DNA of 46,486 nt from Lachnospiraceae bacterium NK4A144 (GTDB taxonomy: Bacteria > Bacillota > Clostridia > Lachnospirales > Lachnospiraceae). The stretch lies in contig AUJT01000029.1 of assembly GCA_000424365.1 (NCBI GenBank), positions 1-46,486 on the forward strand. Direction: 5' to 3'. The position numbers and the translations under genes were made by a program. Below, piece after piece: positions 1 to 46,486 of this stretch. Numbering within the stretch: position 1 is the first letter of the stretch; every line of letters begins with the position of its first letter. The notes beneath the pieces were generated by a model. The model made no database searches, was not told where the DNA came from, and was given only the letters and a program-made list of their open reading frames with translations.

Positions 1-347
1 TTCATTTGCGAATGTAAAAGAAGACATGAACTTCCGAAGATATTTGTATAGAGGGACGAAGAATGTTCTGGCACAAAGTGTTATGCTTGCAATCGGATTC
101 GATATCAATAAGTTGCATCACAAAATCATGTCTGGCCGAACAGGAACCCATCTTTTTGAGCTGAAGAAAACAGCATAATTTTTGATCCTCCAAAATCGAA
201 GTTTTGAATCTGATCCGAAGTTATCTTCGGTCTATTAAGTTACTCTAAAAATATGATGTATTAGCAAAAAGGAGATGTAAGTACTCGTTTTTGAGTGCCA
301 AAAAGGGCTATCGCCCAGATGACTTAATCATCTAATGCGACAGCCCC
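1..347 (+). mobile_element. Right end of an IS1182-type insertion sequence (truncated by window edge)
   Basis: The stretch holds the C-terminus of a transposase followed by about 170 nt of non-coding end sequence. That end sequence contains a short hairpin (CCGAAG/CTTCGG, 215-230) and a larger imperfect hairpin at 305-346 whose arms are GGGCTATCGCC..AGATGA and TCATCT..GCGACAGCCC. Read inward from the right, the terminus is GGGGCTGTCGCATTAGATGA, the kind of end I associate with IS1182-family elements in Clostridia (from memory, not a search). The end is probably at 346 or 347. Directly outside it is a 12-bp perfect palindrome, ATCATATATGAT (348-359), and then the stop codon of the neighbouring membrane-protein gene at 364. 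The left end lies outside the window, so completeness and activity cannot be judged. Confidence 0.7.
2..178 (+). CDS. IS1182-family transposase, C-terminal fragment
   Basis: The last 58 codons of a transposase, open at the window's left edge. The visible part includes FRRYLYRGTKNVLAQSVMLA followed by IGFDINKLHH. This matches the usual end of IS1182-type DDE transposases, where a FRRFLLRG-like motif precedes a helix ending in a 'N-x-x-K-L' segment. The catalytic DDE residues lie upstream, outside the window. The enzyme would cut and join the ends of its own element. No internal stop or frameshift is visible in this piece, so the copy may be intact. Confidence 0.75.
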   Translation, partial: SFANVKEDMNFRRYLYRGTKNVLAQSVMLAIGFDINKLHHKIMSGRTGTHLFELKKTA

Positions 348-363
348 ATCATATATGATTATT

Positions 364-1527
364 TTATGCAAATAACTGCATAATATGAGCTGTTAAGATT
401 CCAAGAGGAGTACCTATTACATATCCAAGAAGCGCCATTAATATTCCAACAGGGACAAGTGAACCTGAATATGTTCCTGCAAGTACCGGCGCCGACGCCG
501 TTCCTCCAATATTTGCAAGTGACGCTACTGCTCCTGTAAACATATCGATTTTTAGAAGTTTTGACAGGCCCAACATTAATACGCAATGAATAGCGAGAAT
601 GATAAATCCGGTCAATATCCATGCCGGAGCATCTCCAAGCTCAAGTAAGGACGCTCTTGACGCCAGTAATGCGATCACGCAGTACAGAAGGAGGTTTGAT
701 ACTTCTGCTGACCCTGCAGTCTTTCCAAGAGGCGATACCGCTCCTACCAGTCCCAAAACTGTAATGAACAGGATCGTCCATGTCGCTTTATCAAGGAACG
801 GTACTGCACCATTAAGAGCTACACCAACATTCTGACCTATTGTTGACACTACAAGTGCTGTACCTATAAGAAGCAGCAGACTTTGAAATGTTACCGGACT
901 GGTGTTGAGTTTCGCTTCATCTTCCAAACGGTTCGATACTTCATCAAGAATAGTTGTATCTGCCTTCGTCCACTTATTGAACTTTGGTGCCAGATTTATC
1001 GCCCAAAGAAGGAACATTACCCAGATCGAATAATCTATCGAGTCTATAACCAGCGCATAACCCATGTCAGCTTCGGATATATTTAGTGCTGCCTGTACTG
1101 CGACCATATTTCCCGATCCACCAAGCCATGATCCGCAAAGAGCGCCCAGTCCCATCCAGGCATTTGCACCTATAACCCCTTTCATAAGAATGAAGGCTAC
1201 AACAAATCCTATCACTATGGTTACCGATGCTGAAAAGAATCCTATAAGCATCTTAGGTCCTAACTTGATAACCTTACGGATGTCGCACCTTAAGAGCATG
1301 GTGAATACCATTGCATAGGTCAGCGAATTCTTTAGTGCACTGTATGCCGGCTTAGTTGCTTCCATATCCCAAACCCCTAATGTACACAAAAGCATAGAGA
1401 TCAAATAGAGCAAAACAACAGCCGGTATAAACCTAAAAAACTTCCATCCTGTCTTTTTTTCGAGCGTTACAAGTACTGCCGCTAAAAAGATCAGAACTGC
1501 TACATAGGCAAAACCATCAGTAATCAT
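364..1527 (-). CDS. DUF819 (YjcL-like) integral membrane protein
   Basis: A 387-residue, very hydrophobic protein with about ten predicted membrane segments across its whole length. The family (DUF819, Bacillus YjcL type) is recognised by overall pattern, including the glycine-rich stretch GALCGSWLGGSGNMVAVQAA near residues 128-147 and the late segment with ASLANIGGTASAPVLAGTYS. A hydrophilic loop around residues 185-210 (WTKADTTILDEVSNRLEDE) splits the two halves. Members resemble transporters but the substrate is not established. The start is set by AAAGGGGG just upstream of the ATG. The gene is divergent from a dipeptide epimerase, and in Bacillus-type genomes DUF819 proteins also occur beside such epimerases, so import of a dipeptide or amino acid is a reasonable inference, no more. 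The IS terminus lies 16 bp past its stop codon. Confidence 0.85.
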   Translation of the reverse strand: MITDGFAYVAVLIFLAAVLVTLEKKTGWKFFRFIPAVVLLYLISMLLCTLGVWDMEATKPAYSALKNSLTYAMVFTMLLRCDIRKVIKLGPKMLIGFFSASVTIVIGFVVAFILMKGVIGANAWMGLGALCGSWLGGSGNMVAVQAALNISEADMGYALVIDSIDYSIWVMFLLWAINLAPKFNKWTKADTTILDEVSNRLEDEAKLNTSPVTFQSLLLLIGTALVVSTIGQNVGVALNGAVPFLDKATWTILFITVLGLVGAVSPLGKTAGSAEVSNLLLYCVIALLASRASLLELGDAPAWILTGFIILAIHCVLMLGLSKLLKIDMFTGAVASLANIGGTASAPVLAGTYSGSLVPVGILMALLGYVIGTPLGILTAHIMQLFA

Positions 1528-1601
1528 ATGAGCCCCCTTTATGAAATTTGTTTGATCTAAGCCTTCACATCAATACGTTGAAGTCTTAAATAGTTTTTAA
1601 A

Positions 1602-1630
1602 ATTATACAATACTATAGACGTTGGAACAA
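1602..1630 (-). promoter_or_regulatory. Sigma-A promoter for the DUF819 gene
   Basis: On the minus strand TTGTTC (1625-1630) is followed by a 17-nt spacer and a perfect TATAAT (1602-1607). Transcription would start near 1595, about 70 nt before the DUF819 start codon. It lies in the 167-nt gap between the divergent genes. I found no equally convincing promoter for the plus-strand epimerase. Confidence 0.65.
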
Positions 1631-1694
1631 TGAACTATGATAAAATTGTTTTGACAAAACAACAAAAATTTTTGAATTGCAGGGAGGATTGTGC

Positions 1695-2789
1695 ATGAAG
1701 ATTACCGAAGTGAGACTTGGAAAAATTTCTGTTCCTCTGCGTGTTCCATTTAAAACTGCATTACGGAGAGTTGACAGTGTCGAAGACGTGATCGTCGAGA
1801 TCGTTACAGATACAGGCCATAAAGGGTATGGTGAAGCTCCTCCTACAGGTGTAATAACCGGAGACACAACTGATGCGATCATTGGTGCAATACGTGACCA
1901 TATTTCCAAAAAGATCATCGGACTCGATATTGATAACTTTGAAGATGTGATCCAAGAAGTTCAGTCCTCTATCGTCCACAATTCATCTGCTAAGGCTGCT
2001 GTTGATATGGCTCTTTATGACCTCTACGGTCAGCTCTTCAATATTCCGGTATATAAACTTTTCGGTGGTGCGAGAAAATCAATAACCACGGACATCACGA
2101 TAAGTGTTAATGACCCTGAAACTATGGCTCATGATGCGATAAATGCTATAGAACGCGGTTATGATACTTTGAAGGTTAAAGTTGGCGTTGATCCATCACT
2201 GGATGTTTCAAGATTATCAGCCGTTCGAAATGCTGTAGGGAATAATGTTCGGATCCGGATCGATGCAAATCAGGCATGGACTCCAAAAGAAGCTGTTAGA
2301 ATTTTGAATAGCATGCAGGAAAAGGGACTTAATCTTGAACTTGTCGAACAACCTGTTAAAGCCGCTGACATTGAGGGGCTTAAGTTTGTTACCGAAAGAA
2401 GTTATGTTCCCGTACTAGCCGATGAATCGGTTTTCTCGCCAGAAGATGCCTTAAAGATAATGCAGTATCACGCTGCTGATATGATAAACATAAAACTCAT
2501 GAAATGCGGAGGTCTCTATAATGCGCTTAAGATAATAGCCGCCGCTGAAATTTATGGCATTGAATGCATGCTCGGTTGTATGCTGGAAGCAAAAATATCT
2601 GTAAATGCCGCTGTTGAACTTGCCTGCGCTAAAAAGATCATTACACGAATCGACTTAGACGGACCTGTACTTTGTTCTGAAGATCCTATTATGGGTGGTG
2701 CAGTCTTTAACGAAAAAGACATCACTGTATCAGACGCCCCCGGAATGGGTATTAAGGGAATCGAAGAAGGAAGACTTATGTATATCTAA
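1695..2789 (+). CDS. Dipeptide epimerase (L-Ala-D/L-Glu epimerase type, enolase superfamily)
   Basis: A 364-residue enolase-superfamily enzyme that would epimerise the C-terminal residue of a dipeptide such as L-Ala-D-Glu from murein peptides. The N-terminal capping domain (about 1-120) is followed by the barrel. Visible signature residues, in order, are the KVKVG lysine pair near residue 157, the metal ligands in DANQAW, VEQP and DES, the opposite-face lysine in NIKLMKCGG, and the DLDGP motif near the C-terminus, which in characterised L-Ala-D/L-Glu epimerases holds the dipeptide amino group. The DxD motif separates it from muconate-cycloisomerase relatives, but the exact dipeptide cannot be read off. 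The start is the ATG preceded by GGAGG at a 7-nt gap; an in-frame ATG 18 nt upstream precedes that site and is unlikely. It is convergent with pepD across a shared terminator. Confidence 0.88.
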   Translation: MKITEVRLGKISVPLRVPFKTALRRVDSVEDVIVEIVTDTGHKGYGEAPPTGVITGDTTDAIIGAIRDHISKKIIGLDIDNFEDVIQEVQSSIVHNSSAKAAVDMALYDLYGQLFNIPVYKLFGGARKSITTDITISVNDPETMAHDAINAIERGYDTLKVKVGVDPSLDVSRLSAVRNAVGNNVRIRIDANQAWTPKEAVRILNSMQEKGLNLELVEQPVKAADIEGLKFVTERSYVPVLADESVFSPEDALKIMQYHAADMINIKLMKCGGLYNALKIIAAAEIYGIECMLGCMLEAKISVNAAVELACAKKIITRIDLDGPVLCSEDPIMGGAVFNEKDITVSDAPGMGIKGIEEGRLMYI

Positions 2790-2792
2790 TAA

Positions 2793-2837
2793 AAAGGCTG
2801 CTGCAGAATTCTTTTCACAGAATCCGCAGCAGCCTTT
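2793..2837. terminator. Bidirectional terminator between the epimerase and pepD
   Basis: AAGGCTGCTGC at the left pairs with GCAGCAGCCTT at the right, and the inner GAATTCT/AGAATC segments extend the stem past a bulge. Each arm is flanked by an A or T run, so it can end transcripts from both convergent genes. Confidence 0.85.
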
Positions 2838-2854
2838 AAACTATATCCTTATAT

Positions 2855-4303
2855 TCAATCTTTTACAGCAAGTACTTTGAGAATGAAGTCCCATACTCTC
2901 TTTGTAGAAGAAATGCTAAGTGTTTCTTCCGGTGTATGAACGCCTGACATCTGTGGGCCAAATGAAACGGCATCTATACCATCAAGTTTATCAGAGAAAA
3001 GTCCACACTCAACGCCTGCATGTATACCCTGTACTACAGGAGTCTGTCCATACATTTCTTTCCAGATACGGACCATATCATCTCGAAGCTTTGAATCTTT
3101 TCTGTACTCCCATGCAGGATATGCACCTTCAAAAGAGTACTCAGCTCCCATATGCTCAATTATGCGCTTCATCTTTCCGATAAGAAATTCCTTAGCAGAA
3201 TTTACACTGGATCTAACCGCATAACGATAATGAACAAATCCCTCTTCTGTGCTCATTACTCCAAGATTAAGGCTTGTTTCCACCATATTCTCTACATCCG
3301 CACTCATTGCCTGAACTCCGTTAGGGAGCGCAAAGAGAAGAGACAGTGAAGTATCAAGAGACTCAGCTGTAAGCACATTCTTTGTCACTGTTGCATTTTC
3401 TGTAATAACAATATTGAATGCAGGATCCTGTACACTATATTCTTCCTTTATTTTCTGAGCTTCTGCCTCTGCTGCTTCCCTAAATGCAGCTGTATCGGAT
3501 TCGGGAACTATAAAATTCAGTTCCGAAGCACGCGGAATAGCATTGTCCTTGGATCCACCCTTCATGTAATCCAATGCAGCACCTGTCTTTTCTGTAACTG
3601 CAGCTGCTATACGTCCTGCCATGATATTGGCATTTGCTCCGCCGAGAATTATCTGTGTACCTGAATGTCCGCCTGTGAATCCCTTGAGTTCAACTCGCAT
3701 CTCAACACCGGTACGACTTTCTCTCTTGATCGCAAGCTTACTGTCTACACGTCCACCACCGGCACAGCTTGTAAGGAAAATTCCCTCATCCTCAGAGTCC
3801 ATGTTCAGCAAACGACGATTCTTCAGACCTGAAAGATCTATATGATTAGCTCCTTCCATGCCTGTTTCCTCGGATACAGTGAAGACTGCCTCAATAGATG
3901 GATGCGGTATGTCATCAGAATCCATTATAGCCAGCGCATACGCTATCGCAATTCCATCATCTCCACCAAGTGTTGTTCCCTTAGCTGTGACATTATCTCC
4001 AACAATTTCAAGCTGAAGACCTTCTTTGTCCATATCTATCGGACAACTATCTTCTTTCTCATTTACCATATCGAGGTGTCCCTGAAGGATCACTCCCGGA
4101 ACATTCTCATATCCGGGAGTTGCAGGACATTTAATGATCACATCATAAAGATCATCCTGTTCAACTTCCAGACCTCTGTCTTTTGCGAATTTAACGCAAT
4201 AGTCACTTATTGCTTTTTCATTATACGAACCATGCGGGATCATTGTCAGATCCTCAAAAAAATGAAAAACTTTCTTTGGTTCAAGCTCGTCAAGTACTCT
4301 CAT
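2855..4303 (-). CDS. pepD: Aminoacyl-histidine dipeptidase (Xaa-His dipeptidase, M20C)
   Basis: A 482-residue cytoplasmic M20C metallodipeptidase that hydrolyses Xaa-His and other dipeptides. The zinc-binding and catalytic motifs are all present: GHLDMV (His76, Asp78), GGDDG (bridging Asp near 115), SEETGM (catalytic Glu145, ligand Glu146), DSEDEG, and a late GIHAGVECG histidine region near 420. The length is normal for PepD (about 485). The start ATG has GGAGG ten bases upstream. It sits next to a dipeptide epimerase and a putative transporter, in line with peptide use. Its start codon is only 24 nt from a strong hairpin (4328-4352), which leaves little room for a promoter of its own. Confidence 0.93.
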   Translation of the reverse strand: MRVLDELEPKKVFHFFEDLTMIPHGSYNEKAISDYCVKFAKDRGLEVEQDDLYDVIIKCPATPGYENVPGVILQGHLDMVNEKEDSCPIDMDKEGLQLEIVGDNVTAKGTTLGGDDGIAIAYALAIMDSDDIPHPSIEAVFTVSEETGMEGANHIDLSGLKNRRLLNMDSEDEGIFLTSCAGGGRVDSKLAIKRESRTGVEMRVELKGFTGGHSGTQIILGGANANIMAGRIAAAVTEKTGAALDYMKGGSKDNAIPRASELNFIVPESDTAAFREAAEAEAQKIKEEYSVQDPAFNIVITENATVTKNVLTAESLDTSLSLLFALPNGVQAMSADVENMVETSLNLGVMSTEEGFVHYRYAVRSSVNSAKEFLIGKMKRIIEHMGAEYSFEGAYPAWEYRKDSKLRDDMVRIWKEMYGQTPVVQGIHAGVECGLFSDKLDGIDAVSFGPQMSGVHTPEETLSISSTKRVWDFILKVLAVKD

Positions 4304-4327
4304 TTTATTAAAACCTCCATAGAAATA

Positions 4328-4352
4328 GAGAATCCGGCGTTGCCGGATTCTC
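4328..4352 (-). terminator. Hairpin between the TPR protein gene and pepD
   Basis: A perfect 11-bp stem (GAGAATCCGGC/GCCGGATTCTC) with a 3-nt loop, followed on the minus strand by TATTTCTAT. It most likely ends the valS-fapA-TPR transcript. The weak T-run and the closeness to the pepD start suggest possible partial read-through. Confidence 0.65.
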
Positions 4353-4393
4353 CGTACACGTCACACCCACTGAATGCAGCACATCAAATGTTA

Positions 4394-5992
4394 TCACTGC
4401 CCCGCAGCCTGCTGTTGCTGTTGCTGTTGTTGTTGCTGCTGAGCTGCCGCCGCAGCTGCTGCCTCCTGTGCCTGCTGTATAGCCTGTGCCTGAAGTGCAG
4501 CCTGAAGTGCAGCCTGTTGTTCTGCTGTCGTATCAGGAGCCGTCTGATTTTGTTCCCCGGATGTATTCTCAGTATCAACATCCGCCTGACTATCATCCTC
4601 TTCACCATGATCAAGGAAGCGCTGTGCTTTTGTCTTAAATGACGAATTCGGGAACGTAGATATCAACCTGTTGAATAATTCCGTTGCTTTATCTTTATTA
4701 TCATTTTTTAGATAACTCTGAGCAAGATAATACAATGCAGAATCATTATCTTTATCAAGGTCATACGCTCTGGTCAGATTTTCGATAGCGCCATCATAAT
4801 CGCCATCATTATACTGATCTATTCCGTTAGACAGATACTGCTCAGCAGCTTTTGCGGATACGTTGCTGTCCAGGAAAGAATAAAGATTCAAAAACTGTTC
4901 TGAAACCTGGTTGCCACTAGTCGTTTTTATCTGCTCCAAATATCCGGCTGCAGTAAGTGCATCTTCCGGATCATTTATATAACTTTGCGCAGCCTGTAAA
5001 AGATAATTGTAATCCTGCATAACACCTGTAGAACCTGTATATTCTTCAAGTGAAAGCTGAGCCTCATCATTCGATTGCTGAAGAGAAGCTATCTGACGAT
5101 TTAGATCATCCATATCAGCAGACTTAGTTGTAAGTTCTTCCGAAACATCCTTTAGCTGTGTATTTATGTCAGATTTAGCTGACTGGATCCTTGCCGGAAG
5201 GATAAGGAACCACATCACCGCCATTCCAAGAACAAGACCGATCAAAATATTAAAAATCGTGTGTCTTCCAGCACGTTCCGGTCCGTTTAGTGGTTGGATT
5301 ATGGTCTCATTTCCGCTTTGATACGTTATCGCCTCTTCACGTTTTTTCTGGGGTTTTCCAATCCTTGCTTCACGCTCGGCAATTTCCTGCTTTGCTTCCT
5401 GGAGATACATCCTTATTGATGTATTTCCATTGTCGATCTGCATCGCACGTTCCAGCAGCTTTTTTGCTTTTCCGTACTCTTTATTTTTTATATAGATCAA
5501 GCCAAGCAGCTGATACGCAACCATAAGATTTCCGTTAAGAGAAATTACTTTCTTTAGCTGGATCACTGCCAGATCGAGATCACCTCTTCTTGTATATGCA
5601 AGCGCCTGATTATATTTTTTTACGGCCTGATTAACTGAATTTAAGCGGGCTTGATTATTCTGAACATCATTAATAAAGTCATCCGCGATATTTTTCTTAG
5701 GACGGATACTTTTTGACAATATCCATTCTGAAAGGGCAGCTACAACTTCGCCCATTTCAAAATAAACCAATCCCAAAAGATTTCTTGCCGGAATATTATT
5801 CTTATTGCATTTCAAACTCTGTCTGAGGCATTCTGCAGCACCGCTAAGATCCCGGACTCTCGCCCTTTCAAGACCTTCGTTATAATAGGTATTTGAAAGT
5901 CGAATGATCTTCTTATAAACTCCGACATCTGCGCCACAGGCTGTACAGAAATTATCCTCCGACAACGTACATCCGCAGTTATAGCATTTCAT
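4394..5992 (-). CDS. Membrane-anchored protein with zinc ribbon, TPR repeats on both sides of the membrane and a poly-Gln tail
   Basis: A 532-residue protein of unknown role. Order of parts: a zinc ribbon (Cys3, Cys6, Cys16, Cys19); TPR-like helical repeats (about 30-210); a basic/polar linker; one membrane segment (about 245-266, FNILIGLVLGMAVMWFLIL); a coiled coil (about 272-312); a second set of TPR-like repeats (about 325-460, clearest at 385-455, YNDGDYDGAIENLTRAYDLD); an acidic linker; then an Ala/Gln-rich tail ending in seven Ala and eleven Gln. The simplest topology puts the zinc ribbon and first TPR set in the cytoplasm and the coiled coil, second TPR set and tail outside. It is last in a run after valS, a FapA-like gene and a 49-residue protein, 19 nt after the latter. 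A cell-envelope scaffold is a guess. The Gln run mixes CAG and CAA codons. Confidence 0.85.
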   Translation of the reverse strand: MKCYNCGCTLSEDNFCTACGADVGVYKKIIRLSNTYYNEGLERARVRDLSGAAECLRQSLKCNKNNIPARNLLGLVYFEMGEVVAALSEWILSKSIRPKKNIADDFINDVQNNQARLNSVNQAVKKYNQALAYTRRGDLDLAVIQLKKVISLNGNLMVAYQLLGLIYIKNKEYGKAKKLLERAMQIDNGNTSIRMYLQEAKQEIAEREARIGKPQKKREEAITYQSGNETIIQPLNGPERAGRHTIFNILIGLVLGMAVMWFLILPARIQSAKSDINTQLKDVSEELTTKSADMDDLNRQIASLQQSNDEAQLSLEEYTGSTGVMQDYNYLLQAAQSYINDPEDALTAAGYLEQIKTTSGNQVSEQFLNLYSFLDSNVSAKAAEQYLSNGIDQYNDGDYDGAIENLTRAYDLDKDNDSALYYLAQSYLKNDNKDKATELFNRLISTFPNSSFKTKAQRFLDHGEEDDSQADVDTENTSGEQNQTAPDTTAEQQAALQAALQAQAIQQAQEAAAAAAAQQQQQQQQQQQAAGQ

Positions 5993-6011
5993 CCGTAGTC
6001 ACCTATAACCC

Positions 6012-6161
6012 TTAATCATCTTTGTCTTTTGACTTTACGCTAAGCATGGAAAACAGCAGATCCATCATATCCGTAACGTCACGATTATGAATTGCCTCTT
6101 CTGCATCCTCTACTTCAAGTGACGGATGAAACTTTTTCAATTCTTCTTCAAAATCTATCAT
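6012..6161 (-). CDS. Small acidic protein of 49 residues, unknown function
   Basis: A short reading frame that fills the gap between the FapA-like gene and the TPR gene. It begins MIDFEEELKKFHPSLEVEDA and ends in KSKDKDD; most of it should be helical (EEAIHNRDVTDMMDLLFSML forms a possible amphipathic helix). It starts 14 nt after the FapA-like stop codon, with AAAGG about 5 nt before the ATG, and ends 19 nt before the TPR gene, so the spacing is what one expects of an operon gene. I do not recognise the family. It could be a small partner of either neighbour. Without a comparison to other genomes it remains a well-supported but unproven gene. Confidence 0.65.
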   Translation of the reverse strand: MIDFEEELKKFHPSLEVEDAEEAIHNRDVTDMMDLLFSMLSVKSKDKDD

Positions 6162-6175
6162 ATTAACCTTTCTGA

Positions 6176-7588
6176 TCAAACAGCAGAAAACGGCCTTGGA
6201 TACAGATTACCGTTTCCATCCATAAAAAACTGTACTGCGCTCCTGTCTATATCAACATAGTACTGCTGATCGCCAAGATAAATCATTACTCCCATGTACG
6301 CTTTTCCACGAGCAATAACTCTGACATTCTCGGCACGATCCCTAAGATCATCAAAGTCCATAATTCTCTGCCTAAGATCGGCAACCTTTGTTTTAAGTGC
6401 AATCTTTTCGCGCATAAGGTTCTGTCGCTCTGCAACCATCAGATCATCCGCTATATCCATTCGGATATAATGATCTAATTCGTTCAGTTTTTCAGATACT
6501 TCACGCATACGTTCGCTGCTCTCACTTTCTGCCTTACAAAGACTCTGGTACTGATTTTCCATATTATCCGTAAAGCCTACTCGTATAAGAGTCTGCACAC
6601 CAACGTCATTTCCAAGATAAACACTATCAACACCCTGAATAGCCAGGATCCTTCCTCCGGTAATCGCTCCAATCTTTCCTGTAGCAGTTACCCTGCCGTT
6701 TGCAGAAATCTTTGAATTCAGAATATAGTTTGCCGAAACAGATCCACCTGTCTCAACCGTTGTATACTCTATAAAGCCTGCAAGGAGATCTCCACCGCAT
6801 TTGATCACAGCTTCACCATTGCCAAGTATACCACCCTTAACAATTATATCTCCACCTGCTGAGATAGCAGCTCCATGGAATATCCCATCTATAGTCACGC
6901 TCTTTGTAGCTGTGATATGGATGCCCGATCGAACTGTTCCATGTATCACAACATCGCCCTTAAACATGATATCCCCATGAACATTGTTGATATCCTGATA
7001 ATATTCTTTTAGACCAATGACACTTAACTTTGTATTTGTAACCTCGATCCTGCCATCCATCGTTGCAGTATATGTCAGAGTATCCTCATCATACTTGCAT
7101 CCTGACGTTACATAGGGTCGAAGATCTTTCACACGTTTTGGCGGAATCACCTTTCCCCTTACCGTCATACCGGTCTTACCCGGAACAGCAGGATGATAGA
7201 CAGCCAGTTTGTCACCGTTATTTACACATTCAATGACATTAACGCTGGTATAGTCTACCGATCCGTCTTCTCTTATCTGCGGTCTACGCTTTTTGGGATC
7301 CGTTGTATCGAAAAGATATTCATAATATCCATCTTTTCCAGGAACAGCCGGAACCCCTTCCGCAACCAGCTGCTCCATATTATAAATACGCTTCTTTGCC
7401 ATTGCAGCGATACGGGACGTATCTATGCAATCCGTTACACCTGCTTCCTCCAGCAAGCCTAGCAGGTAGTCTTTGTCATACTCTTTTCCATCTTCCGGAG
7501 GTACCAGCGTAAGAAAGACCTTCATGTCACTGTCTTTAATGACTACACGATTTTGCGGTTTCTTTTGCTCATCTAATTCTTCTAGCAT
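6176..7588 (-). CDS. FapA / DUF342 family protein
   Basis: A 470-residue member of the DUF342 (FapA, 'flagellar assembly protein A') family. The N-terminal half has the family's alpha/beta region with YHPAVPGKTGMTVRGKVIPP near 130-150. The middle (about 190-330) is a right-handed beta-helix-like stretch rich in gly-asp and val-ile (GDIMFKGDVVIHGTVRSG, TATKSVTIDGIFHG, GGDIIVKGGILGNGEAVI). A coiled coil (about 340-410) and a short beta domain close the protein. Family members are linked to flagella in some bacteria and to polar or envelope processes in others; no flagellar gene is in this window. The start has AGGGGG upstream. It follows valS by 42 nt and precedes a small acidic protein and a TPR membrane protein, with which it probably forms one operon. 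Confidence 0.85.
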   Translation of the reverse strand: MLEELDEQKKPQNRVVIKDSDMKVFLTLVPPEDGKEYDKDYLLGLLEEAGVTDCIDTSRIAAMAKKRIYNMEQLVAEGVPAVPGKDGYYEYLFDTTDPKKRRPQIREDGSVDYTSVNVIECVNNGDKLAVYHPAVPGKTGMTVRGKVIPPKRVKDLRPYVTSGCKYDEDTLTYTATMDGRIEVTNTKLSVIGLKEYYQDINNVHGDIMFKGDVVIHGTVRSGIHITATKSVTIDGIFHGAAISAGGDIIVKGGILGNGEAVIKCGGDLLAGFIEYTTVETGGSVSANYILNSKISANGRVTATGKIGAITGGRILAIQGVDSVYLGNDVGVQTLIRVGFTDNMENQYQSLCKAESESSERMREVSEKLNELDHYIRMDIADDLMVAERQNLMREKIALKTKVADLRQRIMDFDDLRDRAENVRVIARGKAYMGVMIYLGDQQYYVDIDRSAVQFFMDGNGNLYPRPFSAV

Positions 7589-7630
7589 AACCGTATCCCC
7601 CTATATAAAATTTATACCCAGTTTGCGCTT

Positions 7631-10294
7631 TTATTTCTGGAGAGCTTTCAGACGTTCCTGAACTTCTTCCATCATCTTCTCATATTTTGCGAGCTTATCC
7701 TTTTCTTCCTGTATCTTTGCTTCCGGAGCTTTTGACAGGAACTTTTCATTTGCAAGCATATTGTGGGAACGCTTAAGTTCTCCCTCAAGCTTGCTCTGTT
7801 CTTTCTGAAGGCGCTTGATCTCTTCCCCTATATCAACAAGCTCCTTAAGCGGAATAAATACAGTTGCAACACTTGTTACAACAGATACATCATCATCTGT
7901 GATACCGGATTTATCCGCCTGAACAGTGACTCCTTCTGCACCTGCCAGCGCTGCAAAGAAAAGCTTACCGTCTTCAAATGCTCTGCGAACGTCCTCTGTT
8001 TCTGAAACAACAGTCATATCTACCTTCTTGGAAGGTGCAACGTTCATCTCGCTTCGAACATTTCTGATTCCCTTTACAGCTTCACGTATACGATCTACGT
8101 CTTCTGCTTCACGTGTATAGTTGTATTTTTCCTCATATACAGGCCAGTCCGCGATCATGATCGACTCAGGACTATCCATATTGGTCTCTTCACGTACAGT
8201 ACAGTAGATTTCTTCAGTAACAAAAGGCATGTACGGATGAAGCATCTTTAATGAGCTGATAAGTACCTCTCTTAAAGTCCAAAGAGCTGCATTCTGACTC
8301 TTTGCATCATCAGTATTGTAAAGTCTGGGCTTTACCATTTCGATATACCAGTCGCAAAGGCTCTCCCAGATAAAATCATTTATCTTCTGAGCCGCGATAC
8401 CGAGCTCATACTTCTCCATGTTCTCAGTAACATCACGAACTGTCTCATTCATACGACAAAGGATCCAGCGATCTGCATTTTCAAGCTCCTGCTCTGAAGG
8501 CTCTGTAATGCTCTTTCCGTCCATATTCATAAGAATAAAGCGTGATGCATTCCAGATCTTATTTGCAAAATTACGGCTTGCTTCAACTCTGTCATAAGAG
8601 AAACGCATGTCATTTCCGGGAGCATTACCTGTAATGAGTGTAAATCTCAGAGCATCTGCACCGTACTTATCGATAACTTCAAGCGGATCGATACCATTTC
8701 CAAGAGACTTACTCATCTTTCGACCCTGCTCATCACGAACAAGACCGTGGAAAAGCACTGTCTTAAACGGCTTATCCTTCATCTGCTCGTATCCTGAGAA
8801 GATCATACGGATAACCCAGAAGAAGATAATGTCATAGCCTGTAACAAGCACATCTGTAGGATAGAAATAATCCAGCTCAGGTGTCTTTTCCGGCCATCCA
8901 AGAGTTGAGAACGGCCACAGAGCAGAAGAGAACCATGTATCAAGTGTATCGGGATCCTGATGGAAATGTGTTCCTCCACACTTCGGACATACATCCGGCA
9001 TTTCTTTTGCTACAACAACTTCTCCGCACTCATCACAGTAATATGCAGGAATCCTGTGTCCCCACCAAAGCTGTCTGGAGATACACCAGTCGCGGATATT
9101 ATCTGTCCAGTTGAAGTATGTCTTCTTCATTCTGTCCGGAATAAGCTTTATATCACCATTTCTTACAGCTTCTGCAGCAGGCTTGATAAGCTCATCCATC
9201 TTTACAAACCACTGCTGCTTTACAAGCGGCTCAATGGTCGTATGACAACGGTCATGTGTTCCGACATCATGAGTATAATCCTCGATGCGAACAAGGAGTC
9301 CCATTTCGTCAAGTTCCTTAACGATGGCCTCACGTGCTGCCATGCGGTCCATTCCCTGATACTTTCCACCGTTTTCATTGATGGTCGCATCATCATTCAT
9401 AATATTGATGACCGGAAGATTCTTTCTCTTTCCAACCTCAAAATCGTTAGGGTCATGAGCCGGTGTGATCTTAACTACACCTGTACCGAATTCAAGATCA
9501 ACATACTCATCTGCAACGATAGGTATCTCTCTGTTCATTATCGGAAGCATACATGTTTTTCCGATAAGATCCTTATATCGATCATCCTCAGGATTTACAG
9601 CAACTGCTGTATCACCGAGCATTGTTTCCGGACGTGTGGTTGCAAATTCGATAAAACGTCCTTCCTCACCAACTACCGGATACTTGATATGCCAGAGATG
9701 AGAATCCTGTGATTCATATTCTACCTCTGCATCTGAAATAGTTGTCTGACATACAGGGCACCAGTTAACCATCTTATTACCCTTGTAGATCAGACCTTTA
9801 TTATAAAAGCCAACGAAAACTTCGTTTACAGCATTTGAACATCCCTCGTCCATGGTAAAACGTTCACGATCCCAATCACAAGAGATTCCAAGCTTTTTTA
9901 GCTGGGATGTGATGATACCGCCATACTCTTTTTTCCATTCCCATGCACGCTCAAGGAATTTATCTCTTCCAAGATCATCTTTTGTGATTCCATCTTCCTT
10001 AAGCTTCTGAATGATCTTTACCTCAGTCGCAATAGAAGCGTGATCTGTACCGGGCTGCCAAAGAGCATTATATCCCTGCATTCTCTTAAAACGAGTAAGG
10101 ATATCCTGCATTGTATTATCAAGAGCATGTCCCATATGAAGCTTACCGGTGATATTCGGCGGGGGCATAACTATAGAAAATGGTTTCTTTCTCTTATCAA
10201 CTTCGGCATGGAAATATTTCTTACCAAGCCACTTAGTATAAATGCTGTCTTCAATCCCCTTGGGATCATATGTTTTTGCCAGTTCTTTTGCCAT
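7631..10294 (-). CDS. valS: Valyl-tRNA synthetase
   Basis: An 887-residue class I aminoacyl-tRNA synthetase that charges tRNA-Val with valine. The HIGH signature appears as HMGH (residues 53-56) in PPPNITGKLHMGHAL and the KMSKS loop as GRKMSKSLGNG near residue 525. The editing (CP1) domain includes ATTRPETMLGDTAV, and the C-terminal end is the tRNA-binding coiled-coil arm (VDIGEEIKRLQKEQSKLEGE onward). The length is normal. An AAAGGA lies about 12 nt upstream of the ATG. The 98-nt gap before it is too short for a T-box leader and none is visible. It lies after ybaK and a flippase-like gene and before the FapA-like gene. Confidence 0.97.
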   Translation of the reverse strand: MAKELAKTYDPKGIEDSIYTKWLGKKYFHAEVDKRKKPFSIVMPPPNITGKLHMGHALDNTMQDILTRFKRMQGYNALWQPGTDHASIATEVKIIQKLKEDGITKDDLGRDKFLERAWEWKKEYGGIITSQLKKLGISCDWDRERFTMDEGCSNAVNEVFVGFYNKGLIYKGNKMVNWCPVCQTTISDAEVEYESQDSHLWHIKYPVVGEEGRFIEFATTRPETMLGDTAVAVNPEDDRYKDLIGKTCMLPIMNREIPIVADEYVDLEFGTGVVKITPAHDPNDFEVGKRKNLPVINIMNDDATINENGGKYQGMDRMAAREAIVKELDEMGLLVRIEDYTHDVGTHDRCHTTIEPLVKQQWFVKMDELIKPAAEAVRNGDIKLIPDRMKKTYFNWTDNIRDWCISRQLWWGHRIPAYYCDECGEVVVAKEMPDVCPKCGGTHFHQDPDTLDTWFSSALWPFSTLGWPEKTPELDYFYPTDVLVTGYDIIFFWVIRMIFSGYEQMKDKPFKTVLFHGLVRDEQGRKMSKSLGNGIDPLEVIDKYGADALRFTLITGNAPGNDMRFSYDRVEASRNFANKIWNASRFILMNMDGKSITEPSEQELENADRWILCRMNETVRDVTENMEKYELGIAAQKINDFIWESLCDWYIEMVKPRLYNTDDAKSQNAALWTLREVLISSLKMLHPYMPFVTEEIYCTVREETNMDSPESIMIADWPVYEEKYNYTREAEDVDRIREAVKGIRNVRSEMNVAPSKKVDMTVVSETEDVRRAFEDGKLFFAALAGAEGVTVQADKSGITDDDVSVVTSVATVFIPLKELVDIGEEIKRLQKEQSKLEGELKRSHNMLANEKFLSKAPEAKIQEEKDKLAKYEKMMEEVQERLKALQK

Positions 10295-10392
10295 GATTCG
10301 TAATGTCCTTTCATACCGTCATCCTGGCCCGGAAAACCCGAAAAAAGCGCAGAAATGCACAGTTTGCATACTTTATCATGATAAAATCTGCA

Positions 10393-11448
10393 TCAGTTTT
10401 TGTCAAGGTTCCCTCTTCTCAGCCTGTGAAACTGCATAACGATAAGAAATACTGCGCAAAACAGCACCATACCGTAAAAACTTATCGTCCTTGAAAGCAG
10501 CATGGACGGTGCAAGAAATTTATTTCCAAAAATATTTTTGAATGCCAGAAGATAACATGTTTCATTTATCCCAACAGCTCCCGGGATAGGCATCATATCC
10601 GCTGCGACAGAGACCGCTGCCGCAAGAAGCGTTATTGTCATAAAGTCCGCTCCCTGAAGGCCGAACGCTCTAAAAACGATCCATGTTACGCCGAATCTGC
10701 ATATTCTCTGAAGTACGCTAAACGCGACTACCTTATAAAAAATCTGACGATGCCTCAAAATATATGCAGAACCCTCACGATAATGACGCATGGTCGCTTC
10801 CAGTTTTTTCTTTCTGTAATCAAGGTCCTTTATTATATGAAAATGTGCCAGGATAACAAAAAATGCTACAAGTGTCTGGTGGACTATCCCTCCAAAAACA
10901 AGGATTATAAACATCAGAAAAACCGATGCAATATTCAGAAAAAGACCTAACCAGAAGAGCCATTTTAGGCTTCCAAAATTGGATATCAGCCCCCATTTTC
11001 CTGTAAGAGCCATTATTCCCATAAGAACCAGCAATGCCCCTTTATAGGCAATGGCAATTACCATAAGCGTGATAGCAGATGTTGAAAACGGAACCCCGTC
11101 TTTTTTCATTTCAACTATCTGCATAGGCTGCCCACCGGACGCAGAAGGTGTGATCGCATTAAAATATATTTCTATCAAAACATATTTAACACAGCGCAAA
11201 AAAGAAGCCGGAGCGGATATAGATCTCAAAATCTGGCCAATATTCCACGCTTCAAAAGAAACAAACCCAAAATTCAGGATAACTGCTGCCGCGATCCACC
11301 TCATATCCGCCTGATGTAGAACTATCAGAGTTTCTTTATAATCAAACTTTGAAAATATCAGTGTAAATGTAATTCCTATCAGAAGAATAAGAACACATGC
11401 ATAGATCAGATTTTTCTTTCCCTCTGACATTTTTGTCTTCTGTGTCAT
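10393..11448 (-). CDS. Lysylphosphatidylglycerol synthase TM region / UPF0104 flippase-like membrane protein
   Basis: A 351-residue protein with about eight membrane segments. It belongs to the family that includes the flippase domain of MprF, YbhN and AglD. The clearest signatures are YFNAITPSASGGQPMQI (near residues 94-110) and the late PIPGAVGINETCYLLAF (near 300). There is no soluble lysyl-transferase domain, so it is not a full MprF. Such stand-alone proteins are thought to move lipids or lipid-linked sugars across the membrane; the substrate here is unknown. Its start overlaps the stop of ybaK by four bases (ATGA), a sign of translational coupling. Confidence 0.85.
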   Translation of the reverse strand: MTQKTKMSEGKKNLIYACVLILLIGITFTLIFSKFDYKETLIVLHQADMRWIAAAVILNFGFVSFEAWNIGQILRSISAPASFLRCVKYVLIEIYFNAITPSASGGQPMQIVEMKKDGVPFSTSAITLMVIAIAYKGALLVLMGIMALTGKWGLISNFGSLKWLFWLGLFLNIASVFLMFIILVFGGIVHQTLVAFFVILAHFHIIKDLDYRKKKLEATMRHYREGSAYILRHRQIFYKVVAFSVLQRICRFGVTWIVFRAFGLQGADFMTITLLAAAVSVAADMMPIPGAVGINETCYLLAFKNIFGNKFLAPSMLLSRTISFYGMVLFCAVFLIVMQFHRLRRGNLDKN

Positions 11449-11924
11449 CTCGCCTCTAAATCCGCAACTTCTGCATTCACCACACGAATAAGCTCATCCG
11501 GTGAAAGCTCTATCGTGCAACCTATTCTCCCACCACTTATATATATTGTATCGAACTTTCTCGCGGTAGAATCAATAACTGTTCTAAACTGTTTTTTCAT
11601 TCCAAGCGGGCTGCATCCTCCTCTAACATAACCTGTGAGTGGTGTCAGTTCCTTCACATGAATTAGTTCGACATTCTTTTCACCAACTGCTTTTGCAGCT
11701 GCCTTAAAATCTACTTCTGCTGCCACAGGAATAACAAAAACATAATGCTCTCCGCTTTTTCCGAGAGCTACCAGTGTCTTAAACGAACGCTCAACATCAT
11801 GTCCTAAAATCTCTGCGCTATGGACGCCATCCGTAAATTCCGAAGAATCATACGTTTCAACTTTATAACTAACTTTATTCCTGTCAAGAATACGCATTGC
11901 ATTTGTTTTTGATTCTTTTGCCAT
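11445..11924 (-). CDS. ybaK: Cys-tRNA(Pro)/Cys-tRNA(Cys) deacylase, YbaK/EbsC family
   Basis: A 159-residue trans-editing enzyme that removes Cys wrongly loaded on tRNA-Pro. The fold is the YbaK/ProX editing domain; the conserved lysine of the active site is Lys49 in RSFKTLVALG, and the glycine-rich GYVRGGCSPLGMKK and GGRIGCTIELSP segments are typical of the family. The length is normal. It overlaps the next membrane-protein gene by 4 nt. The ATG lies only 25 nt past the ptsI terminator, so its promoter must overlap that hairpin, or it depends on read-through from ptsI. Confidence 0.92.
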   Translation of the reverse strand: MAKESKTNAMRILDRNKVSYKVETYDSSEFTDGVHSAEILGHDVERSFKTLVALGKSGEHYVFVIPVAAEVDFKAAAKAVGEKNVELIHVKELTPLTGYVRGGCSPLGMKKQFRTVIDSTARKFDTIYISGGRIGCTIELSPDELIRVVNAEVADLEAR

Positions 11925-11949
11925 TCTGTCTTACCTCGAAGTTTGCCAC

Positions 11950-11986
11950 AAAAGGCAGGAGTTCGTATAACGAATTCCTGCCTTTT
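11950..11986 (-). terminator. Terminator of the ptsHI operon
   Basis: AAAAGGCAGGA pairs perfectly with TCCTGCCTTTT, extended by GTTCGT/ACGAAT around a small loop, and is followed by T residues on the minus strand. It ends transcripts of ptsI, whose stop codon is 15 nt upstream. Confidence 0.85.
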
Positions 11987-12001
11987 GAATCTTTATTATG
12001 A

Positions 12002-13627
12002 TTATTTACTGAGATCTATGCTGCGGATCTGCTTTCTAAGCGGAAGCACACTGCTGGCATTTACAGAGAGTTCATCAACTCCCATTCTTAAGAATGTTTC
12101 GGTAAGTGTAAGATCTGCACCCAGCTCTCCACAGATTCCTACCCAGCATCCATGACGGTGACCAGCCTCAATAGTCATCTGGATTTCCTTGAGTACTGCC
12201 GGATGGTGTGTATCCATGAACGGATCGAGCATTGCATTCTGACGGTCGATCGCACAAGTATACTGTGTAAGATCGTTAGTACCAAGTGAGAAGAATTCTA
12301 CTTCTTCTGCAAGCTCATCTGCACACATTACTGCTGCAGGTGTTTCGATCATGATACCAACCTGAAGCTTTCCGATCTTTACGCCTTCATTCTCAAGCTC
12401 ACGTCTGCACTCGTTAAGAATTTCCTTACACTCACGTACCTCTCTGACACTTGTGATCATAGGGAACATAACTGCAAGATTTCCAAATGCTGACGCACGA
12501 AGGATCGCACGGAGCTGACGCTTAAAGAAATCCTTTCTTGTAAGACAGATTCTTACTGCTCTATAGCCAAGTGCCGGATTCTCCTCCTGCGCAAGCTTCA
12601 TGTAGTCGATAGTCTTATCTGCACCGATATCACAAGTACGGATAACTACAAGCTTCGGTGCCATAGTCTCAACTACTCTCTTATACGCCTGGAACTGAGT
12701 CTCCTCAGAAGGGTCGCTCGGGCTGTTGAGATATACAAACTCTGATCTGAAAAGACCGATTCCCTCTGCATCGTTTGCCTGAACAGCTCCCATGTCATCA
12801 GGCCCACCAATATTGGCATATACCTTAATGGTCTTTCCATCGATAGTAGTATTGCTCTTACCCTTAAGGTCAAGAAGCAAAGATTCCTTACGGATATCTT
12901 CAGCCTGCTTCTCCTTAAGTGATTTTAAGAGATCCTCTGTAGGATCAACATATACGCACGCATTATATCCATCAAGGATAGCTGTCTTTCCATCCCAGCT
13001 CTCATCGATCTGCTTACACTGAATAAGTGCAGGCACATTCATGCTGCGCGCAAGGATAGCTGTGTGAGAATTTGTACTTCCCTCACGTGTGATCATTCCA
13101 AGCAGAAGTGACTTATCAAGCTTTACTGTCTCAGACGGTGCAAGATCTTCTGCTACAAGAATACACGGTTCATCCTTGTCATCAGCCTTTGTATCATAAC
13201 CAAACAGAACGTCAAGCATTGAATTTCCAACATCCAACACATCAGCACTTCTGGCCTGGAAATATGGATCATCCATGTCGCTGAACATCTGAGCCATGTT
13301 TGCAAAGCCCTGACGAACTGCATATTCTGCTGTGTGATTCTGCTCAACAATGATAGACTTTACTGAATCAAGAAGATCATCATCATCAAGCATATCTGCA
13401 TGAAATTCAAAAATTGCAGCGGTCTCTTCTCCTGCTGCAATGACAGCCTTATCATAAAGCTCTCTCTGCTCGTCCTGTACCTTTACTCTTGCCTTTTCAA
13501 AACGGTCAAGCTCAGGGATTGGATCAGCAACTGTTTCCTCACTGATATTATATTCCTTCGGCCTAAAGATCCGAATCTTCCCGATCGCGATTCGATTCAG
13601 GACACTGGTTCCGGTTCCTACCTGCAT
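12002..13627 (-). CDS. ptsI: PTS enzyme I (phosphoenolpyruvate-protein phosphotransferase)
   Basis: A 541-residue cytoplasmic enzyme that takes phosphate from PEP and passes it to HPr, starting the sugar phosphotransferase cascade. The HPr-binding helical domain is followed by the swivelling phospho-His domain with active-site His188 in GSTNSHTAILARSM, and the C-terminal PEP-binding barrel includes GIGLFRSEFVYL, VMIETPAAV-like GIMIETPAAVMCADELA, FFSLGTNDLTQY and GICGELGAD (catalytic Cys). At 541 residues it is slightly shorter than the usual 570, mainly at the C-terminus. AGGAGGG is upstream of the ATG. It follows ptsH by 19 nt and shares its promoter at 14024-14053. Confidence 0.96.
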   Translation of the reverse strand: MQVGTGTSVLNRIAIGKIRIFRPKEYNISEETVADPIPELDRFEKARVKVQDEQRELYDKAVIAAGEETAAIFEFHADMLDDDDLLDSVKSIIVEQNHTAEYAVRQGFANMAQMFSDMDDPYFQARSADVLDVGNSMLDVLFGYDTKADDKDEPCILVAEDLAPSETVKLDKSLLLGMITREGSTNSHTAILARSMNVPALIQCKQIDESWDGKTAILDGYNACVYVDPTEDLLKSLKEKQAEDIRKESLLLDLKGKSNTTIDGKTIKVYANIGGPDDMGAVQANDAEGIGLFRSEFVYLNSPSDPSEETQFQAYKRVVETMAPKLVVIRTCDIGADKTIDYMKLAQEENPALGYRAVRICLTRKDFFKRQLRAILRASAFGNLAVMFPMITSVREVRECKEILNECRRELENEGVKIGKLQVGIMIETPAAVMCADELAEEVEFFSLGTNDLTQYTCAIDRQNAMLDPFMDTHHPAVLKEIQMTIEAGHRHGCWVGICGELGADLTLTETFLRMGVDELSVNASSVLPLRKQIRSIDLSK

Positions 13628-13646
13628 ACCTGTGAACCCTCCTGAC

Positions 13647-13904
13647 TCAGAAATTTTCCTTTAAGTACTTCTCAAGTGCCTCTGCAGCTGCATCCTCATC
13701 TGCACCCTCTACGCATACAGTGATGGTCTCACCCTGCTTAACACCCATGCCCATAAGAGCAAGAAGCTTTTTCATATCACAGGACTTGTCATCCTTCTTT
13801 ACAGTAACTGCACTGGCATAGTTCTTTGCTTCTTTTACAAGAAGTCCTGCCGGACGTGCGTGAATACCTACGGGATCAGTAACTGTAAATGTAAATTCCT
13901 TCAT
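13647..13904 (-). CDS. ptsH: PTS phosphocarrier HPr, with Lys at the Ser46 position
   Basis: An 85-residue HPr that carries phosphate from enzyme I to sugar permeases. The catalytic site GIHARPAG is intact with His15. The second conserved helix is odd: it aligns without gaps to Bacillus HPr, but where that protein has KSIMGVMSLGI this one has KKLLALMGMGV, so residue 46, the target of HPr kinase, is Lys instead of Ser. A protein of this kind could not make HPr-Ser-P, the CcpA co-repressor of catabolite repression. The start is the ATG with AAAGGA seven bases upstream; a longer in-frame extension has no homology. It is first in the ptsHI operon. Confidence 0.95.
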   Translation of the reverse strand: MKEFTFTVTDPVGIHARPAGLLVKEAKNYASAVTVKKDDKSCDMKKLLALMGMGVKQGETITVCVEGADEDAAAEALEKYLKENF

Positions 13905-14023
13905 GATGTTCCTTTCATTTTGGCCGGGGTTAATGGCACTCAATTTCTGTGCCGAAACACAGGCCGCCTATTAATATTTCTCTATCCATCCGCAAGGCGC
14001 AGACATGGATTTTATAATGTAAC

Positions 14024-14053
14024 AGTATAGTCACAATTTTAACAATTTTTCAA
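14024..14053 (-). promoter_or_regulatory. Promoter of ptsHI
   Basis: On the minus strand TTGAAA (14048-14053), an 18-nt spacer and TATACT (14024-14029). The start of transcription would be near 14017, giving a leader of about 113 nt that includes a short hairpin (CTGTG/CACAG, around 13950-13966). No cre-like site stands out. Confidence 0.6.
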
Positions 14054-14141
14054 GCAGAATATTATGCACTTTATTAAGTTTTATTTAAGCAATATGACGA
14101 TAATGTTACTTTTATTCTCACCAACATGCCTTTCAATGCTA

Positions 14142-15602
14142 TTATTCACCGAAAAGTTTTCGTTTTCGCTCTATCATTTCGTCAATCTCACTCATATATA
14201 ATTCAACATCCTTATGTGTATCGCATCTGACAGTATGTCCATTTTCAAGCAGTCTCTTTGTAACCGTTCCTGCCCCTACAGCAACTATCGACTGCACTTC
14301 TTCCATCATAAGAATGTTATAAAGGCCTTCCATACCTTTTCTCGCATATCCAGTGTTTTCAAAATTTCCACTGATATTTTTTTGCCGATACAGATAATAC
14401 GGCACGAGTCTCATGTCTTCTGCACCTTTTTCAGCGATCTTCATGGTCTTTTCAGTGTTATGCAGACAGTCATATCCCATTTTATCTATTACTTCTGCAA
14501 GTCTGGATGCTCTTTTTATAGCAAGCGAATGAACTGTCAGGTCATCTGGTCCGAGTTTCTGTATTTCCTCTATGGTATGTCTTACGTCATCATCGGTTTC
14601 ATTTGGAAGACCAAGGATCATATCCATATTGATATTGTCAAATCCTGCGTCACGAGCTTCATGAAACGCTCTCACCACATCCTCTACCGTATGGCGTCTT
14701 CCGATAAGCCTGAGAGTCTCATCTTTCATAGTCTGAGGATTTACTGAAAGCCTTGTTACACCATGTTTTTTCATCACCCTTAGTTTTTCAGGAGTAATAG
14801 AATCCGGACGTCCTGATTCCACGGTAAATTCCTGAAGATTTGAAAGGTCAAGTTCCGTTTCCAGGCATGTAAACAGTTTCTCGAACTGATCAGGTGTCAA
14901 AGTTGTCGGTGTTCCTCCACCAACATATATAGTATCTAATGTGCGCCCTTTAAACTTTTCCGCTGTAAAATGAATTTCTTTTTCTACACAATCAAGATAC
15001 TCATCCACTCGCGATGCCCATGCGCCTATAGGATATGACGTAAATGAGCAATACAGACATGTCGTAGGGCAGAAAGGAATTCCGATATAAAGGCTGTATC
15101 CTCCATGATGAAACCTTGATAATATGCGGATCTCCCTTTCAGCAATGTCAACAGCAAGGCGCTGTTTCTCATCACTTACCAGATATGTGTCACTCATGTA
15201 TTTCATTGTTTCTTCTACGGAATATCCTGCCTCAAGGCGTTTCTTGGCCATATTGGTCGGACGTATGCCGTTAAGTGTTCCCCATGGAAGTTTAGTATCA
15301 AATCTGGATGAGAGTACACGATAGAGATCCCGCTTAAGGTGATTTTTCATGTCTATCCTATCGTGTTCAGAAATATCTGAGAGAAGAAAAGCACCTATCT
15401 TTTCTTCGTTAAGGTACATGCGATATGCGTATCTTTTTTCCGCAGAAAGTCCGGGGTCCATATGAACTCCCGGGTCTGCTGCAACAATATCTGTTAATCC
15501 TTCGACAACTGCTATATTTATTTCCTCCGAAGGCAAAAATGCCTTAACAAGAGCATATAAATCATTCCTAAAAATTTCCCGGCTGATCTCGATCCGGACC
15601 AT
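14142..15602 (-). CDS. hemZ: Oxygen-independent coproporphyrinogen III oxidase-like radical SAM protein HemZ
   Basis: A 486-residue radical SAM protein of the HemZ branch. After a 150-residue N-terminal domain comes the iron-sulfur motif CPTTCLYCSF (near 172-181), then GGGTPTTL, the VESGRPD segment and the HemN-type C-terminal region. HemN-family members convert coproporphyrinogen III to protoporphyrinogen IX anaerobically; whether HemZ does the same in this organism is unclear since no other haem genes are in the window. Two starts are possible: a GTG overlapping the thiN stop codon and an ATG six bases on. AAAGGA is nine bases from the ATG but only three from the GTG, so I chose the ATG. 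It follows thiN by five bases. Confidence 0.88.
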   Translation of the reverse strand: MVRIEISREIFRNDLYALVKAFLPSEEINIAVVEGLTDIVAADPGVHMDPGLSAEKRYAYRMYLNEEKIGAFLLSDISEHDRIDMKNHLKRDLYRVLSSRFDTKLPWGTLNGIRPTNMAKKRLEAGYSVEETMKYMSDTYLVSDEKQRLAVDIAEREIRILSRFHHGGYSLYIGIPFCPTTCLYCSFTSYPIGAWASRVDEYLDCVEKEIHFTAEKFKGRTLDTIYVGGGTPTTLTPDQFEKLFTCLETELDLSNLQEFTVESGRPDSITPEKLRVMKKHGVTRLSVNPQTMKDETLRLIGRRHTVEDVVRAFHEARDAGFDNINMDMILGLPNETDDDVRHTIEEIQKLGPDDLTVHSLAIKRASRLAEVIDKMGYDCLHNTEKTMKIAEKGAEDMRLVPYYLYRQKNISGNFENTGYARKGMEGLYNILMMEEVQSIVAVGAGTVTKRLLENGHTVRCDTHKDVELYMSEIDEMIERKRKLFGE

Positions 15603-15607
15603 AATCA

Positions 15608-16258
15608 CTATTCCTTTCTACTATCTCTGCTCCATTCTCTTTCATGACTCTCATGAATGATAAGAAGCGTTCCATTTTTCACTGAAATATGCGCTTCTTT
15701 CCCTACCAGCATATTGCTGACCCCCAGCGCTGTATTATTAGTCATCACACCATCTTGCATAGAATATTTCATACCAAGGATATCAACCCCCTCTGACCTA
15801 TCCGATAACGAAAATACCGATACCATTCCTTCTGCGGTCTCCGGAAGCACAAGTGTATCATTATGAATTACCGTCATTTCCGAATCTCTGCCATATAGCC
15901 ATGCACGGGCGCCTTTTTCCGCCAGACCTGTAAGCATTTGTATATTAGCTATAGTATGGCTTTCTCTGCCTCCTGTCCCGCCAAAAATCCTGAAGTCCCT
16001 ATACCCATGTTCGAATCCTATTCCCACAGCGTGTGCGATATCCGTGTCATCTTTTTGAACTTCAAGCATTATGACATTCGGATGATCCGGTATATTACCG
16101 TCTCTTGAATCAAAATCCCCAACAACTATATCCGGGGTGATTTTTTCTCTTTTAAGATGATCATATCCGCCATCCGCAGCAATGATCAGATCTCCCTCTT
16201 CCGGTCGTATCAACAGACCAAAAAAGTCCCCCGCCCCAACAACAACACATTTTTTCAT
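15608..16258 (-). CDS. thiN: Thiamine pyrophosphokinase
   Basis: A 216-residue enzyme that converts thiamine to thiamine diphosphate with ATP. Motifs in order: AADGGYDHL (near 28-36), GDFDS (near 47), QKDDTD (near 68) and FGGTGGRESHTIANIQM (near 92-108), all typical of the family, followed by the C-terminal thiamine-binding beta domain. It starts six bases after the helicase stop codon and its stop is five bases before the hemZ start, so the three genes are cotranscribed. No TPP riboswitch is visible nearby. Confidence 0.93.
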   Translation of the reverse strand: MKKCVVVGAGDFFGLLIRPEEGDLIIAADGGYDHLKREKITPDIVVGDFDSRDGNIPDHPNVIMLEVQKDDTDIAHAVGIGFEHGYRDFRIFGGTGGRESHTIANIQMLTGLAEKGARAWLYGRDSEMTVIHNDTLVLPETAEGMVSVFSLSDRSEGVDILGMKYSMQDGVMTNNTALGVSNMLVGKEAHISVKNGTLLIIHESHEREWSRDSRKE

Positions 16259-16264
16259 CTCTGT

Positions 16265-18643
16265 TCACTCTGATTTCCAAAAGTTTTCTGCATGTTCCAA
16301 AATATTATCAGACGACACCTCTATCACATCATTCCATTCTCTAGGAAAAAGACTTTTATTATTTGCGAATCTAAATCGATCATCCAGCAGAAGAACTATT
16401 CCCCTGTCTTCTTCTGTACGTATCACTCTGCCGGCAGCCTGAAGCACCTTATTCATTCCCGGAAATCTATACGCGTAATCGAATCCATCATAGCCTTTCT
16501 CTTCAAAATAGTCCTTTAGTATCTGCCTCTCATGAACAACTTTAGGGATACCGGTTCCCACTATCACTGCACCTATGAGTGAATCAGCTCTAAGATCTAT
16601 CCCTTCAGAAAAAATTCCTCCGAGAACACAAAATCCCATGACGCTTTTTCCGGAATCTATATCAGTACCATTCACGCTTTGCATAAAACGATTTAAGAAG
16701 TCTTCTCTCATCTCTTCCGTCATGTGCGATTCCTGCATAATAATTTCAACTTCATCGTCGTCCGGAACCAGCAGTCGATACTGTTCATAGACAGATTCCA
16801 TAAAAGCATAAGAGGGAAAAAAGGCCATGTAATTTCCCTGTCGTGCTTTAGGAAGGACCTTTAAGTATTCTGCAATATGTCTGTATTCTTTTTCATTTCT
16901 CCTTGTATATCGGGAACTTACATCCGTTCCGATCAATACCGCCCTTTTGGCAGGATCAAATGACGAATGTGCGTACATTGCATAATCCGAACGATCACCG
17001 GACAGAAGATCCATATAATAGTGAACCGGCAGAAGTGTCGCCGAAAAAAATACCGTACTTCGCCCTTTTTCAAGGCATCTTTTAATATCTGCCGAGGGAT
17101 TTATGCAATAGATACGTATCATAAATCTGCCAAGTTCATCCAGTTCCGTATAGTTGGCATAACTATCGTTTTTTCGTTCTGCTGCAGACAAAAAATCACG
17201 TATTGCAAAGTAAAATTCCAAGACCGTATCGTCAGCACTTTTACCATTACGGCTCAGTGTTTCAAGCATATCATCATATCTCGCAGCTGCCTGCTGAAGT
17301 ACGTCCAAAAACAGATCCATATCCTGCCCTACAGCAAACCCATTTCCTTCTTTTTTCATCGAAAGAAGGCGCTTATTACATCTTGAAAGCGCCTCGGCGC
17401 AGGATGGAAATTCATCTGAAATGATCCTTTTTATCGTCAGAAAATCCTCTTTATACAACGTTGCACTGAACATTTCCCTTGCTCTGTCTACAAGATTGTG
17501 CGCTTCGTCGATAAGAAAAATATAGTCTCCGCGTATACCCTCTCCAAAGAACCTTTTTAATTTCACATTTGGATCAAATACATAGTTATAATCGCAAATG
17601 ACAGCATCGGAAAAAAGAGAAATATCAAGTCCCAGTTCAAACGGACAGAGTTTATGTTTTTCGCCATATTTGCGCAAAAACTCCCGTCCATACTCGTCTT
17701 CTGTCTGTAAAAGAGAGTAAAGCGCATCATTTATCCTGTCAAAATGCCCCTTTGCATATGGACAGTTTTCAGGATCACACTGCGGCTTTTCCAAAAGACA
17801 CATCTTTTCTTTTGCCTGTATGGATACGGTTTTTATTTTAAGTCCGCCTTTTCTTAACAAACTAAACGTATCCACTGCAACAGTTGCCGTTATATTTTTA
17901 GCGGTAAGATAAAAAATCCTGTCTCCTAACCGCTTTCCCAATGCTTTTACTGACGGAAACAACACTGCAAGCGTTTTTCCAACACCTGTAGGTGCCATTA
18001 AGAAAAGTCTTTTTTCATGATATATCGTTTTATATACGCCGGATGCCAGCTCTTTCTGTCCTTCTCTGAATTCATAGGGAAATTCCAGTTTTTCGGCTGA
18101 TCTGTTTCGCTTTTCTTTCCAGTCAAAAGAAAAATCTGCCCATTTCCTATATTCCGATATCAGAGCCTGAAACCACTCTGTGAGCTCATTAAAAGTATAT
18201 GTTTCGTGGAAATATTTTAGTTCTAATGTATCAAGATTACAGTACGTCATCCTTACCTGAATATTATCTATCTCGTTTTGATATGCATATATCCAGGCAT
18301 AGCATTTTGCCTGAGCAAGATGAACTGCGACCGGCTTATCAATATATTTCAGATCCCGATAAACGCCCTTGATCTCATCGATCACAGTTCCATCATCTCC
18401 ATCGATGATGCCGTCTGCCCTGCCTTCTATTATCAGATCGTACTTTTCACCTTCGGCAATATGTTTCAGCGATACTTCCGCTCTATATTCAGGTCCACCC
18501 TTTTTTTGAAGCATTCGGTGTACCCTGCCGCCGGCAAGCATTGCTTCTTCCGGTGCGGTACGCCTTCGATTATCGATATCGCCGCTCCGCAGCAGGAATT
18601 CGACCAGCGAACGCACTGATATCGTGACAGTTTCTTTCATCAT
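16265..18643 (-). CDS. PD-(D/E)XK nuclease fused to a Rad3/DinG-type iron-sulfur DNA helicase
   Basis: A protein of about 792 residues combining two activities. The N-terminal 150 residues form a Cas4/RecB-like nuclease: GRVHRMLQ, then ADGIID with the metal-binding Asp, then DEIKG (the E-x-K pair) and QAKCYAW. A superfamily 2 helicase follows: Walker A MAPTGVGKT, four spaced cysteines that fit a 4Fe-4S cluster (KMCLLEKPQC, ENCPYAKG, KLCPFELG), DEAHNL, then SATLLP and a final AAGRVIR motif VI. Such helicases unwind DNA 5' to 3' and act in repair. The start is uncertain: two consecutive ATGs at 18643 and 18640 both have weak ribosome binding sites, and a TTG further upstream adds residues with no clear homology. 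It is followed by thiN and hemZ, which are functionally unrelated. Confidence 0.88.
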   Translation of the reverse strand: MMKETVTISVRSLVEFLLRSGDIDNRRRTAPEEAMLAGGRVHRMLQKKGGPEYRAEVSLKHIAEGEKYDLIIEGRADGIIDGDDGTVIDEIKGVYRDLKYIDKPVAVHLAQAKCYAWIYAYQNEIDNIQVRMTYCNLDTLELKYFHETYTFNELTEWFQALISEYRKWADFSFDWKEKRNRSAEKLEFPYEFREGQKELASGVYKTIYHEKRLFLMAPTGVGKTLAVLFPSVKALGKRLGDRIFYLTAKNITATVAVDTFSLLRKGGLKIKTVSIQAKEKMCLLEKPQCDPENCPYAKGHFDRINDALYSLLQTEDEYGREFLRKYGEKHKLCPFELGLDISLFSDAVICDYNYVFDPNVKLKRFFGEGIRGDYIFLIDEAHNLVDRAREMFSATLYKEDFLTIKRIISDEFPSCAEALSRCNKRLLSMKKEGNGFAVGQDMDLFLDVLQQAAARYDDMLETLSRNGKSADDTVLEFYFAIRDFLSAAERKNDSYANYTELDELGRFMIRIYCINPSADIKRCLEKGRSTVFFSATLLPVHYYMDLLSGDRSDYAMYAHSSFDPAKRAVLIGTDVSSRYTRRNEKEYRHIAEYLKVLPKARQGNYMAFFPSYAFMESVYEQYRLLVPDDDEVEIIMQESHMTEEMREDFLNRFMQSVNGTDIDSGKSVMGFCVLGGIFSEGIDLRADSLIGAVIVGTGIPKVVHERQILKDYFEEKGYDGFDYAYRFPGMNKVLQAAGRVIRTEEDRGIVLLLDDRFRFANNKSLFPREWNDVIEVSSDNILEHAENFWKSE

Positions 18644-18701
18644 AATATTAAAAAAGAATCCAGTTGAGCTGAATTCCAACAGAATTGTCTATAAGCCAAA
18701 A

Positions 18702-18743
18702 ACTCCCTGTGAATGTCAGTTTAAACTTTCATTCACAGGGAGT
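18702..18743 (-). terminator. Terminator after the HPr-like gene
   Basis: A perfect 14-bp stem (ACTCCCTGTGAATG/CATTCACAGGGAGT) with a 14-nt loop, followed by TTTTT on the minus strand. It ends the transcript of the small HPr-like gene upstream and isolates the helicase operon. Confidence 0.9.
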
Positions 18744-18805
18744 CAATGCGCTAACACAGCGAGCGTTCCGTTTTTGTCTCTGAACAATATCGTGAACTGA
18801 AACAC

Positions 18806-19030
18806 TCAGGCAATAGCTAATTTATCTACCATTGCTTCAAAATTCTGATCATATCCGTTGTACTGAACTGTCAGATCTCTTGTGAGATCGAGTCCAAGAA
18901 CACCAAGTATGGACTTTGCATCAATTATAATGTGGTTATAGAACACGTCAATATCAAAATCGCACTTTCCGCTGGTACGTACAAATTCTCTGACCTGTTC
19001 GGGTTTCAGTCTGATCTTACGCTCTCTCAT
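18806..19030 (-). CDS. HPr/Crh-like protein without the catalytic histidine
   Basis: A 74-residue protein with the HPr fold pattern. The second half, with DAKSILGVLGLDLTRDLTV (Ser40), matches the KSIMGVMSLG helix that holds Ser46 in Bacillus HPr and Crh. The first half lacks the GIHARPA loop; in its place is PEQVREFV with no histidine, so it cannot carry phosphate from enzyme I. This resembles Crh, which also keeps Ser46 but not His15. A role as a regulatory partner, perhaps phosphorylated on Ser40, is inferred; no HPr kinase or CcpA is in the window. The ATG has AGAGAGG eight bases upstream, while the in-frame GTG nine bases earlier overlaps the binding site. The gene stands alone, with its own promoter and terminator. 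Confidence 0.8.
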   Translation of the reverse strand: MRERKIRLKPEQVREFVRTSGKCDFDIDVFYNHIIIDAKSILGVLGLDLTRDLTVQYNGYDQNFEAMVDKLAIA

Positions 19031-19139
19031 ATATAACACCTCTCTAAAGCTTTCTCAGTTAGAACCCTTTTGATTTATACCCTTAACTGTGCTTCATCTT
19101 GAAGCTAAAACCACGACCCTCATCTCGAAGTTCTAAAAA

Positions 19140-19167
19140 ATTATACTACGTAGATATTAAAATTCAA
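19140..19167 (-). promoter_or_regulatory. Promoter of the HPr-like gene
   Basis: On the minus strand TTGAAT (19162-19167), a 16-nt spacer and a perfect TATAAT (19140-19145). The leader would be about 100 nt. The part of this 480-nt gap between 19168 and 19333 is AT-rich and shows nothing I can name. Confidence 0.7.
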
Positions 19168-19333
19168 TGTATATTTTTAGAAAATTTACAAAAATCGTAT
19201 TCTTTTTTTACATACAAAATGCATATATTTTCGCAGCTAAACCAGCATTATAAGACACGTTTAAACAAAAATAACCCATAGGACTTATATTCATTTTTAC
19301 TTACGAAATCCATTGAATTTTACGGTAAGATAA

Positions 19334-19373
19334 AGCAAAAGGAATGTCCGATACTCCGAACATTCCTTTTGCT
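19334..19373 (-). terminator. Terminator after asnA
   Basis: AGCAAAAGGAATGT pairs perfectly with ACATTCCTTTTGCT. On the minus strand it comes after the asnA stop and the two repeat hairpins, and the stem itself carries the T-run. Confidence 0.75.
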
Positions 19374-19420
19374 TTTATAAGTTATTTCTATGATTTTTAA
19401 CGCTAAGTACTACGCACAAC

Positions 19421-19500
19421 AAGTTACGCTAGGCTCGATAAGACCTCGCCAAGCGAACTTGCATAGCACGCACTAAGCTCGAAAATACCTCGCTAAGTGC
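19421..19500 (-). repeat. Two tandem hairpins with a shared 13-nt loop and covarying stems
   Basis: First hairpin on the minus strand (19500-19470): stem GCACTTAGC/GCTTAGTGC with one mismatch, loop GAGGTATTTTCGA. Second hairpin (19460-19421): stem AAGTTCGCTTGGC/GCCTAGCGTAACTT with one mismatch and one bulge, loop GAGGTCTTATCGA. The units repeat at 44 nt. The loops are 11/13 identical, whereas the stems differ in sequence but still pair, which indicates that structure is kept. They lie in the 3' region of asnA, before its terminator. Part of another unit (GCTAAGTACTACGC) is at 19402-19416. A dispersed palindromic repeat or structured RNA is the likely nature. Confidence 0.7.
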
Positions 19501-19509
19501 TCCGCATAA

Positions 19510-20517
19510 TCAAAGAAGATGTATTCCTGCTTCTTCCGCAGCCTCAACATCTTCATCTTTCCATACGGATGACTGTACTTCACCGATATGAGCTTTTCTT
19601 AAGAAATACAGACAGATTCTGGACTGTCCGATTCCTCCACCAATAGTATACGGAAGTTCACCATTAAGAAGCATTTTCTGGAACATAAGCTCAGAACGTT
19701 CCTCACAGCCAGCCTTCTTTAACTGCTCTGCTAGTGACTCTTCTGATACACGGATTCCCATGGAAGAAAGCTCCAGTGCACAGTCGAGAACCGGATAATA
19801 TACGATTATATCTCCATTCAGGCTCCAGTCATCATAGTCCGGTGCTCTGCCATCGTGTTTTTCACCATTTGAGAGCTTATCACCTATCTGAGAGAGGAAT
19901 ATAGCACCGAAACGCTTAGCATATTCGTACTCTCTTTCCTTCGGTGTGAGATCCGGAAATTCGTCGAGAAGCTGCTGTGTTGTTATAAAAGTAATCTTTT
20001 CCGGAAGGATGGGCTCAAGAAAATCATACTTTTCTGAAAGATATTTCTCTGTCTCCTTCAGCGCGGCAAATACATGATTTACCATCTCAGATAATGTATC
20101 AGTATTTCTGTCGCTCTTTTCAATGATACGTTCCCAATCCCACTGGTCAACATAGATAGAATGCAGATTATCAGTTTCTTCATCTCTGCGAATAGCGGAC
20201 ATATCTGCGTAAAGACCCTCTCCAACATTAAATCCATAACGCCTGAGAGCTAATCTCTTCCACTTTGCAAGAGACTGTACGATCTCAACACCACGATCAT
20301 TCTGCTCTCCAAGGCCAAAGCTTACAGGTCTCTCAACTCCATTCAGGTTATCATTAAGACCTGATTCGGGAGTTACAAAAAGAGGTGCGGAAACACGTGT
20401 AAGATTAAGTTCCTTTGCCAATGCTCTCTCAAAGAAATCTTTAACCTCTTTTATAGCGATCTCTGTCTCGATAATACCCATGTTGGTACTGTATTTTTCC
20501 GGAATCTTTATACTCAT
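19510..20517 (-). CDS. asnA: Aspartate-ammonia ligase (asparagine synthetase A)
   Basis: A 335-residue enzyme that makes asparagine from aspartate, ammonia and ATP. It has the class II tRNA-synthetase-like fold. Recognisable parts are the N-terminal NLTRVSAPLFV, the SLAKWKRLAL helix, ADMSAIRRDEE with DNLHSIYVDQWDWE in the ATP/Asp site, and the last motif GGGIGQSRICLYFLRKAHIGEVQ. The length is normal (about 330). AAAGGA lies ten bases before the ATG. It follows map by 70 nt and may be cotranscribed. Its 3' region carries a pair of repeat hairpins. Confidence 0.97.
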   Translation of the reverse strand: MSIKIPEKYSTNMGIIETEIAIKEVKDFFERALAKELNLTRVSAPLFVTPESGLNDNLNGVERPVSFGLGEQNDRGVEIVQSLAKWKRLALRRYGFNVGEGLYADMSAIRRDEETDNLHSIYVDQWDWERIIEKSDRNTDTLSEMVNHVFAALKETEKYLSEKYDFLEPILPEKITFITTQQLLDEFPDLTPKEREYEYAKRFGAIFLSQIGDKLSNGEKHDGRAPDYDDWSLNGDIIVYYPVLDCALELSSMGIRVSEESLAEQLKKAGCEERSELMFQKMLLNGELPYTIGGGIGQSRICLYFLRKAHIGEVQSSVWKDEDVEAAEEAGIHLL

Positions 20518-20587
20518 GATAGCTGTTATCCTTTCGGTTTTTAAAATGCTTCCAAGACATCACCGTATTAGTGTAACGCAGTGAAAA

Positions 20588-21457
20588 TCAGTACGCAAGT
20601 ATTTCATATCCGTTATCTGTAACAACTATCTGAACTTCCCACTGTGCAGACGGTTTTCCGTCCTCTGTGTAGATCGTCCAGCCGTTATCAGCATCCTCAT
20701 ATATGTGACGTTTTCCAAGATTGATCATAGGTTCGATAGTAAAGCACATTCCCGGAACCATGAGCATTTCTGTATTTGGCTTTGAAACATAACTAACCCA
20801 TGGTTCTTCATGAAACTCCAGTCCACATCCATGACCACCGATCTCTTCAACAACAGAGTATCCCTGAGATTTGCAGAACTCATTTATTGCTGAACCCATA
20901 TCACCTAAGAACTTCCATGGCTTAACCTGTTCAAGACCTATATCGATTGCCTTATGCGCATCTTCTACAAGCTTCTTTGTGACAGGATCAACATCACCTA
21001 TCATAAACATTCTTGAAGAATCAGAAATGAATCCATTATAGATAGTTGAGCAGTCAACATTTACGATATCGCCCTCTTTAAGAACATCTTTATCTGAGGG
21101 AATTCCATGACACACCTGATCATTTACTGATGTACATACGCTCTTCGGGAAGCCTTCATAATTCAGCGGAGCCGGAATAGCGCCAAGCTCTTTTGTTTTC
21201 TCCGCTACCCAGTCATCAATTTCCTGAGTAGTAACTCCTGCCTTGATCTTAGACGCAACATAATCCAGGATAGCGATATTTCTCTTACCGCTCTCCCGGA
21301 TACCATCGATCTGCTCCTTTGTCTTGATTATTTTATGAGGCGGAACTATATGCCCCTGATCACGAATAACCTCGATCTTTGAATCAAAAGCCAAATGGCA
21401 GCTCTTATACTTCTTTCCACTTCCACACCAGCAGAGATCATTTCTTCCTATCTGCAT
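20588..21457 (-). CDS. map: Methionine aminopeptidase type I with N-terminal SEC-C zinc motif
   Basis: A 289-residue enzyme that removes the initiator Met from new proteins. It begins with a SEC-C metal-binding motif (RNDLCWCGSGKKYKSCH), often thought to help at the ribosome, followed by the catalytic domain. Metal ligands are visible: Asp in VDCSTIYNGFISDSSRMF (two Asp), His in EEIGGHGCGLEFHEE, Glu in FTIEPMI and Glu in WEVQIVV. The start ATG (MQIGRND) has AAGGAG at seven bases; a longer frame reading upstream runs into the VanZ-like gene and is rejected. The first 20 bases overlap the end of that gene, whose coding sequence holds the ribosome binding site. Confidence 0.95.
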   Translation of the reverse strand: MQIGRNDLCWCGSGKKYKSCHLAFDSKIEVIRDQGHIVPPHKIIKTKEQIDGIRESGKRNIAILDYVASKIKAGVTTQEIDDWVAEKTKELGAIPAPLNYEGFPKSVCTSVNDQVCHGIPSDKDVLKEGDIVNVDCSTIYNGFISDSSRMFMIGDVDPVTKKLVEDAHKAIDIGLEQVKPWKFLGDMGSAINEFCKSQGYSVVEEIGGHGCGLEFHEEPWVSYVSKPNTEMLMVPGMCFTIEPMINLGKRHIYEDADNGWTIYTEDGKPSAQWEVQIVVTDNGYEILAY

Positions 21458-21974
21458 TAGTAGTCTCCTTCCAAAACCAGTTAAACTCATCTTTTTCGCT
21501 CCTGTCCGGCCAAAAGATGTTATCTATCGCTAACATTATCATTGCTCCTATTGTAACACCAATGGCATCAACACACACGTCAGAAAAACTTCCGGAACGT
21601 CCTTTAACGAATAATTGGTGAAACTCATCGCTCGCAGCATATATCAGACTAAACAATACCGTCACAAAGTATAACAGGATTCTGCGATTTGTCCATAGAA
21701 CAAACATGAGATAGACCGCAGCCGCAAGTACTGTATATTCCGTTATATGCGCCATTTTTCTTATCGGTCCCTCTATTGCCTCAGCAGAAAGATATTCCTG
21801 AACCGGACTTAAATGAAGAAATCCCATGGATTCCGCTGCCCTGATCAATCTAAAAGAAACTGTCATGCTGCTTTTTGTGGACTCAGGGGCTTCAGCTGCC
21901 GAAAAAATAAAAATTATGGACATAAGAATGACGGCCGGCAAGGCCGCCATGGTTTTTAATATTGTTTTTTTCAT
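21438..21974 (-). CDS. VanZ-like family membrane protein
   Basis: A 178-residue protein with about four membrane segments. It carries the VanZ-like pattern: RKMAHITEYTVLAAAVY (basic residue, His, Glu near 72-88) and SDEFHQLFVKGRSGSFSDVCVDAIGVTIG (near 113-142). VanZ gives low-level teicoplanin resistance in enterococci, but most family members have no known function and no other glycopeptide-resistance gene is present. It starts eight bases after the permease-like gene and overlaps map by 20 bases, so the three are probably one transcript. Confidence 0.85.
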   Translation of the reverse strand: MKKTILKTMAALPAVILMSIIFIFSAAEAPESTKSSMTVSFRLIRAAESMGFLHLSPVQEYLSAEAIEGPIRKMAHITEYTVLAAAVYLMFVLWTNRRILLYFVTVLFSLIYAASDEFHQLFVKGRSGSFSDVCVDAIGVTIGAMIMLAIDNIFWPDRSEKDEFNWFWKETTNADRKK

Positions 21975-21982
21975 CTTTTTTC

Positions 21983-22750
21983 TCAGAAAGATTCTTTTCG
22001 ATTAAAACTCCTGCATCCGATTAAACAGCTGATAGCTGTGTAAGAAATTGCAGAAATAATGATCTTTGGTACATCTCTGGTCGCGTAAAACTGCAAAGTC
22101 TGAAACTGTGGTGTGATCAAAATCTGAGAAATCCAAACCGCAGGAAGAAAATGTATCCCTTCTGTTGCCAGAAACATTATGATTCTGGGAATTATCACTA
22201 TTCCAAGTACAAATGACATAAAGGCTTTTTTCTTTGGTGTTATCGAAAAAAGAAATGCATTGCTTATAGATACGCCTGTAATAAACAAAGGCATAGTGAT
22301 CAGAACCGCTTCCACAAAATCCAAAACCACTGTCATATCAATGGTGCCGTCGTGAGTCTGGAATACCCACGTTATCAATAGAAATGCGACCGTCGCAAAA
22401 ATTGCACACAGGCACATGATAATTTCCGAAACTATAAGTTTACCAAAATACATCTTTGTGCGAGATAATCCTATGGTCGATTTATCCCGGATCAATGGAT
22501 TTGGATACTCTTCACCGAATACATTATCTGCCGCAAACCAGCAGGCATAATACGGAATCCAGAAAAAACCCTTTGCAAACATTATCAGGTTGTAAGCAAA
22601 GGTACCATCATTTGTTCCGTAATAAATATTACGAAAAGCTGACATCGCAGCATTCGCAAGTAATGCTGTGAGGATTATTCCTATCGGATAATATCTTGTA
22701 TATTTTTTCTTCAGTGCTTTTTTAAGCTCTGTGTTTATGTAATATAACAT
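21983..22750 (-). CDS. ABC-2-type permease-like membrane protein, orphan
   Basis: A 255-residue protein with about six membrane segments (first near 21-40, last near 230-247). The arrangement, with a short cytoplasmic N-terminus (YINTELKKALKKKYTRYYP), resembles ABC-2 permeases. The KSTIGLSRTKMYFGKLIVSE segment before the second hydrophobic block is typical of that group. No ATP-binding subunit is beside it, so either it works with one elsewhere or it is not an ABC subunit. AGGAAG precedes the ATG. It is the first gene after the guaB terminator, in line with VanZ-like and map. Confidence 0.6.
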   Translation of the reverse strand: MLYYINTELKKALKKKYTRYYPIGIILTALLANAAMSAFRNIYYGTNDGTFAYNLIMFAKGFFWIPYYACWFAADNVFGEEYPNPLIRDKSTIGLSRTKMYFGKLIVSEIIMCLCAIFATVAFLLITWVFQTHDGTIDMTVVLDFVEAVLITMPLFITGVSISNAFLFSITPKKKAFMSFVLGIVIIPRIIMFLATEGIHFLPAVWISQILITPQFQTLQFYATRDVPKIIISAISYTAISCLIGCRSFNRKESF

Positions 22751-22772
22751 GTAATCTTCCTAAATGATGCAA

Positions 22773-22794
22773 GGGTCAAAAAAACTTTTGACCC
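22773..22794 (-). terminator. Hairpin after guaB
   Basis: A 9-bp perfect stem (GGGTCAAAA/TTTTGACCC) with a 4-nt loop, 32 nt past the guaB stop codon. The T-run lies in the loop and right arm rather than after the stem, so termination may be incomplete. Confidence 0.55.
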
Positions 22795-22825
22795 TGACAC
22801 CACATAATCTCTATTATTTTGACAT

Positions 22826-24384
<1,559 letters not shown>

Positions 24385-24385
24385 T

Positions 24386-24892
24386 TCATATATTATTAAT
24401 ATTGACTTTTGACGGATAATTCATTTTGAGAGCCTTCTGCATTTCATCACTAAGCTCCAGATATACTTTTTCTCTTGCATCTTCATTATGGATAATGAGA
24501 ATAAATCTCTTTTCATCAGGACGCCCCGAAGTAAAATCAACTGTTTTAAGGTTGGCATTATTGTACTGATCAAGCTTTGGTGAGCCTTCTTCTGCTAATA
24601 CTTCCATCTGCTCAAGCTTGTAGTTTTTCGCAGTCTTTCTCTTTTCTTTTGAATAAATGCGATCGATCTGAAGCTCTCCTGCACAGAAAAGATATTCATA
24701 TTCAACCGACAGCATCGGCAGACAAAAATAATCTACACCAAGCATTATCACTCCAGGAACCAACAGAACCAAAAATCCCATAAGACCGCAGATCAGAAAC
24801 GCTGCCGTAAGTGCATATGCCAATACCCGCAAAATGTCTGATGTCGGATTTTTCCTTCCCGGCACGAGCCATTCAACATAAACGTCATTCAT
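24386..24892 (-). CDS. Small membrane protein resembling DUF6106
   Basis: A 168-residue protein with two closely spaced hydrophobic segments (about 23-40 and 42-60) followed by a soluble region with beta-like stretches (EYEYLFCAGELQIDRIYSKEKRKTAKNYKLEQMEVL). The pattern fits a family I recall from Lachnospiraceae as DUF6106; that label is from memory. Function is unknown. The N-terminal MNDVYVEWLVPGRKNP is cytoplasmic in the simplest model. Its stop codon abuts the guaB promoter, but the genes need not be functionally linked. A possible extended -10 promoter is at 24938-24943. Confidence 0.65.
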   Translation of the reverse strand: MNDVYVEWLVPGRKNPTSDILRVLAYALTAAFLICGLMGFLVLLVPGVIMLGVDYFCLPMLSVEYEYLFCAGELQIDRIYSKEKRKTAKNYKLEQMEVLAEEGSPKLDQYNNANLKTVDFTSGRPDEKRFILIIHNEDAREKVYLELSDEMQKALKMNYPSKVNINNI

Positions 24893-24937
24893 GTCTTTTT
24901 TTCATTCCTTTCTGACACTTTTGACAGTGCCTTTGCT

Positions 24938-24943
24938 ATCATA
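24938..24943 (-). promoter_or_regulatory. Possible extended -10 promoter of the DUF6106-like gene
   Basis: TGCTATGAT on the minus strand has the TG extension next to a good -10 hexamer, but no recognisable -35 box at 16-18 nt. It is about 45 nt before the start codon. Confidence 0.4.
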
Positions 24944-25006
24944 GCACACTTTTTGCAGATAAAAGCACGAATCTGTCATCATTTAGAAAAAAATAAGAAT
25001 AGTTAT

Positions 25007-25609
25007 TCACCTTGGAAAGATCGGTCTCTTCGGTTCTATGCTTTTTCCTCTGACTTTTGCCGCAAGTCTGTATATCATTATCCCGGTGATCATAAAACAT
25101 ATCACCATTGAAATAACCCTCCAGGGATCGTCATTCAGGATCCCCAATGCAGGAATAAAGGCTGATGCATATATAAATGAATTTGCAGCCCCATGCATTA
25201 TCACAGATGCAAGCACCAGATCAGTTCTCCAATATACAAACGCAAGCAGCAGTCCAAATATAAACGCATATATTCCCTGTATGAAATTTCCGTGATAAAT
25301 TCCAAATATTATCGCCGAAAGAACGCCCGCTGCTACTGCCGATACATAGACCTTAAGCCGGCCAAATAATATCCAGCGAAACAGCGCCTCCTCGATCACA
25401 GGTGTAGCAATGCCATATAGAACAAGTCCCTGTATCAGCGAATATCGGTACATCACCGGTTTTACACTTTCCGAATAACGAGGAAACCATTTCATAAGCG
25501 GTAAAACTGCAACCAGTTGATTCAACGCCACTGCAGCCGCGATCCCCAAAGGTATCATTAATAATAGGAGCCGCGATTGAGACCGGATTTTTTCCATTAA
25601 TCTGCTCAT
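25007..25609 (-). CDS. CPBP family intramembrane metalloprotease
   Basis: A 200-residue membrane protein with about six membrane segments. The CPBP/Rce1 motifs are present: EEALFR (Glu73, Glu74, Arg78), IIFGIYHGN (His106) and VIMHGAANS (His139, Asn143). In other bacteria such proteins process peptides, confer bacteriocin self-immunity or have unknown targets. The C-terminal end is basic (KVRGKSIEPKRPIF). The ATG overlaps the addA stop codon by four bases (ATGA), so it should be translated with addA, although a functional link between the two is not obvious. Confidence 0.88.
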   Translation of the reverse strand: MSRLMEKIRSQSRLLLLMIPLGIAAAVALNQLVAVLPLMKWFPRYSESVKPVMYRYSLIQGLVLYGIATPVIEEALFRWILFGRLKVYVSAVAAGVLSAIIFGIYHGNFIQGIYAFIFGLLLAFVYWRTDLVLASVIMHGAANSFIYASAFIPALGILNDDPWRVISMVICFMITGIMIYRLAAKVRGKSIEPKRPIFPR

Positions 25610-28600
25610 AGCGATATCACCCTTCTAAGCGCTACTGAATAAATCAGTTTTTCTTTGACTTTTTTACCGGTAAGCTGCTCCAGTGCTTCTGCATACAGCC
25701 GTAGCTGGACATCATATCTTTCCTTAAGCGCATTTTCTTCTTTTACATGATCGGTTTTATAATCTAATAAGACTATGCCATCTTTTTCTTCAAAAAAAAC
25801 ATCGATTATACCCTGTATCTGGGTCATTTCATCCTCAGGATAATCCGGATCAAGTTCAGATGCCGGGCGCCCTACCAGAAACGGCTGCTCACGATATAGT
25901 TTATTATCATCTGAAGCTGATCGCATACGCTTAAAAAGCTCAGAAGATTGAAATGCCTCAAAGTCCTCCTGTCTCATCTTCTTACGACATTCCTGCGATA
26001 TTCTTTCTTCCTCTACCAGATTATCAAGATACTCTGTTATACCATCATTGTTTAATCCATCCCCCATTGGGAAGAGCTCAAAGGCCTTGTGATATGCTGT
26101 TCCGAGTTCAGCTGCAAACGCTGCCTTTTCTTTATCGATGTTTTTTTCATCCGCTTCTTTCATAGAAGCTTCTGATATCGCCTGATCATCTGCATAGGTG
26201 AACATTTCTTTCGCCGGAAATTCTTCCTCCATCGCGCGTCTTTTGAGTTCAGATACGGAAACTTTTACCGGCACAGTAAACACTGCTTCATAAGGATAAT
26301 GCCACCCCGCAGATTTCTGTATTTTTTCATTCGTCTCCTTATCATAAACCTTTCCTATGTCAATAGACTTATATAGAGCCATTTTTTCCAGACGATCGGT
26401 CTGTTCTTCAATTTCTTCATTAACAGTTTCCTGAAGGTCTATCCGCTCTATACATATAGTATCATCCGAAAGGAAGGCATCTTTTGCATGTTGCATAAAG
26501 TCAAGATATGACGATGCTCCTGACATTCCCTTTCCAACATCTCCCATCCATTTATCCACATCAGAAATTACCGCCGTCATTATCAGCTTTTCCTCTGCAC
26601 GTGTCATAGCAACATAGAAGACTCTAAGTTCTTCGCCTATAGCACTGATCTTTTTTCTGGCAGCTATAGTATCCTTCAACACGGTACTGTGTTTCAGACG
26701 CAGCTCGGGATCCGTAAAATTCATTCCAAGGCCAAGATTTTTATCCGTTATAACAGCATTCCTTGAATCACTGAAGTTAAATTCGTGTGTCATATTTCCA
26801 ATGAATACTATCGGAAATTCCAATCCCTTTGACTTATGAATAGTCATTATCCTGACTGCATTTTCCTGGTCCTGCTCCGATGCCTCACCCATCTCAAGCT
26901 CGTTTTTACGGATTTTCTCGATATAGCGTACAAATCGGAATAATCCTCTGTAACTCGTTTTTTCATAATCCGCAGCTCTTGATATGAGTAACTCAAGATT
27001 TGACGATGCAGCACCGCCCTTTGATGCAGCATAAAGTCCGAATCCCGTGTCACGTATCATTATCCTAAGAAGCTCATGTATCGGTGTATATGGCACTAGA
27101 TTCCTGTACTTCTTAAGTTCCTTTAGAAAAGCCGCTGTCTTTTTTTGCAGTTCTGCGTTTGCCTGCTGTCCTGCCTCATCTTCCATTTCTCCCGCTGCCG
27201 CAAGTACGCACTCATAAAAAGTTCCTTCCGGACTGCAAAGTCGTATCTCCGCAAGCTCGTCAGAAGTAAAGCCAGCTATTACACTTCCCATGACCGCAGC
27301 GAGTGGAATGTCCTGACGCGGATTATCCACTATAGTGATTAGATTTATCATCGTTCGTACTTCTTCGGTCTGAAAGTATCCGCTTCTCGACTCAAGAGAT
27401 ACAGGGATTCCGGCATCAGTCAGAGCTTTTCTGTATATTTCATCAATACCACCGCTCATCGACCTCAAAAGTATCACTATGTCTCCATAACCAGCTTTTC
27501 TGTATTCTTTTGTATCCCTGTTTTGCAGGTCAAAATTTCCGACGAGTTTTTTTATGTACGATGCAGTTTCTATGGCTTCTAATTCCTGCTTACTGATCTC
27601 TCCATCCGGATCATACTCTATGAGCATCAGCTCAGTTTTGTTATCCTGCGTATCTTTGTCAAAATTAGCACCATAATTCAATTCTGCATTCTTATCGTAT
27701 TCTACATTTCCGACATTGCTATGCATTATCTCACGAAAAACAGAATTGACTGATCCTAAGACACTATCCCTTGATCTGAAATTTTTTGCCAAAACTATTT
27801 CTTCACTATATTCGTCTGTTTTGCACCTGTTTGAACGATCGATAAAGATTCCCGGTTCAGCAAGTCTGAAACTGTATATACTCTGTTTAACATCACCTAC
27901 ACAGAAATAGTTATTGTTCCTCGCTATTGATGTAAGGATAGCTTCCTGCACGTTATTGCTGTCCTGATATTCATCAGTCATTATTTCTTCAAAATACTCC
28001 TGATAAGCTTCCCTTGCAGGTGTCTGAAGAATTTTTAGAGCACAGTGCTCCAGATCCGAAAAATCCAGTATATTGCTGCTCTGCTTTTTTTCAGCAAACT
28101 TCTTTGAAAACGAAAGCGTAAGCCTTGCAAGTTCACGGACATTTTCAGTGCAGGCCGTCATCTCAGCTATAGCTTCTTCTTCCGTACGGCTGAATAATCC
28201 ATCCATAAGCCCGTTCATACGGTCTTTCCATGTATTACGCATCTTTTTAACAAGTTCGCGCTTATCTGTATTTATGCTTTCGTCTTTTTTGGTTGATAAC
28301 CTGCCAAAGCTCATAATACTCAGCGCATTTCTGACACCGGTGTAACCACTTTGATCTTTAACAGCTTCTACAGCTTCTCTGTCCTTTTCAATATTATCAA
28401 GATAGATATACGGTCCATCAGGTTCATTGCAGATTTCCTCTGCTCTCTTCATAATCTCCAATACTTCACCGCACACTATTCCTGCGATTTCCAAGGCCGC
28501 AACAGACCATGCCTGTTCATCCACAGATCTTGCCGATGCTTCTTCATAGGGTTCCGCAAGTTTTTCAAGCCATTCCTCAGGATCAACACGACTGCCTGCT

Positions 28601-29136
28601 GCATTAAAAAGATCCAGCATAGCCTTTCTTATATCCTGATCGTCTTTTTTTACAGAGCATTGTTCCAGAAAACTAAAAAATTCCGGTTTTTTTTCTTCAT
28701 AAGCTTCATCAAGAACTTCATTGGCAGAGTCTTCCCGCAATAGTGCCATTTCTGTCTCATCACCAATACGAAATGATGGATCAAGATCTATCCTGTCAAA
28801 ATTTTCTCTGATCACCTGACGACAAAACGAATCTATCGTCATGATATGCGATGCATGAAGCAGATTCAGCTGCTTCTCGATACGCTCGTTATCAGGTTCC
28901 TCTTCCTGCGCTTTTTCCAGTCTCTTTCCGATACGTTCCCGCATTTCTGCAGCAGCTGCATTTGTAAAAGTAACGACCAGCAATCTGTCTATATCAACAG
29001 GATTTTCCTTATCTAAAAGCCGCTGTATGATCCTCTCGACAAGAACTGCTGTCTTACCTGAGCCTGCCGCTGCCGCAACCAGTATGTTTTTCCCTCTATG
29101 CTCTATGACCTTTTCCTGATCTTCTGTAAATTTCAT
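25606..29136 (-). CDS. addA: ATP-dependent helicase/nuclease subunit AddA
   Basis: A 1176-residue UvrD-like helicase-nuclease, half of the AddAB complex that trims double-strand breaks for recombination (RecBCD's counterpart in Firmicutes). It begins with EDQEKVIEHRGKNILVAAAAGSGKTA (Walker A, residues 25-29). Further helicase motifs are VTFTNAAAAEMRERI, EYQDSNNVQEAIL, CVGDVKQSIYSFRLAEP, IMTIHKSKGLEFPIVFIGN and FYVAMTRAEEKL. The C-terminal RecB-type nuclease has the catalytic DYKTDHV and a Q-RLYAEAL. The length is normal (about 1200). It starts 18 nt after addB. Confidence 0.97.
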   Translation of the reverse strand: MKFTEDQEKVIEHRGKNILVAAAAGSGKTAVLVERIIQRLLDKENPVDIDRLLVVTFTNAAAAEMRERIGKRLEKAQEEEPDNERIEKQLNLLHASHIMTIDSFCRQVIRENFDRIDLDPSFRIGDETEMALLREDSANEVLDEAYEEKKPEFFSFLEQCSVKKDDQDIRKAMLDLFNAAGSRVDPEEWLEKLAEPYEEASARSVDEQAWSVAALEIAGIVCGEVLEIMKRAEEICNEPDGPYIYLDNIEKDREAVEAVKDQSGYTGVRNALSIMSFGRLSTKKDESINTDKRELVKKMRNTWKDRMNGLMDGLFSRTEEEAIAEMTACTENVRELARLTLSFSKKFAEKKQSSNILDFSDLEHCALKILQTPAREAYQEYFEEIMTDEYQDSNNVQEAILTSIARNNNYFCVGDVKQSIYSFRLAEPGIFIDRSNRCKTDEYSEEIVLAKNFRSRDSVLGSVNSVFREIMHSNVGNVEYDKNAELNYGANFDKDTQDNKTELMLIEYDPDGEISKQELEAIETASYIKKLVGNFDLQNRDTKEYRKAGYGDIVILLRSMSGGIDEIYRKALTDAGIPVSLESRSGYFQTEEVRTMINLITIVDNPRQDIPLAAVMGSVIAGFTSDELAEIRLCSPEGTFYECVLAAAGEMEDEAGQQANAELQKKTAAFLKELKKYRNLVPYTPIHELLRIMIRDTGFGLYAASKGGAASSNLELLISRAADYEKTSYRGLFRFVRYIEKIRKNELEMGEASEQDQENAVRIMTIHKSKGLEFPIVFIGNMTHEFNFSDSRNAVITDKNLGLGMNFTDPELRLKHSTVLKDTIAARKKISAIGEELRVFYVAMTRAEEKLIMTAVISDVDKWMGDVGKGMSGASSYLDFMQHAKDAFLSDDTICIERIDLQETVNEEIEEQTDRLEKMALYKSIDIGKVYDKETNEKIQKSAGWHYPYEAVFTVPVKVSVSELKRRAMEEEFPAKEMFTYADDQAISEASMKEADEKNIDKEKAAFAAELGTAYHKAFELFPMGDGLNNDGITEYLDNLVEEERISQECRKKMRQEDFEAFQSSELFKRMRSASDDNKLYREQPFLVGRPASELDPDYPEDEMTQIQGIIDVFFEEKDGIVLLDYKTDHVKEENALKERYDVQLRLYAEALEQLTGKKVKEKLIYSVALRRVISL

Positions 29137-29154
29137 TCTGCATCCTTTTTCAGA

Positions 29155-32100
29155 TTAGTTATTTTCATTTTGTTCTGATCTCATTCTCCCAATTATCTCA
29201 TCCGTGCTGTCAAGCTTCGATAGTTTACGAACTTTATAACCGGGAACAGTCGTGTCAAAACTGCAGCAGTCCCTAAAGGCACACCATTCACATTCTCTTT
29301 GCTTTTCGTACTCAACCGGTTTCGGATCCACATTTCCTCCGGCTATCTCTTTCCTGAACTGCTCACTCATCCTACGGACATGGCTTGACACAACCTCGAA
29401 ATTTTCCTCACTCATAACCGAAGAACGACTGTCAAAATCACCATTTTTCTTTACATTTACCGGTATTACATATGAGCTTCCGCCTGAAAGATCATTGTCA
29501 AAAAGACGTGCAACTTCAGGATCAGAATTAACTATTCCCCGTAAGCGCAATTTCTTTCGTATCAGATTTTTGATCTCTTCCTCTTCTCCGGTTGTTACCG
29601 AAGAAGAATTAATAACCGGATCATCTATATGATAATAAAATATCCCCGCCGGGCGGATCTCTTTATCCGGATGCTCTATCCGCTCTATCTCCATTGCTCC
29701 GTTCATGTAAATTATGAGCTGAAGATCAAGGCCATAATAAATCCTCGACATATCAAACTCTTTATTTCCGGATTTGTAATCTATAACTGAAAGATATACC
29801 GTATGACCTGATTCTGTAGTGTCTATCCTGTCGATCCTTCCATAAAAGCCATCGACCTTAAAAGCCTTTTCAAAAGCTGATGCTTTGAAAACGCCGGCTC
29901 TTGCCTGTGCCCCCAGGTTCTTCACTGTCGTTCTGAGTATCCGTTCCATACGAGTCACAAAATATTTATTACGCTCACTACTCATAAGAACGACATTTTC
30001 ATTTTCTGTTAAAAAACGATGTAAAGCTTCATCTATTAGGGCATTCGCCTCTTCCTCCGTAAGATCAGAGAATGTCTTATTTTCTTCAGAAAGGATTTCC
30101 GAACAGATCTGAAGAACTCCGTGAAGGATAGTACCAAGATCACGTCCCTCAAATCCAAAATCTTCTCTTTCCTTTAATTTCAGTCCATACTGCATAAAGT
30201 GTTCATATGCACACTCTGCAAAACGTTCAAGTCTCGTGGGAGATGCGCCGAATCCCTCTCCATACAAAGCCTTTGCAACGGTTTCTGATATCTTATCTTC
30301 GCTGTGAGTGCGATATGCACCGCTTAACATCAGTTCAAGTTTTTTCCCCGAATCATCTCTTATAGACGCATTGCTATACAATTCCATCGCTTTTGCGTCT
30401 ATTTCACTTTTTAGCTTTTCACTTAAAACTTCAAGGCTGTCTTCTTCTGATAGATACTTCTCCCTTATATCTGCTTCAGTAACAGATCCTGCCTGTAATT
30501 CAGGAAACATTTTCTGCACAACATTCAGAAACCATGACTGACGCATCGCTTTTCCCTCAATGTTTCTGTCAGCCATGGTCAAATACAGCTTTTCCGATGG
30601 TTTTGTCACACAGAGATAAAAATACAGTTTCTGTAGTCCAACCTTTTCTCTTGCAGTCGGAGAAAGCTCGAAGTTGCGTCCCTTAAGATATTCCCTGTCC
30701 ATATCGGAAAGAATGCCGGAACCACTATTCTGCGCCGGGATCACATCATCATTGAGCCCCATGAAAAAGAGAACCTTAATCCCTGAAAAACGGCTTCTCG
30801 TCATGTCTCCCGCTGTTACCGTATCAGTTCCCGGGGGGATTACGCCTATACGTATCTCATCAAACCCTGCATTTAAAATATCCATATAATCAGATAAAGG
30901 CATTTTTTCGTCAGGGATCAGATTAACCATTCTGTCAAATAGTTCATTAAGTTTCCCACCGATCTGCCTGTACTGATCTGCTGCATCCTGACGCCCCTCA
31001 TTCTCAAACTTAAGCGCCATGTTTTCCATTTTTTCAGGTACTTTTTCCGATTCAATAAAAGTCCTTATCGCATCAGTATACTCTCTTACGGATACATTCC
31101 GTTTTGTCATTACTTCATCCAGAGGATCAAATATCGTTATAAAACGCTCTCTTATATCATTTATTTTCTCGAGTTCTTCCTCTTTCATCCTTTTGGTGTG
31201 GATAACAAATCGATCATGGTACTTCTTTCGACCTCTTATATTCATGGCTCTTACATAGTTTTCAAAGAGATCCACTTCGTCAGGCGTAAAATCAGAAAGT
31301 CCGGTACGCAGGAAATGAAATACCGATTCATAACTGTATTGACCTATTTCTATTTCGATGGCAGAACGGATAAATTCCGTAAATGGATTTAACAGGATCT
31401 CGCTGGTCGTATCTATAAAGCATGGAACACCATATCGTGATGCCTCTTCCGAAAGAAAGCGTCCGTAACGATTTACATCGCTCATCACTATACCTATTTC
31501 ACGGTATCGATACCCCTCTTCCTGAACAAGACGCCGCGCTTCTGATGCAGCAAAAGCAGCCTCCACTGCAGGTGTTTCCGCTTTTTTGATATAAATATCC
31601 CCCGGGCATTCTTTAAATGTCAGACCTGTATATCCCTTAGCTCTGCGGCGAAACAGATTTTTTTCCAAAAAGATCAGATCTTTTTTCTCTTTATCCCATC
31701 TTATATGACTGTCATAAAGCCTGTTCTCCGGACTACCGCCATTTATTTCCCAGCCTGCGCTTTCTGCCATTGCCCGCAAATTTGCTATGGTCTTTACGGA
31801 CAACGAAAAAAAGACACCATCTTTGCCATCATACGGAAGGCAGACCGTGCATTCTGAAATATAATTGATGAGGCTTCGCAGGAAACGATACTGTATCGGC
31901 GTAAAACCCGTAAAGCTGTCGAGTACAACGGTTGCTCCCTTTAGGAATCCAGCCTTTTCCATGACTATTTCAGCCTGATCTAAAAGTTCTTCTTTGGTGA
32001 TGAACTCATCTCCCATTTTTTCCCGAAATGCTCTGTAAAGTATTCCTATATCCTTTAATTTTCCGGAGAGATATTGATGTCCGGTGTCTCCCTTACACAT

Positions 32101-32526
32101 CTCATCTACTTCTTCCGGAGTTATTTCGTATTGGATAAATTCGGATATGACAGATTTTATCTCACTTATATATCCCTGTCTGCGGATGCTTCCTCCGAGC
32201 ACGCTTAATTCCTTTTCATGCTCAGCCGCAATCCTTGTAAGTATCAGATTTTTGCCTGTGTCATCAAGGATCTCCGCTGTATCTCCACCGGCACTCTCAA
32301 ATATTCTGTGTGCCAAGCGGGCAAAGGACAGTACATCTATATTCATGATCCCGTGTCTCGGATGCATGGATATGATCTTCTGAGTAACCGCATGTGAAAA
32401 CTGCTCAGGAACTATCACGATAACATTCCTGTGCATATCACCTTCAGATTTTTTTATTATTTCTTCAAAGACGCTTGTGGTCTTTCCACTTCCTGATGGT
32501 CCTAAAACCAAATTTAATAGGGACAT
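29155..32526 (-). CDS. addB: ATP-dependent nuclease subunit AddB
   Basis: A 1123-residue partner of AddA. It starts MSLLNLVLGPSGSGKT with a Walker A motif (9-16), continues with an inactive-helicase-like middle and ends with the RecB-type nuclease: LTVIDYKSGNKEFD-like VIDYKSGNKEFD and Q-IIYMNGAM. The iron-sulfur staple uses a Cys in FAECAYEHF and the late CEWCAFRDCC group. The start is set by AAGGAG seven bases upstream; the frame is open 19 codons further but that part lacks homology and overlaps the VanZ-like stop. Confidence 0.95.
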   Translation of the reverse strand: MSLLNLVLGPSGSGKTTSVFEEIIKKSEGDMHRNVIVIVPEQFSHAVTQKIISMHPRHGIMNIDVLSFARLAHRIFESAGGDTAEILDDTGKNLILTRIAAEHEKELSVLGGSIRRQGYISEIKSVISEFIQYEITPEEVDEMCKGDTGHQYLSGKLKDIGILYRAFREKMGDEFITKEELLDQAEIVMEKAGFLKGATVVLDSFTGFTPIQYRFLRSLINYISECTVCLPYDGKDGVFFSLSVKTIANLRAMAESAGWEINGGSPENRLYDSHIRWDKEKKDLIFLEKNLFRRRAKGYTGLTFKECPGDIYIKKAETPAVEAAFAASEARRLVQEEGYRYREIGIVMSDVNRYGRFLSEEASRYGVPCFIDTTSEILLNPFTEFIRSAIEIEIGQYSYESVFHFLRTGLSDFTPDEVDLFENYVRAMNIRGRKKYHDRFVIHTKRMKEEELEKINDIRERFITIFDPLDEVMTKRNVSVREYTDAIRTFIESEKVPEKMENMALKFENEGRQDAADQYRQIGGKLNELFDRMVNLIPDEKMPLSDYMDILNAGFDEIRIGVIPPGTDTVTAGDMTRSRFSGIKVLFFMGLNDDVIPAQNSGSGILSDMDREYLKGRNFELSPTAREKVGLQKLYFYLCVTKPSEKLYLTMADRNIEGKAMRQSWFLNVVQKMFPELQAGSVTEADIREKYLSEEDSLEVLSEKLKSEIDAKAMELYSNASIRDDSGKKLELMLSGAYRTHSEDKISETVAKALYGEGFGASPTRLERFAECAYEHFMQYGLKLKEREDFGFEGRDLGTILHGVLQICSEILSEENKTFSDLTEEEANALIDEALHRFLTENENVVLMSSERNKYFVTRMERILRTTVKNLGAQARAGVFKASAFEKAFKVDGFYGRIDRIDTTESGHTVYLSVIDYKSGNKEFDMSRIYYGLDLQLIIYMNGAMEIERIEHPDKEIRPAGIFYYHIDDPVINSSSVTTGEEEEIKNLIRKKLRLRGIVNSDPEVARLFDNDLSGGSSYVIPVNVKKNGDFDSRSSVMSEENFEVVSSHVRRMSEQFRKEIAGGNVDPKPVEYEKQRECEWCAFRDCCSFDTTVPGYKVRKLSKLDSTDEIIGRMRSEQNENN

Positions 32527-32579
32527 ATCGGATCTCCTTTCCAACATGTCCCTATTATACCGCAGTATTATTTTACTCG

Positions 32580-33089
32580 TCACTTACGCAATAAATTAAA
32601 CGTCTTCCACAACATCCATCCGAATGCGCATCCTAAGCCATTCATAACTATATCGTCTATGGCAAAAGTTCCGAGTGTAGTCAAAAGCTGTGCTGTTTCT
32701 ATAAAGAAACTCACAACAAAACCTATCATCAATCCCGTGGCCGCGTATCTAAAGATCTTCATCCCGACAGGCAGTAAAAATCCCAACGGCAAAAGCATGA
32801 TAAAGTTTTCAAAATAATGAACTATATCGATCATCGGAAACAGACTTGATACATTAAAAAAAGTAAGATTAATGTTTCCGTACTGACCAATATGTCTGGA
32901 TAAGAATGTGAGGTTGACCAAAATATACAGGTAACTCGCCATCACTGCTGCATATAAACATCTATATGCATTTTTCTTAACCGTTCTGTATATCCACGAT
33001 GCAGCCGCTGCCATCGCTCCAACAGCTATCGCTCCCATTCCGTACAATGCAAGCGAAGTATATATATCGTCATAGATCAGTTCTGCCAT
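32580..33089 (-). CDS. Second VanZ-like family membrane protein
   Basis: A 169-residue protein with about five membrane segments. The VanZ-like signature is NFIMLLPLGFLLPVGM (near 92-107) followed by FFIETAQLLTTLGTFAIDDIVMNGLGCAFGW (near 128-158). It differs clearly from the VanZ-like protein at 21438-21974, so the two are not recent duplicates. It lies 53 nt upstream of addB and is probably first in the addB-addA-CPBP transcript. No antibiotic-resistance role can be claimed. Confidence 0.85.
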   Translation of the reverse strand: MAELIYDDIYTSLALYGMGAIAVGAMAAAASWIYRTVKKNAYRCLYAAVMASYLYILVNLTFLSRHIGQYGNINLTFFNVSSLFPMIDIVHYFENFIMLLPLGFLLPVGMKIFRYAATGLMIGFVVSFFIETAQLLTTLGTFAIDDIVMNGLGCAFGWMLWKTFNLLRK

Positions 33090-33117
33090 GCTTTCCCTCC
33101 ATCTCCTGCTTCAAAGG

Positions 33118-33123
33118 ATTATA
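33118..33123 (-). promoter_or_regulatory. Probable -10 box for the VanZ-like/addBA operon
   Basis: A perfect TATAAT on the minus strand 28 nt before the start codon of the VanZ-like gene. I see no convincing -35 box, so it is a weak call. Confidence 0.4.
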
Positions 33124-33178
33124 CACGACTTACACCGAAAAGTATGTGAAAAAAATGTGTTCATTTCATAAAGAATTT

Positions 33179-35092
33179 TTAATTTAAACTATCTACTTCA
33201 CTAAGCCACAGCTCTGCACTCGCATCAGAAGGCATCCTTAAATCTCCTCTGGGAGATACTGCAACTGTACCGACTTTCGGGCCATCCGGCAGACATGATC
33301 TCTTAAACTGCTGCTGGAAGAATCTGCGATAGAAAGTCCTCATCCACTTTAATATCACTTCATTTGAATAAATGCCATCAAATGTTGCCTTCGCCAGACG
33401 ATAAATTTTTCTCGGACGGAAGCCAAAACGAAGCATGTAGTACAGGAAATAATCATGCAGTTCGTAAGGTCCTACAAGATCCTCTGTCTGCTGGGATATC
33501 TTTCCATCTTCCGGAGGTAAAAGCTCAGGACTCACCGGTGTATCGAGTACATCTGTAAGAACAGCTTCGAGTTCCGCATCACCGCATGTATCCGCATAAT
33601 ATCTCACCAGATGGCGCACAAGAGTCTTAGGAACACCGCTATTTACTCCATACATGGACATATGATCGCCATTATAAGTAGCCCATCCCAGAGCCAGTTC
33701 TGACAGATCTCCTGTACCTATCACGATACCACCATTCTGATTTGCGATATCCATAAGGATCTGTGTACGCTCTCTTGCCTGACTGTTTTCGTATGTAACA
33801 TCATGCACACTTTCATCATGTCCAATGTCCTCAAAATGCTGTCTCACAGCCTTAAGAATATTTATTTCTCTAAACTCAGCACCAAGAGATCTTATAAGCG
33901 TCACTGCATTATTGTAGGTACGGTCTGTGGTTCCGAATGCCGGCATGGTCACGGCAGTGATTCCCTTACGATCAAGTCCGAGACTGTCAAAAGCCCGTAC
34001 AGTTACAAGCAGTGCAAGTGTAGAATCCAATCCGCCGGAAATGCCTATAACCGCATTTTTTGCATGAATATGCTCAAGTCTCTTTTTTAAGCCCTGTGCC
34101 TGGATTGACAGGATCTCATCACAACGTCTGTTTCTGCTAGCTTTATCATCTGGTACAAACGGAAATCTCGGCGGTACTGAAAGCAGTTCCGTTTCTGTCT
34201 CATCAAGGTGGAACGGTATCACTGTATAATCAAAAGGCTCTGCTGCAAGGAAAGTGTTCATCCTGCGGCGTTCTGACAGAAGCTTATCTATATCAATGTC
34301 ACCATAAATTACGGAATTTTTGAAAAGAGGTGCCTCTTCTATTATCCTTCCGTTTTCGGTGATCATGCTGTCACCTGCAAACACCAGATCCTGGCTTGAC
34401 TCGCCCTCACCTGCACAGGCATATACATAACCGCACACCAAACGAGCCGAGATAGCGGAGATCATGGTCCGTCTGTAATCTGCCTTACCGATCAATTCAT
34501 CGCTTGCAGACAGATTGACAATGATGGATGCACCAGCCGCAGTATGAGACATTGACGGCGGGCAGGGAACCCAAACATCCTCGCATATTTCTGCTGCAAC
34601 AGAAAATTCCGGTTCAGTCTCATTTTCAAAAAGTATTGATGAGCCGAAAGGAATATCACGACCTTCAAAACGGATCATATCAACCTGCGGCGGTCCCGGC
34701 GCAAAGTGACGCACTTCATAAAACTCATTGTAGTTCGGAATATTTGTCTTTGGAACAAAAGCAAGTATCAGTCCTCGATGAAGCACTGCCGTTACATTGT
34801 AGATCTTTCCTCTGCATTCAAGCGGAAGACCAACAAATACTAATGCATCAAAGTCCTCCGTAAAATGAGCAAGTGCTGTAACCTGCTTTTTGCACTCGTC
34901 CAGCAGACTTTTTTGCAGGAAAAGATCTCCACAGGTATATCCCGATAATGAAAGTTCGGGAAATACTATTATCTTTGCACCTTTTGCTGATGCTTCAGAT
35001 ATATGCAGCTCGATCTGTTCTTCATTCCAGGCAGGATCTGCTACTTTTACTTTAGGTGTCACTGCCGCTACTCTGATATAACCGTCTCTCAT
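33179..35092 (-). CDS. nadE: Glutamine-dependent NAD+ synthetase
   Basis: A 637-residue two-domain enzyme that makes NAD+ from deamido-NAD+, ATP and glutamine. The N-terminal nitrilase-type glutaminase domain has the triad Glu46 ([10 protein letters not shown]), Lys115 ([10 protein letters not shown]) and Cys170 (AAEICEDVW). The C-terminal synthetase has the ATP-binding [10 protein letters not shown] near residue 350 and the [20 protein letters not shown] segment near 455. The length is normal for the long NadE type, which uses Gln directly. It follows hslO by 40 nt. Confidence 0.96.
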
Positions 35093-35132
35093 GTTGTTTA
35101 CGCTCCTCCATTAGCAAAAGCTCCGTTTCATC

Positions 35133-36032
35133 TCATGCTCTGAGATTTCCGCTTTTCTTTGCTTCTGTTAAAAGTTCTTTAACATCTTCTACACTGAATG
35201 TATAGGCCTTTTCACAAAACTCACACTTGATCTCAACAGGCTTTCCTTCGTCGATCAGACTATTGAGTTCTTTTTCTCCGATGCTTATGAGGACTCTTGA
35301 TACTTTTTCCTCACTGCAGTCGCACTTAAACTGAACCGGCATGGATGTATAGATGTTGGGTTCCAGCCCATCAAGCACCATATTTACAATATCTTCCGGT
35401 GTTTTTCCCTCTCTTAAAATATCTGTTACAGAATGAATCTTTGCAACATTTTTTTCAACAACGGAGATTGATTCCTCTGTAGCACCCGGAAGCATCTGAA
35501 CAATAAATCCACCTGCTTCACGTACTGTATTATTTTTATTCATGAGTACGCCCAGACCTACTGCTGACGGAACCTGCTCACTGGACGCAAAGTAGTATGT
35601 CAGATCTTCTGCGATTTCTCCGTTTACAAGCTGTGTCTGTCCGATATAAGGATCCTTAAGACCAAGATCCTTTATGATCTGAAGAGTACCATTTCCAACT
35701 GCACCACCAACATCAAGCTTGTGATCCTTTTCTCTTATAGGAAGGATAACTTCAGGTTCAAGTGCAAATCCCTTTACGTTACCATTTGCATCTGCCGTAA
35801 CTGTAAGTCCCTTTACCGGACCGTCTCCTCGGATCTGAAGGGTAAGCTTGTCATCACCTTTAAGCATGGCGCCCATCATCGCACCACCTGTAAGCAGTCT
35901 TCCAAGTGCTGCTGTGATAACAGGGCTTGTATTGTGATCCTTTCTCGCTTCTTCTACCGTATCTCTTGTCGTCGCTGCAAAAATACGCACTTCACCATTC
36001 TTGGATGCAGCTCTTACCATATAATCGCTCAT
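35133..36032 (-). CDS. hslO: Redox-regulated chaperone Hsp33
   Basis: A 299-residue chaperone that is switched on by oxidation and holds unfolded proteins. The family's zinc-binding cysteines are all present near the C-terminus: Cys237 and Cys239 (KCDCSEE), Cys270 and Cys273 (KCEFCEKA). The N-terminal fold domain includes the conserved GRLLTGGAMMGAML and DGPVKGLTVTADANG. In an anaerobe it would protect against air exposure. It has a clear promoter and is followed by nadE. Confidence 0.97.
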   Translation of the reverse strand: MSDYMVRAASKNGEVRIFAATTRDTVEEARKDHNTSPVITAALGRLLTGGAMMGAMLKGDDKLTLQIRGDGPVKGLTVTADANGNVKGFALEPEVILPIREKDHKLDVGGAVGNGTLQIIKDLGLKDPYIGQTQLVNGEIAEDLTYYFASSEQVPSAVGLGVLMNKNNTVREAGGFIVQMLPGATEESISVVEKNVAKIHSVTDILREGKTPEDIVNMVLDGLEPNIYTSMPVQFKCDCSEEKVSRVLISIGEKELNSLIDEGKPVEIKCEFCEKAYTFSVEDVKELLTEAKKSGNLRA

Positions 36033-36112
36033 AAACTAAAAAACCTTTCACTTTTCCAATTGCCCGTGTCAATATAATGGATGACACAGATTAAATATAG
36101 TAAACTGCAACG

Positions 36113-36141
36113 ATTATATAAAATATCAATTTTTTTTGCAA
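36113..36141 (-). promoter_or_regulatory. Promoter of hslO-nadE
   Basis: On the minus strand TTGCAA (36136-36141), a 17-nt spacer and a perfect TATAAT (36113-36118). It is back to back with the tRNA-Arg promoter at 36158-36186. The hslO leader would be about 75 nt. Confidence 0.7.
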
Positions 36142-36157
36142 TTTTACATTTATCCTA

Positions 36158-36186
36158 TTGACAATTAAGTACCTCTTAACTATAAT
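36158..36186 (+). promoter_or_regulatory. Consensus promoter of the tRNA-Arg pair
   Basis: TTGACA (36158-36163), a 17-nt spacer and TATAAT (36181-36186): both hexamers and the spacing are exact consensus, as expected for a strong stable-RNA promoter. The start point would be about 30 nt before the first tRNA. Confidence 0.9.
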
Positions 36187-36223
36187 ACTTTTTGTTGTCT
36201 CACTTGAGGCACTTATAAATCAT

Positions 36224-36297
36224 GCGTGCGTAGCTCAGCTGGATAGAGCGTCTGGCTACGGACCAGAAGGTCGTGGGTTCGAATCCTGTCGCACGCA
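36224..36297 (+). tRNA. tRNA-Arg (anticodon ACG), copy 1
   Basis: A full cloverleaf of 74 nt: acceptor GCGTGCG pairs with CGCACGC, D arm with GCTC/GAGC, anticodon loop CTACGGA between TCTGG and CCAGA, T arm with GGTTCGAATCC. The discriminator is A and the CCA end is not encoded. ACG reads CGN codons after the first A becomes inosine. Confidence 0.97.
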
Positions 36298-36342
36298 TAA
36301 TTTACCTTATATCGTTGTGTCGAGCGACACATTAAATATCGT

Positions 36343-36416
36343 GCGTGCGTAGCTCAGCTGGATAGAGCGTCTGGCTACGGACCAGAAGGTCGTGGGTTCG
36401 AATCCTGTCGCACGCA
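36343..36416 (+). tRNA. tRNA-Arg (anticodon ACG), copy 2
   Basis: Identical over all 74 nt to copy 1. The 45-nt spacer between them contains a small palindrome, GTGTCGAGCGACAC (about 36317-36330), that could mark a processing site. Both copies come from the same promoter. Confidence 0.97.
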
Positions 36417-36427
36417 TAGTTATTTCA

Positions 36428-36455
36428 AGAAGATCAGTTCTGCTGGTCTTCTTTT
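36428..36455 (+). terminator. Terminator of the tRNA-Arg pair
   Basis: AAGAAGATCAG pairs with CTGGTCTTCTT (one G-T pair) around a 5-nt loop and continues into TTTTATT, eleven bases after the second tRNA. Confidence 0.85.
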
Positions 36456-36494
36456 ATTGCTTTCTACAGATATTTCACATATCTGCACATAGAA

Positions 36495-36523
36495 CAAAGA
36501 ATCCGACTTTGTCGGATTCTTTG
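36495..36523 (-). terminator. Terminator of the GNAT acetyltransferase gene
   Basis: A perfect 13-bp stem (CAAAGAATCCGAC/GTCGGATTCTTTG) with a 3-nt loop, 40 nt past the acetyltransferase stop. T residues follow on the minus strand. It could also back up the tRNA terminator. Confidence 0.75.
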
Positions 36524-36563
36524 CGCAAAACAATTCTCATCATTTCCGACATTTTGAAATAAA

Positions 36564-37409
36564 TCAATCCCGTTTAGTTTCTTTCACCACAACTTCTGTC
36601 CACGCCGGGAAAAATCCTGATCTGATGGCAACATCCATAGACAGCGAATGGCTCTCACTCGTTCCGTAAAACGGAAGCTTTCCAAAGGACAAGATCCTGT
36701 CCCTGATGATCGAAGTAAGGTACTTGGCAAGTCCCATGCCCTCATATTCAGGATCCACATCTATCCCTATCTGCCAGAGATATTTTCCATCTTCTGACGC
36801 TCCGGACATAGCAACCATCTTTCCATTATCCACCGCTGCCACAGCAATCCTGTCGGGCTGTGTTTTTGAATAAGCGAGTGAATGAGGAAACAGCCCATCT
36901 TTTCCCTCTCCACGATGTAACTCGCCAAATTCCCGTATCTCATCATCATAGAACCAAAGAAGTTCCATATCCGTGCCTTCAATTACTTGTACACCATCCC
37001 CAAAGATTTCAGCCGCCTCTGTCCTGTTATGTGGGATATCTTTAATCTCTCTTTCATTCCATTCAAAGTATTTCTCATCCGGCAGAAAATACACATGCGT
37101 ATCCGCGATCTCATATCCGTAGCTTTTTAATTCATGATCCAACGTTCTGAGATTAGAAAACTTACAAAACCACTCCGGTTTCGCTTTACCATATTTTTCT
37201 TTAACCCATGGCAATATATCACTGTCAGCCATGATATAAGCATCACCTTTATAAATGATCCCGAAAAAAAACGTACTGAGTCCATCAAAACGCCTCGCGC
37301 CGGTTATCTCTTTCCGTTCATTTATCATTATCCGATACTGCTCTTCCATTTCTTTAGAACAGTTCGTATCCAATCTAAACTGTGCGCGGGCTATTTTATC
37401 AAAATCCAT
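36564..37409 (-). CDS. GNAT family N-acetyltransferase
   Basis: A 281-residue protein with a C-terminal GNAT domain. The acetyl-CoA-binding segment is IGIDVDPEYEGMGLAKYLTSIIRDR near residues 212-236 (the usual Q/RxxGxG/A is EYEGMGLA), followed by the FGTS-like FYGTSESHSLSMDVAIRSGF. The N-terminal 150 residues have no motif I recognise (possibly a second, degenerate GNAT-like half). The substrate is unknown. It is a single gene with a strong terminator at 36495-36523. Confidence 0.82.
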   Translation of the reverse strand: MDFDKIARAQFRLDTNCSKEMEEQYRIMINERKEITGARRFDGLSTFFFGIIYKGDAYIMADSDILPWVKEKYGKAKPEWFCKFSNLRTLDHELKSYGYEIADTHVYFLPDEKYFEWNEREIKDIPHNRTEAAEIFGDGVQVIEGTDMELLWFYDDEIREFGELHRGEGKDGLFPHSLAYSKTQPDRIAVAAVDNGKMVAMSGASEDGKYLWQIGIDVDPEYEGMGLAKYLTSIIRDRILSFGKLPFYGTSESHSLSMDVAIRSGFFPAWTEVVVKETKRD

Positions 37410-37485
37410 TTTCTTTCCTTTCAGCTCTTTGTATGTGTAAAATTAATCCCATTAGACTATACACTATACGCCAAAATTTTACATT

Positions 37486-37522
37486 AAAAAGACGGTCCGG
37501 AGTTATTATCGCAGACCGCCTT
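37486..37522 (-). terminator. Terminator of the pentose transport operon
   Basis: AAGGCGGTC and GACCGTCTT pair (one G-T) around a 16-nt loop on the minus strand, followed by TTTTT. It lies 67 nt past the stop codon of the last permease gene. Confidence 0.75.
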
Positions 37523-37588
37523 CTTAAAGCACAGTATTATCAATGAAGTGAAAACTATTTGATCAACTTTCTTAAAACAGATACCGCA

Positions 37589-38611
37589 TTACTTGCTTCT
37601 CTCTTTAATCAGAGCAAAAATACTCTGGAGAATGATGAAGAAGCAAAGGAGTGCAGCTGTTGCAATGTTTGCCCAGCTGGAAAGGAGCTTACCATTTGTA
37701 GTAACGAGCTGTGTGATAGTACCGTTTATAAGCACTCCCACAAATGAACCGATTACGTTACCTACACCACCGGTAAGAAGCGTTCCACCGATAACGGAGG
37801 AAGCGATAGCATCCATTTCAAATCCTCTTGCCTGCTGTACGGAACCTGACATTGTATTCAAGCAGTACAGAACACCACCGATGGAGCAAAGGAATGAAGA
37901 CAGGATATATGCAAACATCTTTGTCTGCTTTACGTTAAGACCCATCATTGTTGCAGATGTCTCATTACCACCTACAGCGTAAAGGATACGACCAAACTTT
38001 GTGTACTTAAGCATTACAAATACCAAAACAAGTACAATAAGTGCGATCACAACTGAAGGACGGATGAACGGAGGGATCATCTTTCCCTTCTTATTCATAT
38101 ATCCTAAAAATGCCGGAAGGTTGATCTTTGCGTTTGCCCATCCGTAGAAAAGAGGGCTTACATCCTGAGTGATAGAGAGCTGATTTGTGTTGATAACCGC
38201 TGTCATACCACGAGCAAAGAACATACCTGCCATGGAAACGATGAAGGGCTGGATATCAAAATAACTAACAAGAACACCTTGAACTGTACCGAAAACCAGT
38301 CCTATAACAAGAACCATGATAACGAGAGTCACGGCATTCATGTGCTTATTTGACATACCATCAGCAAGGATCATACAATCCATAGCGATCAGGGAACCTA
38401 CTGAAATATCGATACCGCCTGTAAGCATTACACAGGTCATACCACATGCAACACAGATCAGACCTGCATTTGTAATAAGAATGTTCAAAAATGTCTGTAA
38501 GTGAGTAAATCCCTTATCTGCGTAAATCACGCATCCTATGCCATACATAAGAACGAAAAGCACAAATGTGATGAGCAGCAGGATATTATTACCATTAATC
38601 TTCTTAGCCAT
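37589..38611 (-). CDS. Sugar ABC transporter permease (YjfF-like)
   Basis: A 340-residue membrane protein of the RbsC/XylH branch (BPD_transp_2) with about nine membrane segments. Family motifs are MLTGGIDISVGSLIAM near residues 62-77, FIVSMAGMFFARG near 122, and AIASSVIGGTLLTGGVGNVIGSFVGVLI near 258-285. In length and operon position it parallels E. coli YjfF, the second permease of the galactofuranose transporter. Its ATG overlaps the stop codon of the other permease (TAATG), so the pair should be made in equal amounts as a heterodimer. The ligand is probably a pentose or furanose, judged from its binding protein and regulator. Confidence 0.9.
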   Translation of the reverse strand: MAKKINGNNILLLITFVLFVLMYGIGCVIYADKGFTHLQTFLNILITNAGLICVACGMTCVMLTGGIDISVGSLIAMDCMILADGMSNKHMNAVTLVIMVLVIGLVFGTVQGVLVSYFDIQPFIVSMAGMFFARGMTAVINTNQLSITQDVSPLFYGWANAKINLPAFLGYMNKKGKMIPPFIRPSVVIALIVLVLVFVMLKYTKFGRILYAVGGNETSATMMGLNVKQTKMFAYILSSFLCSIGGVLYCLNTMSGSVQQARGFEMDAIASSVIGGTLLTGGVGNVIGSFVGVLINGTITQLVTTNGKLLSSWANIATAALLCFFIILQSIFALIKERSK

Positions 38612-39666
38612 TACGCAGTAATCTCCTTTCCTGCTGATACTTTCTTTGCCTTACGTGCTGCCATCCACTCCTTAAAGATAGGAGACTGGATAACAACGAT
38701 CAGGACTACGATGATAGCCTTAACAACCGGCGCCTGGTCAGTAGATACACCCATAGCAAGAAGTGTTGTTGTGATAGCCTGAATTGTATAAGCACCTATA
38801 ACAGAACCTGCAAGGTTGAACTTACCACCGCCAAGGCTGTTTCCGCCAAGTGCAACTGAAAGGATCGCATCCATTTCATAGTTAAGACCAATGTTAGCAG
38901 AGTCAGCAGAATAAATTCTTGAAGAAGCTATGATACCTGCGATTCCTGCACAGATACCACATACAAGATAGCAGCTCCAGCAGATAACTGTTGAATTGAT
39001 ACCTGCGATACGTGCTGCACGGCTGTTGATACCAACTGCCTGGATAAATGTTCCCATTGCTGTATTTCTAAGGAACAGAGCAACAACTGCGATAACTACG
39101 ATTGCTGCAAAAATCGGTGTCGGAAGAGGACAACCCGGAATAAAGTTACCAAGATATGAGTAAGGCTTATATCTGATATAAACGATCATGTTTGCGTTTA
39201 CGAGAAGTCCGATAGCACGGGCAGCTGTAAACAGTATCAGGGTTGCAACCATTGGCTGGATCTTCATCTTTGCTACCAGGAAGCCATTGAAACCTCCGCA
39301 GATAGCACCGAGAAGTACACCAAAAAGCATACCAACGAGCATAGGATACTTAAGTTCTGTTACTGATGTAACGCCGTATCCTGCAAGCAGTGAGCAGCAT
39401 CCGCAAGCAGCCAGAGCCATTACGGAACCTACCGAAATATCAGTTCCGGCTGAAACTGCAACTACAAGAGTCATTCCAACCGCAAGGATTGCTATTTCTG
39501 AACCACGGTTCAGAACGTCGATCAGACGACCGGATATAATTCCGTTATTAAAACCGATTGCAAAGAATCCGGCATCTTTGAAAAGGTTGATCAGGAGCAC
39601 CAGAATCATGCTGACGATCGGCAGGAATAATGGGCTTTTTCTGATCTTCTCCCATGTTTCTTTCAT
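38611..39666 (-). CDS. Sugar ABC transporter permease (YtfT-like)
   Basis: A 351-residue membrane protein of the same permease family as its neighbour, with motifs AVSAGTDISVGSVMALAACG (near 68-87), the MVATLILFTAARAIG segment (near 138-152) and AILSVALGGNSLGGGKFNLAGSVIGAYTI (near 268-296). It corresponds in place to YtfT. Its start overlaps the ATPase stop (TAATG), the same junction as at the next gene. The two permeases share only family-level similarity. Confidence 0.9.
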   Translation of the reverse strand: MKETWEKIRKSPLFLPIVSMILVLLINLFKDAGFFAIGFNNGIISGRLIDVLNRGSEIAILAVGMTLVVAVSAGTDISVGSVMALAACGCCSLLAGYGVTSVTELKYPMLVGMLFGVLLGAICGGFNGFLVAKMKIQPMVATLILFTAARAIGLLVNANMIVYIRYKPYSYLGNFIPGCPLPTPIFAAIVVIAVVALFLRNTAMGTFIQAVGINSRAARIAGINSTVICWSCYLVCGICAGIAGIIASSRIYSADSANIGLNYEMDAILSVALGGNSLGGGKFNLAGSVIGAYTIQAITTTLLAMGVSTDQAPVVKAIIVVLIVVIQSPIFKEWMAARKAKKVSAGKEITA

Positions 39667-41189
39667 TACTTTTCACCTCCGGCAATAGCATTCATGATGA
39701 CACCCTGTGTAAGCTCTGTTTCAGAACTTGTAAGTTCTCCTACCTTCTTACCATCACGCATGATCAGCATTCTGGTACAGGTACGGATCATCTCATCAAG
39801 CTCAGAAGAAATGAAGATTACGCTCATTCCCTTCTTCGCAAGCTCAATGACCTTTTTCTGGATTTCTGTCTTAGTACCGATATCGATACCTCTTGTAGGC
39901 TCATCAAGGATCAGGAGCTTCGGGTTAGTTGCAAGCCAGCGGCCAAGAATTACCTTCTGCTGGTTACCACCGGAAAGCTGTCCTAAAAGTGTTTCTCTTG
40001 AAGCTGTCTTTACATTCAGCTCCTTAATGTATTTATCAGCGATTTCAATCTGCTTCGACATAGGAATCTTCTTGAAAAGGCCGTATCTTGCCTGAAGGGC
40101 AATGATTATATTCTCTCTTACGGAAAGACCTGCGATACATCCGTCTGCCTTACGGTCATCCGGAAGGTAAGCCATGCCGGCTTTGATAGAATCCAGAGGA
40201 TTCTTTATCTTCAGTTCTTTTCCATCTATTGTTTCGGTACCGGTCTGAGCGAGATCTGCTCCGTAGAGGCAGCGAACCAGTTCACTACGTCCGCTTCCAA
40301 GGAGTCCTGCAAGACCAACTACCTCACCTTTTTCGATTTCAAAATCAAACGGATGAATTGTTCCCTTGTGGCTGAGTCCCTTAGCTGTAAGAAGAGTCTC
40401 TGCCTTCTTAGGATCGATCTCTGACTTCTCGATAGCTGCAAGGTCATCAACATCCTTACCAAGCATTGCTGCTACGAGCTTAACTCTCGGAAGTTCCTCG
40501 ATCTTATACTCACCAACAAAGGTTCCGTTTCTCATAACTGTGATTCGATCACATACCTCATATACCTGCTCCAGGAAATGAGTTACAAATATGATACCTA
40601 CGCCCTTAGCTTTCAGCTGACGCATCAGTTTGAAAAGTTTCTCAACTTCCTTATCATCAAGAGATGATGTAGGCTCATCGAGAATGAGTGCTTTACACTC
40701 CATATCTACTGCTCTCGCAATAGCGATCATCTGCTGAATGGCGATGGAATAATTTTCCAGGGTCTGGGTAACATCCACCTGAATATCCAGGTCATCCATA
40801 AGCTTCTGTGCCTGTTTATTCATCTTACGCCAGTCTATCGTTCTGATTGCTGTTCGCGGTTCACGTCCGATGAACAGATTCTCTGCAACACTAAGATTAG
40901 GACAGAGATTTACCTCCTGATAAACTGTAGCTATACCAATATTCTGTGCATCCATGGTATTTCTGTTGAAGATATTTCCTTCAACACCTTCCATGTGAAC
41001 TTCACCGCTGTCCCGATGGTAAACACCTGTCAGGCATTTAATGATGGTCGATTTACCGGCACCGTTTTCTCCCATGAGTGCGTGGATTTCACCCTTTCTA
41101 AGTGTCAGCTGTGCATGATCAAGCGCAATGACACCCGGGAATGTCTTAACGATGTCCCGCATAGTAATCAGAACATTTTCTTCCGCCAT
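39666..41189 (-). CDS. Sugar ABC transporter ATP-binding protein (RbsA/YtfR-like, duplicated ATPase)
   Basis: A 507-residue protein with two ATPase domains in tandem that powers the permease pair. The first has Walker A GENGAGKST (near 39-47) and a degenerate signature (NYSIAIQQMIAIARA); its Walker B is LILDEPTSSLD. The second has a variant P-loop (GLLGSGRSELVRCL, near 290), signature LSGGNQQKVILGRWL and Walker B LLILDEPTRGID. The length is normal for the family. AGGGAG precedes the ATG. It lies 174 nt after the binding-protein gene, with a strong hairpin (41236-41264) in the gap. Confidence 0.93.
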   Translation of the reverse strand: MAEENVLITMRDIVKTFPGVIALDHAQLTLRKGEIHALMGENGAGKSTIIKCLTGVYHRDSGEVHMEGVEGNIFNRNTMDAQNIGIATVYQEVNLCPNLSVAENLFIGREPRTAIRTIDWRKMNKQAQKLMDDLDIQVDVTQTLENYSIAIQQMIAIARAVDMECKALILDEPTSSLDDKEVEKLFKLMRQLKAKGVGIIFVTHFLEQVYEVCDRITVMRNGTFVGEYKIEELPRVKLVAAMLGKDVDDLAAIEKSEIDPKKAETLLTAKGLSHKGTIHPFDFEIEKGEVVGLAGLLGSGRSELVRCLYGADLAQTGTETIDGKELKIKNPLDSIKAGMAYLPDDRKADGCIAGLSVRENIIIALQARYGLFKKIPMSKQIEIADKYIKELNVKTASRETLLGQLSGGNQQKVILGRWLATNPKLLILDEPTRGIDIGTKTEIQKKVIELAKKGMSVIFISSELDEMIRTCTRMLIMRDGKKVGELTSSETELTQGVIMNAIAGGEK

Positions 41190-41235
41190 TGTTTTTCTCC
41201 CTTAATAAACCATAAGCTACTGTATTTTGAAAAAA

Positions 41236-41264
41236 GGAGCGGTCCCCTTACCGGAGGCCGCCCC
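41236..41264 (-). terminator. Intra-operon hairpin between binding protein and ATPase genes
   Basis: GGGGCGGCCTCC pairs with GGGGACCGCTCC (two G-T pairs, one mismatch) around GGTAA, and is followed by TTTTTT. This is a full intrinsic terminator by its look, but it lies within the operon about 100 nt after the binding-protein stop codon. It would lower ATPase/permease expression relative to the binding protein, and protect its 3' end. Confidence 0.75.
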
Positions 41265-41363
41265 TCAAAACTGCCTGTACCAGCACTTTTGTAAAAACTA
41301 ATACTTCTTAACTGCTTTCATCCGGCACATCCAGAAATAAGCTTCTTTTTGTGCTTTTCAGAA

Positions 41364-42524
41364 TTAGTATGCAGCGTCAACGATTTCCTGAGTTACAGGG
41401 ATAAGATCCTCAGTAACTTCCTCGCCGCTTGCATTCTTGTATGTGATGGATGTGAGATCAGACTCAGCAACATACCAAGGCTCAGCCATGAATGTTTCCT
41501 TCTCTACTTCCTCGCCTGCCTGAAGCTTCTGAACGATAGCTGCGCAGTCCGGACCGGAAAGAGGGTTACACTGGAAGTCAGCGTTGATCTTTCCATCAAG
41601 AACCTGCTGAAGACCTGCTGTACATGCATCGAAGGAGATAAGAACTACGTCTCCGCCTACACCGTAAGAAACACCAGCTGCATCCATAGCCTGCTGAGCA
41701 CCAAATGCCTCATTATCGTTCTGGCAAACTACAACGTTGAACTTACCTGCGTAAGACTTGCAGTAAGACTCCATAACCTCCTGGCCGCCTTCCTGTGTGA
41801 AGTCACCAGTCTGCTCGTCAAGCTTGTTCCAGCCCTCAGCCTTTACATACTCATCGAAACCGTTGGAACGGCCGAGCTGAGCAGAAGCACCTGTTGTACC
41901 GGAGATAACAAGGATGTTAAGCTCATCCATACCCTTAGCTGCTGCATAATCCTTAAGCCAAGCACCTGCTGCAAGACCCTCGTTTGTGAACTGAGATCCT
42001 ACCCATGCTGTGTACTTATCGGAATCATCGATTGTACGGTCGATTACGATTACCGGAATACCTGCATCTTCGCACTCCTGAAGAACTGTATCCCAACCTG
42101 TTGATACGATAGGATCGATTACGATGTAATCAACATCCTGCTGAATGAAGTTACGTACTGCCTCAAGCTGTGCTGCAGAATCATTATCGCAGTCAACGAA
42201 CTGAAGGTCGAAACCATTCTCAGCTGAGAAAGCATCCTGTACAGACTTTGTAGCAGCTGTACGCCAGTCAGACTCATGACCAACCTGTGCGAAACCTACG
42301 GAAATAGCCTCACCAGATGCTGCTGCCTCTGTACCTGCCTCTGAAGAAGCGATCTCAGAAGCTGCTGCCTCTACAGATGAAGCTGTCTCTGTTGCTGCTG
42401 CCTCGGAAGCCGGAGCTGCCTCGGAAGCCGGAGCTGCTGCGGAACCTGAGTTTCCACCACAACCTGCGAGCATTGTTACTGCCATTGCTGTGCTTAAGAG
42501 TACACTAACTACTTTGCGTTTCAT
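41364..42524 (-). CDS. Sugar-binding lipoprotein (YtfQ-like)
   Basis: A 386-residue extracellular substrate-binding protein. It has a lipoprotein signal with Cys22 in TMLAGCGG, then a 45-residue linker of Ala, Ser, Glu and Thr (AAPASEAAPASEAA...) and the periplasmic-binding fold from about residue 72. VSTGWDTVLQECEDAGIPVI followed by DRTI closely resembles E. coli YtfQ, which binds galactofuranose and also arabinofuranose. The start ATG has GGGAGG eight bases upstream; a 30-codon extension upstream is rejected. It follows the kinase after 83 nt containing a hairpin. An arabinose-type ligand is inferred from YtfQ likeness and the AraR-like regulator. Confidence 0.9.
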   Translation of the reverse strand: MKRKVVSVLLSTAMAVTMLAGCGGNSGSAAAPASEAAPASEAAATETASSVEAAASEIASSEAGTEAAASGEAISVGFAQVGHESDWRTAATKSVQDAFSAENGFDLQFVDCDNDSAAQLEAVRNFIQQDVDYIVIDPIVSTGWDTVLQECEDAGIPVIVIDRTIDDSDKYTAWVGSQFTNEGLAAGAWLKDYAAAKGMDELNILVISGTTGASAQLGRSNGFDEYVKAEGWNKLDEQTGDFTQEGGQEVMESYCKSYAGKFNVVVCQNDNEAFGAQQAMDAAGVSYGVGGDVVLISFDACTAGLQQVLDGKINADFQCNPLSGPDCAAIVQKLQAGEEVEKETFMAEPWYVAESDLTSITYKNASGEEVTEDLIPVTQEIVDAAY

Positions 42525-42563
42525 TGATAAATCCTCCCTTACATAATAAAGTTTGTTGTATTT

Positions 42564-42588
42564 ACAAACGTGTTTGCACACGGTTTGT
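42564..42588 (-). promoter_or_regulatory. Stem-loop/operator-like palindrome between the kinase and binding-protein genes
   Basis: On the minus strand ACAAACCGTGT and ACACGTTTGT pair around GCAA with one bulge. A TTGTAC half-site (42585-42590) overlaps it, of the same kind seen upstream of the araR-like gene. It could be an internal operator, or an RNA hairpin protecting the binding-protein message. Confidence 0.5.
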
Positions 42589-42607
42589 ACAATGTTAACT
42601 AAAACTA

Positions 42608-44200
42608 TTACCAATGCATTTTTTCAATTGCTTTTGCTTCTACATCGATGGCATCTTTGTAGTTCTGGATAAATTTCTCATATCCCTTTACTTCTTCAGG
42701 ATCAGGCTGAACTGTTGTACCCTGAAGCTCTGCGAAAATTTCATTCTGAAGGTAATTTTCAAGCTTTTCGCCATTGCCCTCGATCATATAAGCTGCAAGT
42801 AATGCCATTCCCCAAGGACCGCCCTCACTTGCTGTATCCATAACTGTTACAGGAGCATTAACTGCTGCTGCCAGATATTTCTGACAAACGCCCTTCTGTG
42901 TAAAGAGACCACCGTGACCGGTAATGCGATCAACCTTTGCATTTTCCTCTTTAAGAAGAATATCCATACCAATCTTTACTGCTCCGAATGCTGTGTAAAG
43001 ATGTGATCTCATAAAGTTCGCCAGAGTAAATTTGCTGTCAGGCATATATGTGAATAACGGTCTTCCCTCATTTAAGTGTGTAACACCTTCTCCTGAGTAA
43101 TAACCATATGAAAGAAGTCCTCCACAATCCTTATCACCGTTAAGTGATTCAAAGAAAAGTGTTTCAAATACCTTCTGATCGTCTAGCGGAACTCCGGCTT
43201 TCTCTGCAAAATCCTTGAAAATGCTTACCCATGCATTAATATGTGTAGTTCCGTTATTTGCATGTGACATAGCTACCGGAAGTCCTGTCGGGGTGGTAAC
43301 CATATCAATCTCTCTATAAACCTTAGAAAGAGGCTTCTCTACTACCAGCATAGCAAAAGTAGATGTTCCTGCTGATACATTACCGGTTCTGGGAGCTACA
43401 GCATTTGTTGCTACCATTCCTGTTCCTGCGTCACCTTCTGACGGTGCAAGAGGAATTCCGGCTTTCAGATTGCCTGTAGGATCAAGCCATTTTGCACCTT
43501 CCTCTGTAAGTGTTCCTGCCTTTTCTCCGGCAACCAGAACTTTCGGAAGGATATCCTTTGTCTTCCATGGATAATTTTCAGAAGCGATGAGTGCTTCAAA
43601 TTTATCCATCATAACCTGATCATAGTCATTCGTTTTAGAATCTATCGGGAAGATTCCGGATGCATCACCTACACCTGTTGTCTTCTCTCCGGTAAGCTTC
43701 CATGTAGCATAAGAATCAAGAGTTGTTACAAAATCAAGATCCTTTACATGATCTTCATGATCAAGAATTCGCTGATATAAATGAGAAATTGTCCATCTTA
43801 AAGGTACATTGAAATCAAAAAGTTCTGTAAGCTTATCCGCTGCAGCCTGTGTATTACTGTTTCTCCATGTCTGGAACGGTGCAAGAAGCTTTCCACTCTT
43901 ATCAAATGCCATGTAACCATGCATCATTGCGCTGATACCCATAGCACCAACTGTAGTGATAGTCACACCATACTGCTCTTTAACATTAGCAGCCATCTTT
44001 GCGTAACAGTCCTGAACGCCATCTGTGATCTCATCAATACCGTATGTCCAAATCCCGTCAACAAGGGAATTTTCCCAGCGATGTGATCCCTTAGCAAGTA
44101 CGTTACCTTTAAGGTCAATCAGTACTGCTTTAATGTTTGTGGATCCGAACTCGATACCCAGAGCGGTTTTTCCACTTTCAATCAGTTCCTTTGCTCCCAT
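42608..44200 (-). CDS. FGGY-family carbohydrate kinase (possible L-ribulokinase, AraK-like)
   Basis: A 530-residue sugar kinase of the FGGY family. The N-terminal phosphate loop is ALGIEFGSTNIKAVLID (near 13-29); GISAMMHGYMAF is followed by the catalytic Asp, likely in the SEGDAGTGMVAT segment (near 256-266); the C-terminal half has GHGGLFTQKGVCQKYLAAA (near 430-448). It is longer than a usual xylulokinase (about 500). The context with an AraR-like repressor and a YtfQ-like transporter favours L-ribulose or another pentulose; Clostridium has a non-AraB ribulokinase of similar type. AAGGAG precedes the ATG. It lies 42 nt after the regulator gene. Confidence 0.82.
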   Translation of the reverse strand: MGAKELIESGKTALGIEFGSTNIKAVLIDLKGNVLAKGSHRWENSLVDGIWTYGIDEITDGVQDCYAKMAANVKEQYGVTITTVGAMGISAMMHGYMAFDKSGKLLAPFQTWRNSNTQAAADKLTELFDFNVPLRWTISHLYQRILDHEDHVKDLDFVTTLDSYATWKLTGEKTTGVGDASGIFPIDSKTNDYDQVMMDKFEALIASENYPWKTKDILPKVLVAGEKAGTLTEEGAKWLDPTGNLKAGIPLAPSEGDAGTGMVATNAVAPRTGNVSAGTSTFAMLVVEKPLSKVYREIDMVTTPTGLPVAMSHANNGTTHINAWVSIFKDFAEKAGVPLDDQKVFETLFFESLNGDKDCGGLLSYGYYSGEGVTHLNEGRPLFTYMPDSKFTLANFMRSHLYTAFGAVKIGMDILLKEENAKVDRITGHGGLFTQKGVCQKYLAAAVNAPVTVMDTASEGGPWGMALLAAYMIEGNGEKLENYLQNEIFAELQGTTVQPDPEEVKGYEKFIQNYKDAIDVEAKAIEKMHW

Positions 44201-44242
44201 TTCCTACTCCTTATATTTTTTCAAATCGGATGACCGATTCTT

Positions 44243-45382
44243 TTACATATATTGATAATCTTTGTCATATTTTCTAAGAGATATTTCAGGATCGGGAAGA
44301 TCCATATCTCTTATCGAATTTCTAAAGACCGGCTCACTCTTAAAGAGATAATTGCCATCAAATCCGGGTTCTTCTATCATCCTTATGAGATTCTCAGCTA
44401 CCTTTCTGCCAAGCAATTCTTTCGGATGTGCGAATGAAGTGAATGGAACCGGACTGATCCGTGCAAGTTCTGAATCATCGAAGCTTACGATCGACAGATC
44501 CTCAGGAACTCTTAATCCCTTTCTCAATGCCATTCCGATAAGCTGGAAAGCAGCTTCATCGTTATAACAAACAACTGCCGAGCACTCCTTCAGACGATCA
44601 AAGATATATCCATCAAGTACTGTTAAATCTGCAAGTGCACCATTATCAACCCATATAATGTAATTTGAATTTGTCTTAATCCTGGACTTCAAAAGTGCCT
44701 GCGTATAACCGTAATATCTAAGTTGGCCCTGACCATCATCACATTTGAATATTCCACCGATCTTTTTATGACCATTTCTGATCAAAAGATCTGTTGCTGC
44801 TTTCGCAATGCCTTCATCATCAATTCGTACACAAGGCATATGTAATGACGGATATGAAGCGTTGAAGAAAAGTACCGGTATATTTCTCCTGGCAAATTCT
44901 TTGTAAAGCCGGAGATTTGGATTTGGAAGTGCGCTCTTTGAAGGCTCTGCGATCAAACCATCGATATCACCCTTCTCTAAAAGGCTTTCCAGTATATCAG
45001 CTTCGTGCATTATCCTGTCATCTGTAAATGACAACTGAGTCGTATAACCTGACTTTGCAAGAGTTGTTTCAATCCCTTTTAATGTAGTTGGGAAAATGTA
45101 CCCATCCAAATATGTACTCATAACAGCTACATTCATATGCCGCTCTCTCTTTATCGAAGAGATACGATCGCCGATGTAAGTACCACTCCCCTGTACCCTC
45201 GTCAATATATGCTGACTCTCAAGTTCTGCTGTCGCACGACGAATCGTCTGCCTGCTGAGTCCGAACATCTCACTTAGTTCATTTTCCGACTGAATACGTT
45301 CGCCATATTTTAGATTTCCGGATTCGATATTCTCTTTGATCCAAGTAATTACTCTCTGATACTTGGGTTCCTGTCCCGTCAT
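44243..45382 (-). CDS. araR: GntR/LacI-type transcriptional regulator, AraR-like
   Basis: A 379-residue repressor with a GntR-type winged-helix N-terminus (about 1-75; LSEMFGLSRQTIRRATAELESQ holds the recognition helix, followed by VQGSGTYIG) and a LacI-type sugar-sensing C-terminus (about 85-365; AVMSTYLDGYIFPTTLKGIE, DGLIAEPSKS, SIVSFDDSELARI). This domain pair is the mark of AraR, the L-arabinose repressor of Bacillus. Upstream are many TTGTAC-type half-sites, which fit the AraR operator. GGAAGG precedes the ATG. It is first in the kinase/transporter operon and is likely to control it and itself. The effector could be a different pentose. Confidence 0.85.
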   Translation of the reverse strand: MTGQEPKYQRVITWIKENIESGNLKYGERIQSENELSEMFGLSRQTIRRATAELESQHILTRVQGSGTYIGDRISSIKRERHMNVAVMSTYLDGYIFPTTLKGIETTLAKSGYTTQLSFTDDRIMHEADILESLLEKGDIDGLIAEPSKSALPNPNLRLYKEFARRNIPVLFFNASYPSLHMPCVRIDDEGIAKAATDLLIRNGHKKIGGIFKCDDGQGQLRYYGYTQALLKSRIKTNSNYIIWVDNGALADLTVLDGYIFDRLKECSAVVCYNDEAAFQLIGMALRKGLRVPEDLSIVSFDDSELARISPVPFTSFAHPKELLGRKVAENLIRMIEEPGFDGNYLFKSEPVFRNSIRDMDLPDPEISLRKYDKDYQYM

Positions 45383-45505
45383 GCTTCCTTCCCAATCTTT
45401 CTGTCATTTTGTACATCTTGTCACAACATGTACAACTTCATAGAACAAATATATGACATGTATAATCTGTTTTTCTCTAAATGGTATTGTCAATTTCTAT
45501 GTACA

Positions 45506-45534
45506 AGTATGGACCAAAATACATAAATAGTCAA
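45506..45534 (-). promoter_or_regulatory. Promoter of araR operon, proximal
   Basis: On the minus strand TTGACT (45529-45534), a 17-nt spacer and CATACT (45506-45511). A TTGTACAT operator-like site directly overlaps the -10 end. The leader would be about 118 nt. Confidence 0.6.
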
Positions 45535-45592
45535 CAATGTATTGCAAATTTGTAGGTTGTACTAGTTTTTCATTGTTGTTTTTGTACATTTT

Positions 45593-45621
45593 TATATACA
45601 GTCAGATCAATTTGCCGTCAA
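45593..45621 (-). promoter_or_regulatory. Promoter of araR operon, distal
   Basis: On the minus strand TTGACG (45616-45621), a 17-nt spacer and TATATA (45593-45598), with a TGTACA half-site immediately downstream near the start point. One of the two promoters may be dominant; sequence alone cannot tell. Confidence 0.5.
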
Positions 45622-45789
45622 AATGGTTATTTAATCGACTTAACCACAGTTTTTTGTTGAGTGTATACAACATATACATTGTTTTCAGCTTGTACAGCGA
45701 AATTTGTACGTTTTGATATGTACCTATAATATACCATTCCTGTTCTTGCCCAGCTCAAAAGTTACGAACAGTTACATTTGCACACAAAA

Positions 45790-45824
45790 AAGCCTGTAAA
45801 TCGTATCTAACAATTTACAGGCTT
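45790..45824 (-). terminator. Terminator of the rRNA/tRNA operon
   Basis: AAGCCTGTAAAT pairs perfectly with ATTTACAGGCTT around an 11-nt loop and is followed by TTTTTTGTG on the minus strand, seven bases after the last tRNA. Confidence 0.93.
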
Positions 45825-45830
45825 GAATAG

Positions 45831-45904
45831 TGGAGCTTCAGGGACTCGAACCCGGGACCGGACGGTTATGAGCCGTCTGCTCTAACCAACTGAGCTAAAG
45901 CTCC
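45831..45904 (-). tRNA. tRNA with CAT anticodon (Ile2 or elongator Met)
   Basis: A 74-nt cloverleaf: acceptor GGAGCTT/AAGCTCC, anticodon loop CTCATAA between GACGG and CCGTC, T arm GGGTTCGAGTCCC; discriminator A, no encoded CCA. The body (TTTAGCTCAGTTGGTTAGAG, GACGGCTCATAACCGTC) is close to what I recall as Bacillus tRNA-Ile(CAU), where C34 becomes lysidine, but elongator Met cannot be ruled out by eye. It is not initiator Met, as the first pair is a normal G-C. Confidence 0.92.
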
Positions 45905-45926
45905 ATATACAATTTTAGTAAAAAGC

Positions 45927-45951
45927 ACCTCGCGTTACTTGCGCGAAGCGC
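45927..45951. repeat. Possible decayed copy of the asnA-region repeat
   Basis: Between two tRNA genes, ACCTCGCGTTACTTGCGCGAAGCGC shares the ACCTCGC start and an ACTTGC segment with the repeat units at 19421-19500. On the minus strand it reads CGCGAGGTGCTTTT, like the GAGGT-TTTT loop. The similarity is weak and short. Confidence 0.3.
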
Positions 45952-45959
45952 TAAATGAA

Positions 45960-46031
45960 TGACCCGGACGGGAATTGAACCCGTGTTACCGCCGTGAAAG
46001 GGCGATGTCTTGACCGCTTGACCACCGGGCC
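45960..46031 (-). tRNA. tRNA-Glu (anticodon TTC)
   Basis: A 72-nt cloverleaf: acceptor GGCCCGG/CCGGGTC with one G-T pair, anticodon loop CTTTCAC between CGCC and GGCG, T arm GGGTTCAATTCCC, discriminator A. The CCA end is not encoded. It begins four bases after tRNA-Asn. Confidence 0.96.
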
Positions 46032-46035
46032 GGAG

Positions 46036-46107
46036 CTCCCCGAGCAGGGCTCGAACCTGCAACAACTCGGTTAACAGCCGAGTGCTCTACCATTGAGCTA
46101 TCGAGGA
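46036..46107 (-). tRNA. tRNA-Asn (anticodon GTT)
   Basis: A 72-nt cloverleaf: acceptor TCCTCGA/TCGGGGA with one G-T pair, anticodon loop CTGTTAA between CTCGG and CCGAG, T arm GCAGGTTCGAGCCCTGC, discriminator G. No encoded CCA. Confidence 0.96.
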
Positions 46108-46180
46108 ATATTGATGCTATGTACATCAAGAACCGAACATCGAATCATTTTTCCATCCGGGAATAACTCCCGATTTATCT
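46108..46180 (-). other. 23S-tRNA spacer with two hairpins, no 5S rRNA
   Basis: The 73-nt stretch after 23S rRNA has CGGGA/TCCCG (46158-46172) and TTGATG/CATCAA (46111-46129) hairpins, probably rRNA/tRNA processing sites. It is too short for a 5S gene (about 117 nt). Confidence 0.7.

Positions 46181-46486
<306 letters not shown>

Follow-up and report, generated by a model that had tools for sequence, protein, structure and literature searches.

Partial separation of the two HPr regulatory sites among paralogues suggested by a Lys46 HPr in a Lachnospiraceae genome

In Bacilli a single HPr serves both as the carrier of sugar uptake and as a carbon signal, two functions that compete with each other. 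The window analysed here, a stretch of 46,486 nucleotides from Lachnospiraceae bacterium NK4A144, raises the question of whether these uses can be divided between proteins. It encodes an HPr with lysine at position 46, together with a 74-residue HPr-like protein that keeps the serine and lacks the active-loop histidine (table 1). Our reading, to which we give a probability of about two in three, is that the two regulatory sites of HPr have been parted among paralogues, and that HPr kinase would act on His-less switch proteins. Residue numbers follow what we take to be the sequence of B. subtilis HPr.

Table 1. Coordinates of the ptsHI pair, of the gene for the 74-residue protein and of its flanking signals, counted from the first nucleotide of the window
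Feature	Position	Strand	Evidence
ptsI, enzyme I, 541 aa	12002..13627	-	PEP-utilizers_C, PEP-utilisers_N and PEP-utilizers domains
ptsH, HPr, 85 aa, with His15 and Lys46	13647..13904	-	Pfam PTS-HPr, 100.4 bits, and residue check
Inverted repeat 3' of the 74-aa gene, possible terminator	18702..18743	-	21-nt arms, 90% complementary
HPr-like protein of 74 aa with deleted loop; Ser40 corresponds to Ser46	18806..19030	-	Alignment, AlphaFold2, Foldseek, tree clade
Promoter candidate upstream of the 74-aa gene, sigma-70-like, TTGAAT-16-TATAAT	19140..19167	-	Consensus scan
Inverted repeat in the gap between the 74-aa gene and its upstream neighbour, possibly terminating the latter	19332..19375	-	19-nt arms, 95% complementary

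The ptsH product aligns to HPr without gaps, has His15 within a HARP loop of the HxRP form and is followed by ptsI, with 19 nt from the ptsH stop to the ptsI start; in the histidine, the loop and the adjoining enzyme I gene it agrees with the PTS phosphocarrier of PF00381. It differs at position 46, where lysine replaces the regulatory serine of the serine-controlled HPrs of low-GC Gram-positive bacteria, and the second ptsHI-linked HPr of this genome has the same residue. Compared with T. tengcongensis HPr, which has both His15 and Ser46, 31 of 83 residues are identical. The alignment and the residue check bear out what the sequence-only reading had said of this protein, namely its gapless alignment, His15 and Lys46. 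Its further suggestion that Lys46 may mimic a locked, serine-phosphorylated state appears unlikely, because the charge of lysine is opposite to that of phosphoserine and because alanine, threonine and glycine also occur at this site. A permanently non-phosphorylatable position 46 would be the better fit.

The short gene is real. The protein has relatives at 53 and 54% identity in two other genera, its AlphaFold2 model is a confident fold (mean pLDDT 95; the 14-row input alignment includes a fragment of the 74-residue protein), and a Foldseek search of the PDB with this model places HPr or Crh chains, judged by title, at all of ranks 1-39, ten of them at E <= 0.001, which together rule out a chance ORF. 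Its score against Pfam HPr is 20.3 bits, below the curated cut-off of 23 bits, and no NCBIfam model exceeds its own cut-off for this protein. In the alignment, Ser40 within KSILGVLGLDL is the equivalent of Ser46; His33 is the sole histidine, and the active loop (in the region of residues 12-17) has lost six residues by deletion, not substitution. The protein had been described as lacking an active-loop histidine and keeping the serine, and this description is confirmed. A weak promoter-like site and inverted repeats on both sides suggest that the gene may be transcribed alone. The promoter scan around it gave 5 sites against 2.3 (sd 1.7) in shuffled sequence, which is weak, with another match inside the gene, and the terminator scan of the gene region did not return the 3' inverted repeat among its results. 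A helicase-like gene follows here, and likewise follows the relative in genus G029, as judged by eye from translations.

The two proteins of the window belong to a large set. A Pfam HPr search and a profile of the short family together give at least 15 HPr-domain ORFs in this genome: 15 Pfam matches at E <= 10 correspond to 14 ORFs, since L006 and L011, at the ends of two contigs, represent a single gene, and the short-family profile added one further ORF on contig C42. Two are His15/Lys46 HPrs (that of the window and L001), each adjoining an enzyme I gene, and L005 is a His15/Asp46 HPr fused to a D-2-hydroxyacid dehydrogenase. Three full-length proteins (L004, L007 and L008) are without His15 and have Ser46, as do seven loop-deleted proteins, the 74-residue protein among them. 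The sequence-only reading had named another HPr with both His15 and Ser46 in the same genome as a finding that would speak against it, and two are present: L006, which retains KSIMG, and the GlmM-type L003, encoded beside glmM, in which the patch after the serine is altered. The parting of the sites is incomplete in this respect. The genome also has eight EIIC genes of family PF02378 over cut-off.

HPr kinase, for which a check had been proposed, is present both in this genome, where hprK is full-length with both Pfam domains, and in all 40 genera of the survey described below. The control search gave no match for B. subtilis, a species that has the HPr kinase gene, so presence calls are safe whereas absence calls would not be. 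The order of genes is uvrC-like, hprK, glucokinase-like, murB, rapZ, whiA and L004 (hprK and whiA confirmed by Pfam, the other names assigned by eye), with L004 following whiA at about 4 kb from hprK. The best PDB matches of L004 are structures of B. subtilis Crh, which identifies it as the orthodox Crh of this genome. Like Crh of B. subtilis and G. kaustophilus, of which it is the counterpart, it is a His-less HPr paralogue with Ser46, the residue that HPr kinase phosphorylates in those species, and it lies in the whiA/hprK neighbourhood. The 74-residue protein shares with Crh the absence of His15 and the retained serine, but it lacks the whole active loop, falls in a separate clade and is not the whiA-linked orthologue. 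With L004 matching Crh, we rejected the 74-residue protein as the orthodox Crh.

To what extent does this arrangement hold among relatives? Our survey covers 40 genera of the family (the present one and 39 others) and 155 HPr domains read at positions 15 and 46, namely 14 genes of this genome (L006/L011 counted once) and 141 of 205 matches in relatives, for which the threshold was E <= 0.01; one row of the present genome is weaker than this. Neighbours are genes on the same strand within 700 nt, and an enzyme I is called close at >=44% identity to that of the window and divergent at 36-41%. The HPrs encoded next to a close enzyme I, 27 in number from 23 genomes, all have His15 and none has Ser46 (12 Lys, 10 Arg, 3 Ala, 1 Thr, 1 Gly). 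The whiA-linked HPr-like proteins, 34 from 34 genomes, invariably have Ser46 as well as Lys45, Gly49 and Met51, and never His15 (28 Glu, 4 Asp, 1 Gln, 1 Ala). Loop-deleted proteins number 15 in nine genomes, with Lys45, Ser46 and Gly49 in every one and Ile, Leu or Met at position 47. Beside glmM (at least 40% identity) we found 11 proteins, all with Ser46 and nine with His15, and two more HPrs with weaker GlmM matches are His15/Ser46; Ser49 and Leu51 are present in 13/13 of these glmM-adjacent proteins, most of which have Val47 and Leu48, as against the I/L-M-G-M patch. The six HPrs beside a divergent enzyme I are all His15/Ser46. The single enzyme I of G029 adjoins a His15/Ser46 HPr, although that genome has two Asn46 HPrs elsewhere. 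His15/Ser46 HPrs with an intact HxRP motif were read in 31 of the 40 genera, and in six of the 36 genera with enzyme I (G020, G022, G026, G032, G034, G039) the only His15 HPrs among those read are of this kind. A tree built without columns 15 and 46 leaves 94 of its 152 inner branches open and recovers a loop-deleted clade (15 rows, SH-aLRT 99) and a GlmM-type clade (44 rows, SH-aLRT 98); the enzyme-I-type group (48 rows) has an SH-aLRT of only 86 and holds a few Ser46 rows, including L006.

The four genera from which enzyme I is absent (G002, G024, G027, G031) are informative. Among the proteins read, an HPr carrying His15 within an HxRP loop occurs in 36/36 genera with enzyme I and in 0/4 without it. 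Six of the ten HPr matches in these four were read, all with Ser46 and none with His15; the other four scored below the listed rows. Within the GlmM-type clade, His15 is found in 42/42 rows from enzyme-I-bearing genomes and in neither of two rows from genomes without enzyme I, which carry Gln and Asp instead (Fisher p 0.001, without correction for kinship). Thus, His15 follows the presence of enzyme I; Ser46 and HPr kinase show no such dependence. Genera that lack enzyme I but have HPr kinase and Crh represent natural PTS knockouts.

GTDB genomes were scanned for the enzyme-I-type HPr with two search patterns, neither of which covers position 46. This yielded 497 confirmed loci, the best 80 of which are considered here; these were ranked by likeness to the HPr of the window, so the set leans towards the query. 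All 80 have His15, and position 46 is Lys in 52, Arg in 18, Ser in 5, Ala in 3, Gln in 1 and Glu in 1. The 66 among these best 80 that also show enzyme I have 47 Lys, 12 Arg, 3 Ala, 3 Ser and 1 Glu, with Ser46 in 0/21 Lachnospiraceae and 0/24 Oscillospiraceae loci. The Ser46-free enzyme-I loci within the best 80 include Faecalibacterium, Gemmiger and Oribacterium, and Synergistales MAGs account for the three Ser46 cases with enzyme I. In the literature, where our thin coverage of subscription journals makes for weak evidence of absence, we found no account of enzyme-I-linked HPrs that have lost Ser46 in these families, and nothing on loop-deleted HPr proteins or an HPr-dehydrogenase fusion.

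Under the reading of parted sites, the HPrs of the two ptsHI pairs would carry His15 phosphate to sugar permeases and, having Lys46, would not be serine-phosphorylated at this position. HPr kinase would act on the whiA-linked Crh and, probably, on the loop-deleted family including the 74-residue protein. A basic residue 46 may favour enzyme I binding, and the acidic residue 15 of Crh may stand in for phospho-His15. With switch proteins apart from the enzyme-I HPr, carbon signalling through Ser46 need not draw on the HPr pool of sugar uptake. The earlier proposal that transport and signalling are handled by separate proteins thus stands in part: enzyme-I-linked HPrs lack Ser46 in all 27 cases from 23 genomes and HPr kinase is present, but the serine-bearing partner would be chiefly L004, and the 74-residue protein is one of seven loop-deleted paralogues.

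How the serine signal would be read is a separate matter, and CcpA had been put forward. The ccpA model TIGR01481 exceeds its cut-off in 0/40 genera, a cut-off that is based on Bacilli and may miss clostridial CcpA; its best match anywhere reaches 249.6 bits, against a cut-off of 442. We take Arg304 of B. subtilis CcpA to be equivalent to Arg303 of B. megaterium CcpA, and Lys307 to be a contact of Ser46-P. None of the 15 LacI-type proteins of this genome keeps the equivalents of both B. megaterium Arg303 and Lys307 (L317 keeps Arg303 only), and the arginine is kept in 0/9 of the best matches in relatives, one of which, L208, has lysine at both places. In B. subtilis CcpA, Arg304 is described as contacting Ser46-P (PMC4591507). 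Since no Bacillus-type CcpA is recognised, possibly through an over-strict Bacilli-based cut-off, the proposed CcpA read-out is not supported. Unphosphorylated Crh is reported to inhibit methylglyoxal synthase in B. subtilis (PMC12291648 and PMC13130090), which makes targets outside transcription plausible; our guess is that the Ser-P targets are partner proteins, either an enzyme or a regulator of the LacI type that lacks the contact residues of Bacillus CcpA. A His15Asp HPr is reported to relieve repression in T. saccharolyticum (PMC3526391); acidity at position 15 may therefore in its own right change how a partner of the CcpA kind is bound.

Could there be no functional split at all? One of the His15/Ser46 HPrs, L006 or L003, might act as shared carrier and signal, with the Lys46 HPrs serving some permeases only. 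These proteins do have both residues, L006 with its KSIMG intact, and HPrs of this kind with HxRP are widespread (31/40 genera), six genera with enzyme I showing no other His15 HPr among those read. Yet both enzyme-I-adjoining HPrs of the genome are Lys46, and the GlmM type mostly has Val47, Leu48, Ser49 and Leu51 (Ser49 and Leu51 in 13/13 glmM-adjacent proteins) in place of I/L-M-G-M, and we regard this scenario as unlikely. The 74-residue protein might, in another scenario, be a structural adaptor on an HPr scaffold and no kinase substrate, with a serine that serves for helix capping only and Crh as the sole signal. The active loop and Arg17 may contribute contacts in the known HPr kinase complex; this protein lacks both and has no known partner. 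Against this, Lys45, Ser46 and Gly49 are invariant in the 15 loop-deleted proteins, with Ile, Leu or Met at 47, despite an identity of 28-34% outside the subclade, and the adaptor appears to us improbable. Least probable, with a very small chance of being right, is the version of the sequence-only reading in which the role of Crh in this genome falls to the 74-residue protein, working together with CcpA. It resembles Crh in lacking His15 and retaining Ser46, and HPr kinase is at hand, but a full-length Crh occupies the whiA position, the 74-residue protein falls in the separate loop-deleted clade (SH-aLRT 99), and neither TIGR01481 with its Bacilli-based cut-off (0/40 genera) nor the Arg303 and Lys307 equivalents (0/15 LacI-type proteins of this genome) point to CcpA.

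The parting of sites among paralogues, which we prefer, can also be put in a stronger form, which we hold tentatively and at somewhat worse than even odds. In many gut and rumen Clostridia, HPr kinase may be uncoupled from the PTS, with an enzyme-I HPr immune to serine control. Its real clients would be a Crh whose acidic residue 15 is a permanent stand-in for phospho-His15 and class-wide loop-deleted mini-HPrs, acting on targets other than a Bacillus-type CcpA, and genera without enzyme I would keep the kinase and its Ser46 clients. Known systems differ in several respects. B. subtilis HPr also keeps Ser46, so HPr and Crh overlap there, whereas the enzyme-I-linked HPr here does not keep it; B. 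subtilis Crh has Gln15, whereas 32/34 of the whiA-linked Crh proteins here have an acidic residue (Glu or Asp) at this position. Other Clostridia (C. difficile, Thermoanaerobacterium) likewise have HPr kinase and HPr, but their HPr keeps the serine. T. saccharolyticum has genes for HPr kinase, HPr and Crh (PMC3526391), C. difficile HPr is phosphorylated at Ser45 (PMC8730811), T. aotearoense CcpA bound only Ser46-phosphorylated HPr (PMC4634974), and in the ribose repression of G. kaustophilus Crh rather than HPr is reported to be the main factor (PMC13130090). If common gut and rumen bacteria have parted the two uses, models of catabolite repression derived from Bacillus do not apply to them. 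Crh, whose role in Bacillus overlaps with that of HPr, could then be studied where it may stand alone.

The loop-deleted family extends well beyond this genome. Of 196 genomes of the class, 158 contain a match to its profile at E <= 1e-4; in 110 of these the best match is below 1e-12, and the 48 with weaker matches only may represent ordinary HPr or Crh. The 15 best-matching loci that were fetched are all loop-deleted with Ser46. Outside its subclade the window member has only 28-34% identity to the family. Throughout the class, these proteins are new candidates for substrates of HPr kinase. At two loci, L234 and L294, a match of the loop-deleted type closely follows ptsI in the same orientation, and is short in L234. 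At four of the loci inspected (L030, L171, L306, L311) the loop-deleted gene stands, by eye, beside and divergent from an mtaB-like gene.

The genome of NK4A144 encodes seven loop-deleted HPr paralogues that keep the Ser46 equivalent (contigs G000:C28, C3, C1, C20, C26, C33, and C42). Four of the six placed in the HPr-domain tree, those of C28, C1, C20, and C33, form a group of their own (SH-aLRT 87), thus suggesting a recent amplification of these loop-deleted proteins. A second ptsH-ptsI pair is also found, its ptsH encoding Lys46 as in the window ptsH. Judged by eye, EIIA/EIIB-like genes come after this pair, along with a membrane-like ORF of 110 aa that may be a remnant.

Outside these types, L003 and its relatives constitute a separate HPr clade, with GLHLRP and KSVLS and often adjoining glmM. 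His15 is substituted in both members of this GlmM-type clade from genera without enzyme I.

HPr domain-containing features outside the window
Feature	Locus coordinates	Contig
Second ptsH-ptsI pair	L023:1878-5936	G000:C3
GlmM-type HPr (L003)	L024:6232-6513	
HPr domain fused to D-isomer 2-hydroxyacid dehydrogenase (L005)	L025:10590-11888	G000:C5
PTS EIIB-EIIC protein with C-terminal HPr domain	L325:3094-4899	G052:C55

The dehydrogenase fusion occurs in 5 of the 41 genomes searched within the genus (relatives of L005 at loci L321, L322, L323, and L324), in frames of 433-447 aa; among the matches listed for 39 other genera, no HPr frame is as long. The fused HPr domains retain His15, with Asp (four) or Asn (one) at position 46. 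Speculatively, PTS phosphorylation could here be coupled to a lactate-type dehydrogenase. In another genome of the genus (G052), the HPr domain carried by a PTS permease combines His15 with Gly46.
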